A program made the position numbers and the translations under genes. DNA of 55,108 nucleotides. Origin: Lentisphaerae bacterium ADurb.BinA184 (GTDB lineage Bacteria; Verrucomicrobiota; Lentisphaeria; Oligosphaerales; MVZH01). This document shows positions 1 to 55,108 of this stretch, piece by piece. How positions within the stretch are numbered: position 1 is the stretch's first letter; each line of letters starts with the position of its first letter. Location: positions 1 through 55,108 of the forward strand of contig MVZH01000003.1 of the NCBI GenBank assembly GCA_002068325.1, given 5' to 3'. The notes beneath the pieces are model-generated. The model was not told the DNA's origin. It was given only the letters and a program-made list of their open reading frames with translations, and made no database searches.

Positions 1-36
1 CCGCCGGCGCCGCCGGCCGTCCCGTCCGCCCGCGGC

Positions 37-633
37 GTGCGCGCCCTGTGCGCCGGCGCGGCCCTCGCGCTCCTGGCCGTCGCGGCCGGCTGCGCGTTGT
101 ACCGCGCCCCGGCCCGGGCCGTGCAGTACTACGACGTCCGCGCCGAAGTGGCCGGCGGATGCGGGCGCGCCCTCCCCCACGCGCTCCAGGTGGCCCGCTT
201 CGTCATGGCCGGCCCCTACCGCGCCCCCATGGTCTACCGCAAGAGCGCCCACCGCCTCGACCGCGATCCCGACAACCGCTGGATCGATGCGCCCGAGGAA
301 CTGCTCACCCGCGAGTTCCTCCGCGCCTTCGCCACCTCCGGCTGCTTCGCACAGGTCCTCCCCGATGCCGCCCCCCTCGCGGCCGGCTACCGGCTGACCG
401 GCATCGTCCTGACCCTCGAGTGCGACCCGCAGCTGAACGCCGATGTCGCCCTCTCCGTGCGCCTGGACAGCGTCGGCGGCGCCCCCGAGGTCGCCTTCGA
501 GAAGACCTATGCCGAGAAAGCCCGCCTCGAGGGCAACAACGCGGAGGCCTTCGCCGACGCCGCCGCCGACGCCGTCTCGACAATCCTGCGCCACGCCATC
601 CAGGACGTGGCCGCGGCGGCCTCCGCCCCCTGA
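37..633 (+). CDS. ABC-transport auxiliary lipoprotein, PqiC/YmbA-like
   Basis: The protein is 198 aa from a GTG start and begins with a lipoprotein signal: a hydrophobic stretch to residue 18, then VAAGC with the likely lipidated Cys19. The body fits the ABC-type transport auxiliary lipoprotein family (PqiC/YmbA type): a YYDVR strand after the signal, MVYRKS near residues 65-70, and RWIDAPEELL followed by a helix. Family members sit in the periplasm, anchored to the outer membrane, and work with MCE-protein/permease systems that move lipids between membranes. No MlaD- or permease-like partner lies in the window, so it would have to be to the left. The frame is open to the left edge, so a start outside the window cannot be excluded, but the GTG gives a textbook signal peptide. 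Family call fairly sure; substrate unknown. Confidence 0.7.
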   Translation: MRALCAGAALALLAVAAGCALYRAPARAVQYYDVRAEVAGGCGRALPHALQVARFVMAGPYRAPMVYRKSAHRLDRDPDNRWIDAPEELLTREFLRAFATSGCFAQVLPDAAPLAAGYRLTGIVLTLECDPQLNADVALSVRLDSVGGAPEVAFEKTYAEKARLEGNNAEAFADAAADAVSTILRHAIQDVAAAASAP

Positions 634-919
634 CCCGTCCGTGAACCATCCCGGCCAAGGCCCAATACCGTTGAATGGCTTCGTTCAACACGGACTGCCC
701 GGCGGCATGGCGCCGGATAATCCCTTATCCTTGTTGGCCATGACACATGATACGAGGCAATCCTCTGTCCAGTGCCCGCGCATGGTCGCGGCGCGGAGGG
801 CGGAGACGGAACCCGCCCACGTCAGCCCGACCGGGAAATGCCCCTTCCACCCCCCCTCCCGGCCGGCCCTGATCCCGCGCAACCCTCTGCGGTCCAATAG
901 TCGTTGGGCACGAAATGAG

Positions 920-1225
920 ATGTGGAGATGGATTTACAGAGCCGCTTTCCTGTTGTCGGCTGTAGGGCTGTTACTCACGGCCTACCTGCTCTTCGGCTGC
1001 TTCACGGCTGGCGAACTCAGGTTCAATCCCCACCCGATCCTACCCGGGGCAAACTGCGCCTATGCCTTCACGCTGCTTGGCGTGTTGCCTGTCTCGGTGG
1101 GGTGTCTTGTCGTGAACCTCATTTGCTGGCTCATGTTCGCAGTCCGGATTCACCAGAAACGAAAGAACAAGACGGAGTGCCCAACCAGCCCCTGCACGGT
1201 ACGCGCGGGGGCCGCGCGCCCGTGA
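920..1225 (+). CDS. small two-helix membrane protein, unknown function
   Basis: This 101-aa frame begins with ATG. It encodes two strongly hydrophobic segments (about residues 6-28 and 50-76) separated by a short polar loop with Pro, Asn and Cys46, and ends in a basic tail (RIHQKRKNK). The pattern fits a small inner-membrane protein with both ends in the cytoplasm. No family is recognised. The ribosome binding site is weak, and the overlapping +3 frame is also open but gives a much less protein-like sequence. The 286 nt before it (634-919) show nothing I can name. It lies between the lipoprotein gene and the redox module with no sign of coupling to either. Confidence 0.45.
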   Translation: MWRWIYRAAFLLSAVGLLLTAYLLFGCFTAGELRFNPHPILPGANCAYAFTLLGVLPVSVGCLVVNLICWLMFAVRIHQKRKNKTECPTSPCTVRAGAARP

Positions 1226-1347
1226 GGGGCAACGTTTAACGAAGCGCATTCGCGCTGCCTTCGGGGCCGCTCCGGGAGAGCCGGGGTGGCCTCTTGCATT
1301 TCGGGGAGGGGGCGCGACCGTCGGGCAGTTCCTGGCTCGGTGGCTGG

Positions 1348-1440
1348 ATGCGGCGCGACTTCTGGCTTGAGGACTGGGAGAAGGAGGCGATTCTGAGATA
1401 CTGGGGCGAACATCCCGGCAAGGGATACTGCCGGGTGGCG
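1348..1440 (+). pseudogene. remnant of an IS/integrase-type transposase
   Basis: About 31 codons read RRDFWLEDWEKEAILRYW and then GEHPGKGYCRV. This closely resembles the helix-turn-helix linker that precedes the catalytic core in many IS3/IS481-like transposases, where the usual form is WLEDWEKQAI...HPLEGYRRLT. The match stops abruptly after GYCRV, and the DDE core is not found downstream. It is therefore a decayed fragment in the 320-nt gap before the NHL-repeat gene; nothing else in 1226-1545 is recognisable. It is open in the same frame as the NHL gene, which would make a naive start call too long. The family match is from memory of the motif. Confidence 0.5.
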
Positions 1441-1545
1441 GACCGGGGACGGCACCGACATATTACACGCGGTGCGGGACAGGCGGTGCCGGGCGCGCTC
1501 CCGCGCCACGGCCCGAGAGTCGCTGCGCATACAGGATCGGCAGGC

Positions 1546-2535
1546 ATGAGCATAGTCGGCAGACTGACCGCATTCCGGACGCAGGCAATCCTCTTCGGCG
1601 CCGTCCTGGCCATGGCCGCGGCCCCGGCCAGGTGCGAAGTCCGCAATCCGCTCGGCGAGGGCTTCGAGTACGACCTCGGCGCCCTGCGGCGCGTTGACCC
1701 GGCCCTGGTTCTGTTCGAGGAGCACGATCCCGTGAGAGTGCCGTTGCGCGAGCCGGCCGGGCTGGCCGTTGACGCGGCGGGCCGGCTCATCGTCGTCGGC
1801 GATGGACGCCTGGTCGTGCTCGACCGCGCCGGCCGGGAATTGCGGAGTTCGCAACTCGCGGGCGACCCGACGTGCGTGGCGGCCGACCCCGACGGTACGC
1901 TGTTCGTCGGGCTGCGCGACCGTCTCCAGGTTCTCCCCGGCGTGGACGAGGGCGCGACGCCGGGGCTGTGGGAAAGCCTGGGCGAACGCGCGCGGGTGAC
2001 CGGGCTGGCGGCCGGCGACGACCAAGTCTGGGTGGCGGACGCCGGGCAGCGGATCGTGCACACGTTCAGCAAGTCGGGGAAACGAGGGCCTGTCATCGGG
2101 GAGGCGGGAAGCAGGGACGAGCCGCCGCACTTCATCGTTCCCAGTCCGTTCTTTGACGTGGGGATCGGCCCGGACGAGACCCTCTGGGTCGTCAATCCCG
2201 GACGGCACCGGGTGGAGAACTACCGCGCCGACGGGACGCCAGTCTCGTCCTGGGGACAGGCCTCGATGCGGGTCGAGGGGTTCTGCGGATGCTGCAACCC
2301 GAGCCACCTGGCCGTGCGGAGGGACGGCTCGTTCATCACCAGCGAGAAGGGGCTGGTGCGCGTCAAACTGTACGGCCCGACCGGCGAGTTCCGCGGGGTG
2401 GTGGCGCCGCCGGACGCCTTCGACGAGGGGACCGTCGGGCTTGACCTGGCGGCGGACGCCGACGGGGACGTGCTGGTCCTGGATGCCGTGCGGCGTCAGA
2501 TCCGCGTGTTCAGGCAGAAGGTTTCGAAGCCATGA
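1546..2535 (+). CDS. exported NHL-repeat beta-propeller protein with a CGCC motif
   Basis: The protein is 329 aa from an ATG preceded by AGGA. The N-terminus is a Sec signal peptide ending near AAPARC. The rest is a run of NHL-type propeller blades, with repeats such as GLAVDAAGRLIVV, VAADPDGTLFVG and LDLAADADGDVLVL. Near the end of blade four is FCGCCNPSH, with Cys247, Cys249, Cys250 and His254, a cluster that could bind metal, haem or copper; this is inference. The stop overlaps the next start as ATGA, so it is translationally coupled to the polyferredoxin. Propellers of this kind often act as scaffolds or sensors outside the membrane. In this operon it may be the periplasmic face of an electron-transfer device. 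A longer reading starting at 1294 runs through the transposase remnant and is rejected. Confidence 0.75.
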   Translation: MSIVGRLTAFRTQAILFGAVLAMAAAPARCEVRNPLGEGFEYDLGALRRVDPALVLFEEHDPVRVPLREPAGLAVDAAGRLIVVGDGRLVVLDRAGRELRSSQLAGDPTCVAADPDGTLFVGLRDRLQVLPGVDEGATPGLWESLGERARVTGLAAGDDQVWVADAGQRIVHTFSKSGKRGPVIGEAGSRDEPPHFIVPSPFFDVGIGPDETLWVVNPGRHRVENYRADGTPVSSWGQASMRVEGFCGCCNPSHLAVRRDGSFITSEKGLVRVKLYGPTGEFRGVVAPPDAFDEGTVGLDLAADADGDVLVLDAVRRQIRVFRQKVSKP

Positions 2536-3125
2536 GTACCGATGCGCATGACAAGGCGGGCTGGCCCGGGGCGGTGCGCAACGCGTTCCGGGTGGCCGCC
2601 GTGCTGGCGCTGGGCGCGGTGACGGGGCTGTGCGCGGTGCGCGGCCAGGTGCAACCCGCGGTGTGGCAACTCGATCCGCAGTTGTGCATCCAGTGCGGCC
2701 GCTGCGCGACGGAATGCGTCCTGGCGCCCTCGGCGGTCAAGTGCGTGCACGCCTTCGACCTGTGCGGGTACTGCGACCTGTGCGGGGGCTACCTGCAACC
2801 CCAAGTCACGGAGTTCACCACCGCGGCCGAACACCAGCTGTGCCCGACCGGGGCGATCGTGCGCCGCTTCGTCGAAGAGCCGTACTTCGAGTATACGATC
2901 ATCGAGGAGCTGTGTGTGGGGTGCGGCCGCTGCGTCAAGGGCTGCAATGCGTTCGGGAACAGCTCGTTGCACCTGCAGGTCCGGCACGACCGCTGCGTGA
3001 ACTGTAACGAATGCGCGATCGCACGACGCTGCCCGGCAAAGGCCTACCGACGGGTGCCGGCTGGACGCCCCTACCTGATCAAGGGTCGGGAGACGACGGC
3101 GGAACCCGACGGGCAGACCCGCTGA
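2532..3125 (+). CDS. membrane-anchored polyferredoxin (4Fe-4S)
   Basis: The protein is 197 aa; its ATG overlaps the NHL stop by 4 nt. An N-terminal hydrophobic segment (about residues 18-36) anchors or exports it. Cysteine sets follow: C52-C55-C58-C62, C71, C78-C81-C84, C104-P, C128-C131-C134-C138 and C155-C158-C161-C167. This is enough for about four [4Fe-4S] clusters, as in the ferredoxin subunits of DMSO-reductase/NrfC-like and Rnf-like systems. The role is electron transfer between its two neighbours: the exported propeller upstream and the NapH-like membrane protein downstream. No catalytic molybdopterin or flavin subunit is present, so the electron acceptor is unknown. It is followed 59 nt later by the R1 repeat, which separates it from the third gene. 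Confidence 0.8.
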   Translation: MSTDAHDKAGWPGAVRNAFRVAAVLALGAVTGLCAVRGQVQPAVWQLDPQLCIQCGRCATECVLAPSAVKCVHAFDLCGYCDLCGGYLQPQVTEFTTAAEHQLCPTGAIVRRFVEEPYFEYTIIEELCVGCGRCVKGCNAFGNSSLHLQVRHDRCVNCNECAIARRCPAKAYRRVPAGRPYLIKGRETTAEPDGQTR

Positions 3126-3184
3126 CCCGAAGGGCCAAAGGCCAGTACTCTTCACTTGGCGAAGCAGACCGTGGTCAAGAAAAA

Positions 3185-3398
3185 CTTGCAGAACCCCGGC
3201 ATGAGTGGGCCGGGATGCAACCCGAGCCTCCACCGGCCTCGACATGGACTGCCGTCTGTCGGGCTGGAGGGACGACCTCCGTGTCGTCCGGGTTCCGCGG
3301 CGGCAGACCGGGTCTTCGGGTATAACCTGGCGGACACGGAGGGCCGCCCTCCATCGCACGAGGCAGTTGTCGTCCGCGGGGGTTCTGCAAGCGCCTCA
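3185..3398 (+). repeat. R1 element, copy A (MITE-like, 214 bp)
   Basis: The ends are perfect 13-bp inverted repeats, CTTGCAGAACCCC at 3185-3197 and GGGGTTCTGCAAG at 3379-3391. They are followed by CGCCTCA, which is conserved among copies. Inside are two hairpins. The left one is GGACGAC/GTCGTCC with loop CTCCGT (3270-3289). The right one is GGCGGAC/GGCCGCC with loop ACGGAG (3329-3348) and one stem mismatch here. The two loops are exact reverse complements. There is no transposase. It has the same orientation as copies C and E. Confidence 0.85.
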
Positions 3399-3447
3399 GA
3401 AGACTACGGCAAGGACACGGGGGCGGCACCCATTGTCTCTACCCTGG
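3399..3447. repeat. R3 short hairpin repeat, copy A
   Basis: About 48 bp containing GACTACGGCAAGGACA, a G-run and CCCATTGTCTCTACCCTGG. It resembles 47799-47850, which reads GACGACGGCAAAGACA, a G-run and CCCTTTGTCTCCACCCTGA. It lies exactly between R1 copy A and R2 copy A, so three repeat families abut here. The hairpin is weaker in this copy than in the other. Confidence 0.5.
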
Positions 3448-3632
3448 CCCGAGCCATTCATGAACAAAGAGCCAACGGAGATAACGGAGGTATATCTCAT
3501 TGATTCGCAATAGCCTACGAATCAATGATGAAGCCGTCGGTTTCCACGCCTCCCAACCGCACGTAGGGTGGTAACCCCCTGCAACGCAAACCCTTCGTTG
3601 CCTCCGTTTCCTCTTTGTGAATAATTCAGGCT
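3448..3632 (+). repeat. R2 element, copy A (185-bp inverted-repeat element)
   Basis: The element is 185 bp, the same length as the copy at 22161-22345, which is in the opposite orientation. The ends are imperfect inverted repeats built on ATTCA..CAAAGAG and CTCTTTG..GAAT. An internal hairpin, TTGATTCG/CGAATCAA, is perfect over 8 bp. It is visibly more AT-rich than its surroundings. It has no coding capacity. The remaining stretch to 3759 holds nothing I can name; the whole 3126-3759 gap is therefore mostly R1-R3-R2. Confidence 0.75.
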
Positions 3633-3759
3633 GGTCTCTGCCTTCGTCTAATGCGTGAACAGCAGTGGGCCGAAGCCCTGAAGCCGCAAGCACGGGGTTC
3701 GGGCCGGTGCGCAGGCACGGGCCGGCGACAGACGGCTGGGCAACGATGACGGGAACGAC

Positions 3760-5103
3760 ATGACACGGCGGCCAAACCTACTGTATGCGGGGCGTCGGCG
3801 GCGACTGGCGATGGCCGGGGCGGCGGGGCTTCTCACCGCGGCGGCCCACGCCACGGAACGCTTCCCGCGTCCCGAGTTCCGCACCGAGCATCCCCTGCCG
3901 ACGCTGACGGAACCCGTGCCGCGCATCCTCCTTTTCGACAAGTTGGATGTGGCGGTGCTGGCCGTGGCGCTGGGCCTGGCGGCGTACCTGGTGCTGCGGA
4001 GGCGCTCGCGCCGCAGCCTCGTCCTGCTGATGCTCTTCTCGCTGCTGTACTTCGGGTTCTGGCGCGGCGGCTGTGTCTGCCCGGTGGGAAGCGTGCAAAA
4101 CGTTGCCCTGGCGTTGTTCGGCGACGGGTATGCGATCCCGCTGTCGGCGATTGCGTTCTTCGCCCTGCCGCTGGTCGCCGCGCTGGCGTTCGGGCGGGTG
4201 TTCTGCGCCGCCGTCTGCCCGTTGGGGATCGTGCAGGACCTGGTGGCGGTGCGGCCGCTGCGGCTGCCGGGATGGCTGGACGGCGCGTTGCGGGTCGTGC
4301 CCTACGCAGTTCTGGGCGTGAGCGTTCTGCTAGCGGCCCTCGGGGCCGGGTTCATGGTCTGCCGCTACGACCCCTTTGTCGGGCTGTTCCGGCTCAGCGC
4401 CTCGACGGCGATGCTGGCCGGCGCGGCCGTCCTGCTGGCGGTCGGGGTGGTGGTGGCGCGCCCCTACTGCCGGTACCTGTGTCCGTACGGGGTGCTGCTG
4501 GGGTGGTTCTCGCGGCTGTCGCTGGTGCATGCGACGGTCACCCCGGGCGAGTGCCTGAACTGCCCGCTGTGCGAACGGGCCTGCCCGGTCAACGCCATCC
4601 GCCGGCCCACTCCGGAACGGCTCCCGGAACCGCGCGGCACCGCCATCCGCCGGCTGGCGCGGCTGCTCGTGCTGCTGCCGGTGCTCGGGCTGGCGGGCGC
4701 CTGGGCGGGGGCCCGGTTGCACGGCTGGGCGGCGGGGGCGCATCCAACCGTCCGCCTGATCCGCCAGATGGGGATCGAACACCTGGACACCACCGCGCCG
4801 CCGACCATGGAAAGCGAGACGTTCCGCGGCACCGGCGTCTCGAACCGCCAGCTGTATGACGAGGCGGTGCGCACCCAGGCGCGCTTCGCCACCGGGTGTA
4901 CGGCGCTGGGGGCCTTCCTCGGACTGGCGCTGGGAGCGAAACTGGTCAGCCTGTCGGTCTTCCGCAGCCGGACGGGCCACGAACCGGACCGCGCGTGGTG
5001 CCTGAGCTGCGGGCGCTGCTTCGCCAGCTGCCCGGTCGAACGGAAGCGGCGCGAGGGGGGCGCGGTGGTCAGGCCGGGCGCAGATCGAGGAAGCGCTGGC
5101 TGA
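3760..5103 (+). CDS. NapH/NosR-like membrane iron-sulfur protein
   Basis: The protein is 447 aa with several transmembrane helices (about 56-74, 83-101, 126-146, 179-199, 216-234, 303-322, 385-405). Cysteine motifs sit at the membrane surface: C105-V-C107-P, FCAAVCP (C149, C153) and CRYLCP (C237, C241). They are followed by one full ferredoxin motif, C265-C268-C271-C275-P. A C-terminal half-motif is C414-C417-C420-C424-P. This is the layout of the NapH and NosR C-terminal family, which pass electrons across or along the inner membrane. It lies 634 nt after the polyferredoxin, separated by repeats, but on the same strand and probably the same pathway. The last 35 bp overlap the end of the convergent phosphoesterase gene. 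The terminal oxidase or reductase it serves is not in the window. Confidence 0.8.
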   Translation: MTRRPNLLYAGRRRRLAMAGAAGLLTAAAHATERFPRPEFRTEHPLPTLTEPVPRILLFDKLDVAVLAVALGLAAYLVLRRRSRRSLVLLMLFSLLYFGFWRGGCVCPVGSVQNVALALFGDGYAIPLSAIAFFALPLVAALAFGRVFCAAVCPLGIVQDLVAVRPLRLPGWLDGALRVVPYAVLGVSVLLAALGAGFMVCRYDPFVGLFRLSASTAMLAGAAVLLAVGVVVARPYCRYLCPYGVLLGWFSRLSLVHATVTPGECLNCPLCERACPVNAIRRPTPERLPEPRGTAIRRLARLLVLLPVLGLAGAWAGARLHGWAAGAHPTVRLIRQMGIEHLDTTAPPTMESETFRGTGVSNRQLYDEAVRTQARFATGCTALGAFLGLALGAKLVSLSVFRSRTGHEPDRAWCLSCGRCFASCPVERKRREGGAVVRPGADRGSAG

Positions 5104-5938
5104 GGCGGCCGTCCCCGGCGATGTCCACGACGCTGAGGCTGCCGGCCGCGGTGAGGGCGCCCGCGCAGACTTCCATGCCCGGGCCGGGGCCGTCGAGGCG
5201 GTAGGGGGAGTGGAGGTGCCCGCACAGGCTCAGGTCGAGGCGCCCCTGGGCGAGGGCCTCGATGATCAGGCCGGCGCTCCCGAGGCGGCGGCGGCGGGGT
5301 AACGGGGCGGCGTCGGGCCCCCGGGTCGGATAGTGGCCGATGAGCACACGCCGCTCGGCCGGCGGGCGCGGGGCGGACAGCCAGCCGGTCAGGGCCTCGG
5401 CGGCGGCGGGGGAGATCTGACCGGCCGAGGAGAACGGCCCGGTCGGCGTACACTCGTTGAGCATGAGGAAGCTGACGTTGCCGAGCCGCAGGGCGAAGGG
5501 CATCTGTTCGAGGCGGCAACGGCGGCCGTTGAGGAAGCGGAAGGTGTCCGCGAGGGCGGCGCGGCAGTCGCGGTCAGCCACGTAGGCGTCGTGATTGCCG
5601 GGCACGTAGAGGAGCGGGACGGGCACGGCTTGCATGAGGGTCTCGAGCCGGGCGCGGGCGCGGGCGAACTCGGCGGGGGAGCCGACGCAGGTCACGTCGC
5701 CGCTGCAGACCAGGCAGTCGGGAGTCAGCGCCGCGATGCGGGGGACGGCTAGGTCAAACCACTCCTCGTGCAACGTGCCACGGCGCCGGAGCAGGTAGTT
5801 GAGGCGTCCGAGCAGGCGCTTGTCAAAGGCCGCCGTCAAGCGGCCGGGGCGGGCGGTGAAGTGGAGGTCGGAGAGATGGACGATGCGCATGGCGGCGGCG
5901 GGGCCGGGCGCGGTGTCTGGCCGTGGCCGGTCGCTCAC
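5069..5938 (-). CDS. calcineurin-like metallophosphoesterase
   Basis: The protein is 289 aa. The family motifs appear in order: SDLHF (Asp24, His26), CSGDVT, the signature VPGNHD, GHYP and CGHLHSP. Together they form a two-metal phosphoesterase site. There is no signal peptide, so it is cytoplasmic. The GTG start at 5938 overlaps the kinase stop as GTGA, implying translational coupling. An alternative ATG at 5890 (MRIVHLSDLHF) would remove a 16-residue low-complexity leader, but neither start has a clear ribosome site. Substrate not predictable; nucleotide or phospholipid head-group hydrolysis are both possible. Pairing with a Ser/Thr kinase is suggestive but does not prove it is a protein phosphatase. 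Confidence 0.8.
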   Translation of the reverse strand: MSDRPRPDTAPGPAAAMRIVHLSDLHFTARPGRLTAAFDKRLLGRLNYLLRRRGTLHEEWFDLAVPRIAALTPDCLVCSGDVTCVGSPAEFARARARLETLMQAVPVPLLYVPGNHDAYVADRDCRAALADTFRFLNGRRCRLEQMPFALRLGNVSFLMLNECTPTGPFSSAGQISPAAAEALTGWLSAPRPPAERRVLIGHYPTRGPDAAPLPRRRRLGSAGLIIEALAQGRLDLSLCGHLHSPYRLDGPGPGMEVCAGALTAAGSLSVVDIAGDGRLSQRFLDLRPA

Positions 5939-8190
5939 GGCGTCGGGGTGTCCGTCGGCGGGGTGGCCGCCTTCATCGCCTCGTATTCGTCGAGCAGCGG
6001 CCGGGCTTCGTCGGCCAGCCCCGTGGTGTTCAAGTGAGTCTGGATGAGGGCCGGGGCTTCAGCCCGGCAGAGCAGGTAGGCCCCGATCACCAAGTGGGCG
6101 CGGTCGTCGTCAACCCCCTTCTTGGCGGCCGCCGCCAACATGAGCTTGACCAACTGGGCGGTCTCGACCTCAGTCAGCGGCACGTTGAGGGGATCCACCT
6201 TCTCGCCGATGGGCTTGCCGCGTTCGTAGACGGTCTCCCGGATCTCGGCGGCAATGTCCCGTGGGCCGACCGCGACGATGGTGACCTTCTGCGGGCGGCT
6301 CTTGACCGCGATGCGCTCGCCCTTGAGCAACTCGCCGGAGTCGCTGACCAGCTTGAAGGCCTCCTCGGCCAAATCAATGGCGTGCTGTTTGCCGCGGGCC
6401 CAGTCACGGAACTCCTCCTCGCGGGCGGCGGCCATGGCGGTGAACTGGGCGCGGGCGCCGTCGTAACGGTGTTCACGGCAGAACCGCACGACGTCCGCGC
6501 GCAGCCGGCCCTGCTCGCTGCGCAGCTGGGCCAGACGCTCCTCGCGGGCCTTGGCCTGCGCCTCTTCGAGCTGCCGCTGCCGCTCGGCCTCCTCCTCGGC
6601 CTTGAGGGCGGCCACGCGGGCCTGCTCATCCTGGCGAACCTTGTCCTGCAGCTCGCGCGACCGTTTGCGCCACGCGGTCAGCTCCTCGGTGCGCAGGTCG
6701 GCGCGGAGGGCGCGCACCTCGCGTTCCGCCGCCGCGGCCGTCCGCTCGGTGACCTGCCGTTCGAGGCTGGTGACCCCCGGATGGGCCGCAACCAGCTCGG
6801 CCCCCTTGGCGAGGATGTCGGCGTCGTCGGCGTTGGTGCGGATCAGCAGGTCGAGCCCGCCAAGGGCTTCGTACTGCGACGCCGTCAACCCAAGGCGCGC
6901 CAACTCGTCCTCGAACGCGTTGGCCTTCTTCCTCTGCGCCAGCACGTAGATGACGACGGCGGCGGCCGCCGCCAGGACCACAGCCCCGCCCACCAGGAGC
7001 CCGAGCATGGCCTTGGTCGAGAGACCGCGCCGGCGAGCCCGGGCCGGAGCCGGGACGGCGGCGCCCGGCGGGATGACAGTGTCGGGAAGGACGGCGGCGG
7101 TTTCGGGCCCGGCCACGGCCGTGCCGGTGCCGTCCGCCTGTCCGTCCCTGCCCTTGAGCCGGATGGCGATCCGGCGGCCGGCGGCGGCCGTCCCCGAGGC
7201 GGCCGCGGGGGCGGTGGCGGCGGCGGGCGCCGGCCCCGAGGCGCCCGGCTTGCGCAGCAACATCTGCCTGGCCTTGGGCGCGGCGTCAATGTCCTTGTCG
7301 GGGGTCGGCATGGCCATGTCTTCATCCAGCCGCGTGAGGTCAATGGGCACCTGGAAGACCTTCATCGGCTTGCGCACCATCTCCTTGTGCGCCTTGATCC
7401 GCTTGATCTCATCGAGGACCTCGGCCGCGGACTGGTAGCGGTGCCCCGGCCGCTTCGCCATCATCACCTCGATGAGGTCGGCCACCGGCGGCGGCAGGTC
7501 CGAGACCTGGCGGCGCGGCGACACCAGGGGTTCGCAGATGTGCTTGCGGGCAATGTCGGTGGCCGAGGTCCCCGTGTACGGGTACTTGCCCGTCACCATG
7601 TGGTAGAGCGTGGCGCCCAGGCTGTAGATGTCGGCGCGGTGGTCGCCCGGCCAGCCAAGCAGCAGCTCCGGGGCGATGTACTGCGGGGTGCCGAGGATCT
7701 CGGTCTCCTCGCTTTCACGCAGGTCGCTGCCGGCACGGGCCAGCCCAAGGTCGGCCAGCTTGACCTGGCCCGACTCGGTGACCATGATGTTGTCGGGCTT
7801 GACGTCGCGGTGAACCAGCTGCGTGCTCGTCCAGGCCACGTCCAGCGCCGTGGCGACCTCACGGGTGATCTCCAGCGAACGGTCAACCACCAGCCGGCCG
7901 ACGTTCGCCAGCAGCGTCTTCAGCGTGTGCCCCTGCACATACTCCATGGCGAAGTAGTGGATGCCCTCGTCCTCGCCGACCGCGTAGGCCTGAACGATGT
8001 TGGGGTGGTTGAGCTGGGCCGCGACCCGGGCTTCCTTGATGAAGCTCACAATGAACTCGCGGTCCGCGGAGAACTGGGGGAAGAGCACCTTGAGGGCGGC
8101 CGAGCGGTCCAGCGAAATCTGATGGGCAAGGTAGACGGTGGCCAGACCGCCGCGGCCCAGCTCTTTCTCGATGACGAAATCGCCGAGCAC
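5935..8190 (-). CDS. membrane-anchored Ser/Thr protein kinase (PknB type)
   Basis: The protein is 751 aa from a GTG start. The kinase domain spans residues 1-280: glycine loop GRGGLATVY (12-20), Lys34 in ALKVL, Glu53, catalytic HRDVKPDN (Asp129) and GTPQYIAPE (167-175). The metal-binding motif is DLG (147-149) rather than DFG, a common variation. A Pro/Ala-rich linker follows, then one transmembrane helix (about 396-418). The C-terminal region (420-751) is largely helical and rich in Glu, Arg and Gln, probably a coiled coil, and would lie outside the membrane as a sensor. It differs from PASTA kinases, since no PASTA repeats are seen. It is coupled to the downstream phosphoesterase. A long open frame on the opposite strand is only a shadow of the GC-rich coding pattern. 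Confidence 0.9.
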   Translation of the reverse strand: MLGDFVIEKELGRGGLATVYLAHQISLDRSAALKVLFPQFSADREFIVSFIKEARVAAQLNHPNIVQAYAVGEDEGIHYFAMEYVQGHTLKTLLANVGRLVVDRSLEITREVATALDVAWTSTQLVHRDVKPDNIMVTESGQVKLADLGLARAGSDLRESEETEILGTPQYIAPELLLGWPGDHRADIYSLGATLYHMVTGKYPYTGTSATDIARKHICEPLVSPRRQVSDLPPPVADLIEVMMAKRPGHRYQSAAEVLDEIKRIKAHKEMVRKPMKVFQVPIDLTRLDEDMAMPTPDKDIDAAPKARQMLLRKPGASGPAPAAATAPAAASGTAAAGRRIAIRLKGRDGQADGTGTAVAGPETAAVLPDTVIPPGAAVPAPARARRRGLSTKAMLGLLVGGAVVLAAAAAVVIYVLAQRKKANAFEDELARLGLTASQYEALGGLDLLIRTNADDADILAKGAELVAAHPGVTSLERQVTERTAAAAEREVRALRADLRTEELTAWRKRSRELQDKVRQDEQARVAALKAEEEAERQRQLEEAQAKAREERLAQLRSEQGRLRADVVRFCREHRYDGARAQFTAMAAAREEEFRDWARGKQHAIDLAEEAFKLVSDSGELLKGERIAVKSRPQKVTIVAVGPRDIAAEIRETVYERGKPIGEKVDPLNVPLTEVETAQLVKLMLAAAAKKGVDDDRAHLVIGAYLLCRAEAPALIQTHLNTTGLADEARPLLDEYEAMKAATPPTDTPTP

Positions 8191-8621
8191 GGCGGTCGGC
8201 GAGAGGCGCGTGGGGTGATGATCCTGTGTCGGCGACGGAACGCGGCCTCACGGAACGGTACCAAGCCGGGACGTAGTGTAGCCGGCCTTTGCGCCGGCGG
8301 CAAATCGCCCGGCGCGGTTTGCGGCGGCGCCTCCGTGCGGCGGCCACGTTCGAGTTCACGATCCGGCGTGTGCCCGGGGCCGCCGGCATCAGCCGACTGC
8401 CCGCTGGGCCGGGCTCCCCGCCTGCCCAAGGTGATCGGCCCCCGCCGGAGCCTCCGCGTTGACGGATCCCGCTTCCGGTGGTAGATTCCATCGTCTGCCG
8501 CTCCTCGGGCGCTGCCGTGCCGCGGGGCATGGCAACCGCCCGGCACAACATCAGTCCGGAACGGACGGACAACCCGGTGGATAGATGTAAGTGCTTCCCT
8601 TGACATGACTTGTATCTACCC
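8191..8621. other. intergenic region between kinase and tRNA-Ser
   Basis: No gene is supported here. The segment is the leader of the leftward kinase gene and the upstream region of tRNA-Ser. A TTGACA at 8600-8605 is too close to the tRNA (17 nt) to be its -35 box. No convincing -10 element is seen. Confidence 0.5.
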
Positions 8622-8709
8622 GGAGGGGTGGCTGAGCGGCCGAAAGCGACGGTCTTGAAAACCGTTGGGGCGCAAGCCCCCGTGGGTTCGAATCCCACCC
8701 CCTCCGCCA
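8622..8709 (+). tRNA. tRNA-Ser (anticodon UGA)
   Basis: The acceptor stem GGAGGGG (8622-8628) pairs with CCCCTCC (8699-8705). The discriminator base is G8706, and CCA is encoded at 8707-8709. The anticodon loop CTTGAAA carries TGA at 8656-8658, which reads UCA and other UCN serine codons. The long variable arm (GGGGCGCAAGCCCC) is the class II feature expected for serine, and the T-arm GTGGGTTCGAATCCCAC is perfect. The tRNA end also takes part in a 6-bp hairpin GCCACG/CGTGGC (8706-8720), which could help 3' processing or termination. Confidence 0.95.
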
Positions 8710-9232
8710 CGCTGCGTGGCAACCCGGAACGCCCCGGTCGTCGGGCGCGCCCGTGCCGCAGGGGCCGGAAGGGGCGTGAGCATCGCCCTTCCGCGTTGAA
8801 ACCCGCGGGAGTCGGGCTAGCTCTATGGCATGTCTTTCCACTGCCGCCGTCGTGTCTGGCGGCTATGAGGCGCGCCCCCGAGCGACGGTTGTCTGGCCGG
8901 TCGTCCTCCGGCGGAGATGGCGAGGATCGCCAACCGCGGGGAGAGGCTTGACAGGGTCCATGGCGGCCATCCGCTGAGGCCGGTTGGGGGATGACGCGCG
9001 CGACCCGGCGGAAGCCGGCCGAGGAGGCGCTCCGGGCTCGATGTGGGGATGCCGTCGGGCAGATGAATCCTGCCGCAAGGCGGGGCGCGCCGCCGCGCCC
9101 TCCCCCCCCCGCATTGCGCCGGGCGTTTGCCGCCTTAGATTATGGCCGTCTGATGAAGGGGCCGGACGGCGCGCCGCCGCGCTCCGCATCTCGCAATACC
9201 CAACACTGGCTCCCGGGCCACGGACGACAGGC
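8710..9232. other. intergenic region upstream of lysS
   Basis: The 523 nt hold no supported gene. They contain a run of nine C at 9112-9120 and GC-rich sequence. An in-frame extension of lysS to 8984 is open but not conserved-looking. No T-box or other leader motif is recognised. Confidence 0.45.
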
Positions 9233-10750
9233 ATGACGGAACCGACACCCCCTTCTGGACAGGACACACCCTCGCTCCCCGACCAGATGCTACAACGCCG
9301 GCGCAAGCTGGACGAGCTGCGGGCCGCCGGGGTGGATCCGTTCGGCAGCCGTGTCGACGGCCTCACCAGCACCGCCGCGGCCCGCGAGGCCTACGCGGCG
9401 GGCGGCGAAGGCGCCGAGCTCCGTGCCACCCTAGCCGGTCGCCTGACCGCCATGCGGCTGATGGGCAAGTCGGTGTTCGCCGACCTCAAGGATGGCACGG
9501 GGCGGCTTCAGCTCTACGTGCAGGCCAACGCGCTGGGCGAGGAGGCCTTCGCGGCCTTCAAACGGCTCGACCTGGGCGACATCGTCACGGTGGACGGCAC
9601 CGTCTTCACCACCCGCATGGGCGAGGTGACGCTCAAGGTCGAGCACTACCGGCTTCTCGCCAAGGCCCTGCGGCCGCTGCCCGAGAAGTGGCACGGCCTC
9701 ACCGACACCGAGCAGCGCTACCGCCAGCGCTACCTGGACCTGATCGGCAACGACGAGGCGCGCGCCGTCTTCGCCCGACGGTTTGCCGTGATCCGCGAAA
9801 TCCGCCGGTACCTGGACGAGCGCGGGTTCATCGAGGTAGAGACGCCGATGCTGCAGCCGATTCCCGGCGGTGCCATGGCCCGCCCCTTCGAGACCTACTA
9901 CAACGCCCTCGACTGCGCGATGTACCTGCGCATCGCCCCCGAGCTGTATCTGAAGCGCCTGCTGGTGGGCGGCTTTGAGAGGGTCTACGAGCTCAACCGC
10001 AACTTCCGCAACGAGGGGCTCTCGCGCCGCCACAACCCCGAGTTCACCATGCTCGAAGTCTACCAGGCCTACAGCGACTGCGCCGGGATGATGGATCTGG
10101 TCGAGGGGCTGATCACGACCGTAGCGCAGAACGTCCTCGGCACCCTGGCCGTGCGCTCGGGCGACGGGGTCGAGATCAGCCTCGCCCGGCCCTGGCGCCG
10201 CGCCACCTACGCCGAGCTGGTCCAAGAGCGCATGGGCACGGAGTGGCCGGGGCTGCCGCTGCCCGAGAAGCGCGCCCGCGCCCGCGCCGCCGGGCTGGAC
10301 ATCCCCGACGCCCTGCCCGAGCTCGAGATCACCCACGAGGTGTACGAGAAGCTCATCGAGAGGACGCTTCAGGCGCCCACCTTCGTCACCCGGCTGCCGG
10401 CCGCCCTGGTGCCCCTGGCCAAGCGTTGCCCGGACGATGAGTCGGTGGTTGACGTGTTCGAGCTGGAGATCGGCGGTCAGGAGATCGCCCCGGGCTACTC
10501 CGAGCTGAATGACCCGCTCGAACAGCGGCGCCGTTTCCAGGAGCAGGCACGGCGCACCGCCGGAACCGCCGAGGAACAGAGCGGCCGCATCGATGAGGAT
10601 TTCCTGGTGGCGCTCGAACACGGCATGCCGCCGGCCGGAGGCATGGGCTTGGGGATCGACCGCCTCGTCATGCTGCTGACCGGAGCGGCATCGATCCGCG
10701 ACGTCATCCTCTTCCCGCAGATGAGAGCCGCGCAACCTAAGGTGCCATGA
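9233..10750 (+). CDS. lysS: lysyl-tRNA synthetase, class II
   Basis: The protein is 505 aa, the usual length. The N-terminal OB-fold anticodon-binding domain is residues 60-165 ([20 protein letters not shown]). The class II catalytic core follows: motif 1 around [18 protein letters not shown], motif 2 [18 protein letters not shown] and motif 3 [13 protein letters not shown]. It charges tRNA-Lys in the cytoplasm. The ATG at 9233 gives the typical short polar leader; the longer frame from 8984 adds non-homologous sequence and is rejected. It follows tRNA-Ser and precedes the CNNM/CorC pair, with a 109-nt gap that suggests separate regulation. Confidence 0.95.
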
Positions 10751-10859
10751 AACCGGACGGCCCACCTTGGGCGGGCCGACTGCGTGCGGCGGCCCCGCCT
10801 GACACGCCCCGTGCACTCCACCCCGCGAGTGCCGCACACGCCTGCGCCGGAGGCTCGCC

Positions 10860-12176
10860 ATGACGGACGGATTCTCCGTATGGCTCGGGCTCGGCCTGCT
10901 ACCGGTCCTGCTCGTGCTCTCGGCCTTCTTCTCGGGGTCGGAGACCGCCCTTTTCTCGCTCACCCGGGCCGAGGCCCGGCGCATGCGCAACGGCAGCCCC
11001 GGCGAGCGCAAGGCGACCGAACTGCTCGACGATCCGGAGCGCGTCCTCAGCACCATCCTGGTCGGCAACATGGCGGTCAACACGCTGCTGGCCAGCGTCG
11101 TCGCCACGCTGGCGCGCATCCTCTTTGAGGAGCAGGGAATCGGGGTGGCGATCGTCGCCAGCACCGCCCTGCTTCTGGTCTTCGGCGAGATCACGCCCAA
11201 GGTCATCGCCGTGCAGCAGGCTCCGCGCATCGCCCGGCTGGTGGCGCCGCCGCTGCACGCGGTGAGCCTGGTACTGCTGCCGGTTCGGGCGGTGGCTCAG
11301 CGCGTAGCCAACAGCCTGCTGTGGCTGCTCGGCCAGCCACGGGTCGGCGGCTGGGGCGCCGTCACCCCGGAGCAGATCGGCGCGATGGTGGCCATGGGGG
11401 AATCGCAGGGCGTGACCACGCGCAAGGAACGCGTCCTCGTCGAGAACATCCTCCGTTTGACCGGCACCACGGCCCACGACATCATGGTGCCGCGCACGGA
11501 GATCATCGGCCTGCCGGACAGCCTCACGGTGGCCGAGGCCTTCGCCGCCGCCTGCGGACACCGGCACTCCCGTCTGCCGGTGTACCATGACAACCTCGAC
11601 GACTCATGGGGCATCTTCTCCGTGCTCGACATCGCCGCCCTCCGCTCCGCCGACGTCGCCGGCAAGACCCTGGCCGAGCTCCGCGGGCCGGTGCGGGACG
11701 GCACGTGGCCGGGAGGCCCGGTCTATCCAGCCCACTTCTTCCCCGTCACGGTCCATCTCGAAGCCCTGCTCAACCGCATGCGCGAGTTCCGTGCCAGCAT
11801 GGTGCTGCTGGTGGATGAATACGGCGGCACCTCCGGCCTGCTGACCATGGACGACATCCTGGCCGAGGTCGTGGGCGGCATCCAGCCGTCCGACGAGGCG
11901 GCGCGCGCCGGCATCCTGCCGGGCCGGGAGGCCACGCTGGTAGACGGCCAGACCAGCATCCGCGACTTCACCCGCTTCCTCGCCGTGCACCTGGAGGCCG
12001 AGGATGCCGGCACCGTCGGCGGCTACTTTATGGAGAAGCTGGGCCGGCTGCCGCGCGCCGGCGACCGCATCGTGGAGGACGACTGGGTCTTCGAGGTCGT
12101 CAAGATGGTCGGCCGCCGCATCGGCACGCTACGCTTCCAGCCGCGGCCGGCCGCCGGAAAGGAGGGGCCGGCATGA
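10860..12176 (+). CDS. CNNM/CorC-type membrane protein with CBS pair (first copy)
   Basis: The protein is 438 aa from an ATG with GGAGG at 10849-10853. The order is: DUF21/CNNM transmembrane domain (about 1-185, with SAFFSGSETALFSL and GEITPKVIA), a CBS pair (about 195-320, including IMVPRTEI and VDEYGGTSGLLT), and a C-terminal CorC/HlyC domain (about 335-420). The family is linked to Mg2+ or Co2+ efflux and was first annotated as hemolysin-like. It overlaps the next gene, a paralog, by 4 nt. Confidence 0.88.
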   Translation: MTDGFSVWLGLGLLPVLLVLSAFFSGSETALFSLTRAEARRMRNGSPGERKATELLDDPERVLSTILVGNMAVNTLLASVVATLARILFEEQGIGVAIVASTALLLVFGEITPKVIAVQQAPRIARLVAPPLHAVSLVLLPVRAVAQRVANSLLWLLGQPRVGGWGAVTPEQIGAMVAMGESQGVTTRKERVLVENILRLTGTTAHDIMVPRTEIIGLPDSLTVAEAFAAACGHRHSRLPVYHDNLDDSWGIFSVLDIAALRSADVAGKTLAELRGPVRDGTWPGGPVYPAHFFPVTVHLEALLNRMREFRASMVLLVDEYGGTSGLLTMDDILAEVVGGIQPSDEAARAGILPGREATLVDGQTSIRDFTRFLAVHLEAEDAGTVGGYFMEKLGRLPRAGDRIVEDDWVFEVVKMVGRRIGTLRFQPRPAAGKEGPA

Positions 12177-13225
12177 TGACGTTCCTCCTCATGGTGGCCA
12201 TCCTGGCCTGCCTGCTGGCGATGGGCTTCTTCAGCGGTACGGAGACGGCCCTGACCTCGGTCGACCCCCTGTTCATCCATGCCCAGGAGCAGCGGGGCGA
12301 CCGCAACGCGCCGCGCGTCCGGCAACTGCTCAGCCGCATGGAGATGGTCCTCGTCACCACTCTCGTCGGCACCAACCTGATGCACGTGTCCTCGGCCACC
12401 CTTGCCGAGCTGCTCCTGCACCGCCACGTTCCCGGCCAGTGGGAGGCGCTCGTCAACACCCTCCTGATGACCCCGATCATCCTGGTGTTCTGCGAGATGG
12501 TTCCCAAGGCGACGGGGCGGACTCACGCCAACCGCCTGTCGCTGCTGGTCGCGCGGCCCCTGCGCGCGGTCGAGTTGGCCTTCCTGCCGATCGTCGCCCT
12601 CGTCAACGTGCTGTCCACCGGCGCCGCCCGGCTGTTCGGCGGGCCGCGGCGGCGGCGCGGGGCGGTGACGCGGGACGACCTCCAAGTGATCACCGACATG
12701 GCGGCCGAGGAAGGCACCCTGCCCGAGGGCGCCGTCGGCATGGTGCAGACGGTGTTCGAGCTGCGCGACCGCCCGGTCTCTTCGGTCATGATACCGCTCA
12801 TGCAGATGGCGGCCGTGCGCGAGGAGGCCATGGTCGAGGATGCCCTGCGGCTGTCCGCCGTCACCGGGTTCTCGCGCTTTCCGGTCTACCGCGGCCACAT
12901 CCGCGAGGTGGTGGGAATCCTCGACGTGCGCGCCGTCCTCTACCGCCTGCCCGCCGAGAACCTGCGCCAGTCCTCAGCGCCACCGCGCGCACCGGTACGC
13001 AACTTCATGCAGGCGGACTTTGCCCGCGTCCCCGAGCACCGCCCGGTCGGCGAGCTGCTGCATGAACTGCACTTTCACAAGACGCCGATGGCCGCGGTGA
13101 TCAACCGCGGCGGCGCCGTGATCGGGTTCGTCACCACGGAAGACCTCATCGAGGAAGTGGTGGGCGACATCCGCGACGAGCGCGAGACCGACGCGCACAC
13201 CGCCGCCGACGCCGCGGCAAGGTAG
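12173..13225 (+). CDS. CNNM/CorC-type membrane protein with CBS pair (second copy)
   Basis: The protein is 350 aa. The ATG overlaps the upstream stop as ATGA, and GGAGGGG lies at 12161-12167. The CNNM transmembrane domain (about 1-170; FFSGTETALTSV and CEMVPKATG) and the CBS pair (about 190-335; VMIPLMQMA and TTEDLIEEVVGDI) are clear. The chain ends right after the CBS pair, so the CorC/HlyC C-terminal domain of the first copy is missing. A tandem of a full-length and a short paralog suggests a heterodimer, as CNNM proteins are dimeric; this is inference. The probable role is divalent cation transport. Confidence 0.88.
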   Translation: MMTFLLMVAILACLLAMGFFSGTETALTSVDPLFIHAQEQRGDRNAPRVRQLLSRMEMVLVTTLVGTNLMHVSSATLAELLLHRHVPGQWEALVNTLLMTPIILVFCEMVPKATGRTHANRLSLLVARPLRAVELAFLPIVALVNVLSTGAARLFGGPRRRRGAVTRDDLQVITDMAAEEGTLPEGAVGMVQTVFELRDRPVSSVMIPLMQMAAVREEAMVEDALRLSAVTGFSRFPVYRGHIREVVGILDVRAVLYRLPAENLRQSSAPPRAPVRNFMQADFARVPEHRPVGELLHELHFHKTPMAAVINRGGAVIGFVTTEDLIEEVVGDIRDERETDAHTAADAAAR

Positions 13226-13250
13226 CGGGCCGCGGATGGAGACGGCCCGC
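13225..13250 (+). terminator. hairpin after the CorC-type pair
   Basis: GCGGGCC (13225-13231) and GGCCCGC (13244-13250) form a perfect 7-bp stem starting at the last base of the stop codon. No T-run follows, so intrinsic termination is only possible, not shown. Confidence 0.35.
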
Positions 13251-13317
13251 CGGGGTTAGCGTGGCGGCGTCGGCGGATCACGTCCTGCACACGTCAATCA
13301 CAGGGAGGACAGTCAGA

Positions 13318-13530
13318 TGAGGCGCTTGCAAAACCCCCGCAGACGACAGCTGCCTCGTGCGGTGGAGGGCGGACCTCCGTGTCCGCCAGGTCATACCCGA
13401 AGACGCGGTCTGCAGCGGCGGAACCCGGACGACACGGAGGTCGTCCCTCCAGCCCGGCAGACGGCAGTCCTTGTCGAGGCCGGTGGAGGCCCGGACTCCG
13501 TCCCGGCGACTCACGCCGGGGTTCTGCAAG
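13318..13530 (-). repeat. R1 element, copy B (reverse orientation)
   Basis: A 213-bp copy inverted relative to copies A and C. The ends are CTTGCAaAACCCC (13325-13337, one mismatch, preceded by TGAGGCG) and GGGGTTCTGCAAG (13518-13530). Both internal hairpins are perfect in this copy (GGCGGAC/GTCCGCC and GGACGAC/GTCGTCC). The element ends 17 nt before the ATG of the 1988-residue gene, so it fills that gene's leader. The long reading frame through it is accidental. Confidence 0.85.
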
Positions 13531-13547
13531 TCCCTCGGATGCCGGCG

Positions 13548-16500
13548 ATGGCGAAGATCAAAGCGCAGACGGTTCTACGGGCGCTGGCCTTGGCGGGGCT
13601 GGCGGTGGCGGCCGCGGCGCGGGCTGACGAGAAGGTCGTCATCGCCGCGGGCTATCCGACGAGCCTGGGGCTGTTTGAGGTGGCGCCCGACGGCGGCACG
13701 CTGTACTTCGGGGCCGGGGATTTCGTCTGGCTCGACCGCGACGCCGCGGTGGTCAAGCGGGTCGGCACCCCGCAGGGCAGCAGCGCCCGCGAGCTGATGC
13801 CGCTGGGCACCGGCGAGTTCATCGCCTGCGCCTCGTACAACGGCGGCCACATCGCGCGCTGGCGCGCCGACGGCACGCCGATCCGGAAACTGGTCGGCAA
13901 GGGCAAAGACGAAAAGCAGATCCGCTCGGACATGACCGGCTGGACCAGCCCGTGCGGGGCCGCGATCGATGAAGCCCGCCAGCGCATCTTCGTGCTCGAC
14001 ACCACCATGGCGCCGCGCGACGACCGCAAGATCCCCGACCCCGACTGGTCGCGGATCGCCGTCTATGACTTCGACGGCAACTACCTCGCCGACATCAATC
14101 GCTATGACGCGGCCGCGCCCGACGCCGCGCAAAACGACGCGCGCCGCACGTGGTACGACGACATCGAGGCGGACGCCGGCCGCCAGCGCGTCTACGTCAC
14201 CGCGCGCGCCAGCGCTGAACTCCTGGCCTTCGGGTACGACGGGGCGCGGCAGGGTGCGGCGCCGGGGCGCGGCGGCATCGCCGTCTTCCCGGACGGCCGC
14301 GTCGCCGTGGGGGGCAAGAGCGGGGGCGTGCAGATCTACAGCCCGGAGCTGTCGCCGCTCACGCTCGTCGAGCTGCCGCCGGGCAGCGGCCGCCTGATCG
14401 ACCTGGAATGCGACAACCAGGGCGGCCTCTACGCCTCGTTCGAGAACGCCACGCTGGCCTTCGTGCATTGGAGTGCGGACCTCGCAACCCGCGAGGAAGA
14501 GGGGCCGCCCTACCGCCGGCTGACCGTGGACTGGGGCGAGCGAAGCCGGCCGGACGACGCCCCTTTCGTGATCAAGGCGACGCTCAGCGGCCGCCCGACG
14601 CCCGAGCCCGGCGCCGGCTTCACGGCGTGGTACCGGCCGGTGGACGGCCCCGACGTGAACTGGCGCCCGTTGCCCTCGACGCCGGTCGAAGGCGGGATTG
14701 AAGTGACGCCGCCCGCGGCTGTCCCCCGCGCCTGCGAACTGGCCGTGCGGGCGGGCGAGGGCTTAATCGATCTTGGCGACCTGCGCCGCGACCCCAGCCT
14801 CACCGCGCTCTTCGTCTTCCGGCCCGCGGGAGCAGAAAGCAGCCTGAGCGTGTTTTCGACGACCGGACGGCGCGTGTTCCGGGCCGGCGAGGCGATTGAC
14901 ATCGAGGTGGTGGCGCGGGGTCCGCTGGCCGGACAGGCCGGTCCATTGCGGATCGTGCTGGGCAACCTCGACCTCGGCCAGGTCAGCCTGCAGGGAGGGC
15001 GCGCTTCGCTGCGGATTCCGCCGACACTCACGGCACGCCTGACGCCGGGGACGTGGGGAGTAATGGCCAGGCCGCCGACCCCCCAGGCGGGTCCGGCGGC
15101 GGCTGGCTGGGTCGAATATCCTCTGCATCTGGAAATCACGGCGGCCGAGGCCGACTCGCCCCTGCAGCGCGTCGTCTACCAGGAGTTCGAGCAGGCCCCG
15201 GCCACAGTCCGGCCGCACACCCCGCAGGGGTTGGCCGACATCCGTTCCGGCATCCGGCTGCACGCGGCGGCACTTGCGCGGCAGGGCTTCAATCGCGAAA
15301 CCGACCGTCTGGCCACCAAGATCGACCGCGGCAACGGGCCGGCGGGCTGGGGGCGCGGCTATTCGCCCGTGCCGCTGGCCCACCCGGGCTTCGCGCCGCC
15401 GGAGCACTACGCACTGCCGCATCCCGGCGCCAACTGGGAGGCGGAGTTCTACCTCGACTGCGCACTGAGGAACGGGATCGGTTACGACACGCAGATCCTC
15501 GCGCATTGCGACGGCGTCAAGTTCCGTGACGTGCACCTCGAACAGTTCAACCCCACGCTGCAACGCATCGCGCAGTGGCTGGGCCGCTACCCGGCTTTCC
15601 GTGGCTTCAACTACAACGATGAGATGTTCTTCGGCGGCTGGGCGCAGGGCTGGACGCCGGACGACGCCGCCTGGCTCGACCAGGCCCAGGCCGGGCCGCT
15701 CGCCGGACGGCCCCGCGCCGACGTGCTCATGCACGCCCTGCGCGTCATGTACGGGAACTTCAACGCGGCGGCGCGCGAAGCCCTGCCGGGCGTGCGGCTG
15801 ACGACGACCCCGATGTGGCAGTTCCCCGCCGTCGAAGGCAGCTATGCGCCGGTCATCTACGAGGGCATGGACGAGAGCTACACGCACTTCCTCTCCGAGG
15901 GGTACAACTACACGTGGTATCCCGCCCACTCGGTCGAGCTGTTGCGCCGGCCCGGCCTGCCGGTGATGGGTGTCTTTGACAACCACTACGGCTACCGCGA
16001 CGGCGCCGGCTACCTCCAGGATCTCATGCAGGTGCTCGGCCGCGGCGTGCAGGGCGCCGGCACCCAGCACAAGGGCGCCTTCGCCGACCCCGCCGGCGCC
16101 ACCGCCTACGCGGTCGGCAACGAGCTGGCGCGCCTCTATGGCCCGGTCTTCGCCGAGGCCGCCCCCGACAACGAGGCCGCCGTCCTCTATTCCTACACCC
16201 AGGACATCACGGAGAAGCGCAATCAGGTCGGAACCCCGCACTTCGAACGCGTCTTCGAGCTGACCTCTGCCGGACTGATGGCCGGGGTGCCGATGAGCAT
16301 TGTCTACGAAGAGGATGTGAGCGCCGGGTGGCTGCTGCCTGACGGCGCGCCGCGGGTGCCGATGCTATTCCTCGTCGGGCAGACGCAGCCGCTGCCCGAT
16401 CCCGTGTGGCGGCGCATCGAAGAGTATGCCGCCGCCGGCGGCCGCGTCTTCGGCGACGCCGCCTGCGCCGAGCGGGCCGGCGTGACCAAGCTGGCGATCG

Positions 16501-19500
16501 AAACCCACCGCCTCAGGCAGCTCTACCACGACGGCTATGCGGCCGACACCATGTACCCGCTCTGCGGCCCCGTCCTCGAACAGCTCGCGACGGAACTGAG
16601 AGCCGCCGTGGCCGCCTGCCGCCGCTGGCCGGTCGACTCCGACAGCCCGTGGGTCGCCGTGAACCGCTTCGCCGGCGGCGACGTCCGCTACATCCTGCTG
16701 TCCACGGACGAAGGCGCCCCGCCCCCGTGGGAGGCGGGCGACTTCTGGGCTCTGGGAAGCCTGTACCGGTTCTCCGTGCTGCCGCAGCGGGCGCGGCTCT
16801 CGCTGCCGCGTGTGCGAGGCGTGGTGTACGACCTCTTCGAACGCCGACAAGTCCAGTTGCGGCGCGACGGCGAGCGCTCGGTGCTGGACGCCGATATGAC
16901 CCTCTTCCCGGGCCGCCTGTTCGCCGTGGCTCCCTTCGCGCTCGAAGCCCCGCGCCTCGAAGCCATGTCGCGGCCGGACGGGTGCGAGTTCACCGTCTCC
17001 CTGCGCGGCTCGTGGGGGCGGGAGCTGCGCGGCCGCGTCCCCATCCTCATCCGCCTCTTCGGCCGGGCAGGGGCGTCGGATGACGCAGTGACAATGGCGG
17101 CCGAGATCAGCCGCCTGACGGACGCGCAGGGGCAGTTCAGGGGAACCCTCGCCGTGCCCGCCGGCGGACAGTCGTGGCGGCTACAGGTCACCGAAATGCT
17201 CGGCGGCAGGCAGAGTGAGGTCACCGTGCAGGGCTGGCCGGGCGCCGTGACGGTCGTCGTCCGACCGGATGTTGATGTCCTACGGCCGGACCGCATCGCG
17301 CATCTGCTCGAACAGAACGCCGGAAGGCCTGTGCAAGTGGTCGCGACGGAGACGAAGCATCTGGAGGGCAACGACATAGACGCACTGCTGACCGCGTTCC
17401 AGGCGCGCGGCGTGGACGTGGAGGTTGCGGACTCCGCAGATCCGGCGGCGCAGCCCGGCGTCCTGGTGCTAGCCGGTGTCGTGCGCGGCCAGGCCTACGG
17501 CCCGGTGTTGGCGCGGGCCGTCGCGCAGGGACTGCTGCCGGTGGCGGTCTCCGACAATGTGCCGGGTGACGGACGGGGGGTGGTCACGGCGGTCTTTGCG
17601 CCGCGCCAGTACCGCGAGAACGCGATCGTGATCCTGGGCGGCGACGCGGCCGGACTCCGCAAGGCCGTCCGCGAACTGGCGCGCTACCTGACGACAGGCG
17701 ACACGGGCGAAGCCACAGTCGGCCAGACCGCGTCGGCACCTGCGGGTGCCCGCGGCCGGCGGATCGAGGCAAGCCTTCCGCCACCGGCGCCCTTGCGCGA
17801 ACGGATCGGGATCCGTCTCGACGGCGTCCAGGCGTCCGGAAAGCGTATCCTGTTGACCGCCAAGGGATTGCACCGCAACCTGGCGCTGATCGATGTGAGC
17901 GGCCCGCGGCCGGAGGTCGTGCTGGCGGCGCGGGTGGGACAGGGCGAGAGCGCCAAGGCATGGCTGAGCCCGGACGGACGCCGCTTCGGCGCGAGCGCGC
18001 GCGTCGCGGGCGGGCCGGGGCTGGTGTTCGCCTACTGGGAGGACGCCGCATCGCCGCCGTGGTACTTCGCCCCCTTCGGCGATGCGCCGCGTACGCTGGC
18101 GGCGTTCGCGGTCTCCAGCGACGGCCGGCACGTCGTGGTTCCCGGCCGCTACGGCGCGGCCTGTTTTGAACGCACGGCCGAGGGCTGGCGCGAGGCGTGG
18201 GCGCGCGAGTCCTGGCCGCGCTTCGCATCGCTGGACTGGCCGGTCTCCGCCATGGCCAACCGCGACCCGTTCACCGACGTGGCCGTGCCCCCAAACGCCG
18301 ACTACGCCGTGCTGGCGCACAGCGAACTGACCAACAACGGCTGGGTGACACCCGAGTACACCGGCGGCGTAACCCTCGAAGCCGTGGGGCTGGCCGACGG
18401 CCGGACACGCTGGTCATTCCCCGTCCCGATCCCCGACCAGCTGCTGTTCTTCCAAGGGATCGAGTTCGGCGCGGACCTCGCACTGGTCCAGGTGCAGGCC
18501 GGCAGCTGGAACAAGGAGACCTACCACTTCTTCACCCTCGATGCCCAAGGCCGCGAGTTGGGACACTGGGAGGGAGCCGCGGCGCCGACGGCACGCGCCG
18601 TCTCGCCGCGCGGCGATCGGGTGGCCCTGTCATACGACGACCGCCGCGTCGAGGTGCGCGGCCGGGCCGGCGAGCTGCTGGCCAGCGTGCGCATGGCCGG
18701 ACAGCCGGTCAGCCTGGTGTGCCGGGAGGCTGCAGCGGATGTCCTCGTGGGAACGGACTCGGGGGAGATCCTCTGCGTGGGGCGTGATGGTCAGGTCCGG
18801 CCTCTGACCGGGGTGGCCCCGGTGGCCCGGCTGGCCATGGATCCGCTCTCGTGGGATGTCGTCGCCGCAGGATGGGACGGACGCCTGCGCATCCTGCCGG
18901 GGGGCGAGGTGGACAGGGCACTGACCTTTGATTGTACGCCCGCGATGCAGGATGCCACTCCGTTGCGTGAGGTTCAGGCGAACGCGGCGGTGACGGACGG
19001 ACCGCGGCTGATCCGGCCGCGGCGATCCCCCACGTGCTCAAGCGCCGTGCCGGCCGGCGACAACCTCCTGCGCAACGGCGGCGCCAAGCTGACCGTCGGC
19101 GGCACCGGCGGGTGGATGTCCGAAGGCAAGGTCCAGATCACGGCGGAGGATTTGACCGACGGCAAGGTTGCGGACTCCGCAGCCCTCAGACCGTGGTTGA
19201 GCCTGGACGAGCTGTTCTGGAGTTCGACCGCGGGCCGCGAGATGTGGGTGCAGGTCGACTTCCCGCAGCCGACCGACGTCAGGGCACTGACCGTGTACGA
19301 CGAGCCGTCGCGCCCGGCCGCGTGGACGCGCGAGGCCGTGGTGCAGATCTGGCACGAGGAAGGCAAGCAGTGGAAGGCGGCGGCGGTCGGCGTGTTCCTC
19401 GACAGCGCCGTCAACACCTATGCCCTTGACGCCAAGGGCGTGACCCGGCTGCGCTACCTGCCCCGAGCCAACACCTTCACAAATCTGTATTGCACCGAGG

Positions 19501-19514
19501 TCGAGGTGCGCTGA
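13548..19514 (+). CDS. giant secreted propeller / hydrolase-like / discoidin-like protein
   Basis: The protein is 1988 aa. The Sec signal is cut after ARA (residue 26). Visible parts, in order: an NHL/WD-like propeller (about 30-310); beta-sandwich segments (to 530); a large alpha/beta barrel-like region (about 550-1150) with GFNYNDEMFFGGW, where Asp691 and Glu692 look like barrel active-site acids; a domain with VILGGDAAGLRKAVREL (about 1360-1385), which recalls the N-terminal domain of GH20/GH67-type enzymes; a second propeller (about 1425-1805); and a C-terminal discoidin/F5-8C-like domain (1840-1988) ending in CTEVEVR. No single known enzyme has this order. It may bind and cut a complex glycan outside the cell. 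The first ATG after the R1 repeat (13539) is also possible; 13548 gives the cleaner signal peptide. Function is inferred from folds only. Confidence 0.75.
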   Translation: MAKIKAQTVLRALALAGLAVAAAARADEKVVIAAGYPTSLGLFEVAPDGGTLYFGAGDFVWLDRDAAVVKRVGTPQGSSARELMPLGTGEFIACASYNGGHIARWRADGTPIRKLVGKGKDEKQIRSDMTGWTSPCGAAIDEARQRIFVLDTTMAPRDDRKIPDPDWSRIAVYDFDGNYLADINRYDAAAPDAAQNDARRTWYDDIEADAGRQRVYVTARASAELLAFGYDGARQGAAPGRGGIAVFPDGRVAVGGKSGGVQIYSPELSPLTLVELPPGSGRLIDLECDNQGGLYASFENATLAFVHWSADLATREEEGPPYRRLTVDWGERSRPDDAPFVIKATLSGRPTPEPGAGFTAWYRPVDGPDVNWRPLPSTPVEGGIEVTPPAAVPRACELAVRAGEGLIDLGDLRRDPSLTALFVFRPAGAESSLSVFSTTGRRVFRAGEAIDIEVVARGPLAGQAGPLRIVLGNLDLGQVSLQGGRASLRIPPTLTARLTPGTWGVMARPPTPQAGPAAAGWVEYPLHLEITAAEADSPLQRVVYQEFEQAPATVRPHTPQGLADIRSGIRLHAAALARQGFNRETDRLATKIDRGNGPAGWGRGYSPVPLAHPGFAPPEHYALPHPGANWEAEFYLDCALRNGIGYDTQILAHCDGVKFRDVHLEQFNPTLQRIAQWLGRYPAFRGFNYNDEMFFGGWAQGWTPDDAAWLDQAQAGPLAGRPRADVLMHALRVMYGNFNAAAREALPGVRLTTTPMWQFPAVEGSYAPVIYEGMDESYTHFLSEGYNYTWYPAHSVELLRRPGLPVMGVFDNHYGYRDGAGYLQDLMQVLGRGVQGAGTQHKGAFADPAGATAYAVGNELARLYGPVFAEAAPDNEAAVLYSYTQDITEKRNQVGTPHFERVFELTSAGLMAGVPMSIVYEEDVSAGWLLPDGAPRVPMLFLVGQTQPLPDPVWRRIEEYAAAGGRVFGDAACAERAGVTKLAIETHRLRQLYHDGYAADTMYPLCGPVLEQLATELRAAVAACRRWPVDSDSPWVAVNRFAGGDVRYILLSTDEGAPPPWEAGDFWALGSLYRFSVLPQRARLSLPRVRGVVYDLFERRQVQLRRDGERSVLDADMTLFPGRLFAVAPFALEAPRLEAMSRPDGCEFTVSLRGSWGRELRGRVPILIRLFGRAGASDDAVTMAAEISRLTDAQGQFRGTLAVPAGGQSWRLQVTEMLGGRQSEVTVQGWPGAVTVVVRPDVDVLRPDRIAHLLEQNAGRPVQVVATETKHLEGNDIDALLTAFQARGVDVEVADSADPAAQPGVLVLAGVVRGQAYGPVLARAVAQGLLPVAVSDNVPGDGRGVVTAVFAPRQYRENAIVILGGDAAGLRKAVRELARYLTTGDTGEATVGQTASAPAGARGRRIEASLPPPAPLRERIGIRLDGVQASGKRILLTAKGLHRNLALIDVSGPRPEVVLAARVGQGESAKAWLSPDGRRFGASARVAGGPGLVFAYWEDAASPPWYFAPFGDAPRTLAAFAVSSDGRHVVVPGRYGAACFERTAEGWREAWARESWPRFASLDWPVSAMANRDPFTDVAVPPNADYAVLAHSELTNNGWVTPEYTGGVTLEAVGLADGRTRWSFPVPIPDQLLFFQGIEFGADLALVQVQAGSWNKETYHFFTLDAQGRELGHWEGAAAPTARAVSPRGDRVALSYDDRRVEVRGRAGELLASVRMAGQPVSLVCREAAADVLVGTDSGEILCVGRDGQVRPLTGVAPVARLAMDPLSWDVVAAGWDGRLRILPGGEVDRALTFDCTPAMQDATPLREVQANAAVTDGPRLIRPRRSPTCSSAVPAGDNLLRNGGAKLTVGGTGGWMSEGKVQITAEDLTDGKVADSAALRPWLSLDELFWSSTAGREMWVQVDFPQPTDVRALTVYDEPSRPAAWTREAVVQIWHEEGKQWKAAAVGVFLDSAVNTYALDAKGVTRLRYLPRANTFTNLYCTEVEVR

Positions 19515-19532
19515 TCGCGGCCGGGGCCCGCC

Positions 19533-19560
19533 CCGGCCACTCATGCCAGGGTTCTGCAAG
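19533..19560 (-). repeat. R1 solo end (copy F)
   Basis: Only one terminus of R1 remains: CCCCGGCCACTCATGCC followed by AGGGTTCTGCAAG (19548-19560). This is the reverse complement of the left end of copy C. No internal hairpins or second end are found before the GH5 gene. It is either a decayed copy or a recombination scar. Confidence 0.6.
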
Positions 19561-19712
19561 CCGCTCGTGGGAATCGGCTCGCCCCCAGCCCCCCTTCCTC
19601 CTGGTCCCGACCGGCGCTGACGCTGGCGCCGGCGTGCCGGTGCTGCAAGCCTGGGCAGCGCGGCGCCGCGCGCGTAGTCCGTCCGCCGCCAACCATTGGG
19701 GAGCCCTAAATC

Positions 19713-20753
19713 ATGACCACGCCAACCACGAATCCGCTGCCGCGCTGGCGCGGGTTCAACCTGCTGGAGAAGTTCACGGCGGATGACCGTTCGGGGAGCG
19801 TGCGCTTCGGTTGCCGCAACCCGCCGTTCCGCGACGAGGACTTCCGCTGGATCGCCGACTGGGGGTTCGATTTCGTCCGGCTGCCGATGTCGTACCGTTG
19901 CTGGTCCGCGCCCGAGCGCTGGTTCGAGATGGACGAGGCCGTTGTAGCGGACGTTGACGATGCGGTCGGACTCGGGCAGCGCCACGGCCTCCACGTCTGC
20001 CTCAACCTGCACCGCGCTCCCGGCTACTGCGTCAACCCGCCGGCCGAGCCGCGCAACCTGTGGCGGGACGCTGACGCCCTGCGTGCCTTCTGCCATCACT
20101 GGGAGGCTTTCGCCCGGCGCTACCGCGGCATCGCCAGCCGGCAACTCAGCTTCGACCTGGTCAATGAGCCGCCCGCCCCGTCGGAGGAACGGGGCCTGTC
20201 GCGCGAAGACCATGAGCGCGTGGTGCGGGCGGCGGTCGCCGCCATTCGCGCCGCCGACCCCGACCGGCTCATCATCATTGACGGCCTCGCCTGGGGCAAT
20301 GAGCCGGTGCCGGAGGTGGCCGACCTCGGCATCGCCCAGAGTTGCCGCGGCTATCTGCCCTTCGGCATCAGCCACTACCGCGCCCCGTGGTGCGGCGACG
20401 CCTGCATGAGCGCACCCGTGCCCTCCTGGCCTGGCGCCTGGAACTGGGGCGACCCGCCGTGGGATCGCACACGCCTCGAAAGGCAGTACGCCCAGTGGGC
20501 CGCCCTGATCGCCCGGGGCATCGGCGTGCACTGCGGCGAGTGCGGCGGCTTCAAGCACACGCCGCACGCCGTCTTCCTCGCCTGGTTCGCAGACCTGCTC
20601 GACATCCTCACCGGCCACGGCATCGGCTACGCACTCTGGAACTTCCGCGGCGCCTTCGGCATCCTCGATTCCCAGCGCGCGGACGTGGCCTACGAGGACT
20701 GGCACGGGCATCAGCTCGACCGCCAGCTGCTGGATCTGCTGAGAGCCTTCTGA
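19713..20753 (+). CDS. glycoside hydrolase family 5 (cellulase-like)
   Basis: The protein is 346 aa, a single GH5 domain with RGFNLLEKF at the start and FDFVRLPMS in strand two. The catalytic acid/base Glu152 lies in LVNEPP, and the nucleophile Glu276 in VHCGECGGF. Trp309 (ALWNF) is at the substrate wall. GH5 enzymes cleave beta-1,4 glucans, mannans and related links with retention. No signal peptide is visible, so it would act in the cytoplasm on imported oligosaccharides, which fits the transporter 30 nt downstream. GGGGAG precedes the ATG by 9 nt. Family sure; substrate unknown. Confidence 0.88.
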   Translation: MTTPTTNPLPRWRGFNLLEKFTADDRSGSVRFGCRNPPFRDEDFRWIADWGFDFVRLPMSYRCWSAPERWFEMDEAVVADVDDAVGLGQRHGLHVCLNLHRAPGYCVNPPAEPRNLWRDADALRAFCHHWEAFARRYRGIASRQLSFDLVNEPPAPSEERGLSREDHERVVRAAVAAIRAADPDRLIIIDGLAWGNEPVPEVADLGIAQSCRGYLPFGISHYRAPWCGDACMSAPVPSWPGAWNWGDPPWDRTRLERQYAQWAALIARGIGVHCGECGGFKHTPHAVFLAWFADLLDILTGHGIGYALWNFRGAFGILDSQRADVAYEDWHGHQLDRQLLDLLRAF

Positions 20754-20783
20754 CCCGACGGCCTGCTCGTGGACAGGCACGCA

Positions 20784-22115
20784 ATGGCAACCGTGTGTGA
20801 CGCCTCCGGGGGAACGACGCCGACGTCTCCGCCGACCGGCAACGGCACCCCGGCGATGAGCCGCCGCAACATGCGGCTGGCCATCCTCTCCGCCTGCTGG
20901 GGCGCCATCCCCCAGGTGATGATCAAGGACAGCAGCGTCCTGGTCATCTTCGCCGCCTTGATCGGCGCCGGCGAGACGGTGGCGGTGCTGACCACCGCCG
21001 TCAGCGACCTCTCGCTGTGCCTGCTCATGCTTCCATTCGCCGCGCTCTCCGACCGCATCGGGGTGAAAGCCCAGATCATCGGGGCGGTCATGGTCAGCGC
21101 ATCGGCCTTCCTGCTGCTGGCCGCCACCCCCTGGCTGGGGGCCGCGGCCAAGCCCGTGCTGCTCGGCGGCCTGACCGTGTTTGCGGTGGCGATCGCCGCC
21201 TATCTGGCCGCCTGGTTCCCGATGTTGGAGCGCATCGTGCCGGCGACGCAACGGGGGCTGTTCTTCGGGAGGCTGCGGTTCAGCTGGCAACTCGTGGTGA
21301 CCGTGTTCGTCTTCGCCTCCGGCTGGTATGTGGGGCGTCATGCCACGGTGGGGCGCCTGCAGGCCATCATCGTCCTGGCCGCCATCATCAGCCTGGGCCG
21401 GGCCTACTACGTCGGCCGCATCCGGGTGCCGCCCGCCCCGACTCCCCCGTTGCGGCTGAGGGCCGCCCTGCGGGAGGCGGTGCGCAACCGGGCGCTGACC
21501 GGCTGCGGGGTCTACCTGTTCTTCCTCTATCTGGCCGCCAACGCCACCATCCCCGTGGCTTTCGTCTTTGCCCGCAACCACCTGCGCCTCGCGGACAACC
21601 TCATCGTCATGCTCTCGGCCATCTCGATGGTCGGGCTGATCCTTGGCTACAGCCTCGGCGGCCACCTGGTGCAACGCTATGGAGTCAAGGTCGTCCTGCT
21701 GTTCGCGCACGTGGGGTTTGCCGTGCTCAACTTCGTCCTGCTTGGCGTGCGGACCGGCCGGCTCGCCTCCGTGATGGTACTGGCCGCGACCCTGGGGGTC
21801 TACGGCGTCCTGGTCGCCTGCGCCTCGATCGCGGTCTCCAGCCAGCTGCTGACCCTGGCCTCACCCGCCAACAAGGCCGTCTCCATCGCCTTCGGCTACA
21901 GCCTGTACGCCGCCGGCCAGGGCGGCTCGCGCATGCTCGCCTCAGTGGTGCTGGGCAGCGGAATGCTCGCGGACAGCTGGCACGTCGGAGACCTCCTCCT
22001 CACCCGTTACCACAGCCTGTTCCTATGCTTCGGATGTGGAGTCATCGCCGCCATGCTCCTGCTGGTACTCGTGCCCGGCTTCGTCCACGACGTCGAACCG
22101 TTGCCGACCGCCTGA
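20784..22115 (+). CDS. MFS transporter
   Basis: The protein is about 443 aa with ten to twelve hydrophobic segments. It has an MFS loop signature after the second helix pair (FAALSDRIGVKAQ) and a counterpart in the second half (GGHLVQRYGVKV). The first 25-30 residues are polar and Gly/Thr/Pro rich. Start uncertain: GTG at 20769, ATG at 20784 or ATG at 20856. The position 30 nt after the GH5 gene suggests uptake of the sugars that enzyme handles; this is inference from context. Direction and substrate cannot be read from sequence. Confidence 0.8.
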   Translation: MATVCDASGGTTPTSPPTGNGTPAMSRRNMRLAILSACWGAIPQVMIKDSSVLVIFAALIGAGETVAVLTTAVSDLSLCLLMLPFAALSDRIGVKAQIIGAVMVSASAFLLLAATPWLGAAAKPVLLGGLTVFAVAIAAYLAAWFPMLERIVPATQRGLFFGRLRFSWQLVVTVFVFASGWYVGRHATVGRLQAIIVLAAIISLGRAYYVGRIRVPPAPTPPLRLRAALREAVRNRALTGCGVYLFFLYLAANATIPVAFVFARNHLRLADNLIVMLSAISMVGLILGYSLGGHLVQRYGVKVVLLFAHVGFAVLNFVLLGVRTGRLASVMVLAATLGVYGVLVACASIAVSSQLLTLASPANKAVSIAFGYSLYAAGQGGSRMLASVVLGSGMLADSWHVGDLLLTRYHSLFLCFGCGVIAAMLLLVLVPGFVHDVEPLPTA

Positions 22116-22160
22116 ACGAGATGGCGCGCCCGGGCGCCCGCCAGCCCCCACGGGGGCGTT

Positions 22161-22345
22161 AGCCTGGGTTATTCACAAAGAGGAAACGGAGGCAACGAAG
22201 GGTTTGCGTTGCAGGAGGTTACCACCCCACGTGCGGTTGGGCGGCGCGGAAAGCGACGGCTCTCGCAGTGGCTCGCAGGCTATTGCAAACCAATGAGATA
22301 TACTTCCGTTATCTCCGTTGCCTCTTTGTTCATGAATAACTCGGG
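22161..22345 (-). repeat. R2 element, copy B (reverse orientation)
   Basis: 185 bp, the same length as copy A. The outer ends, GTTATTCA..CAAAGAGG and CCTCTTTG..TGAATAAC, are inverted repeats. Read in the orientation of copy A, the inner hairpin TTGATTCG/CGAATCAA has become TTGGTTTG/CGAGCCAC. Most pairs survive as G-C or G-U. The copy fills the gap between the MFS and URO-D-family genes. Confidence 0.75.
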
Positions 22346-22380
22346 TTAGACCGCCTGCACACGAGTCACGGAAGCCGCCC

Positions 22381-23430
22381 ATGAACCAGTCCATCGAACG
22401 AGTCCGCGCCGTGATCAGCGGCCAGATGCCCGACCGCACCCCGCTCTTCGACCTTTTGCGCAACTCGGCCGTCATCCGGCATTTCACCGGCGTCGAGCTG
22501 ACCGTCGAAAACGGCGCGGAGCTTGTCTACAAGGCGTACGCTCCGGCCATCGATGCCACGCGGCCGACGGTGAAACACCCGGCCCGGGAAGAAACCGTGA
22601 CGCTGCCCGACGGGCGCCGGCAGCATGTCCGCCGCTGGACGGCGTGGACCGAACGCCGCCACTACGCCGACAGCGCCGCCTACGCCTGCGATGTCCGCAG
22701 ACGGCTGGCGGCCTTCGATCCCACGTGGACGGCCGCCGGCCACAGCGCCCTCGACGCCACGCTCGCCGCCTTCGCCGCCGACCGCCGCCGACTGGGCGAA
22801 GTCTTCTACGTCCCCGACATCCCCGGCCCCTTCCTAATGGGCCTGTACGGCGAGGTCGGACTCGAACACTTCTCGTACTACCTCGCCGACTGCCCCGACG
22901 CCATCACCGGGCTGCTGGAGATGCACACGGCCTACGCCGAAAGCTGGTACCATCACCTGCCGGCCAACCACGGCATCGAGGCCGGCTTCCTCGGCGACGA
23001 CATCGCCTTCAAGTCCGGCCCCCTCTTCAGCCCCGCCTGGATGCGCAAACACTACTTCCCCCGACTGGGCCGCGCCGTTGCCGCCGCCCATGCCCGCGGC
23101 ATCAAGGTGCTCTTCCACTCCGACGGCAACCTCAACCCCATCCTCGACGACCTCGTCGCGGCCGGCATCGACGGCCTCAACCCCATCGAGGTGCTGGCCG
23201 GCATGGACGTCGGCGACATCCATCGCCGCCACCTCCGGCTCTTCCTGGCCGGCGGAATCGATGTCTCGCAGCTGCTGCCCTTCGGTACGCCGGGGCAGGT
23301 GCGTGAGGCGGTGCGAAAGGCGATCGATGCCGCCGAAGGCCGTCTCCTGGTCGGCAGCAGCACCGAACTCAACGAGGAAGTCCCCCTCGCCAACTTCCTC
23401 GCCCTGCGCGACGCCGCACTCGAAGGCTAA
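22381..23430 (+). CDS. uroporphyrinogen decarboxylase-family protein
   Basis: The protein is 349 aa. It shows the URO-D fold: a leading helix ERVRAVISGQMPDRTPLF, then VPDIPGPFLMGLYGEVGLE, a GFLGDDIAFKSGPLFSP segment, and HARGIKVLFHSDGN with the C-terminal GINPIEV-like segment (GLNPIEVLAGMD). The common N-terminal substrate Arg motif of true HemE (PVWxMRQAGR) is absent, so it is not haem synthesis. In PVC and related genomes such paralogs are often methyltransferase-like or of unknown role, encoded near sugar-degradation genes. Cytoplasmic. The weak GGAAG upstream is compatible with the ATG. Confidence 0.78.
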   Translation: MNQSIERVRAVISGQMPDRTPLFDLLRNSAVIRHFTGVELTVENGAELVYKAYAPAIDATRPTVKHPAREETVTLPDGRRQHVRRWTAWTERRHYADSAAYACDVRRRLAAFDPTWTAAGHSALDATLAAFAADRRRLGEVFYVPDIPGPFLMGLYGEVGLEHFSYYLADCPDAITGLLEMHTAYAESWYHHLPANHGIEAGFLGDDIAFKSGPLFSPAWMRKHYFPRLGRAVAAAHARGIKVLFHSDGNLNPILDDLVAAGIDGLNPIEVLAGMDVGDIHRRHLRLFLAGGIDVSQLLPFGTPGQVREAVRKAIDAAEGRLLVGSSTELNEEVPLANFLALRDAALEG

Positions 23431-23496
23431 AGCCGCCCAGTCTGTTCGCCACGACCATCCCCCTGCCCCGCCCCAATCGGCCCCTGACCCTCACCG

Positions 23497-23855
23497 AGTT
23501 CGCGAAAACGCCCGTGTTTTCACGAACTGCCGGGCACGGGAGGCATCCGGACTGTGTGCGGAGACAGCCTGCCGTTTTCGCGAACTGGGACGCCCGGCCA
23601 GGCCGGATCGAGTGCGTGAAAACGCCCGTGTTTTCACGAACTGCCGGACACGGGAGGCGTCCGGACTGTGTGCGGAGACAGCCTGCCGTTTTCGCGAACT
23701 GGGACGCCCGGCCAGGCCGGATCGAGTGCGTGAAAACGCCCTGTTTTCACGAACTGCCGGACACAGGAGGCGTCCGGACTGTGTGCGGAGACAGTCTGCC
23801 GTTTTCACGAACTGGGCCGCCCAGGCAGTCCCGGTCGAGTTCGCGAAAACGCGGG
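23497..23855. repeat. 114-bp tandem repeat, three units plus a partial
   Basis: The same 114-bp unit repeats three times, with unit landmarks (GAAAACG) at 23504, 23618 and 23732; a fourth, partial unit begins near 23846 after 113 bp. Each unit holds AGTKCGYGAAAAC followed by GTTTTCACGAACT, which pair as a hairpin of about 12 bp around GCCCGT, and then another GTTTTCGCGAACT. It fills the space between two convergent genes. There are no varying spacers, so it is not a CRISPR array. Confidence 0.85.
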
Positions 23856-23861
23856 CGTAGG

Positions 23862-26800
23862 TCAGCGCCTGTCTGCGAGGGCAGGCAGTGCGGCTCGCAG
23901 TTCCTCGAGGAATCCGGCGTGCCAGAGGGCGAAGTGGCCGTCGGTGAAGCCGGCGGCGTCGGGCGAGGTGCGGGCGAGGACGATCCTGCCTTTGCCCAGC
24001 GTCAGCACGGTCAGCCGACGGTCTGCGGAGTCCGCAACCTGAGCCTTGCGGGCGAGTTTGGCGACGACTTCGGCACGCCCGGTCTGGTCGCCTGGGGTGA
24101 GTGCTTGCCCCGTCACGGGGTCTGTCCCCAAGTCTTCGGGCAGGAGGATGAAAGTTTCGCCGTCGGACACAGCCTTTTCGAGGGCGGCGGCATGGCGGCG
24201 CCAGTCGCTGCGGGCGAGGCGTTCGAGGATGGCGTGGCGGCCGAGGGCGCCGGCCGGCAGGTAGGCGGTCAGGCCGAAGCGCGTGGCGGCCTCATCGGCG
24301 TACAGCGCGGTCAGGGCGCGGAGGAGGCCAAGGAATTCGCCGTCGGTCATGCCGGCCAGGTGCCACGGCTCGCGCGTCTCCCAGCGGTCGATGGCGGGCA
24401 GGTCGGTGGCGGGGCCGCCGACGGTGACGCGGCAGGTTGCGGAGCGTGCGGCCGAGGCGTCGGTCAGGACGAATTCGACTGTCGCCGCTTCGAGGTGGGC
24501 AGGCAGATCGAAGGTGGTGCTGCCGCCGGCGACGAGGTCGCGTTCGTAGAGCCGGACCGGGCCGAGTCGCGCCCCGGTCTTCGGCTCGAGGCGCCAGGCG
24601 CGCAGGGTCAGGGCGTGGGCGGACTTGACGGGCGCCCCGGCGGCGTCGGTGATACTTGCGTCGAGCACGATCCGCCCGCCAGTGGCGACCGTCGCCTGGC
24701 GCGGTGCCAGCTCGACCCGGCCGCGCTTCTCAGGCAGAATGTTGAGGATGCGCCAGCCGGCCGGGGCGATGGCGACCGGGACATAGGGCTGCCCGGAACG
24801 CGCGTCGGTGAGAAGGGGCAGGCTCTCGCCGCTGACCAGATCCACCACCTCGGCGGCGGGCAGGCGGAGCAGGAGGCGGTCGTTCTCGTTGGCGTAGGCG
24901 CGCCAGTCGCGGTAGAGGCGGATCTGGTGGGAGGGCGTCGCGCCGTCGGCGGTGAGCGTGTAATGCCGGGCGAGGGTGAGCGGGTCGTGGACTTCGACGG
25001 TGCAGTCGGCGGGGTCACGGCCGAGGAAGTAGGGTGGCGGCGCGCAGCCGGCGGCATCCGCGAAAGCCCGCATGAGCAGGCGGTAGGCCTCCTTCGGCTG
25101 GCTCCAGGCGGTATACCATTTCTCGGGGTGGAAATAGAGGCTGTTGTAGTAGAAGACGTTGCCTGATCCGTGCTTGCGGTGCAGGAGCGCCGGCTGTCCG
25201 TCGCGGTGCCGGGCCAGCACGCGGGTGCCGTCATCGAGCTGGGTCACGGTCTGGTGCATGAAGCTCTGCAGCTCGATGGGTTCGCCGCCGGGGAAGTAGC
25301 CGCCCCTCGGGGGGAACTCGACCGGCAGATCCTTCTCGAAACTGGCTGGGAACAGCCGCCCATAGCTGCCCGTGAAGCTGTGGCTGAAAGTCGCGCCGAC
25401 CAGTTCGCGCGTGCCGGCGCCGGGCGCAACGTCGTACGGTTTGCCGTGGCCGTCGTGAGTAGCGAGTTTGGCGGTGCAGACCAGGGTGCCGCCAGCCGCC
25501 ACAAACGCCGCAAGTGCATCCGCCTCCTCCGGATCGAGGCACTGCACGTACGGCGCGACGACGAGTCTGCAGCCGGCAAGGGTGTTCTGATTGACGAAGC
25601 GCGGGTTGTAGCCGCTCTCCTGCAGGGCTGTCCACACCACCTGTTCGAAACCGCCGAAGCCGGCCGCCCACGGCACACGCTCGCCCTCCTCGCGGAGGCC
25701 CATCATCCACGCCTCGCGCCCCATGGCGGCGCGCCAGGGACGCTCCGGGATGAAGACGCCGACCTCGGGGTTCTTCGCCAGCCTCGGCTTGAGCACCCCG
25801 GCCTCGCGCCCGCGCAGGGATTCGCGCAGCGCCTTCATGTGGATGCCGGCGCGGGTGTGCGTCATGTCGGGATTGAACTGGAGCGGGAAGTCGTACCAGA
25901 AGGCCATGGCGGTGGCGCCCTGGACCAGCGAGCAGGCGTAGATCTGGTTGACGTTGTCGAGGTTGGGCATAAAGCCCCAGTTCATGACGAAGGCGACATC
26001 GTCCAAGGCCCACTGCGAGAGGAAGGCGTAGTAGGAGGTGCTGATGGCCGGCGGATAGAGCCAGTGCATGTACATGCCGATGAATTCCATCTGCGTGAGG
26101 AAGGTGTTGTCCATGCTCATGACGCTGGCGTGGGTGGGGTTGTGGGCGCGGGTGAACCGTTCGAACGCGGCGTAGGCCTGGTGAACGTACCAGTGGTAGA
26201 AGGCGTGGGTATCGACGTAGGGGCTGAGGTTGGCGGGCAGGTCGGCGGGCGTCGGATCCAGGTGTTTGAACGGTTCGGAGTACTTCCGCTCCAACCTGAT
26301 CTCGTCGAAGCTGGCGTACTGGCTGCCCCACTGGGCGTTGAGGGCGGCGATGTCCGGGTACTGGGTCTGGAGGAACTTGCGGAACCAGAGGCTGGCGCCG
26401 TCGGGCGCGGGGCCGTCGCCCCAGTGCCAGGTTGTGCCAAAGGCGGGGCCGAATCCGGGTTCCTCGCCGTACGAGAACAGGCAGTAGACCGCCGTGGGGA
26501 ATCTGGCTTGCGCGATCATCTTCGGACAGGCGTCGAAGCCTCCGTCCGGCGGCCAGTCGAACTGCACATCGACGCCGCCGTTGCCGTGCTCGTGATAGCC
26601 GCGCCAGCCGCGGCGCCAGGCGTGCGGCAGGTTGCCGGGGTCCAGCCGCATGCCGAGCCCGTTGATCCCCATGTCCGCGAACAGATCGAAGACGTAGGAC
26701 GTGAGCGTGACCGGCCCGCGGCCCACGGTATGTTCCCACGGCGCCCACTGGATCTCATCGCGCGGAGACCACTTGGCCCAGCGCTCGACCACGGTCTCGG

Positions 26801-28247
26801 CGACGGCTGCCCCGGCCGCGCCGGCGTTCGCCCGCACCACGGCCCAGTAACACCAGCCCTGCACGCCTTCGTCCGGCATGGTCAGCTCAAAGCTGTAGTC
26901 GGTCTTGGCGCCGGCTCCCAACGGCCCGGCCTCCTTCGTCTCAGTCCGCAACGCCAGCCCGTCAATGTCGCGCAGCACCAGAGTCACGGTGACCGGCGGC
27001 AACGCCGCGGGGCCGGTGTTTTCGACGACGCCCTTGATCCTGAAGGCCGCCCCGGGCGCGACGCCGAGTCCCTTCTGGTCAAGCGCCACGGTCACGCCAA
27101 TGGTTCTCTCCAAGGTGAAGGTTGCCATGGACACGGGCACGCGCGGCGCGTAGTCGCTGGCCGGCGTGAAACGCACGCCGCATTCGCCGGCCTTCCAGTC
27201 ACGGGCCAGCGGAACCTCGACTCGCGCGGACGTCGCCGCGGACAGCGCCTGGGCGAAGAGCTTTGTGCCGTCGGCACTGATCAGCGCCAGTTCGCCGGCG
27301 ACGGCGGCCGATGCGGTCACCTCGACGGACACGGCCGCACCGTTGACCCGCGCCGGGACGGTCACACTGACGAGGTCGTCGGCCGGCTTGCCGCCGAGCA
27401 CGCGCAGTGCCCGATCCCAGAAAGCCAGCCAGGCCTCGTCGGCCAGCGCCGACTGCGCGGGGAAGAGTCCCAGCGGGTTGTAGAGCACGCGCGCCTCGCC
27501 ACGCCGGCACAGGACGACGACCGGCTTGCCGTCGGGCGCGGTGAGCAGTGCTTGGTCGCCGGGCTGCAGGGCGTAGGCCGGGATCTTGGCGGCGCCATGC
27601 TTCAGCAGGGGTGCCGGGACGCCGGTTAGCCAAGGTGCGCTGCCGAGGCTCAGCGGCTGCTCGGCAGCAAGGTCCCACGCGGGGTCTGTCCCCAAGGGCA
27701 GCAGCGCCTTCAAGGCGGCGATGCCATCGGCCTCGGCGGGGTCGGGGCTGCCGTCCTTCGCCTTGCCCGGCTCCGGCGGCGGGGCCAGCACAAGAAGCCC
27801 GCCTCCGCCCGTTGCGAACTCTGCAAGTGACTTGTAAAGAGTGGGTTGTGGGAGTCTCCCGCGCAGGACGACGACGTCGAGAAGCCGCTCGCGGATGAGC
27901 GTTGCGGACTCCGCAATCCTGGCGTCGTTGACCGCGTCGCGCATGGCCTGCGTCTGGCCCATGAACTCGCCGCCGAGGGCGTTGATGGCCGGCTCGGAAG
28001 CACCGCCGAGAAGCTGGTACGCGAAAAAGCGCACCGGCAGGCGCGACTCGAGCCAGCGGTCGACCGGCTGCTGCTTGGGCGCGCCAAGGTTGTCGAAAGT
28101 GAAGTCGAGGACGCGGACGCAGGCGGGGGGCGCCAGCCGCCGCGCCAGATCCATTCCGGCAGGCTTCTGCCCGGCAGCGGCGCTGCCGAGCAGGAGTCCC
28201 GCCCCCATGAGCCAGCCGAACCCGCTCTGGATCAGTGCATTACGCAT
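23862..28247 (-). CDS. giant secreted GH42-like protein (1)
   Basis: The protein is 1461 aa. ATG 28247 is chosen because GGGAGAC lies just upstream and gives a clean signal (MRNALIQ...AAAG); an in-frame start at 28286 is weaker. A barrel-like core around residues 530-800 has YGEEPGFGPAFG (Glu near 594-595), LNAQWGSQYASFDEI and AFWYDFPLQFNPD, features that recall GH42 beta-galactosidases. A beta-galactosidase-trimerisation-like Rossmann part follows (to about 1060; GGTLVCTAKLA and GNVFYYNSLYF). The N-terminal 350 residues include another Rossmann-like region and beta domains. The C-terminal segment DWRRHAAALEKAV...PEDLGTDPVTG is shared with the next gene. It is 57 nt downstream of its paralog. 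Enzyme activity is likely but substrate unknown. Confidence 0.72.
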   Translation of the reverse strand: MRNALIQSGFGWLMGAGLLLGSAAAGQKPAGMDLARRLAPPACVRVLDFTFDNLGAPKQQPVDRWLESRLPVRFFAYQLLGGASEPAINALGGEFMGQTQAMRDAVNDARIAESATLIRERLLDVVVLRGRLPQPTLYKSLAEFATGGGGLLVLAPPPEPGKAKDGSPDPAEADGIAALKALLPLGTDPAWDLAAEQPLSLGSAPWLTGVPAPLLKHGAAKIPAYALQPGDQALLTAPDGKPVVVLCRRGEARVLYNPLGLFPAQSALADEAWLAFWDRALRVLGGKPADDLVSVTVPARVNGAAVSVEVTASAAVAGELALISADGTKLFAQALSAATSARVEVPLARDWKAGECGVRFTPASDYAPRVPVSMATFTLERTIGVTVALDQKGLGVAPGAAFRIKGVVENTGPAALPPVTVTLVLRDIDGLALRTETKEAGPLGAGAKTDYSFELTMPDEGVQGWCYWAVVRANAGAAGAAVAETVVERWAKWSPRDEIQWAPWEHTVGRGPVTLTSYVFDLFADMGINGLGMRLDPGNLPHAWRRGWRGYHEHGNGGVDVQFDWPPDGGFDACPKMIAQARFPTAVYCLFSYGEEPGFGPAFGTTWHWGDGPAPDGASLWFRKFLQTQYPDIAALNAQWGSQYASFDEIRLERKYSEPFKHLDPTPADLPANLSPYVDTHAFYHWYVHQAYAAFERFTRAHNPTHASVMSMDNTFLTQMEFIGMYMHWLYPPAISTSYYAFLSQWALDDVAFVMNWGFMPNLDNVNQIYACSLVQGATAMAFWYDFPLQFNPDMTHTRAGIHMKALRESLRGREAGVLKPRLAKNPEVGVFIPERPWRAAMGREAWMMGLREEGERVPWAAGFGGFEQVVWTALQESGYNPRFVNQNTLAGCRLVVAPYVQCLDPEEADALAAFVAAGGTLVCTAKLATHDGHGKPYDVAPGAGTRELVGATFSHSFTGSYGRLFPASFEKDLPVEFPPRGGYFPGGEPIELQSFMHQTVTQLDDGTRVLARHRDGQPALLHRKHGSGNVFYYNSLYFHPEKWYTAWSQPKEAYRLLMRAFADAAGCAPPPYFLGRDPADCTVEVHDPLTLARHYTLTADGATPSHQIRLYRDWRAYANENDRLLLRLPAAEVVDLVSGESLPLLTDARSGQPYVPVAIAPAGWRILNILPEKRGRVELAPRQATVATGGRIVLDASITDAAGAPVKSAHALTLRAWRLEPKTGARLGPVRLYERDLVAGGSTTFDLPAHLEAATVEFVLTDASAARSATCRVTVGGPATDLPAIDRWETREPWHLAGMTDGEFLGLLRALTALYADEAATRFGLTAYLPAGALGRHAILERLARSDWRRHAAALEKAVSDGETFILLPEDLGTDPVTGQALTPGDQTGRAEVVAKLARKAQVADSADRRLTVLTLGKGRIVLARTSPDAAGFTDGHFALWHAGFLEELRAALPALADRR

Positions 28248-28304
28248 AGCGGTCTCCCTGTCAGGCAAGGCCGAGGTTGATTTCACGAGTGAAAGCGCGC
28301 GGGA

Positions 28305-31300
28305 TCATCGCTTTTCCCACGAGCCGATCCAGCGCTGCAGTTCGGGCCTTCTGATGACCTGTGCGGATGCGAGCGCCGACCCATCCGACAGGCCCGTGAT
28401 CCATGCCGCAACCCATTCGCCCATGCGCGAGGCCGTCTTGTCGGGGAAACCGAGCTGGAATTCCTGGCCGGGCGGGAAGGCTTCGTCAAGCGATGCACGA
28501 TCGAGGAAAAGCCGGCCTTTCCCGTAGAGGGCAACCAGCGTGTCCGGCCAGCCGGGCGGCGCGACGACGCGATCTGCCTTGCCCAGGAGAGCCTGCACCG
28601 TCTCCGTCGCCCGGTTGTCGAAGAGCGCGCCGGTCGGTCCGCCGCCGCCGGGAAGGCGTCCGAGGTCTTCACCGGTGAGATAGAACCGCTCGCCGCCGCG
28701 CAGGGCCGTGAGGATGGCGGACTCGGCCGCCGACCAGTCGAGCCGTTCGAGGCGGCGCACGACGGCGTGCCGGCTGTCGTTGCCGCGCAGATGCAGGTAG
28801 TAGCTCAGCGACGGGCGGCCGCCGCCGGCCTCGTAGACCGACCGCAGCCGGCGCAGAAGGCCAAGCGTTTCCTCGGCCGTGCCGCCGGCGAAGGCGTACG
28901 TCGGCGGCGGCGGCGGCACATGCGCCGAGCGGACGCGAAAGGCCTCTGTCGTTCGCCGCCCGGAGACGGGTTCGAGGACCTCGACGGTCCATCTCCCCGG
29001 CACGTCGTCCAGCGCCACCCGGTGAAGGAGAGGCTTTGCGAGCGGTGCCGAGACCCAGCGCCGCAGCGCCGGCACCTCGCGCCCCTGGGGATCGAAGAAC
29101 CGCAGTCGAAGCGGTCTCTGTCCGCTCCACGGCCTGCCGCCTTGCGCCGTCACGGACAGCTTCAGGAGATGGTCGCGATCGCCCTCCTCGGCAATCTCGG
29201 CGTGGAGAGCCTGCGGATCGTCGGCCCGAACGGCGAGGAAGCGGAATTCGCCCGGGGCGAAGCTGACCGGCACGTGCCCGCTGCCGGTGTCGGGCATTTC
29301 CTTGACGGCCATGAGTTCGCGAACCCTGGTTCCTGGCGGCACCAGGAGTCTGGCGTCGAGGCGTTCCGCCCGGCTGTCGAGAAAGGCCGCCAGGTACGTG
29401 ATGTCCCGGGTGGCGTTGTAGGTGCGCAGCCAGAGGAGCTGGAAGGGACCGTCGTCGGTCTTTGTATGCACGAAGCGCGGAAGCGGCGCCGCCACCCCGC
29501 TCTCTGCGAAGATGGCCCGAAGCAGGCTGGCGTATCGGTAGTGTTCGGGGACGTTGCCGTGATCCCAGGCGCCGCTGCCCGGCGGGCGCCCGAGGGCGCA
29601 GTTCACCTGGATCACGCGACCGTCGCCGGCCCTGCGCCAGGTGACGGCAGGCACGTGGTCAGGGTAGGCGCCGCAGACCACCACGTCCGGCGCGACCGGC
29701 TCGACGACTTCATACTCGCTGTCGAACTCGGCGGCGTCCGGCCGGATGGGCGCACCGGCCGCCCACGTCACCGCGGCTTTCGGGCGCAGACCGTAACGAC
29801 GCGCCACCCCGCTCAACGCAACCAGGGCCGGCGGCGAGTAGGCGCCCTGCGGAACGCCGTGCTCATTCCAGGCGCCGGCGCCGGACAGCAACACCAGCGT
29901 GCCGCCCCGGCGCACGAAACGCTCCAGCGCCGCCAGTGTGGCGGCTGTGGGAGTCTTCTCGCCGAAGAAGAGCACCTTCAAGGCGGGATCCGCGATCTGT
30001 TCGGGCCGGACATGGCGCGGCATGAAGCCATTCTGCAGAACCGTGGGCATCAGGTAGGAACCGCTGAGGAAAGTCAGTCCAAAGAGATCGCCGCCGACGC
30101 CCAGGATGCCGACCGCCCCGTCCGTCTCGGCGTGCCGCTGCAGGTAGGGGCCTTCGGCGCGCTCACGCAGCTGCGCCAGCCGTCGGCTCATGCGGGCGCC
30201 GCCCTGGGTGTCCGTGAGGTCGGCATTGAACTGCAGGGGGAAGTCGTACCAGGCGTTGTATAAGAACGTTTCCAAGGCCAGTTGCTGTTGGAGGGTGTTG
30301 GCCTGCAGGGCGGGATCGTCCACGAAGTACCAGTCCAGCCGTGCCATCGGGTTGTCGTGGCCGTGGCTCTGGCTCTTCAGCAAGGCGTAGAGCGGGCCTT
30401 CCTTGGGGTAGAAGGGATGGTTGTAGGCGCCGGCGACCGGCGTCACCGGGCTGAAGGCATTCGGCTGGGAGAGGAAATGACCCGTCCAAGGGTAGCGCTG
30501 GCGCGCGTCGCGGATCATGGCCTGAACCACGCCGTCGAAATGCCAGGTGAAGAACCCCCCGGTGTCGAGGTACTTGCCGATGAAGGGCAGCGCGCGTTCC
30601 GGTGCGCCTTCCAGGATGACGCTCGGGTCTGCCTTGTCGATCATTCTGAACCCGTCTGCCAGGGAAGGCGCCGTTCCCCCGCGTCCGTGGGTGTTAGCCT
30701 TGAGGAACGGCACGTCGTCGAAGCTTGCGCAGTCGGTCTGCCAGGCATGGTTGAGGGCCACGAGGTCATGGTTGTAGAGGTCGCGGACATACTTGCGGAA
30801 CCAGGCGACCGCCGAGGCTGGGGCCTGGCCCTCTTCCCACCAGTAGGCGGCGCCGAACGCCGGCCCGAAGCCAGGTTCCTCCCCCCAGGAAACCATCTGG
30901 CAGGCCGACGACCTGGCATACGGGAACGCAGCCGACATCCGCTGCGGAATCTCCTCGAAGCTGTCGGTCGGCCAGCCGAACTGGGTATCGATGCCGCCGT
31001 TGCCGGCCTCGGGCTGGGCGAACCACCCCAGGCGCTCCGGATCCAGCCCTGAGCGGGACGTCAGCGTGTCGATGCCTGCGTGCTCGAACAGACGCTTGAC
31101 CGCCCGGGCCACAAAGTCGGATTCCGCGCCGACCGTCGACCAGGTGGCGTAGATCAGCCGTTCGCGCGGGTCGAACGGGCGCGCCGTGTAGAGGCTGCGA
31201 GTGGCCTCGGCGCTGACGCCGGCCCGGTTGCGCAACTCCGCGCGCACCCGGAAGTACGCGCCGAGGGGTCCGGTGTCGGGGACACGCCAGGCCACCCGCC

Positions 31301-32954
31301 AGGGCGACGACTCGGCCGCCGCCTCGAACCGGTCGAGCAGGCGTCCCGATCGGTCACGCAGTTCCAGCGCCAGCCGCTCTCCCTCTGCCGCCGTCCGCGG
31401 CGAAGGCCAGGCGACCGTGATGGCAACCTCATGCCCCGGAACGGTGAACTCCGGCTCGGTCGTGATCGTCAGTCCCGTCGGCGGCGCCTGGGTGCCCGGC
31501 ACGGGCGGCGGCGGAGGTGTCTCCAGGCCGGCGAGTTGTCCCAGGATCCGGTACCAAGCCAGCGCGTCCGATGTTTCGGCGTTCTTCCGCAACAGCGGCG
31601 AACGGCCGGCGCCGAGGCAGAGCAGCCGGCCGGCGTCCCCCTCGTCCAGCCCTCCGGCCGCCACCTCGTCGCGCCAACTGCTGTAGATCAGCGGACGCCA
31701 TCCGTTCCTCTCCGTGGACAAGAGTCCGGGGAGGGCGCGCCAATCCAACGGCGGCAGGCTCAGCTCGTGGAACTCCTCTTGTTCCCACCGGGGCAGGCTG
31801 CCGCCAAACGTAGCTTTCAGCGCCGACATGTCTGCGGCACGCGTGCGCAGCGTTTCGACCGAGGTCATGCGGATGTCGTCAAACAGGAGCGTGCCGCGGG
31901 AGGTCATCCAGGCTTCGAGGCCAAGGCGGTTGCCGACAGCCTGGGGGAGTCGTCCGGTCACGGCGAATTCCTGCCAGGGTTCGCTGTTGGCGGCGACGGT
32001 TCCGAGCCGCCCGGCCTCCCGCCCGCTGTTGAGGTCAACCAGTCGGATGGCCGCGCTGCCCGATCCTGCCACCCATCCCTTCAGCGCGACGGTCACTTCG
32101 TGCAGATCCACGTCGGCGGGAAGGTCGAGCACGCCCAGGCGGACCACCAGGCCGTTCTGTCCGCCGGGGAAATGCAGTTGCAGGCTGTGCTGTCCGCTGT
32201 GTCCCCGGTCGGCCAGTTCCAGGCGGCTGTCCTTCTCCCACAGGGCGGTGATGGCAGTGCCGGCGGGCAGTTGCGGGGAGCATTGCGCTGCCCAGACGCC
32301 GCCGGCCGTCGCGGTCGTCTCGAAATCCCAATTGGCAAAGGCCACGACCGTCGGGCTGGGATCTGCCGGTGCCGCCTCGGTCGGCCCGCGGCACGGTGCC
32401 CCCAAGGCCTGCAGCAGTCCACGGTCGGGACTCCAGGCGAGAAACGGCCTTCCGCTTCTGCGGGCGTCCCCAAGGGCTGCGAGGGTCTCGTCGTCGAACC
32501 CGGCGCCGAACACGGCAAGCACGGCGTACCGCTCTGAACGAATGGCGTCGAGACGGGCGCGCCGCATGTCCTCCCTCGCCTGATCCCAGGACTTGTTCTG
32601 CCCGTTCGAGAACAGGCTGTTCCCATCGATCACGTGCATGACGACGTTGGCGTCGTAGCCGGTGCTGATGAGTTCGAAACGCAGCGGCGCCAGCGACTCC
32701 AGCGCCATCAGCTGTGGCGGGATCGCCTTCTGCCCGTCGCCGATCAGCGCGAGGACCTCGATGACGGGAGGAGTGGCCGGCGGCGGCGCTTCGGCCTGGC
32801 TGCCCTCAGACGGCCCTCGCCCTCTCGCACAGCCGCCCATGGCCAGGGCCAGCAGAAGCGCGACGAGAACACCTCCGGTCAACCGTCGCCTCTCCGGTTG
32901 CGGCAGGGGTCTCTTGGACACGGTTTCGCTCACGGCATTCGCCTGGGAAGACAA
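28305..32954 (-). CDS. giant GH42-like lipoprotein (2)
   Basis: The protein is 1549 aa. A lipoprotein signal ends at AMGGC with Cys42, so the protein should be tethered to the membrane. The early part has a Rossmann-like segment (to about 190) and a jelly-roll, CBM-like domain (about 200-360; WDFETTATAGG and LLFDDIRMTS). The barrel core has SWGEEPGFGPAFGAAYWW (Glu near 692-693), LNHAWQTDCASFDD and NAWYDFPLQFNADL, matching the neighbouring 1461-aa protein. The C-terminal domain shares RLERLDWSAAESAIL and GEDLG with it. Together they look like a duplicated pair with different anchoring: one secreted, one lipidated. GH42-like call moderate; glycan target unknown. Confidence 0.7.
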   Translation of the reverse strand: MSSQANAVSETVSKRPLPQPERRRLTGGVLVALLLALAMGGCARGRGPSEGSQAEAPPPATPPVIEVLALIGDGQKAIPPQLMALESLAPLRFELISTGYDANVVMHVIDGNSLFSNGQNKSWDQAREDMRRARLDAIRSERYAVLAVFGAGFDDETLAALGDARRSGRPFLAWSPDRGLLQALGAPCRGPTEAAPADPSPTVVAFANWDFETTATAGGVWAAQCSPQLPAGTAITALWEKDSRLELADRGHSGQHSLQLHFPGGQNGLVVRLGVLDLPADVDLHEVTVALKGWVAGSGSAAIRLVDLNSGREAGRLGTVAANSEPWQEFAVTGRLPQAVGNRLGLEAWMTSRGTLLFDDIRMTSVETLRTRAADMSALKATFGGSLPRWEQEEFHELSLPPLDWRALPGLLSTERNGWRPLIYSSWRDEVAAGGLDEGDAGRLLCLGAGRSPLLRKNAETSDALAWYRILGQLAGLETPPPPPVPGTQAPPTGLTITTEPEFTVPGHEVAITVAWPSPRTAAEGERLALELRDRSGRLLDRFEAAAESSPWRVAWRVPDTGPLGAYFRVRAELRNRAGVSAEATRSLYTARPFDPRERLIYATWSTVGAESDFVARAVKRLFEHAGIDTLTSRSGLDPERLGWFAQPEAGNGGIDTQFGWPTDSFEEIPQRMSAAFPYARSSACQMVSWGEEPGFGPAFGAAYWWEEGQAPASAVAWFRKYVRDLYNHDLVALNHAWQTDCASFDDVPFLKANTHGRGGTAPSLADGFRMIDKADPSVILEGAPERALPFIGKYLDTGGFFTWHFDGVVQAMIRDARQRYPWTGHFLSQPNAFSPVTPVAGAYNHPFYPKEGPLYALLKSQSHGHDNPMARLDWYFVDDPALQANTLQQQLALETFLYNAWYDFPLQFNADLTDTQGGARMSRRLAQLRERAEGPYLQRHAETDGAVGILGVGGDLFGLTFLSGSYLMPTVLQNGFMPRHVRPEQIADPALKVLFFGEKTPTAATLAALERFVRRGGTLVLLSGAGAWNEHGVPQGAYSPPALVALSGVARRYGLRPKAAVTWAAGAPIRPDAAEFDSEYEVVEPVAPDVVVCGAYPDHVPAVTWRRAGDGRVIQVNCALGRPPGSGAWDHGNVPEHYRYASLLRAIFAESGVAAPLPRFVHTKTDDGPFQLLWLRTYNATRDITYLAAFLDSRAERLDARLLVPPGTRVRELMAVKEMPDTGSGHVPVSFAPGEFRFLAVRADDPQALHAEIAEEGDRDHLLKLSVTAQGGRPWSGQRPLRLRFFDPQGREVPALRRWVSAPLAKPLLHRVALDDVPGRWTVEVLEPVSGRRTTEAFRVRSAHVPPPPPTYAFAGGTAEETLGLLRRLRSVYEAGGGRPSLSYYLHLRGNDSRHAVVRRLERLDWSAAESAILTALRGGERFYLTGEDLGRLPGGGGPTGALFDNRATETVQALLGKADRVVAPPGWPDTLVALYGKGRLFLDRASLDEAFPPGQEFQLGFPDKTASRMGEWVAAWITGLSDGSALASAQVIRRPELQRWIGSWEKR

Positions 32955-32969
32955 CCGCGCAGGAGTTGG

Positions 32970-33752
32970 TCACTGGGCATCGGTGTCGATGAAGAACACG
33001 AAGCTGGTCTGGCCGAGGGAATCGAGTTTGGCGACGGGCTTCCAGGCGGCGTGTCCGTCGGCGCAGACGGTGTTGGCGCCGGCGCCGGCGGCGAAGCCGG
33101 GGAAGGCGGCCGCCATAGGCTGGTGCTGGAACGTGTGGTTGACCCAGGAGAAAATCGTGCCGGACCAGTTCGCCGGGTGGCTGGCGGTCGCCATGTCCGC
33201 CGCGAGCGGGGCCTGACTCATGTCGCGCGACTCCTGGAGGTTGCGCGCGCCGGGATAGCCGGGCCAGTTGGAGTTCCAGTTCAGGAAGGCCGGTTTGCCG
33301 ACGGCCCAGAGATAGGCGGTGTCGCGGTTGCTGCTGCGGCCGGGGCCGCACTGCGGGCCGTTGAGCTGCGCTGGCACCTGGAAGTAACGGTAGCCGGGGC
33401 ACTCGAAGCTGCCCTTGACCAGGCCGTACTCGTTCATCAGCAGCGGCTTCATGGTGCCGGCGCTGTCGACCCGGTACCAGTGGTGGCGGTCCTGCACGGT
33501 CAGATGCCCGTTGAAGAGAAAGAGCATCGCGTCGTCGGGGGGCGGGAACCATCCGTCGCTGTCGTTGGCATAGCCCAGGAGCACGATGGCGACTTGGCGC
33601 AGATTGCTCAGGCAGGCGGCCCGCCGCGCCTGCTCGCGCGCCCGGGTCAGCGCCGGCAGGAGCAGCGCCGCCAGGATGGCGATGATCGCCACCACCACCA
33701 GCAGCTCGATGAGGGTGAAGGGTCTGCGCGTCGCCTGTTTCATGGCCGCCAT
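32970..33752 (-). CDS. type II pseudopilin-like protein, PVC type
   Basis: The protein is about 260 aa. The N-terminus carries the prepilin signal: RRP followed by [16 protein letters not shown], with Glu16 as the fifth mature residue, and then [17 protein letters not shown]. The residue before cleavage is Pro rather than Gly. After it, [20 protein letters not shown] and a C-terminal ADGHAAW match the large family of pseudopilin-like proteins expanded in Planctomycetes, Verrucomicrobia and Lentisphaerae, whose function is largely unknown. Start at 33752 or 33743 (MAAMKQ or MKQ). The stop is 15 nt before the 1549-aa lipoprotein start, so it leads that operon. The promoter region is at 33889-33940. 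Confidence 0.82.
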
Positions 33753-33888
33753 GTTGGAAGGACCGAGAGAATCGAGCGATTCGACCGAATCGAGTCGGTC
33801 GCGCCTCGATTCCCCCGCCGCTCCTGCCGCCAACCGTCGCCCCTTGCTGCCGCCGGCGGCCTGTCCGCTTTTCTCAAGGGCCGTTGCC

Positions 33889-33940
33889 TTGACAACTGGG
33901 TCATACCGGAGTAATTTATACGTATGAATCCTGCTGTCAA
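33889..33940. promoter_or_regulatory. divergent promoter with a 16-bp palindromic operator
   Basis: A strikingly AT-rich patch sits between divergent genes. TTGACA at 33889-33894 reads rightward and, 17 nt on, TAATTT at 33912-33917 could be a -10 box. TGTCAA at 33935-33940 is a leftward TTGACA. Between them ATTTATACGTATGAAT (33914-33929) is a near-perfect palindrome with a central CG, the typical form of a LacI-family operator. A LacI-family gene lies 0.8 kb to the right. The link to that regulator is inference. Confidence 0.6.
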
Positions 33941-33990
33941 GAGGCAGGGTGGACCGCCCGAGAGAAAATCGTCAGAACCGGAGGATGGAC

Positions 33991-34722
33991 ATGCAGAAGC
34001 ACATCGCAAGGTTGGTGGCCGGGATGCTGGTGGTGGTGGGCTGCGCGGGGGCGGCCGTGTCACCGCCCGACGGCCGCTCCTGGTGGTTGGGGCCCGAGCT
34101 CATCACCAATGGAACCTTCGAGACCGACACGCCGGGCAGCACCCCGGCCGGCTGGCAGGGCGTGTCCGGGACGGCCGTGACCACCAACGCCAGCGCACAC
34201 ACGGGCAACCAGTCGATGGAGCTGACCGTCATGGCCCGGACAACCTACTCGATCCCGACGCAGCCTGGCAGGTACTACCGCCTGGAAGTCTACTGGCAAC
34301 AACTGGACGAAAACTGGGGCCCCAACCTGCGGATCGGACTGCTTGACAACCCGGGGACTGCGGGGGACTGGCCGCGCGGGGTCGAGGTGGTCGGAGGGCA
34401 GCCCTATGCCGCCGCATACTACGTGGACGACTGGCCTGCCGCCGCGACCGAGATGACTAACGGCGTGCAGCCTATGTGGCGAGACTACACCTATGTCCTC
34501 ACGTGGCAGCACTGGGAAGCCACGCTCGAGATCCTGCCCAGCATCACCGATTTCGGGAGCCTCCTGCGGCACTACTGGTATGGCACCGGAGGAAGCGGAT
34601 GGCGGGTAGACGACATCTCTTTGCGCGAGTGGCTGGTGCCCGAGCCGGCGGGCGGACTGTTGGTGAGCCTGGGGGGGTGCACGTTGGCCCTGCGGCGGCG
34701 GGCACGGCGGACGGCAAGGTGA
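33991..34722 (+). CDS. PEP-CTERM protein with a jelly-roll-like domain
   Basis: The protein is 243 aa. ATG 33991 is chosen because GGAGG lies 6 nt upstream. The N-terminus is a signal with VVVGC at Cys18, a possible lipobox. The middle (about 31-210) begins ELITNGTFETDTPGS and ends WRVDDISLREW, typical of CBM4/9-like carbohydrate-binding sandwich domains. The C-terminus is VPEPAGGLLVSLGG, a hydrophobic stretch and an Arg-rich tail: a PEP-CTERM sorting signal handled by exosortase. The protein should therefore be exported and processed at the surface. No exosortase is in the window. It is followed 20 nt later by the LacI-family gene. Confidence 0.78.
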   Translation: MQKHIARLVAGMLVVVGCAGAAVSPPDGRSWWLGPELITNGTFETDTPGSTPAGWQGVSGTAVTTNASAHTGNQSMELTVMARTTYSIPTQPGRYYRLEVYWQQLDENWGPNLRIGLLDNPGTAGDWPRGVEVVGGQPYAAAYYVDDWPAAATEMTNGVQPMWRDYTYVLTWQHWEATLEILPSITDFGSLLRHYWYGTGGSGWRVDDISLREWLVPEPAGGLLVSLGGCTLALRRRARRTAR

Positions 34723-34742
34723 CGCCACAGGGAAGGTCCAAC

Positions 34743-35768
34743 GTGCCACGCCGGGTGACGTCGGTGGACATTGCGCGGTCGCTGGGGCTTTCCCAGGCGA
34801 CGGTGTCGTATGTTCTGAGCGGGCGTGGGCGCGAGGTGGGGGTCAGCGAGGGGACGTGCCGTCGGGTGGAGGCCCGGGCGCGGGAGCTGGGCTACCGGGC
34901 CAACCGGCTGGCGCGCGGGCTGAAGGAAGGGTGCAGCCGGACGATCGGCGTTGTCGCGCCGTGCGTCACCTTCGCCTTCTTCTCGCAGATTGTGCGAGGG
35001 GCGGAGGCGGTGTTCTCGGCGAACGGCTACGTCACGCTGCTGACGCACACGGACGAGGACGCGCAGCGCGAGCGGGAGAAGCTTGATGTGCTGTGCAGCT
35101 ACCCGGTTGACGGGCTGTTGATCGTGCCGGCGGTGGGGCGGGGCGGCCGGCAGCCGTTCGCCCGCCTGGTCGAGGAGAAGTGGCCGTTTGTGCTGGTGGA
35201 CAAGGAAGTGCGCGGGCTGAAGGCCCCGTTCGTCGGCAGCGACGACCGTGCCGGGGCGCGGGCCGTCGTGGAACACCTTGTCTCGCTGGGGCATCGCCGG
35301 ATCGGGTTTCTGTGCGGACCCCGCACCGCCTCGACGGCCCGGGCGCGTTTCGCGGGCTACCGCGCGGCGCTGGTGGCGCACGGCCTGGCGGTCGATGAGT
35401 CCCTCGTGGCGGGCAACGACTGGAGCGTCCAGGAGGGCGAGACCGCCGCGCGCAAGCTGCTCGCGCTGCGCCGTCCGCCCACCACGATCTTCGCCTGCAC
35501 GGACGTATCGGCGATGGGGGTCTACCGGGCCGCGGCGGCCCGCGGCCTGACCATTCCACGCGACCTGTCGGTGGCCGGCTACGCCGACCTCGAATGCGCC
35601 GCCCTGCTGAACCCGCCGCTGACCACCGTGCAGCAACCGGCGGAAGAGCTTGGACGGCGCGCCGCCGAGATGCTGCTGGCGATCATCGCCGGCCGGTCGA
35701 AGCCGCGCCCGCGCCTGATCCTCCCCGTCCAACTCGTGCTCCGCGGGTCGTGCGCCCGGCCGGCCTGA
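34743..35768 (+). CDS. LacI-family transcriptional regulator
   Basis: The protein is 341 aa from a GTG preceded by GGAAGG. The N-terminal helix-turn-helix is VTSVDIARSLGLSQATVSYV, with hinge helix RANRLARGLKEG. The periplasmic-binding-like sugar-sensing domain follows: TIGVVAPCVTFAFFSQIVRG, VDGLLIVPAV, LGHRRIGFLCG and CTDVSAMGVYRAA. The family usually represses sugar genes and releases DNA on binding a sugar. It probably controls this island, including the palindrome at 33914-33929. It is co-transcribed with the PEP-CTERM gene. Readings from further upstream overlap that gene and are rejected. Confidence 0.9.
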   Translation: MPRRVTSVDIARSLGLSQATVSYVLSGRGREVGVSEGTCRRVEARARELGYRANRLARGLKEGCSRTIGVVAPCVTFAFFSQIVRGAEAVFSANGYVTLLTHTDEDAQREREKLDVLCSYPVDGLLIVPAVGRGGRQPFARLVEEKWPFVLVDKEVRGLKAPFVGSDDRAGARAVVEHLVSLGHRRIGFLCGPRTASTARARFAGYRAALVAHGLAVDESLVAGNDWSVQEGETAARKLLALRRPPTTIFACTDVSAMGVYRAAAARGLTIPRDLSVAGYADLECAALLNPPLTTVQQPAEELGRRAAEMLLAIIAGRSKPRPRLILPVQLVLRGSCARPA

Positions 35769-35779
35769 TCCCCTCCCCT

Positions 35780-35858
35780 TCGCGGGCGTCCCCGCGACGC
35801 TGGCGCCCCGGCCCGGTCACAGAGATGGAGACGGGCGGCCTTCAGCCCCTGCCGCCCG
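35780..35858. terminator. two hairpins between convergent genes
   Basis: TCGCGGG (35780-35786) pairs with CCCGCGA (35791-35797) around a CGTC loop. CGGGCGGC (35832-35839) pairs with GCCGCCCG (35851-35858). Both lie between the ends of the LacI-family and nucleotidyltransferase genes, as expected for a bidirectional stop. Neither has a clear T-run. Confidence 0.4.
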
Positions 35859-35864
35859 CGTCGG

Positions 35865-36461
35865 CTACCGTTCGAGCAGGCTGACGAAGGTCTCGCGCAC
35901 GTAGGGGGAGAGGCGGTCGGCGAAGGCGGCCGTCAGGCAGTGGATCTGGATGAGGCGCTGAACATCGGCGAGATCCTGGAGTCTGCCCTTGGCCGTCATG
36001 CCCGAGGCGAGTTTGAGTTCGACGAGGCGTTCGAGGCTGACGACGCGGATGCCCTGGATCTCGACGGCGGCGGCCGCCGGGTCGGGGAATGCCACAGGCT
36101 TCTCACGTCCGTCGCCGGGGTACTGGCCGGCCACCAGGAACTCGATGCGGACCCCGGTGGCGGCGTGCCGGATGTCACGCGCGTTTCCTGGGATTTCGGT
36201 GTAGCCCTGGCCGAGGAGGGCGCCGCGCAGGCGCCGGAGACCCTCTTCGGTGACCAGCCGGTCCACGTCTTCCGTGAACCGGCGGACGCCATGCAGGATC
36301 AGGGCGTATCCGCCGACCACTGCGTGCGCCACCCCGAGTTCCCGCAACCGGTCGGCCAACTGCCGGTAGGCCTGCTCGAGGCGCCCGCCGCCGGCGTAGA
36401 GGCGATCGGCCTCGCGAAGGACGTGGTGGAACGAGGCAGCGAGTTGCTCTTGGTAGTCCAT
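35865..36461 (-). CDS. nucleotidyltransferase-like protein (AbiEii/MNT-like fold)
   Basis: The protein is 198 aa. A helical lead is followed by VVGGYALILHGVRRFTEDVD, the nucleotidyltransferase signature with Gly50-Gly51 and the metal pair Asp65 and Asp67. A conserved VVSLERLVELKLASG follows, typical of toxin-like NTases of the AbiEii/DUF1814 group. No recognisable antitoxin lies next to it, so it may be an orphan or a housekeeping NTase. It is 12 nt downstream of lepB on the same strand, apparently at the end of that operon. Confidence 0.7.
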   Translation of the reverse strand: MDYQEQLAASFHHVLREADRLYAGGGRLEQAYRQLADRLRELGVAHAVVGGYALILHGVRRFTEDVDRLVTEEGLRRLRGALLGQGYTEIPGNARDIRHAATGVRIEFLVAGQYPGDGREKPVAFPDPAAAAVEIQGIRVVSLERLVELKLASGMTAKGRLQDLADVQRLIQIHCLTAAFADRLSPYVRETFVSLLER

Positions 36462-36473
36462 GCGTCGCCGGGG

Positions 36474-37784
36474 TCAGTCGATGCTCAGGGCCTCGGGGCT
36501 GTCGTCGGGGCCGACGGAGTCGGCCATGCCCCAGCGGCGTGAGAAGGGCCACCACACGAGGGAGGCGCGGCCGACGAGGTTGGCTCGGGGCACGCTTCCC
36601 CAGAAGCGGCTGTCCATGCTGTTGGGGCTGTTGTCGCCGAGCATGAAGTAGTAGTTGTCGGGCACGGTGTAGGTCGCGTTGGGGGTGGCAAGGTACTGGC
36701 AGTCCGAGTGGCCGGAATGGATGTAGCCGGTGTAGCCGCCGCGGCGGCTGTAGAGGTTGTCGAAGCCGGGGTTGACCCGGCCGTCCATCACCTGGAAGTC
36801 GGCGGCGCCGGGTTCGCGGACGTAGAGTTTGCCGTCGGTGCCGATCTTCAGTTCGTCGCCGGGCAGGCCGACCAAGCGTTTGATGTAGTAGCGTCCGTTG
36901 AGCGGGCGGCGGTAGACGTCGCGCACGCCGTCGGTGAGGAAGACGGTGATGTCGCCGCGGCGCGGTTCGGCGAAGTTGAGTGAGACGCGGTTGACGAAGA
37001 CGTGGTCGCCGGCCTGGAGGAAGCCGCGGGCGAGGACTTCGCCCTTCTCAAAGCGCGGGACCGGGGGGCGGCGGCCCCTCATCTGTTCCTCGCGGAAGTG
37101 ACGGAGTTTGGGGATGTACTTCTGGACGGTCGCGGGGTCGCCGGGCAGGCGGTAGTTGACCCCTGCGATGGTGACGGTTGAGGTGGGGAAGAGGGGCAGG
37201 GAGCGGGCCGGCACGACGTTCTCGATGGGGCCCTCGGCGGTGATCACGGCGTCGGCGTAACGGCGCGAATAATGCAGGAAGCCGGCGACGCGCGCGAGCG
37301 GGTTCGGCACCCTCATCTCGTCGCGGTGCACGAAGTGGATTCCGAAGAGGGTGGGCTGCATGCTGCCGGTCGGGATCTTGAACGGTTGCAGGAAGAGGGC
37401 GCGGACGCCGAAGGCGAGGGCCAGGGCGACCACGAAGACTTCGAGGTACTCGGCGATCCAGCCGCGGCTGCGCACGGCGGCCGGGAGGGCCGGGGCGAGG
37501 CGCGCATCCCAGTCATGGACCAGCGCGGCGACGCGTTCGGCATCGAGGCCGGCGGGGTCGCGGCGGGCCATGGCCACGGCGGCGCGGGCCGCGCGGATGT
37601 CGTCCGCCGCCTTGGCCGGGAGGATGTCGCCGTTGATTTGGAGCATCTTGCGCAGATGGTGGTCGTACTCCTTCAGCGTCAGCGCCAGCCGGCGGCGACG
37701 CGGGAGCAGGTGCCGCACCAGCAGGTGGCCGACGAGGAAGTAGAAGACGGCGGCTTCGAGCAGGAATGGGAGAATGGCTTTCAC
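36474..37784 (-). CDS. lepB: signal peptidase I
   Basis: The protein is 436 aa, longer than most (about 250-350). The GTG start at 37784 lies 8 nt after the lepA stop, with AGGAG spanning that stop. An N-terminal membrane helix (about 4-28) and a helical insert lead to a second helix (about 110-132). The catalytic Ser141 lies in PTGSMQPTL and the general base Lys302 in YYIKRLVGLPGDEL. The GDNSPNSMDSRFWG box is near the end. About 160 residues separate Ser and Lys, a large insertion of unknown role. It removes signal peptides at the outer face of the inner membrane and forms an operon with lepA. Confidence 0.9.
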   Translation of the reverse strand: MKAILPFLLEAAVFYFLVGHLLVRHLLPRRRRLALTLKEYDHHLRKMLQINGDILPAKAADDIRAARAAVAMARRDPAGLDAERVAALVHDWDARLAPALPAAVRSRGWIAEYLEVFVVALALAFGVRALFLQPFKIPTGSMQPTLFGIHFVHRDEMRVPNPLARVAGFLHYSRRYADAVITAEGPIENVVPARSLPLFPTSTVTIAGVNYRLPGDPATVQKYIPKLRHFREEQMRGRRPPVPRFEKGEVLARGFLQAGDHVFVNRVSLNFAEPRRGDITVFLTDGVRDVYRRPLNGRYYIKRLVGLPGDELKIGTDGKLYVREPGAADFQVMDGRVNPGFDNLYSRRGGYTGYIHSGHSDCQYLATPNATYTVPDNYYFMLGDNSPNSMDSRFWGSVPRANLVGRASLVWWPFSRRWGMADSVGPDDSPEALSID

Positions 37785-37792
37785 GCCGCGCC

Positions 37793-39619
37793 CTACTCCT
37801 TGGCCTTGAGGATGGCGACAAACGCCTCCTGGGGGATTTCGACGCGGCCGACCTGTTTCATCTTCTTCTTGCCTTCCTTCTGGCGTTCGATCAGCTTGCG
37901 CTTGCGGGTGATGTCGCCGCCGTAGCACTTGGCGGTGACGTCCTTGCGCAGGGCGCGGACGTCTTCGCGCGCCACCACCTTGCCGCCGACCGCGGCCTGG
38001 ATGGCGACCTTGAACAGATGCGGGGGGATGGCGTCCTTGAGCCGCTCGGCGAGCATGCGCCCGCGCGACGCCGCGTGGTCGCGGTGGACAATCGAGGAGA
38101 AGGCATCGATGGGTTCGCCGTTGACCATCATCTCCAGCCGCACGAGGTCGGCGGCGCGGTAGCCGCAGGGTTCGTAATCGAGGCTGCCGTAGCCGCGGGT
38201 GAGGGTCTTGAGCCGGTCGTAGAACTCGACGATGATCTCATGCAGGGGCATGAGGGCGGAGATCATGACGTGGTGGCGGTCGACGGTGTGCGTCTCGGTG
38301 GCGTCGCCGCGCCGTTCCATGACGAGGTTGAGGATGGCGCCCATGTAGTCCACGGGGGTGATGATCTGGGCCTTGATGACCGGTTCCTCGATGCGCTCGA
38401 TCTCGGAGGGGTCGGGCATGTGCACGGGGTTGTCGAGTTTGACCATGGCCCCGCCGTTGAGGTAGACGTGGTAGACGACGCTCGGGTAGGTCAGGATGAT
38501 GTCCATGTCATATTCGCGGGCCAGACGTTCCTGGACGATCTCCATGTGCAGGAGTCCGAGGAAGCCGCAGCGGAAGCCGGCGCCGAGGGCGACTGAGCTT
38601 TCCGGCTGGCAGACGAGGGCGGCGTCGTTGAGCTGGAGCTTGGAGATGCTGAACTTCAGGTTCTCGTAGTCCCGGCTATCGACCGGATAGAGTCCGCTGA
38701 AGACCATGGGCTGGACGACTTGGAATCCTGGGAGGGCGGCGGGGCAAGGGCGGGCGTGGCTGGTCACGGTGTCGCCGATGCGGATGTCGGCGGGATTGCG
38801 GAATGAGGTGATGATGTAGCCGACATCGCCGGCGTGGAGGGTGTCCTCGGCCCGCATCTGGGGGCTGAAGACGCCGACCTCCTTGACCTCGGTGTCGAGG
38901 CCGTTGGCGAACAGCCGCACCTTGTCGCCGGCCCGCACCTGGCCGGAGACGACGCGCACGTAGGTGACGACGCCGCGGAAGGCGTTGTAGACCGAGTCGA
39001 AGACGAGGGCGCGGAGCCGGTCGTCGGGGGGCGCGGACGGCGGGGGGACGCGGGCGACGACGGCTTCGAGCAGTTCGTCAATGCCGATGTCCTGCTTGGC
39101 GCTGACCAGGAGGGCCTCCTCGCGGGGGATGGTCAGGATCTCCTCGAGCTGTTCGAGGCAGGTCTCGATGTCGGCGGCCGGCAGATCAATCTTGTTGATC
39201 ACCGGGATGATGGCCAGGTTGTGTCGCATGGCCAGGCCGACGTTGGCGACGGTCTGGGCCTGCACCCCTTGGGCGGCATCAATCACCAGGATGGCGCCCT
39301 CGCAGGCCGCCAGACTGCGGCTGACCTCGTAGGTGAAGTCCACGTGTCCCGGCGTATCGATCAGGTTGAGGCGGAAGGCGCGGCCGTCCTTGGCGGTGTA
39401 GTGCATGCGCACCGGGTGGGACTTGATGGTGATGCCGCGCTCGCGCTCCAGATCCATGCTGTCGAGGACCTGGTCCTGGAAGAGCCGCTGCTCGATGGTG
39501 TGGGTATGCTGGAGGAAGCGGTCGGCCAGGGTGGACTTGCCATGGTCAATGTGGGCGACGATGGCGAAGTTGCGGGTGTATGCGATGGTCTCTTCCGGGG
39601 GCAAGAGGGTACTCTCCAA
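37793..39619 (-). CDS. lepA: elongation factor 4 (LepA)
   Basis: The protein is 608 aa, full length. The GTPase domain has AHIDHGKST (22-30), DTPGHVDF and NKIDLPAAD. EF-G-like domains II, III and V follow, and the LepA-specific C-terminal domain carries AAVGGKVVAREDVRAL, VTAKCYGGDITRKRKLI and EGKKKMKQVG. LepA is a ribosomal GTPase involved in back-translocation or in assembly of the small subunit. It is immediately upstream of lepB, as in many bacteria. Confidence 0.96.
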   Translation of the reverse strand: MESTLLPPEETIAYTRNFAIVAHIDHGKSTLADRFLQHTHTIEQRLFQDQVLDSMDLERERGITIKSHPVRMHYTAKDGRAFRLNLIDTPGHVDFTYEVSRSLAACEGAILVIDAAQGVQAQTVANVGLAMRHNLAIIPVINKIDLPAADIETCLEQLEEILTIPREEALLVSAKQDIGIDELLEAVVARVPPPSAPPDDRLRALVFDSVYNAFRGVVTYVRVVSGQVRAGDKVRLFANGLDTEVKEVGVFSPQMRAEDTLHAGDVGYIITSFRNPADIRIGDTVTSHARPCPAALPGFQVVQPMVFSGLYPVDSRDYENLKFSISKLQLNDAALVCQPESSVALGAGFRCGFLGLLHMEIVQERLAREYDMDIILTYPSVVYHVYLNGGAMVKLDNPVHMPDPSEIERIEEPVIKAQIITPVDYMGAILNLVMERRGDATETHTVDRHHVMISALMPLHEIIVEFYDRLKTLTRGYGSLDYEPCGYRAADLVRLEMMVNGEPIDAFSSIVHRDHAASRGRMLAERLKDAIPPHLFKVAIQAAVGGKVVAREDVRALRKDVTAKCYGGDITRKRKLIERQKEGKKKMKQVGRVEIPQEAFVAILKAKE

Positions 39620-39727
39620 GGGCGGCCGTGTCTGGCGGCGTTGCCGGGATCGCGCGGGCGGTCTCCGCCGATGCCGGTCCTGGTTCGGATTCCGGTGCCG
39701 GTGTGGGCGCCGGGTTGCGGTTTCTGT

Positions 39728-40831
39728 CTACCGCCGCACGAGGCGGTGCAGGGCCACGATGCCTCCGACTTGGTACAGGACGTTGGGGATCCACACGAGG
39801 ACTTCGGGGTGGAGCGCGGGCTCGTCCTTGAGGCCGTCAGCCAGCGCCAGGAAGACGTAGTAGACGAGGGCGAGCACCAGGCTGATGACCAGTCCCACCG
39901 AGGTCTCGCTACGCCGGGTGCGGATGCCGAAGGGGATGCCCATGAGGATGAAGCCGACCGGCGAGAAGGCCAGCGACATGCGCTTGTGCATTTCCAGGTA
40001 CAGCGGCGTGGTCGGCTGCCCCGTCTGCTCATGGATTTCGAGGGTGGTCAGCAGGCCGCGCAGGTCAAGGTGTTTGGGCTTGCGGGTGACGCGGCGGCGG
40101 TTGGCGACGTCCTGCCGGGGGATGGGGATGGTGATGGTCTGTGCCTGGGTGCGCTGGACCTGGTGGAAACGGGTGGTGTCGGAAGGTTCGCCGACGACGC
40201 CGAAGATGGCCTGATCGAGCCTCAGCTCGACCTGCTCGCGGGCGGGGTCGTAGGTGATCGTGCCGTGCGCGGCCCACGCGTCCTGCCGGATGCGGCCGGC
40301 GTCGTCCAGCACGTAGATTTGGATGTCATCGAGGCGGCTGCCGTGGCGTTCGCCGACGTAGATCACGTAGCCGGGCAGCTCGACGTAACGGCCGGTGTCG
40401 AGGAAGGCGATCGGGTTTTCGACGGTGCCGGCGCGTTTCAGCAGCGACGCCCGGAAGGCGCACTCGGGGGCGAGGAAGTTCTGCAGGTAGAAGCAGACGG
40501 CGCTCACGCCGACCGCCAGGAGCAGTCCCGGCGCGATGATCTGCCAGAGGCTGATCCCGCTCGCCCACATAGCCGTGATCTCGCGGTCCGCGGACAGCCG
40601 GCTGAAGACCAGAATGGTGCTGCACAGCAGGGCCAGCGGAAGTGTGAACTGCAGCGTGAAGGGGAGCATGAACAGGATGAAGCGGCCGATCACGCCGGTG
40701 GCAATCCCGCGGGCGAGCAGTTCAAAGGCCTGTAGCAGGCTGGCCGAGACCATGACGAAGGTGAGGATTCCGACGGCCAGCAGCGTGGTGACGACCAGGC
40801 TCTCACCCACATATAGATTGAGCCGTTTCAT
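39728..40831 (-). CDS. LptF/LptG-family permease
   Basis: The protein is 367 aa. ATG 40831 (MKRLNLYVGESL) is the family-like start. Three membrane helices at the N-terminus (about 12-34, 50-75, 95-120) precede a periplasmic beta-jellyroll-like part (about 130-265) and three C-terminal helices. ALLCSTILVFSRLSADREITAM and FSPVGFILMGIPFGI are family signatures. It forms, with LptB, the inner-membrane ABC pump that extracts lipopolysaccharide. Only one such permease is visible here. Copy C of the R1 element lies about 100 nt upstream, in its leader. Confidence 0.88.
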   Translation of the reverse strand: MKRLNLYVGESLVVTTLLAVGILTFVMVSASLLQAFELLARGIATGVIGRFILFMLPFTLQFTLPLALLCSTILVFSRLSADREITAMWASGISLWQIIAPGLLLAVGVSAVCFYLQNFLAPECAFRASLLKRAGTVENPIAFLDTGRYVELPGYVIYVGERHGSRLDDIQIYVLDDAGRIRQDAWAAHGTITYDPAREQVELRLDQAIFGVVGEPSDTTRFHQVQRTQAQTITIPIPRQDVANRRRVTRKPKHLDLRGLLTTLEIHEQTGQPTTPLYLEMHKRMSLAFSPVGFILMGIPFGIRTRRSETSVGLVISLVLALVYYVFLALADGLKDEPALHPEVLVWIPNVLYQVGGIVALHRLVRR

Positions 40832-40931
40832 GTGGGAGTCCCATGGCCGCGGTTCGCATCCTCGACCGCTTGTCCGGTTGGCGCAGGGAGGGGCATGTCC
40901 AAGGGGCCGCTTCCGGAGGCCAGTGGAGCCG

Positions 40932-41144
40932 CTTGCAGAACCCTGGCATGAGTGGCCGGGACGGAGCCCGGGCCTCCACCGGCCTCCACAAGGACTGCTG
41001 TCGGTCGGGCTGGAGGGACGACCTCCGTGTCGTCCGGGTTCCCTTGCGGGAGACCGGATTCTCGGGTATGACTTGGCGGACACGGAGGTCCGCCCTCCAT
41101 CGCACGCGGCAGTTGTTGTCGGCTGGGGTTCTGCAAGCGCCTCA
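40932..41144 (+). repeat. R1 element, copy C
   Basis: A 213-bp copy. The ends are CTTGCAGAACCCT (40932-40944, one mismatch) and GGGGTTCTGCAAG (41125-41137), then CGCCTCA. Both hairpins are perfect: GGACGAC/GTCGTCC at 41016-41035 and GGCGGAC/GTCCGCC at 41075-41094, with complementary loops. It sits between bamA and the lptG-type gene, upstream of the latter. Confidence 0.88.
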
Positions 41145-41237
41145 GGGTTCAGATTTCAGGGACACGCAACGGACTGTGGTTGAATGCAGTGCTTGCTGCG
41201 CCGGCAGGCGGCGACCTGACACCTGACACATCAGACC

Positions 41238-41321
41238 GGTGAGCGGTGATCAGTGATCGGTGATCGGTGATCGGTGACCGGTGATCAGTAGTCGGTGATC
41301 GGTAGTCGGTGACCGGTGACC
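41238..41321. repeat. heptamer array, unit GGTGATC, 12 units
   Basis: Twelve consecutive 7-bp units (GGTGATC, with GGTGAGC, AGTGATC, GGTGACC, AGTAGTC and GGTAGTC variants) run without a gap. The period is exactly 7. The array lies 33 nt from the end of bamA. It is non-coding. Confidence 0.85.
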
Positions 41322-41354
41322 TTACACCGGGCGCGCGGCTGAACGGCACCGCGC

Positions 41355-43664
41355 CTAGAAGTAGTACCCGAGGTTGAAGTGGAACTCGCCGCTGTCATCG
41401 ATCGTGTCGTCGGTGACGTGGATCGGGAAGCCGTATTCGAGTCGGATCGGGCCGATCGGGAGGTTGAGCAGAAGGCCGGCGCCAACGCTGACATTGACGT
41501 CCGAGGGATCCCAGTCGTAGGGGTCGGCCCAGACATTGCCGACGTCGCAGAAGACCGCGCCCAGGAACTGCTCAGGCAGGGGGTGGAGGGGGAAGATCAG
41601 TTCGACGGAACCCAGCAGGATGGACTGGCCGCCGAGGGGATCCTCGTTGATGTCCTTGGGACTGATCTCGCGCCGCGAGAACCCGCGGAACGAGGTCGCC
41701 CCGCCGGCGAAGTAGCGGTCGAAGATGGCCGGGCGGTCGCCGGACAGCTCATCCACGACGCCGATCTCGCCGCGCAGCCGCAGCACCGTGCTGCCGGGCA
41801 GGGGGAAGAACTTGGTGGCGCGCGCATCGAGGCGGTACAGGTTGCTGTAGGTTCCGAGGGCCTCGGGCATGATCTCCGAGCGCAGCTGCACGCGCGAGCC
41901 GCGCGTCGGGTTCAGGTAGCGGTCGCGGGTGTCGCGGGTCATCCCGAAACTGAGTCCGGTTGACCAGTACGAGCCCTCCTCCGCGAGGAGTTCGGCGCTG
42001 ACGTCATCGTCGAAGTCGTCGAGTTCGATCTGTTCAAGGGTCAGGCCGAAGCTCTGCCGCCAGACGTTCCAGACCTGACGGGAGATTTCGATCGAGCCGC
42101 CGGTGTTGGTCTGGTCGTACTCGCTCTCCGAGCGGGTCGACAGGAAGGCATTCAGTTCGAGGCGCAGACGGCGGTCGAACCACCACGGCTCGACGAATGA
42201 GACGAGCACGTTGGTGCGCTCGGTGCCCAGATCGAGCCGCAGACGCATGCGCTGGCCGTCGCCGGTGAAGCGCGGCCAGTTCCGCCAGTCGAAGTTGGCC
42301 TGGGTGACCTCGAAGGTGCCAACCAGGCTGTCGTCGCTGGAGAAGCCGGCGCCCAGGAGGAGCTGCCCGGTGCGCTTCTCGGTCACGTTGACTTCGAGGT
42401 CGCGCAGGTCATCCTGGGGCGTGCTGCGCGGGGTGATGGACACGGTCTCGAAGTAGTTGAGGTTCTCGAGGACCTTCTTGGAGGCCTCGATCTGGTTGGC
42501 GTCGGAGAGGTCGCCGGGCTGGATGCGGAGTTCGCGGCGGATGACCTCGTCGCGGGTCACCACGTTGCCGCTGATGGTGATGTCACGGATGCGCGAGGCC
42601 TGTCCTTCGACGATCTGGTAGTCGACGTCGACCTCGTGGGTGGCGGCGTCCTGGTTGAGGGCGGCCCGGCAGCGCATCTCCAGATAGCCCATCGGATAGT
42701 ACCGGGCTTCGATCGCCTCGATGTCCTGCTGCTCAACCCGCGTGTTGTAGGGGTTGCCGGGGACGGCCCGCAGGGCGGCGGCCAGTTCGTCCTGGCCGAA
42801 CAGCTGGTTGCCGGAGACGGTGACGTTGCGCACCGCGTACGGCTGCCCTTCGGACAGGTGGTAGACCAAGGTCACCCAACGGTCGCCGCGGCTGAGCTGG
42901 CGTTCGACCTGCTCGACCTGGAAATCGAGGTAGCCCTTCTCGCCATACATCCGCTGCAGGATCAGCTGGTCGGCCTCAACCTTGTCCTCATTGACGTAGC
43001 CCATGCTGATCAGGTACCCCAGCCAGGTCCGTTTCGAAACGACCTTGCGCCGCAGCTCCCGCTCCGTATAGGCGGAGTTGCCGACGAACTCCACCGCACG
43101 GACCTTGTGCCGCGGCTCTTCGACAATGCGCCACACGAGCTGGTACTCGTTGCCCTCGCCGGCAACCGGCTGCTCCTCGGCCGTGACTTCGGTGCCGTAG
43201 TACCCCTTGTCCTCGTAGAGACGACGGATGGCGCGCGCGTCCTCGGCGATCTTCGCGCGGTCCAACGGGCTGCCATCGGTCACCGTCACCTTCTTGAGCA
43301 AGGCGCGGGTCTTGACGTAGCTGTTGCCCGTGAAGACGACCGAGCGGATGCGCCCCTGGGGCTGGACGATGAAGGTGATGGCCACCCGTTCGCCCTCCAT
43401 GGGATCGACGCGGGCTTCGACATCGCTGAACAGCCCGGTCTTGTAGAGGCGCTGGATGTCCTCGGAAAGGGTCTCGGGGTTGAACGTCTGCCCGGCCAGG
43501 CTGCGGATGTTGGCCCGGATGACGTCCGCGGAATAGGGTTGCCCAGTGTGCGTGGTCACGCCGACGCTATCGATCGTCGCCGCCGTGGCGCCCACGGCCC
43601 ACGCCGCCAGCACCGCCCCCAGCCAGCCCCGCCAGGCTGCCGTCCTCGCCACAAGCCCTGTCAT
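41355..43664 (-). CDS. bamA: outer membrane protein assembly factor BamA
   Basis: The protein is 769 aa from an ATG with AGGAAGGAGAG just upstream. A signal peptide (to about 28) precedes five POTRA domains (to about 430; typical pieces are VVFTGNSYVKTRALL, VEFVGNSAYTERELRRKV and VTVSGNQLFGQDEL). The 16-strand barrel (about 440-769) includes FAGGATSFRGFSRRE (the VRGF-like motif) and ends in FNLGYYF, with the terminal Phe used as assembly signal. It inserts beta-barrel proteins in the outer membrane and proves a diderm envelope. An open extension upstream to 44255 overlaps the dnaB end and is rejected. Confidence 0.95.
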   Translation of the reverse strand: MTGLVARTAAWRGWLGAVLAAWAVGATAATIDSVGVTTHTGQPYSADVIRANIRSLAGQTFNPETLSEDIQRLYKTGLFSDVEARVDPMEGERVAITFIVQPQGRIRSVVFTGNSYVKTRALLKKVTVTDGSPLDRAKIAEDARAIRRLYEDKGYYGTEVTAEEQPVAGEGNEYQLVWRIVEEPRHKVRAVEFVGNSAYTERELRRKVVSKRTWLGYLISMGYVNEDKVEADQLILQRMYGEKGYLDFQVEQVERQLSRGDRWVTLVYHLSEGQPYAVRNVTVSGNQLFGQDELAAALRAVPGNPYNTRVEQQDIEAIEARYYPMGYLEMRCRAALNQDAATHEVDVDYQIVEGQASRIRDITISGNVVTRDEVIRRELRIQPGDLSDANQIEASKKVLENLNYFETVSITPRSTPQDDLRDLEVNVTEKRTGQLLLGAGFSSDDSLVGTFEVTQANFDWRNWPRFTGDGQRMRLRLDLGTERTNVLVSFVEPWWFDRRLRLELNAFLSTRSESEYDQTNTGGSIEISRQVWNVWRQSFGLTLEQIELDDFDDDVSAELLAEEGSYWSTGLSFGMTRDTRDRYLNPTRGSRVQLRSEIMPEALGTYSNLYRLDARATKFFPLPGSTVLRLRGEIGVVDELSGDRPAIFDRYFAGGATSFRGFSRREISPKDINEDPLGGQSILLGSVELIFPLHPLPEQFLGAVFCDVGNVWADPYDWDPSDVNVSVGAGLLLNLPIGPIRLEYGFPIHVTDDTIDDSGEFHFNLGYYF

Positions 43665-43865
43665 GAGACTCTCCTTCCTGCCTGCCAGCCGTTGGCACCC
43701 ACCAGCCTGTCGGGAACTACGGATTCCGCGGCGAACCCCGCCCCGGCCGGTGCATGAAACAATGGAAGATAACGTACCCTGCCTTTTGCGAAAGGGAAGC
43801 CGGCGCGCAGCGACGGGTTGGGGCACCCACGGAGGACAGGCGTCCCCGCGTGTCCAGACCGCAAA

Positions 43866-43884
43866 GACAGCCGGGCCGGCTGTC
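43866..43884 (-). terminator. terminator-like hairpin after dnaB
   Basis: GACAGCCGG and CCGGCTGTC flank a single base, a perfect 9-bp stem 85 nt past the dnaB stop. Read on the minus strand it is followed by TTTGC. It is the only strong hairpin seen in the 304-nt gap 43665-43968, which otherwise shows nothing recognisable. Confidence 0.5.
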
Positions 43885-43968
43885 CTTCGCTTGGGCGCCC
43901 GGGCCCCCGCCCTCGTCGGCCGACGGCCCCCGTCGCCTGCCGGCATGCCGCCGCCGCCGGCCCGCCGG

Positions 43969-45414
43969 CTACTCGCGGTCCTCGGGCACGGCCTCGTCAT
44001 CCACGCGGCCCTCATGCCGGTCCTCGAAATGCGTGTAGGCCGGCACAAAGGAGAGCTTGACGAGGCCGGTGCGTCCGTTGCGGTTCTTGGCGACCATGAG
44101 GTCGGCGTCAATGGGGGTGTGCGGATCGGGATCGGCCTTCTGTCCGCCGCCGTCTTGTTCCTGCTTGCGGCTGAGGAGGCAGACCACGTCGGCGTCCTGC
44201 TCGATGGCGCCGGACTCGCGGAGGTGGGAGAGCCGGGGGCCTCCCTTGGCCGCATCGTCGGCCTGGCGGTTGAGCTGGGCCAGCACCACGATCGGGATGT
44301 TCAGCTCCTTGGCCAGGCCCTTGATGCCGCTGGACATCTGCGAAACCTCGTTCTCGCGGGTGGCGTTGCGGTTCATCAGGACGGGTTTGAGCAGCTGCAG
44401 GTAGTCGACGAACAGCACCCGGATGTCGTAGTCGCGCTTCATGCGCCGGGCCCGGGCCCGCAGCTCCAGCACATCCATGTTGGCGGTGGCGTCATCAATG
44501 TAGATCGGCGCTGTCTTGAGCCGTTGCGCGGCGGCCCCGATCGCCTGCCAGCGCGAGCCGCTCATCGCCCCCTCACGGATATCGCTGAGGCTGATGAGGG
44601 CCTGGCTGCACAGCAGCCGCAACACGAGCTGGCGGACGTTCATCTCGAGGCTGAAGATGCCGACCGGGAGGGGGGTCGAGGTCTTGACGGCCAGGTTCTC
44701 GGCAATGTTCAGCGCCAGCGAGGTCTTCCCCATGGATGGCCGGGCCGCCAGCACGATCATCTCGCCCGCGCGCAGTCCCATGGTGATCCGGTCGAGCTGG
44801 TTGAAGCCCGTCTGGATGCCCATCACCGAGGGGTCGTGGGTGCGCAGTTTGTTGATGTAGTCGAAGGCATCCATCACCACGTCGCTGAGCGCCACCGCCT
44901 CCCCGGACTGGCGGTCGGCCGTGACCGACAGGATCTCCTCCTCGATGGAGTCGGTCAGCTCCTTGATCGTGTCGTGCGGCTCGAAGCAGTTTTCGACCAT
45001 GTCGGCGCCGGCCCGGATCAGCCGGCGCAACACGGCATGGTCGCGGACGATGCTGACGTAGTGCTCGATATTGGCCGCGGTCGGGACACTATTGGCGATC
45101 TGCGCCAGGTAGGCATGGCCCCCGGCGGCTTCGAGCTTGCCGTGGCGGCTCAGGTGGTCGGCGAGCGCCACCAGATCAACGCGCGCCCGCGGCTGCTTGT
45201 TGTACAGGTCAAGGCAGGCTTCGATGATGACCTGATGCCGCGGGTCGTAGAAGCTGCCCTCCACGCTCAGCATCCGGGCGACCACCGGCAGGGCGTCGTC
45301 GGCGGCGATGAGGACGGAGCCGAGGACGGCGACCTCGGCGCTGGGGCTGTGGGGCAGAGGGCGGTCGCCGATGAGGAGGGCGACCGTCCGCGCGAGTTTG
45401 CCGTTCGATTGCAT
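43969..45414 (-). CDS. dnaB: replicative DNA helicase DnaB
   Basis: The protein is 481 aa. The DnaB N-terminal domain (about 20-120; HSPSAEVAVLGSVLIAADD and FYDPRHQVIIEA) binds primase, and a RecA-like motor follows. Walker A is ARPSMGKTSLALNIA (about 225-235) and Walker B VLFVDYLQLLKP. The arginine and loop region is QADDAAKGGPRLSHLRESG. It unwinds DNA at the replication fork as a hexamer. The ATG at 45414 has AAGGGG upstream, and a degenerate R1 repeat begins only 9 nt before it. It is the last gene of the rpsF-ssb-rpsR-rplI-dnaB run. Open sequence upstream to 45729 belongs to the repeat. Confidence 0.95.
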   Translation of the reverse strand: MQSNGKLARTVALLIGDRPLPHSPSAEVAVLGSVLIAADDALPVVARMLSVEGSFYDPRHQVIIEACLDLYNKQPRARVDLVALADHLSRHGKLEAAGGHAYLAQIANSVPTAANIEHYVSIVRDHAVLRRLIRAGADMVENCFEPHDTIKELTDSIEEEILSVTADRQSGEAVALSDVVMDAFDYINKLRTHDPSVMGIQTGFNQLDRITMGLRAGEMIVLAARPSMGKTSLALNIAENLAVKTSTPLPVGIFSLEMNVRQLVLRLLCSQALISLSDIREGAMSGSRWQAIGAAAQRLKTAPIYIDDATANMDVLELRARARRMKRDYDIRVLFVDYLQLLKPVLMNRNATRENEVSQMSSGIKGLAKELNIPIVVLAQLNRQADDAAKGGPRLSHLRESGAIEQDADVVCLLSRKQEQDGGGQKADPDPHTPIDADLMVAKNRNGRTGLVKLSFVPAYTHFEDRHEGRVDDEAVPEDRE

Positions 45415-45423
45415 GGGGAACCC

Positions 45424-45655
45424 CTTGCCGAACCCCTGCATGGACAGCCGGGGCGGAGCCCGGCCCCCCAGCGCCCCCGAGAGGGGCCTGTGTCTGCCAC
45501 GTTGGAGGGGCGACCGCCGCCCGCCCGCCGCCTGTCTGCGTGCGTTCACCTGCCTGCCGTGCCGTGGCGCAGGCATGGCGCACAGCCAAGCGCTCCGCGT
45601 GGCGCAGGCACAGCGCACAGGCGGGCGCCGTCCGCGGGGTTCTGAAAGCGCCTCT
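45424..45655 (+). repeat. R1 element, copy D (degenerate)
   Basis: The ends match with one mismatch each: CTTGCCGAACCCC at 45424-45436 and GGGGTTCTGAAAG at 45636-45648, then CGCCTCT. The interior has diverged and includes a repeated GTGGCGCAGGCA motif instead of the clean hairpins. It lies between rplI and dnaB and ends 9 nt upstream of the dnaB ATG. Confidence 0.65.
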
Positions 45656-45754
45656 GGGATCAACTGCCCGGTCCGCACGGGGGCGTCAACGGAGGACGCG
45701 CCTGGCCGGCCGCGCGGCGGCACGGGCAACAGACAAGCCGCAACCGCCCTGCCC

Positions 45755-46228
45755 TCAGGTGGCAGGCTGGCCGGGCTCCTTCTTCGCCACCACCCAGAGC
45801 TTCAGGACAGCCTGGACGTCGTCGTGCAACTTGATGTCCAGATTGAAGACCCCGGTTTCCTTGATCGGCTCGGCCAGTTGCACGGCGTGCCGCTCGATCT
45901 CGATGCCGATCTCCTTGAGCGCGTCCACAACCTGTTGCGCGCCGACGGAGCCGTACAGTTTGTTCTCCTCGGTCGCCTCCATGGTCAGGGTCACCGAGGT
46001 CTGGGTGATCTTCTCGGCCATGGCCTGGGCCACGGCCAGACGATCTTCGGCCTGCTTCTGCAGGGCCAGCTTCTTGGCTTCGAGGATGCGCAACGTCGCC
46101 TTCGTCGCGCGGGCCGCCAGGTGGCGCGGGAGCAGGTAGTTGCGGGCGTAGCCCTCGGCCACCCGCACCTTGTCGCCAAGCTGGCCCAGATCCTTGACGT
46201 CTTCCAGCAAAATGAGTTCAACCGCCAT
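45755..46228 (-). CDS. rplI: ribosomal protein L9
   Basis: The protein is 157 aa. N-domain MAVELILLEDVKDLGQLGDKVRVAEGY is followed by NYLLPRHLAARAT, the L9 signature. The long central helix (about 45-75) and C-domain (EENKLYGSVG..QQVVDAL) are complete. L9 binds 23S rRNA and helps keep the reading frame. GGGAG lies 9 nt upstream. Confidence 0.96.
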   Translation of the reverse strand: MAVELILLEDVKDLGQLGDKVRVAEGYARNYLLPRHLAARATKATLRILEAKKLALQKQAEDRLAVAQAMAEKITQTSVTLTMEATEENKLYGSVGAQQVVDALKEIGIEIERHAVQLAEPIKETGVFNLDIKLHDDVQAVLKLWVVAKKEPGQPAT

Positions 46229-46386
46229 GAGATGATTCTCCCATCCAAGCCTTCATTGAGGCCGACGCACAGGCGCCGGCAACCCGCCACCGTCCGGTGC
46301 AGGCGGCCCGCGCCCGTACGCCGGGACGGCCCGGCGGCCGCAGGCGCCGCGTGTGGCCCGCCGCCCCGGCCGTGGCCGTCACCATC

Positions 46387-46629
46387 CTACAGAACCATGG
46401 CCAAATTCCGGGCCCGCTTGACGGCTTCGCACAGCATGCGCTGATGGTGAAAACAGTTGCCGGTGATGCGCCGCGGCAGGATCTTGCCCTGTTCGGTCTG
46501 GTACCGCCGCAGAAGCTCGACGTCCTTGAAATCGATGTAGGACATCTTGACTTCGCACAGGCGGCACACCTTCTTCCGGGCCAGTTTGCGCTTGCGCCGC
46601 CGCATCGGTTTCGCTGCCATCGCTGCCAT
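46387..46629 (-). CDS. rpsR: ribosomal protein S18
   Basis: The protein is 80 aa. Three ATG codons are close together; 46629 is chosen because AGGAG is 6 nt upstream. Basic N-terminus, then [20 protein letters not shown] and [16 protein letters not shown], the S18 core. The Cys-x-x-Cys and Cys-x-x-His set suggests the zinc-binding (C+) form. It lies between ssb and rplI, as usual. Confidence 0.95.
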
Positions 46630-46705
46630 CGTCATCTCCTGGTTGTGCCATGCACGGTTGACCGTCCCGTGACTGGTCGCTGTCGCGCCCGTTCCACTCC
46701 GTCCG

Positions 46706-47186
46706 CTAGAATAAGATGCTCTCACCCACCGGTTCAACCGGTTCGAAGGCCGGCGGTGCCGGTAACGCCGCCGCCGCCGGGGGTTCGGCCGTCGCGCCCT
46801 CGGCGGCCGGCACGTTCTCAACCGTCGCCGTTTCCTCGACGGCCGCGGCAGGTGCCTCGGCCGCCCAAGCTCACGCGCTCGGCCCGCACCACCAGCCGGC
46901 TCATCCTGGCCCCGGTCCGCCGGTCGTCCCAGCGGTCGAGGTGCAGGTATCCCTCGACCAGGACCGGCGCACCCGTCGTCAGATGCTGCCCGCAACTCTC
47001 GGCCTGGGCACCCCAGACCTCGATCTCGACAAAACACGTCTCTTCACGGGGCTGGCCGCCGGCCTGGGCCAGTCTCCGGGACACTGCCAGCCCCAAGGTG
47101 CACAACGAGGCGCCGCGGGCCGTCCGCCGCACCTCGGGGGCGCGGGTCAGGTTCCCCAGCAGGAACACCTTGTTGAGCGAAGCCAT
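46706..47186 (-). CDS. ssb: single-stranded DNA-binding protein, broken by a one-base shift
   Basis: The OB-fold starts [20 protein letters not shown] and runs through [12 protein letters not shown] to [14 protein letters not shown]. In the plain frame it then becomes Arg/Gly-rich and stops at 46818. Skipping one base near 46859-46861 gives [17 protein letters not shown], a Pro/Ala/Glu-rich linker, and the end GESILF followed by TAG at 46706-46708. This is just what an SSB needs: an acidic flexible tail ending in a hydrophobic-Phe tip that recruits partner proteins. The shift site is GGC GGC C GAG. Sequencing error or true mutation is more likely than programmed shifting. Neighbours rpsF and rpsR confirm the identity. 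Confidence 0.9.
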
Positions 47187-47280
47187 GCCGTCCACGTCCT
47201 CCAACGGCCGGGCCGCACCGCCGGCCGACGCCCTTGGCCTTGCGCCGTCCTCCGGAACGCGAGGCGCCCGGAAGGCGGGG

Positions 47281-47616
47281 CTACGGCAACGGCGGCAGAG
47301 TCACCGGCTTCCGCTTGCGCGCCGCCAGCAATTCCTCGCCGGCAAACACGGCCAGGCGGAACACGGTCTCGTTCAAACGGTATTTCTCCTTGAATGCGGC
47401 GACCTGACCGGACTCCAGTTCGACGATGAAATCCAGGTAGATGCCCGAGTTCTGCTTGCGCACGGGACGGGCGAACTGCCGCCGCCCCAGGGAGGCCTGC
47501 TCGATCACCTTGCCACCGAGCTCTTTGATGTAGGCCGCCACCGACTCGGCAAAGGCCCTGCCGCCGTCGTCGTGACGCCGCTCGTCCAGGACAAACACTG
47601 CTTCGTAAGTCCTCAA
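47281..47616 (-). CDS. rpsF: ribosomal protein S6
   Basis: The protein is 111 aa. TTG at 47616 is chosen as the start: it gives MRTYEAVFVLDERR, the normal S6 N-terminus, and AGGAG lies 8 nt upstream. An ATG at 47640 would put that Shine-Dalgarno inside the gene. The S6 core KVIEQASLGRRQFARPVRKQNSGIY and LNETVFRLAVF is complete. First gene of the rpsF-ssb-rpsR-rplI set. Confidence 0.93.
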   Translation of the reverse strand: MRTYEAVFVLDERRHDDGGRAFAESVAAYIKELGGKVIEQASLGRRQFARPVRKQNSGIYLDFIVELESGQVAAFKEKYRLNETVFRLAVFAGEELLAARKRKPVTLPPLP

Positions 47617-47624
47617 GGGATCGT

Positions 47625-47629
47625 CTCCT
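47625..47629 (-). promoter_or_regulatory. ribosome binding site that decides the rpsF start
   Basis: AGGAG on the minus strand, 8 nt from the TTG at 47616. It supports the rare start codon over the ATG at 47640. Confidence 0.7.
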
Positions 47630-47798
47630 GATCGTTGCATGGTCTCAGGCGTGGGGCGAGGGTCTGCCCTCATGCCCGGCGCGGCAACACCGCGGCTGCT
47701 GTCTGCCATTCGCGGCTCATCTGCCCTCCGCCCCCGGCGCGCCTCGTGGCGAACCGTGCAGGCTAGGGACAATGCTCTTCACTCAAGCGAGACAAGGG

Positions 47799-47850
47799 TA
47801 AAGACGACGGCAAAGACAATGGGGGATCCCTTTGTCTCCACCCTGATCTT
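47799..47850. repeat. R3 short hairpin repeat, copy B
   Basis: AGACAATGGG and CCCTTTGTCT pair around GGAT as a stem of 10 with one mismatch. The flanks GACGACGGCAA and TCCACCCTG match 3399-3447. It lies between pth and rpsF. Confidence 0.5.
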
Positions 47851-47887
47851 CACCATACTCTCCGGCCCTACGTGAAGCGTATGGAGG

Positions 47888-48568
47888 CTAAGGAGGGTTG
47901 TCGGGGCCGTTCTCCTTTTCACACACGGGCCCGTCCGCGCGCCAGCCGTTGAACCGGTTCATGGCCACGTCCACGCCCGCTCGCACCGCCAGCCAGACCG
48001 CCTCGGCGGCGGCGGCCAGCGCCGCGTCGGCCAGCGCCCGTTCCGCGTCACACCACGGGGACAGGACATACTCCACCGCTTCCGCCTGGCCGGGCCGCCC
48101 GATGCCGACGCGAAGTCTCGGCACCGCCGCGCTCGTCAGGGCCTGGAGGATGGACTCCACGCCCCGGTGTCCGCCGCTGCTGCCCGCCCGGCGAAGACGG
48201 AGCCGGCCCAGCGGCAGATCCAGACAATCATAGACTACCAGCATTTCCGCCGGCTGCAAGCCGAGTCCGGCCACAATCGGCGCAACCACCTCGCCGCTAC
48301 GGTTCATGTAGGTGAGCGGCCGCAACGTCCAGACGCGCTGTCCGTCGGCCTCGAACACCCCCATCATCCCGCCCGCGACGGGCTTTTCGCGCGCACCGGG
48401 GCCAGCCCCGGCCAGTACCCTTTCGATGACCTTGAACCCGACATTGTGCCGGGAGTCCGCATAGTCGGCACCCGGGTTGCCCAGCCCGACCACCAGCCGC
48501 GGCCGCAACAGCCCGCCGCCGCCAGGCCCAGTTCCATCCGCACACCGCTCCTGATCCAGATTCTGCAC
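47888..48568 (-). CDS. pth: peptidyl-tRNA hydrolase
   Basis: The protein is 226 aa from a GTG. RLVVGLGNPGADYADSRHNVGF carries the catalytic His41. LTYMNRSGEVV, VVYDCLDLPLGRLRLRRAG and SSGGHRGVESI follow in the expected order. It frees tRNA from stalled peptidyl-tRNA. The first 20 residues are not conserved, so the true start may be downstream; no in-frame start with a good ribosome site was found. It lies between rplY and rpsF. Confidence 0.93.
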   Translation of the reverse strand: MQNLDQERCADGTGPGGGGLLRPRLVVGLGNPGADYADSRHNVGFKVIERVLAGAGPGAREKPVAGGMMGVFEADGQRVWTLRPLTYMNRSGEVVAPIVAGLGLQPAEMLVVYDCLDLPLGRLRLRRAGSSGGHRGVESILQALTSAAVPRLRVGIGRPGQAEAVEYVLSPWCDAERALADAALAAAAEAVWLAVRAGVDVAMNRFNGWRADGPVCEKENGPDNPP

Positions 48569-48685
48569 CCGTCAGACCCGGCGCCAGCGTTCGATAGACA
48601 CCTGCACACGCTCGCGGGCCAAGGCGAAGGCCGCGCGGCTCGCCCACCGCAGGCAAGCCCGGCCGGCGCCCGGGCCGTTGCCCGC

Positions 48686-49420
48686 CTACTTCTTGCCCTC
48701 GGGCTTGGCCTTGGCTTCGGGCTTGCTCTTGCCCTTGGCTTCGGGCTTGCCCTCCTCCTCAGCCCCTTCCTCGTCCTTCTTGCCCTTGCTGATCACCTCG
48801 GGCTCGGCCGCGGCTTCACCTTCGGCCGGCGCCGCCTCCGCCGTTTCCTCAGCCTCGACCGCGATCTTGGGCAGGACCACGTGGACGACGATCTGGTTGA
48901 GGTCGCAGTCGGCCACCGTGCCCTCGGGCAGGGCCAGATCCTTCACCAGCCGGGCGTCGCCCAACTGCATCTCGGCCACATTGATCTGGATCAGCTCGGG
49001 CACCGCATTGGCCGGGCAGCGCACCGGCAACTCATACATGACCTGTTCGAGCTGACCGCCCTGAGTCGCCCCCGCCGGCACGCCGCGGGCTTCGACCGGC
49101 ACCGTGGTGCGGATGATCTCGTCAGCACGGACTTCCTGGAAATCGACGTGGCGGATGGTGCCGCGGATGGCGTCGGTCTGCAGTTCCTTGATGACGGCCG
49201 TACGGGCCTCGCCGCCCGCGCCGCCGATCTTCAGTGTGATCAGGCCCGAATGGTGGATGTAGGGCGTCAGCGCCAAGGCCTCGACGCTAAGCGGGAGCGC
49301 TTCATGGCCGTGGCCGTAGATCACGCCCGGAATCCGTCCGGCCTGCCGCATCCGATGGGCCGGCCCTTTGCCGAGACCGGTACGCGGCTCGGCGTCAATC
49401 ACGATCTGCTCTCTGCTCAT
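48686..49420 (-). CDS. rplY: ribosomal protein L25/CTC family
   Basis: The protein is 244 aa, the long CTC-type form. The L25 domain (1-95; EPRTGLGKGPAHRMRQAG, IPGVIYGHG and RHVDFQEVRADE) binds 5S rRNA. The TL5/CTC C-domain (about 95-185) follows. The last 60 residues are a Glu/Ala/Lys-rich tail with repeats of KPEAK. It lies between prs and pth, the standard order. Confidence 0.94.
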   Translation of the reverse strand: MSREQIVIDAEPRTGLGKGPAHRMRQAGRIPGVIYGHGHEALPLSVEALALTPYIHHSGLITLKIGGAGGEARTAVIKELQTDAIRGTIRHVDFQEVRADEIIRTTVPVEARGVPAGATQGGQLEQVMYELPVRCPANAVPELIQINVAEMQLGDARLVKDLALPEGTVADCDLNQIVVHVVLPKIAVEAEETAEAAPAEGEAAAEPEVISKGKKDEEGAEEEGKPEAKGKSKPEAKAKPEGKK

Positions 49421-49440
49421 GGGAGGTGTCCTTTACCAGG

Positions 49441-49462
49441 GAGATCCTGGAATCCAGGTCTC
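49441..49462. promoter_or_regulatory. palindrome upstream of rplY
   Basis: GAGATCCTGGA and TCCAGGTCTC around a central A: about 10 pairs with one bulged T. It lies 20 nt upstream of the rplY start, in its leader. Could be a leader hairpin or a repeat edge. Confidence 0.35.
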
Positions 49463-49485
49463 AGGCTCCAGATTCTAGGTATCCG

Positions 49486-49604
49486 CGTTCGTCATTCGAC
49501 ATTCGGCATTCAGCGTTCCGCGTTCGGCGTTCGGCATTCGGCATTCAGCGTTCCACGTTCGGCGTTCCGCGTCCGGCATTCCGCCTTCCGCATTCGTCAT
49601 TCGG
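49486..49604. repeat. heptamer array, unit CATTCGG, 17 units
   Basis: Seventeen consecutive 7-bp units with consensus C(A/G)TTC(G/C/A)G run without gap over 119 bp. The period is exactly 7, as in the different array at 41238-41321. It lies between prs and rplY and codes for nothing credible. Confidence 0.88.
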
Positions 49605-49691
49605 AGGGCCAGGGCTCATCCTGTTCCCTCCCCGTGAACCTCACGGACTTCGCAGTCTTCCAGCCTTCCAGTCCCTCGCCCCTTCCGCTTG

Positions 49692-50620
49692 TCACGCCAG
49701 TTGGAACAGGGTCGTCACGGAACGTTCCTCGTGGATCCGCTTGACGGCCTCGGCCATCAGCTCGGCCACGCTGAGGATCGTGATCCGCTTGACGCCGGGC
49801 TGTTGCGGCGAGGCGGGGATTGTGTCGGTGGTTACAAACTCGTCAATGCAGCTGTCGGCCAGCCGTTGGTAGCCTTCCGTCGTCAGCCGGCAGTGGGTGA
49901 CCGCCGTGAAGATGCGCCTGGCGCCGGCCTCGCGCAGGCGGGTGGCGGCGGCGACGATCGTGCCAGCCGTGGTGGCAAGGTCATCAACGAGGACACAGTC
50001 GCGGCCTTCGACCTCGCCGACCAGGTTCAGCACGGCGACCTGCTGCGCATCGACGCGACGCTTGGCGACGATGGCCAGGTCGGCGCCCAGCAGCCCGGCG
50101 TAATAGTCGGCCATCTTGACGCTCCCCGAGTCGGGCGCCACCACCACGGCCGGCGCCGTCACGGCCTGCCGCAGGTACCGCACCAAGACCGGCGCGGCGT
50201 AGAGGTGATCCACGGGAATGTCAAAGAACCCCTGCATCTGCTGGGCATGCAGATCCATCGTCAGGATCCGGTTGGCACCGGCCGTCACCAGCAGATTGGC
50301 CACCAGCTTGGCGGTGATCGGCACCCGCGGCTGCGGTCCTGGCGCGAATAGCCGAGGAACGGGATCACCGCCGTCACCCGCCGTGCCGAGGCGCGCCGGG
50401 CGGCGTCCAGCATGATGAGCAACTCCATCAGGGTGTCGTTGGGCGGGGCACAGGTCGGCTGGACGATGAACACGTCCCCGCCGCGGATGTTCTGGATGTA
50501 CTTGACGAAGATTTCGCCGTCCGGGAACGCCCGAACCACCACCTCGCCCAGAGAGGTGTTCAGCACGGCCGCCATGCGCCGGGCCAGATCGGGGTTGGCC
50601 GTTCCGGAGAAGAGATGCAC
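49692..50620 (-). CDS. prs: ribose-phosphate pyrophosphokinase, broken by a one-base shift
   Basis: The N-terminal half starts at GTG 50620: MHLFSGTANPDLARRMAAVL, then VVRAFPDGEIFVKY, IVQPTCAPPNDTLMELL and PFLGYSRQDR. The frame must then change at 50331-50332. After it come PRVPITAKLVANLL, MDLHAQQMQGFFDIPVDHLYA, VAPDSGSVKMADYY and VLVDDLATTAGTIVAAA (the PRPP loop, usually DDMIDTAGT). One missing base in what should be an AAG codon (RQDRK-PRVPITAK) restores a normal gene of about 309 aa. It makes PRPP for nucleotides. Error or real mutation cannot be told apart here. Confidence 0.9.
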
Positions 50621-50763
50621 GTCCGCGTCCCATGGTCGCGGCGCCGGGGGCGGCGTCAAACGCCCCTTTGCGCCGTGGAAAGCCTGCAATTTACACCGGG
50701 GACCGCGTTTTGTCCAGCCGGCGGCGGCGTATGTGTGGCACGTGGCCTGGCCGCCGGGGCATG

Positions 50764-50852
50764 ATGGAGGGACGCCCTCCGCGGCGTCCGGGTCACGCCC
50801 GATGAACCGGATGCCCGGATACGACCTGGCGGACACGGAGGTCCGCCCTCCA
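50764..50852 (+). repeat. R1 element, core only (copy E)
   Basis: Only the hairpin core is clear. The left stem is GGACGCC/GGCGTCC (50770-50789, loop CTCCGC) and the right stem GGCGGAC/GTCCGCC (50828-50847, loop ACGGAG). Relative to copies A and C, one stem pair changed from A-T to C-G with both sides altered. The terminal repeats are not recognisable. It lies between the fusA-type gene and prs. Confidence 0.7.
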
Positions 50853-50911
50853 CAGTCCGCGGCCCGTACCCTGCCGGCCAACCGGGAACCGCGCCTGGCG
50901 GGCCGCCCCGG

Positions 50912-52969
50912 CTACAGGAGGCCAAAGAGGCGGGAGGCGATCTCCGGCGGCAGCTCCTGGTAGCCGCGCGGCGCCATGGTGAAGGAGGCCCGTCCCCCGG
51001 TCAGTTTGGGCAGCGCCTTGCCAAATCCGAACATCTCGGCCAGCGGGACTTCGCAACTGATGCGCTTGACCTCGCCGACCTCGGCCATCTCATGAATCAC
51101 GGCCCGGCGCGGCTGCAGGTAGGAGCTGACCTCGCCGACGGTGGCGGGCGGAGTCAGAATTTCAAGGTGCATCAGGGGTTCGAGCACAGTGGTTCCGGCC
51201 TCGTGGATGGCTTTGTCAATGGCCATAAGGACGGCGCCGATGACGGCGGGTTCCGTGGTCTTGTCGGGCGACAGTTCGAGGTCGAGGATCTCGGCCTCGA
51301 CGTAGATCAGGGGGTAGCCGCGGTTGCCGCCGGTGCGAAGCCCGTCGGCCAGCGCGCGCTCGGCCGCCCGGCAGAAGGCCGGCGGCACCCCCGACTTCCG
51401 GCCGAGCTTTGACGACGTCCGGAACAGGTCTCCGCCCCGTTCGAGCGGCCGGAAGCGGATCGTGACCCCGGCCTGCAACTCGTTGTCGCCGATGACCTTG
51501 TGGAACTGGACGGCGACGGTGTCGTCGGCCTTGAAGGTCTCGCGATAGGCGACGCGGGGCTCGCCGGCGCGCACCGGCACGTTGAACTCCTGTTCGAGGC
51601 GCTTCAGCTTGATTTCGAGGTGCAGCTCGCCCATGCCGCCGAGCAGGCGCTGCCCGGTCTCCTCGTCGCGCGCCTGGGTCAGGGTCGGATCCTCGCGGCA
51701 GAGCAGGTCAAGCGAGTCGCTGAGCCGGTCCTTGTCGCGGCTGGACTTGGGTTCGACGGCCATCGAGATCACCGGCTCGGGGAAGGCCATGGGTTCGAGG
51801 GCGACGAGGTGGCGGGCGTCGCAGAGGGTGTCGCCGGTCCCGCAGTCGCGCAGCCCGATGAGGCCGACGATGTCGCCCGGGCCGACGCTTTCGACCGGTT
51901 GGGTGTTCTTGGCAAACAGCCGCAACACCTGCTTGATGTTGACGACGGCATGGGTGCGGGAGTTGGTCAGCTTGGCGCCAGGCTTGAGTACACCGGAATA
52001 CGTGCGCAGGTAGAGCAGGTCGGCCGTGGTGTTGGCCACCACCTTGAAGACCAGCCCGGCAAAGGGGGCGGCGGGGTCAGCCTTGACCTCGACGGGTTCG
52101 CCGTCCTTGACCCGGATCGCCGGCACCGTCGGGAAATCGGCCGGCGACGGCAGGAGACTGACAATGGCATCCATCAGGGGCTGCACGCCGATGCGGCCTT
52201 TGGCCGTGCCGGCCAGGATGGGCACGGCCTTGCCGGCCAAGGTGAGGGAACGGACGACGGCAACAAGGAACTCCGGCTCGATCGCCTGACCGCTGAGGTA
52301 GCGTTCGGCCAGCTCGTCGGAACGGTCGGCCAGCCGTTCGAGCATGTGTTCGCGGCGACGGGCCATCTCGTCGGCGATCTCGGCGGGGATCGGCAGCCGC
52401 TCGACGGTCTCATGGTCGTCACCGGTGAAGCGGATCATCTCCATGCGGATCAGATCGACGACGGCGCAGAAGGCGCTCTCGACGCCGACCGGGGCCTGGA
52501 TGGCGACGCCGCAGTCGCCGAACTTGGCGTTGACGTCCGCGCAGACACGGTCGAAGGAGGCGCCCAGGCGGTCGAGTTTGTTGATGAAGGCGATCTTGGG
52601 GACGCGGTAGCGGTCGGCCTGGTGCCAGACCTTCTCGCTCTGGGCCTCGACGCCTTCGACGCCGCTGAAGATCACGACCGCGCCGTCTATCACGCGCAGC
52701 GAGCGTTCGACCTCGGCGGTGAAGTCAATGTGTCCCGGCGTGTCGATGAGATGGATGAGATGCCCGCACCACTCGAAGGTGGCGGCGGCGGAGACGATGG
52801 TGATGCCGCGGGCGCGTTCCTCGTCGAGGTAGTCCAGGGCGGTGGTGCCGTCATCGATGCTGCCGACGCGATGGAGCAGCCCCGAGTAGAACAGCATGTT
52901 CTCGGAGGTTGTGGTCTTGCCCGCGTCGATATGGGCGATGATGCCGATGTTGCGGATGTGGCCGAGCAT
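50912..52969 (-). CDS. elongation factor G family GTPase
   Basis: The protein is 685 aa. ATG 52969 (MLGHIRNIGIIAHIDAGKTT) is the family start and has AGAGG upstream; a longer start at 53047 adds an unrelated leader. The G1 box is AHIDAGKT (12-19), followed by DTPGHIDFTAEVERSLRVID and NKLDR. Domains II-V follow with ETGQRLLGGMGELHLEIKLKRL and RPLERGGDLFR. EF-G moves tRNA and mRNA on the ribosome. The segment SSRDKDRLSDSLDLLCREDP differs from the typical main EF-G, so it may be a second EF-G (recycling or unknown); no other copy is visible. No rpsL/rpsG neighbours, also against the classical fusA locus. Confidence 0.92.
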   Translation of the reverse strand: MLGHIRNIGIIAHIDAGKTTTSENMLFYSGLLHRVGSIDDGTTALDYLDEERARGITIVSAAATFEWCGHLIHLIDTPGHIDFTAEVERSLRVIDGAVVIFSGVEGVEAQSEKVWHQADRYRVPKIAFINKLDRLGASFDRVCADVNAKFGDCGVAIQAPVGVESAFCAVVDLIRMEMIRFTGDDHETVERLPIPAEIADEMARRREHMLERLADRSDELAERYLSGQAIEPEFLVAVVRSLTLAGKAVPILAGTAKGRIGVQPLMDAIVSLLPSPADFPTVPAIRVKDGEPVEVKADPAAPFAGLVFKVVANTTADLLYLRTYSGVLKPGAKLTNSRTHAVVNIKQVLRLFAKNTQPVESVGPGDIVGLIGLRDCGTGDTLCDARHLVALEPMAFPEPVISMAVEPKSSRDKDRLSDSLDLLCREDPTLTQARDEETGQRLLGGMGELHLEIKLKRLEQEFNVPVRAGEPRVAYRETFKADDTVAVQFHKVIGDNELQAGVTIRFRPLERGGDLFRTSSKLGRKSGVPPAFCRAAERALADGLRTGGNRGYPLIYVEAEILDLELSPDKTTEPAVIGAVLMAIDKAIHEAGTTVLEPLMHLEILTPPATVGEVSSYLQPRRAVIHEMAEVGEVKRISCEVPLAEMFGFGKALPKLTGGRASFTMAPRGYQELPPEIASRLFGLL

Positions 52970-53065
52970 GACAGGCGCCTCTGGCAGAGTGCAACCCACA
53001 AAAGACCAGGGCTGCCTCGCCGCCATCGGCACGGGCAGCCCCGCCAAGCCTCAGGGCACCGGAGT

Positions 53066-55108
53066 TCACTCCGTCGGGATCACTGTATCCTCAGTGGCGT
53101 GGATCCAGTAGCCGTATCCACGGACAAGCTGTCCCGGCACATGCCAGGACGGCAACGGCCGTTGTCCAGGCTGTTCGTTGACTTCGAAGTAAGATGCATC
53201 CGCCTCTTCGCTGTAGGCAAAGACGCCGTCGTCGACCTGCCGATTAGGCTCGTCGACGGTTTCGGTGGAGCCAACCAGGTTCCAGCCAGCCACCAAAGGC
53301 ACTTCGTGGTTGCCACGGGGTCCGTAGACGGTGGCGCTGTAGCCGTTCGGCCGCACGCACATCAGCCAGTAGCCACGGTTTGCCTCAATGGTCTCAGCCC
53401 TCACGTACCGTCCATCTCGGAAAGCCCACACCGGGCCGGCAAGGACGTTCTGTGTGGCGGCGCCAAAGATCGCGGCAGTTGACGGGTTGACAGGTGTGAC
53501 GGCAAACGAGATGAGGTTCCATCCTGTCGTCAGCCGTACCGTCTGGGTGTTCTGCGGGGAACCGATGCCGATGCGGTAGACCTTGCGGCCGCCCCGGCTG
53601 ATCTCGCCCTGGGGGATGACAACACGAGTCTGCTTGCTCATGTCGGTGCCTGGCAGCAACACCGGCAGGTAGGCCCCCCAGCTTTCCACCTCGGTAATGG
53701 TTAGCGGCGCGCTGCCAATGCCCTGGGGAAGCCCAGTCAGGGACCACTCGATGGCACAGGCCGTCGTATCCTCTCCGAACTCGACCGCGAGGTACCAGGC
53801 ACTGCCTCCGCCGTAGGGACGCATGTCGGTAGTCAGCCTGAGGTGATTAGTGTCAAGCCCGATGGAGTAACTGGCGCCATAGCGCTCCTCCCACAACACG
53901 CCGCCGAACCCGCCCGGAACCGGAGGCACGTCGGTATCGGGAGGAGGCAGCTTCTCGTCGAGGTTCTGATCAAATCCGTGGGTGGCGCCGAACTCCAGCC
54001 CGATGACAACCTCCTGCTCAACCTCGGCGGCCTCGCCGAGGACGGTCTTGCGGACGATCAGAGGCAGGCGCCAGGACGCCCGACCGATGGCAACCTCGTT
54101 GCTGGTGAACGCCTCGCTGTAGCCGTTCGCATCCTTGGCGTAGACCTTGCACATCCAGCGTTGGCCCTCGGCCGTATAGGCGGGCGGCAGGACATTGGCC
54201 ACAACGAAGCCCAGCGGCAGCGGACGCTCGCTGGAGGTGGCGTGGACCAACTCGTAGTTCATGCCTTCCCACGGCTCGGCCGGCGCCGTGCCGAAGGGCA
54301 CTACCAAGCCGTCCCGGTACCAGACGTAGTAGTAGGCCAAGGCGCCGCTCTGGGTGCCCGAGACCGCCCCGGTGGCGTCGCAGACCAGCGGATCTGCACT
54401 GAGCGGGTTGTACGGGGACAGGGTCACGCTCGTGGGCGCCGTCGGGCCGCTGAGGGCGGCATCGGGTTCGAGGATGAGAACAGCCGTGTACTCCTCAATG
54501 GTGGCGAGGAGGCTGGTGGCGGCCACCTTGACGTAGTACTTGCCGGGCGGCAGCAACCCCTCGAAGCGCGCGTACTTGGTGGACGGCGGCACGTAGGGGG
54601 TGCCGACGTCGTCGATCGTGGCGATCAGTTTGCCGGCCGCGTCGTACAGCCACAGCACGGTGTCGAAGGCGTCCGTGCTGCTGGTCTGCAACGCGTCGCG
54701 TTGCGTGAACAGGGTCTGGTCGTTGGTCTCGAAGATGACGCGGGTCAGGTTCTCCCCCGGCCGGTCTTCGACGATGAACCAGAACCAATCGACGTCGGCG
54801 CGCGGGTAGATGGCGTGCACCTGGGCCTCGGCCGCCTCGAAGGTGCGCCGGGTAAACGTGCCGCCGCCGGTGTCCCCTCCGGTGTCGCCGCCGCTGTCGT
54901 CCTCGGTGTCGTCGCCAGTGTCTTCCTCGCCGAAGGTGATGCCGGAGACCGGCAGAATCCGGCGCGCCAGATCCCATTGGTCGTTGTCTTCGTAGGCGTA
55001 CTCGCCGTCGGTGTTGACCTGCCCGATGACGATGGCGGCGGTGCTGGAGACCGGACTGGCATTGCCGTAGACGTCCAGCGCGGTCACCCGGCAGATCCAG
55101 CGGTCGTC
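53066..55108 (-). CDS. C-terminal part of a large secreted repeat protein (runs off the right edge)
   Basis: 680 aa are visible; the start is beyond the window. The edge segment DDRWICRVTALDVYGNASPV and a later QRWMCKVYAKDANGYSEAF look like copies of one Ig- or PKD-like repeat. A flexible Asp/Gly/Thr-rich linker (DTGDDTEDDSGGDTGGDTGG) follows the first. A pre-peptidase-like domain has FDTVLWLYDAAGKLIATIDD and GKYYVKVAA. The C-terminus has two GWNL modules (TTGWNLISFAV and VAGWNLVGST) with GYWL/GYWI strands. Such GWNL ends occur in surface proteins of many bacteria. No catalytic site is seen, so the role is probably adhesion or cell surface. Confidence 0.7.
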   Translation of the reverse strand, partial: DDRWICRVTALDVYGNASPVSSTAAIVIGQVNTDGEYAYEDNDQWDLARRILPVSGITFGEEDTGDDTEDDSGGDTGGDTGGGTFTRRTFEAAEAQVHAIYPRADVDWFWFIVEDRPGENLTRVIFETNDQTLFTQRDALQTSSTDAFDTVLWLYDAAGKLIATIDDVGTPYVPPSTKYARFEGLLPPGKYYVKVAATSLLATIEEYTAVLILEPDAALSGPTAPTSVTLSPYNPLSADPLVCDATGAVSGTQSGALAYYYVWYRDGLVVPFGTAPAEPWEGMNYELVHATSSERPLPLGFVVANVLPPAYTAEGQRWMCKVYAKDANGYSEAFTSNEVAIGRASWRLPLIVRKTVLGEAAEVEQEVVIGLEFGATHGFDQNLDEKLPPPDTDVPPVPGGFGGVLWEERYGASYSIGLDTNHLRLTTDMRPYGGGSAWYLAVEFGEDTTACAIEWSLTGLPQGIGSAPLTITEVESWGAYLPVLLPGTDMSKQTRVVIPQGEISRGGRKVYRIGIGSPQNTQTVRLTTGWNLISFAVTPVNPSTAAIFGAATQNVLAGPVWAFRDGRYVRAETIEANRGYWLMCVRPNGYSATVYGPRGNHEVPLVAGWNLVGSTETVDEPNRQVDDGVFAYSEEADASYFEVNEQPGQRPLPSWHVPGQLVRGYGYWIHATEDTVIPTE

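Follow-up and report, generated by a model that had tools for sequence, protein, structure and literature searches.

A conserved propeller, polyferredoxin and NapH-like gene set as the possible core of a haem-free electron-transfer system

An exported polyferredoxin with four cluster motifs is combined with a multi-helix membrane Fe-S protein containing CX3CP motifs in both NapGH and MauM/MauN. In NosR/NosZ a membrane Fe-S protein serves an extracytoplasmic β-propeller protein, and SOQ1 and NHLRC2, which join a thioredoxin-like domain to an NHL fold, are tied to thiol chemistry. NapGH is a quinol dehydrogenase (PMC5449189). On the cytosolic side, the Bfu family of HydABC-like bifurcating enzymes has NuoE- and NuoF-type subunits (BfuC and BfuB) with a C-terminal ferredoxin domain and a B2-cluster His and three Cys, together with BfuA, which carries [2Fe-2S] and 4Fe-4S domains (Schut et al. 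2022, PMC9304861). The B2-cluster His, missing from non-bifurcating homologs, is the criterion for bifurcation given there, and 17 Bfu clades were without an assigned function in 2022 (PMC9304861).

The locus compared here with these systems lies in a 55,108-nucleotide stretch of contig MVZH01000003.1 from Lentisphaerae bacterium ADurb.BinA184 (the window). We favor, with a probability of about 0.55, a reading in which three of its genes would form the core, in the membrane and outside the cytoplasm, of a haem-free Fe-S electron wire leading from a cytosolic Bfu-like enzyme to periplasmic propellers. The conserved protein set is apparently undescribed, as a sequence-only reading of the window had suggested: a literature search outside of which most subscription journals lay returned no published description, which is weak evidence of novelty because of this limited coverage. 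The main text of PMC9304861 mentions neither pqq, naph, propeller nor polyferredoxin. A link to reductive dehalogenases was dropped, PMC6797604 being related just through the name NaphS2, which resembles 'naph'.

The gene trio and its nearest described relatives

The three neighbouring genes lie on the plus strand at the coordinates first given for them. The first (1546-2535) encodes an exported six-bladed NHL propeller of 329 residues, an assignment based on its translation, its homologs, a PF01436 score above the cut-off (34.9 vs 20 bits) and a predicted structure in which an N-terminal helix precedes six blades counted from strands (pLDDT 90.8) and whose best fold matches are NHL domains. 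Its stop codon overlaps the start of the polyferredoxin gene in a four-base ATGA (2532-2535, plus strand), so that translational coupling of the two is plausible. The polyferredoxin (2532-3125; 197 residues) has a NapG-like layout with four [4Fe-4S] cysteine sets and no twin arginine; one of its 18 cysteines falls in the N-terminal hydrophobic stretch, leaving outside it the 17 that had been counted approximately before. The NapH/NosR-like membrane Fe-S protein (3760-5103; 447 residues) contains 16 Cys, and a crude scan of its hydropathy marks 8 hydrophobic stretches. Its gene follows a 634-base gap taken up mostly by two dispersed repeats (3184-3398, with 38 further near-copies in the genome, and 3448-3632, with three further copies; no strand assigned to either) and is therefore uncoupled in this window.

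With NapGH and MauM/MauN the trio shares the pairing of an exported polyferredoxin that has four cluster motifs and a multi-helix membrane Fe-S protein that has CX3CP motifs; the resemblance to NosR/NosZ is one of outline. The NapH/MauN model matches the NapH-like protein with E=1e-13 but scores far below the TIGR02163 cut-off (51.1 vs 213 bits); PRK09477 (NapH; 42.8 vs 234 bits) and the NosR model NF046105 (37.2 vs 1000 bits) also fall short on this protein, and RnfB TIGR01944 gives 21.6 bits for the polyferredoxin and 21.9 bits for the NapH-like protein (cut-off 68.7 bits). Unlike NapGH and MauM/MauN, the trio has propellers and a Bfu-like pair as partners, and no NapA/NapB-like family stands out among the 25 most recurrent neighbour families. 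The NHL propeller differs from the NosR/NosZ system in having no conserved His set. SOQ1 and NHLRC2 share the NHL fold with the propeller model (Z ~25), whereas here no thioredoxin domain is present and the Cys pair lies within the propeller itself. Phage, defence and plasmid links of the trio were dropped after searches of PHROGs with the propeller, PADLOC with all three proteins and plasmids with the polyferredoxin gave no match.

A vicinal cysteine pair in the propeller

Of 194 genomes sampled from the phylum, 22 (one of them that of the window) have a match to the propeller at E<=1e-15, and in other phyla it is matched beside the same two partners, a conservation far beyond chance. Residues C30, C110, C247, C249, C250 and H254 are located where the sequence-only reading put them, and within the Cys/His cluster that it proposed (C247, C249, C250, H254) the pair C249-C250 is invariant (motif F-C-G-C-C-N-P; codons of the pair at 2290-2295, plus strand). 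G-C249-C250 is kept in all 22 homologs that cover the site in the set from the phylum search (E<=1e-15); the 80/80 count for C249/C250 in a partly pattern-selected set is not independent, because the selection patterns included GCCNP, while the 22/22 count is. The other two positions vary, C247 being Cys in 15/22 covering homologs and 40/80 others and H254 being His in 48/80, and 3/81 propellers possess two cysteines only. The suggested four-ligand metal or haem site is thus not supported, and an Fe-S cluster within the propeller itself is unlikely; an Fe-S or haem centre was rejected as a candidate since the propellers share no more than two invariant cysteines and lack a conserved His set. 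C110, at a strand start, is Cys in 69/80 propellers and may matter as well.

On the propeller model, in which the Cys-Cys pair belongs to a conserved face, conserved positions concentrate on the top face (32/113 sites vs 9/78 on the bottom face); with the pattern stretches excluded the difference is weaker (22/101 vs 7/74, P=0.04, kinship among the sequences being ignored). Selenocysteine in the Cys motif, considered for in-frame TGA codons in some homologs, was rejected on translations with intact GCC motifs; one homolog (L012) has an in-frame TGA near its C-terminus. Two others (L042 and L045) stand without partner genes.

The propeller could alternatively act as a metal or redox sensor outside the electron path, as the sequence-only reading had also considered, and NHL propellers are indeed often binding domains (PknD and TRIM proteins are among the fold matches). 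Against this, the four-ligand site varies, the trio partners are electron-transfer proteins, and no regulator-like family, as judged by eye among the 25 most recurrent, appears in more than 5/80 loci, so we consider a sensor very improbable.

A wider operon with a Bfu-like pair

In most relatives the trio forms part of a longer operon with the order PQQ-like propeller(s), NHL propeller, small Tat-type Cys protein, polyferredoxin, NapH-like protein, membrane-anchored PQQ-like propeller, fused NuoE/NuoF and [2Fe-2S]/GltD-like subunit. The 80 named loci behind this order rank highest among at least 555, and part of the search for them used patterns including the GCCNP motif. Among loci with room, defined by fixed preset distances, the polyferredoxin adjoins the propeller in 76/77, the NapH-like gene is present in 71/71, a PQQ-like gene lies upstream in 74/78 and the membrane PQQ-like gene is found in 62/65; NuoEF stands beside the trio in 48/53 (absent in 5/53) and the GltD-like gene in 45/52 (absent in 7/52). 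The polyferredoxin and NapH-like genes adjoin the propeller in 19/21 loci with room within the phylum, a set that shares some genomes with the named loci (e.g. L066 / G168:C116); one context comparison left out G377, G277, G365, G294, G300 and G256:C111. When 13 loci within the window's taxonomic order were chosen by the polyferredoxin instead, 10 had an adjoining propeller; of the three exceptions (L162, L164 and L166), L164 and L166 are in sequences that end near the gene. In one genome (G139) the PQQ-like and NHL propellers are fused in a single 795-aa frame.

The suggestion that the trio is a redox module is supported, and the trio is a conserved unit, but as a complete module it falls short: it is the conserved core to which relatives add at least two PQQ-like propellers and the Bfu-type pair. 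Apart from these proteins, the 25 ORF families that recur most often next to the trio in the 80 loci, judged by eye from their sequences, showed no known terminal reductase, in agreement with the claim that a known terminal enzyme is missing. Records carrying the operon are titled as at least nine phyla, mainly uncultured, and include cultured Marinifilum and Labilibaculum, which makes the system testable; the order is kept over this range. As a physiological lead, the Labilibaculum strains L082 and L106, in which the full operon is present, are fermenters that reduce Fe(III) or Mn(IV) by a route that was left open (PMC5760507). Labilibaculum also has cytochromes able to account for metal reduction.

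The cytosolic pair was analysed in a representative locus (L031). We take the InterPro domain numbers of the Bfu description to be equivalent to the Pfam accessions used here. The fused NuoEF protein scores above the cut-offs for PF01512, PF10589 and PF14697/PF00037, corresponding to the Nuo51, NADH_4Fe-4S and C-terminal ferredoxin domains of BfuB; the SLBB model (PF10531) reaches 24.0 bits vs a cut-off of 27. Residues 11-152 of the same chain match PF01257 (173.8 bits), the thioredoxin-like [2Fe-2S] domain of BfuC. The GltD-like protein is above cut-off for PF13510 and PF14691 and fits the [2Fe-2S] and 4Fe-4S domains of BfuA. The conservation counts cover proteins within set length ranges (for example, 45/48 NuoEF and 39/45 GltD-like proteins retained). 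The B2-cluster His and the three Cys are each conserved in 45/45 NuoEF sequences (equivalence via alignment to 7t2r_B); the fifth B2-cluster position is Cys in 11/45, Thr in 8, Arg in 14, Lys in 11 and Ser in 1. From these sequence features the two subunits match BfuCB and BfuA, and bifurcation is predicted. The best PDB matches are NfnB and HydB-type subunits. Several features set the pair apart from the Bfu enzymes of PMC9304861: BfuC and BfuB form one protein, the BfuA-like subunit has a GltD/Fer4_20 region but is about half as long as PDB NfnA (473 vs 963 aa), and the pair is linked to NapGH-like and propeller proteins.

The Bfu-like partner is not obligatory, since it is missing beside some trios and beside the core of all five loci of a smaller second type, which have neither NuoEF nor the GltD-like gene there. 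Two of these five have an HdrA-like gene further along, and those in one genus lie near ArsR/DsrE/HdrA genes, a gene setting that hints at sulfur chemistry. Such loci are consistent with a scheme in which the NapH-like protein and polyferredoxin draw on menaquinol like E. coli NapGH, with the Bfu-like pair beside them on the quinone pool and the propellers being, or docking, the reductase. The NapH/MauN match (E=1e-13), the precedent of NapGH and the menaquinone use proposed for Nuo-Bfu (PMC9304861) point the same way, but the NapH/MauN score is far under its cut-off (51 vs 213 bits) and close gene association (48/53) with a soluble enzyme of the NADH/ferredoxin type suggests that electrons are supplied directly, leaving this scheme unlikely.

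The PQQ-like protein of L031 is above the cut-off for the BamB-like PF13360 (79.2 vs 27.6 bits) and below that for the quinoprotein PF01011 (18.5 vs 26.7 bits); its 8-bladed fold is common to quinoprotein dehydrogenases and BamB. BamB, tetrathionate hydrolase and YxaL have a similar fold (Z ~29-34) but differ in context and share just 14-20% identity; no function is assigned from the fold. As BamB, a non-catalytic assembly factor, is among the closest folds, the propellers might merely dock or assemble the Fe-S proteins, with the Cys-Cys pair a structural vicinal disulfide. We think this distinctly improbable, as the PQQ-like protein is strongly conserved (29 sequences average 60% identity per column and keep invariant Cys, His, Arg and Gln residues) in a way that resembles an active or binding site.

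Direction and endpoints of electron flow

In the favored electron wire, the Bfu-like pair would oxidise NADH and reduced ferredoxin together in the cytosol, the NapH-like protein would take the electrons across the membrane and the polyferredoxin would pass them on to the propellers. The strongly conserved PQQ-like propeller would bind the substrate, while the Cys-Cys pair of the NHL propeller could be a dithiol/disulfide participant or shape a docking site. Outward flow, reducing a periplasmic or external acceptor, is preferred; sulfur or disulfide compounds are our first guess for the acceptor and metal oxides the second. In the reverse direction, a periplasmic substrate would be oxidised at the PQQ-like and NHL propellers, and the Bfu-like pair would bifurcate the incoming electrons to NAD+ and ferredoxin. 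This would fit the reversibility of Bfu enzymes, for which several third substrates are able to donate (PMC9304861), and the occurrence of the 8-bladed fold in quinoprotein dehydrogenases. It is nevertheless unlikely given the sub-threshold PF01011 score, the fact that no PQQ-synthesis or other known dehydrogenase family stands out, by eye, among the 25 most recurrent neighbours, and the difficulty of naming a donor of low enough potential.

More tentatively, and at less than even odds, the outward scheme may extend to a widespread respiratory or electron-export complex of anaerobes, haem-free, in which a Bfu-type enzyme using NADH and ferredoxin jointly feeds a NapGH-like Fe-S wire that leads to a terminal reductase built on propellers, its site containing vicinal cysteines. 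If true, the Bfu family would gain a third substrate outside the cytosol and fermenters a cytochrome-free means of electron disposal, a candidate for the route left open for Labilibaculum (PMC5760507).

In the window's own genome the operon parts are dispersed over five contigs. A Tat-type [RK]Rx[FL] motif is present in 72/76 polyferredoxin N-termini of relatives and the window's copy is without the twin arginine; TatC, present in 14/14 relatives tested, was not found in this 82%-complete draft. Given these features, the system in this genome may be in decay or may use a different export route. The start of a PQQ-like gene lies at the end of contig C168, the membrane PQQ-like gene on C8 and the GltD-like gene on C33, and the NuoEF encoded on C367 (61% identity) retains the same B2-cluster His and Cys as its relatives.

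Gene content of the trio and of the operon in relatives

The window, a complete contig of a 4.76 Mb draft genome that is 82% complete, carries all three genes where the sequence-only reading had placed them, each on the forward strand. The NHL propeller (1546-2535; PF01436, 34.9 bits against a cut-off of 20) has an N-terminal helix, and its structural model contains six blades (mean pLDDT 90.8) with NHL domains as the closest folds. The start of the polyferredoxin (2532-3125; 18 cysteines, one of them within an N-terminal hydrophobic stretch) sits inside the propeller stop codon, while the NapH-like membrane protein (3760-5103) combines Fer4_5 and ferredoxin motifs with 16 cysteines. The 634-base gap between the latter two genes contains two dispersed repeats that separate them: one of about 215 bases (3184-3398, also at 13318-13531 and 40932-41145), with at least 38 further near-copies genome-wide at 82–93% identity, and one of about 185 bases (3448-3632, also at 22161-22345), with at least three further copies, these copy numbers being lower bounds from 40 scored candidates of 280. 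Upstream of the propeller lies a possible 103-residue small membrane protein (914-1225) with no Pfam match.

The proposed three-gene set does recur in other genomes, but mostly as part of a larger system. There the gene order is PQQ-like propeller, NHL propeller, often a small Cys protein, polyferredoxin, NapH-like protein, a second PQQ-like propeller, NuoE/NuoF and a [2Fe-2S]/GltD-like protein. Among 80 loci from named genomes (the best of at least 555), those with sufficient flanking sequence have the upstream PQQ-like propeller in 74/78, the polyferredoxin in 76/77, the NapH-like protein in 71/71, the second PQQ-like propeller (usually with two N-terminal hydrophobic stretches) in 62/65, a fused NuoE/NuoF in 48/53 and the [2Fe-2S]/GltD-like protein in 45/52. 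The small protein (C-x(4-7)-C-x2-C) occurs in 50 of 76 loci, and 45 of these 50 have a Tat-like RRx[FL] motif. Record titles place the operon in Bacteroidota, Aminicenantes, Planctomycetota, Lentisphaerae/Kiritimatiellales/Verrucomicrobia, Latescibacterota, KSB1, Nitrospiraceae, Neomarinimicrobiota and Chlorobiota. Within the phylum sample, 19 of the 21 loci with enough flanking sequence have polyferredoxin and NapH-like genes adjoining the propeller (the exceptions are L042 and L045; L029 and L044 stop at a contig edge). In one genome (G139; L035 9467-11854) the PQQ-like and NHL propellers form a single 795-residue reading frame. Long PQQ-like stretches precede the NHL propeller in L108 (273-8047) and other Bacteroidota loci; these are probably several tandem genes, which possibly serve different substrates.

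In a smaller locus type, seen in five genomes (G118, G012, G050, G256 and G229), the propeller relative is accompanied by an exported PhnD-like protein bearing a Cys motif (PF12974 in both proteins scanned), together with a polyferredoxin and a NapH-like protein. Since no PQQ-like or NuoEF genes lie beside this core in the five genomes, the smallest recurring unit is propeller, polyferredoxin and NapH-like protein, the same as in the window.

The propeller cysteine motif

Searching 194 genomes from the phylum at the protein level yielded 23 homologous propeller loci, 22 of which cover the Cys motif; G-C-C-N/S-P is read in all 22 and the first cysteine in 15. In the 80 named loci, gathered partly by pattern, C249 and C250 (numbering of the window's propeller) are invariant (80/80), whereas C247 is found in 40/80 and H254 in 48/80, so that the four-residue Cys/His metal cluster suggested earlier is not borne out. 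A cysteine at C110 is present in 69/80, and 3 of 81 propellers (the window's counted among the 81) have just two cysteines. Conserved positions favor one propeller face (32/113 versus 9/78 sites, P=0.007; with the pattern stretches excluded, 22/101 versus 7/74, P=0.04); strands come from the model, and loops were assigned to faces by the usual propeller layout rather than by coordinates. Our reading is that a putative binding or redox site, not a metal centre, surrounds the vicinal pair. In loci L046 (9276-12632) and L047 the propeller relative has a second Cys-Cys motif, STCCG, besides CGCCNP, and the gene after it encodes a PhnD-like protein that contains cysteine.

Dispersed parts and the cytosolic pair

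Elsewhere in the window's genome, the end of contig C168 holds the start of a PQQ-like gene, C8 a membrane-anchored PQQ-like gene, the 3.3 kb contig C367 NuoEF and C33 a GltD-like protein. The window polyferredoxin lacks the twin arginine (region 2532-2640), [RK]Rx[FL] being present in 72/76 homologs. TatC was not found in the 82% complete draft and is present in 14/14 relatives tested; Tat may have been lost or may lie within the missing 18%. Two relatives, L171 and L172, likewise have no such motif in their polyferredoxins but do encode TatC.

The best matches of NuoEF are bifurcating-enzyme subunits of the NfnB and HydB types, and the GltD-like partner matches NfnA-type subunits, which are longer. 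The B2-cluster histidine and three cysteines are present in 45/45 NuoEF sequences (aligned to 7t2r_B), the fifth ligand position being variable; this histidine is described as missing from non-bifurcating homologs (Schut et al., 2022; PMC9304861). Because of these matches and residues we place the pair in the HydABC-like Bfu family, with bifurcation as a predicted activity. In the same article 17 BfuB clades have no assigned function, and the terms pqq, naph, propeller and polyferredoxin are absent from its main text.

Proposed electron path and candidate chemistry

The interpretation as a redox module stands. Cytosolic NADH and ferredoxin would exchange electrons with the outside propellers through the Fe-S clusters of the NapH-like protein and polyferredoxin, a proposal built on directly observed gene content, order, domains and conserved residues. 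The direction of flow is a guess from this anatomy and from Labilibaculum physiology. In Labilibaculum strains with the operon (L082, L106), a few per cent of the electrons are reported to end up on Fe(III) and, in one strain, on Mn(IV) as well (PMC5760507); because the same strains also have cytochromes, this link is an association only. All the protein kinds are known, and no description of the combination was found in the literature searched.

The main hint of sulfur or heterodisulfide chemistry comes from one genus (G050 and G256; loci L195 2840-11998 and L196 760-9036), in which ArsR, DsrE2, FlpD and HdrA-like genes lie downstream of the small-type locus, after two other genes in G050. 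A weaker hint is the fold of the PQQ-like partner, whose nearest folds include tetrathionate hydrolase, with BamB and YxaL equally near.

Follow-up and report, generated by a model that had tools for sequence, protein, structure and literature searches.

Twin hairpins in a MITE-like repeat of a Lentisphaerae genome as a probable head-to-head heterodimer of GGAG-tagged REP units

The twin hairpins of the R1 repeat in Lentisphaerae bacterium ADurb.BinA184 are very probably a head-to-head heterodimer of GGAG-tagged REP units, carried within a MITE-like element, in which the single hairpin is the object of selection, most likely as a RAYT site. The loops of the two hairpins are complementary because one unit with a fixed loop stands in inverted orientation, and H1, a third R1 hairpin oriented like the right-hand one (H3), carries the loop of H3 and not its complement; the complementarity is thus a by-product of how the units are placed. 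The GGAG-tagged family is new within the REP/REPIN class, itself already known, and is nested in a MITE-like repeat. Our analysis started from a window of 55,108 nucleotides (contig MVZH01000003.1, positions 1 to 55,108), and the genome-wide counts refer to a sample of 1.95 Mb of the host genome that includes this window.

The window contains three R1 copies and a further dimer that lacks the R1 shell (Table 1). Read directly, the left hairpin of copy A (3270-3289) is GGACGAC-CTCCGT-GTCGTCC and the right one (3329-3348) is GGCGGAC-ACGGAG-GGCCGCC; the right stem is imperfect, with an A-G mismatch one pair from the loop (GGCGGAC/GGCCGCC), at a place where copies B and C carry GTCCGCC. Copy A is also degraded elsewhere: its H1 has decayed to a loop of ATGCAA, the outermost 6 bp of its left TIR have become GAAAAA, and its target duplication is not intact. 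An Rfam search of the window returned tRNA as the sole family match. Directly beside copy A lies a second dispersed repeat, at 3448-3632 and 22161-22345, in inverted copies that are 89% identical, and a 114-nt unit is repeated three times in tandem at 23495-23835 (96% and 78% identical).

Table 1. Positions of the R1 copies, REP dimers and hairpin units in the window
Feature	Position	Strand	Details
R1 copy A, MITE-like shell	3179-3397	+	TIRs GAGGCGCTTGCAGAACCC / GGGTTCTGCAAGCGCCTC
Inverted REP dimer of copy A, REPIN-like	3265-3353	+	89 bp, TGGAG tags outside
H2 unit in copy A	3265-3289	+	TGGAG-GGACGAC-[CTCCGT]-GTCGTCC
H3 unit in copy A	3329-3353	-	TGGAG-GGCGGCC-[CTCCGT]-GTCCGCC, one stem mismatch
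H1, third R1 hairpin	3207-3228 (approximate)	-	consensus GGCCGGG-ACGGAG-CCCGGCC
R1 copy B	13319-13536	-	dimer 13363-13451
R1 copy C	40926-41143	+	dimer 41011-41099
REP dimer without R1 shell	50765-50852	+	stems GGACGCC and GGCGGAC, loops CTCCGC / ACGGAG

The earlier note on this DNA had stressed that the two loops are exact reverse complements. This is true of copies A, B and C (CTCCGT/ACGGAG) but not of the fourth dimer in the window, nor of 18 of 56 dimers genome-wide. Its argument that matching loops in all full copies are unlikely to arise by chance is unsound as stated, because the copies share descent. Sound evidence comes instead from the stronger conservation of the two hairpins relative to the rest of the element: among 38 elements recruited by their ends alone, mean column identity was 97.5% and 99.2% in the hairpins, 83.5% in the spacer, 85-90% in the arms and 85% in H1, so that even in copies selected by their TIRs conservation is higher in the hairpins than in TIRs and arms. 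Together with the covariation of the stems described below, this identifies real and constrained hairpins, and the note is correct in that each dimer offers its unit on either strand.

Hairpins of this kind occur far beyond chance. A census of perfect hexaloop hairpins with a stem of at least 7 bp gave 366 in 1.95 Mb, of which 111 carry the loop ACGGAG/CTCCGT, compared with 12 for the runner-up loop and 3 for the top loop in a local shuffle. The underlying unit is 25 nt long, TGGAG-[7-bp stem]-CTCCGT-[stem'], and is present at least 157 times in the 1.95 Mb, with a constant outer TGGAG tag and a few discrete, self-complementary stem types (GGCGGAC, GGACGAC, GGACGGC, GGCCGGG, GGACGCC). A 25-nt palindrome at such copy number falls within the broad sense of REP (20-40 bp palindromes of high copy number). 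In at least five units of two stem types, a 33-nt hairpin (CTGCCTGYGCC...GGCAGGCAGGC) is located at one point of the loop, AC^GGAG (L047, L077, L135, L161 and L040), representing either a loop-variant class or targeted insertion.

Inverted dimers with a spacing of some 58 bp are the usual arrangement: the 157 units include 56 inverted head-to-head pairs, with tags outside and a spacing of 57-60 bp, an over-represented inverted REP pair with spacer such as defines a REPIN. Every pair combines a GGCGGAC-type with a GGACG-type stem (GGACG[A/G/C]C), without a single homodimer among the 56. The whole genome yielded 75 matches to a strict dimer pattern, and a reversed control none. Among the 49 dimers with called neighbours (genes were called with a simple home-made codon-based caller), 48 are intergenic, as is typical of REPs, even though coding sequence makes up about 85% of the total. 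With REP doublets (REPINs, PMC3116915) and BIMEs the family shares its short palindromes with a tag, its over-represented inverted pairs of fixed spacing, conservation above that of the spacer, intergenic location and occasional tandem arrays (here L086 16055-16460).

The arrangement of the dimers allows the pairing proposed in the earlier note to be weighed against pairing within each hairpin. A kissing loop, or one long cruciform or hairpin, would require that the pairing between loops or arms is itself conserved, in DNA or in RNA. The exact complementarity of the loops in copies A-C is what such a structure would produce, and folding energies point the same way: with RNA parameters the long hairpin of copy A reaches -54.6 kcal/mol, its minimum-energy fold, versus -34.5 kcal/mol for the two-hairpin form, single copies likewise fold better as the long hairpin, and the RNAalifold consensus is the long hairpin on energy, without a compensated pair. 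The variation among dimers argues otherwise. Both loops are standard in 38 of the 56 dimers and one loop is altered in the other 18, with no compensated loop pair, which is the outcome, uncomplementary loops in intact copies, that the note had itself named as speaking against its proposal.

Covariation was examined in an alignment of 55 dimers, whose copies are related so that the cells counted are not independent events. The three-helix structure gave 22 double-change cells versus a shuffle mean of 5.1, a number reached in none of 500 shuffles, and all 22 fall within the two stems, mostly where column 11 pairs with column 20, a position that occurs as three pair types. The loop-loop helix showed 0 double changes in the same 55 dimers, with 9 one-sided wobble cells and 10 broken cells. 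In the long hairpin, 80.4% of cells are paired, four columns are never paired, there are 0 double changes, and its covariation score was equalled in 477 of 500 shuffles; in 22 of 55 dimers, compensation within a hairpin has broken its pair 20-71. The 33-nt hairpins inserted into one loop only, and neighbouring units in the same orientation, also argue against it. Thermodynamics of the naked strand favours the long hairpin, but evolution has kept two small hairpins; neither kissing loops nor a single long cruciform is supported as the maintained structure, and we consider conserved pairing between loops or arms very improbable.

R1 itself has the attributes of a MITE: it is 218 bp long, with 18-bp TIRs (GAGGCGCTTGCAGAACCC) and a 4-bp target duplication. 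The inner TIR motif TTGCAGAACCC occurs 113 times versus once for its reversed control, and exact 4-bp duplications border 28 of 79 candidate elements, a list that includes some spurious alternative ends, versus no more than 5 in any of 200 shuffles. Shortened derivatives (87-119 bp), which have internal deletions, retain the TIRs and have lost the dimer, whereas 15 of the 56 dimers lie beyond an R1 shell, in flanks without consensus past the tags. The dimer is therefore a module and R1 its MITE-like carrier. By eye, a second kind of TIR shell seemed to surround the non-R1 dimers, which an inverted-match scan did not support. When copy B plus flanking DNA was used to search two other genomes (G411/G412), R1 copies were recovered but no clear orthologous empty site.

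These attributes are also those expected if R1 were an ordinary DDE-type MITE, its hairpins being passengers or internal sites for a transposase or host factor, with no role for a RAYT. The TIRs with their duplications and the TIR-keeping derivatives without a dimer favour this reading, and all of the spread of R1 could be the work of a DDE transposase that uses the TIRs. This reading would account for the shell and not for the unit, however, since dimers occur without the shell and in other layouts in other genomes, and the hairpins are conserved above TIRs and arms; furthermore, a DDE_Tnp_1 search of the host matched a single gene, with no exact TIR nearby. We regard an ordinary MITE without RAYT involvement as unlikely. 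Like ERIC and NEMIS, R1 is TIR-bounded, of high copy number, associated with a target duplication and, at about 218 bp, too short to encode a transposase; what sets it apart from such MITEs is the REP dimer that forms its conserved core, and no autonomous partner emerged from the DDE_Tnp_1 search.

The hairpins could alternatively act after transcription, as RNA, for example as CsrA/RsmA-type sites. The sequence ACGGAG on a 7-bp stem fits the ANGGA hexaloop of such sites, and because each dimer has the unit on both strands, every transcript would present one ANGGA loop. The pattern of variation is the wrong one: no loop position varies more than the first G of GGA (ACAGAG in 13 of 157 units), whereas the free N of ANGGA is nearly invariant. 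No match to CsrA (PF02599) was detected in the genome, in which control profiles do match, and these results led us to reject CsrA-type sites. The orientation of neighbouring genes (30 co-directional, 11 divergent, 7 convergent) follows the available gap lengths and is unbiased beyond them, and an intrinsic terminator was likewise rejected, the gap that holds copy A having no terminator-like site. A function as RNA is therefore the least probable of the alternatives, and in our judgement extremely so.

The REP unit is also found in other genomes. A cross-genome scan that left the loops free recovered closely similar R1 copies, up to 92-94% identical, from MAGs with the labels Planctomycetota RA.bin114 and Verrucomicrobia UR.bin231, and detected TGGAG/CTCCGT units in a MAG of the Kiritimatiellae. 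The GGACG-stem unit pattern matched 51 times in a genome of the same phylum (G152) and 18 times in G413, a genome of the Kiritimatiellae, with a few matches in G411 and G412. Units of these four genomes have compensated stems (GGTCGGG, GGCCGGG, GGCCGAC, GGACGGC and others), and their loop is again CTCCGT. Their pairs are often tag-to-tag, about 40 bp apart, and same-orientation neighbours exist; because CTCCGT persists in both layouts, the loop belongs to the single unit rather than to the pair. A phylum-wide search with the GGCGGAC stem matched just 4 of 388 genomes, implying that copy number is lineage-specific. The scan with free loops also found the same stem pair in contigs of Ruminococcus and Oscillibacter, where the tag is GTAG and the loops differ (GCCCTC, CCGTGT, CTACGT and others). 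Two structural refinements were considered. Pairing of tag and loop (GGAG/CTCC) is possible by sequence and is kept as a lead, but loops of GTAG-tagged Firmicutes units mostly mismatch their tag and a pseudoknot in cis looks sterically poor. An 8-bp stem with a bulged T (a C1-G5 pair) was suggested by patterns in the loops across phyla, but folding gave preference to the hexaloop.

RAYTs read REPs as folded single strands and strand-specifically, recognising tag and stem and, in group 3, also the loop (PMC8266576). The host genome has three Y1_Tnp genes, including a RAYT-like gene, C9 (L077 4675-5280), that scores 70.8 bits, below the cut-off of 80 for NF047646 (NCBIfam). C9 is flanked at 5300-5720 by a tandem array of CAGGAGT-tagged hairpins in units of about 120 bp, a second REP family of this genome, and one TGGAG/CTCCGT dimer lies about 450 bp upstream of the gene. 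No RAYT immediately flanked by a TGGAG/CTCCGT REP was found; the host assembly is only 82% complete. In two genomes of the same phylum, RAYT genes above the cut-off (94.5 bits in G283, L248; 85.6 bits in G152, L236) are enclosed by inverted dimers in tandem that bear GTAG tags and have unequal stems. At L248 the stems of these dimers measure 7 bp, the hexaloops are CTCTGT and CTCAGC, and the tags are 86 bp apart, an architecture that almost matches that of the host dimers. Both loci are REPtron-like (L236 820-1960 and L248 480-1580). At L162, an IS200-type gene lies between repeated hairpins (1108-1230 and 1967-2090) of the forms GCACCCC-TGC-GGGGTGC and GCATCCC-TNC-GGGATGC.

From these comparisons we infer that the host units are recognised and mobilised by a RAYT in a step involving single-stranded DNA. 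The REP unit consists of a GGAG tag that stays unpaired, a stem of 7 bp and the fixed hexaloop CTCCGT, and the selected object would be the single hairpin on single-stranded DNA, with a RAYT most likely recognising tag, stem and loop and moving the dimer. Mismatches between partner stems disfavour one long hairpin, and in R1 the dimer rides inside a 218-bp element that has TIRs and a 4-bp target duplication of its own. The REP doublet has been described as the replicating unit, with a two-hairpin 'clover' proposed as the transposable fold (PMC3116915). We tentatively suggest that the host family is a heterodimeric REPIN kept as such a clover of two single-stranded DNA hairpins, its stems differing for local folding and its loop fixed for protein recognition, and that it was captured by a MITE with TIRs and target duplication, possibly giving it two routes of spread.

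Relative to known systems, the P. fluorescens doublets were reported with compensation across the long hairpin (PMC3116915), whereas the host dimers compensate inside each hairpin; the host family further differs from REP/REPIN elements in its GGAG tag, its strongly kept 6-mer loop and the lack of a RAYT found directly beside it. It resembles the GTAG REP super-family which, according to the text of PMC3733652, has 7-bp stems, a tag at one end, head-to-head and tail-to-tail dimers, heterodimers with different stems and loop variants with self-complementary inserts, and is present in Planctomycetes and Verrucomicrobia; the GTAG-tagged Firmicutes units with the host stems add to this likeness. 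The host tag is nevertheless GGAG and not of the GTAG type, and GGAG is absent from the GTAG degeneracies listed in the text of that paper. The host family works like the GTAG super-family and is not classed here as a member. No report of the unit sequences was found in the literature searched, where the single text match was an unrelated paper.

These results offer a simple rule for the puzzle that prompted the kissing-loop proposal, namely that a fixed loop in inverted copies yields complementary loops, and a warning against reading complementary loops of inverted repeats as evidence for kissing loops. They add a well-populated GGAG-tagged REP family that is common to distant PVC-type genomes. 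For one family, they also provide sequence evidence for the two-hairpin fold over the long hairpin, which was only a hypothesis in the REPIN paper (PMC3116915).
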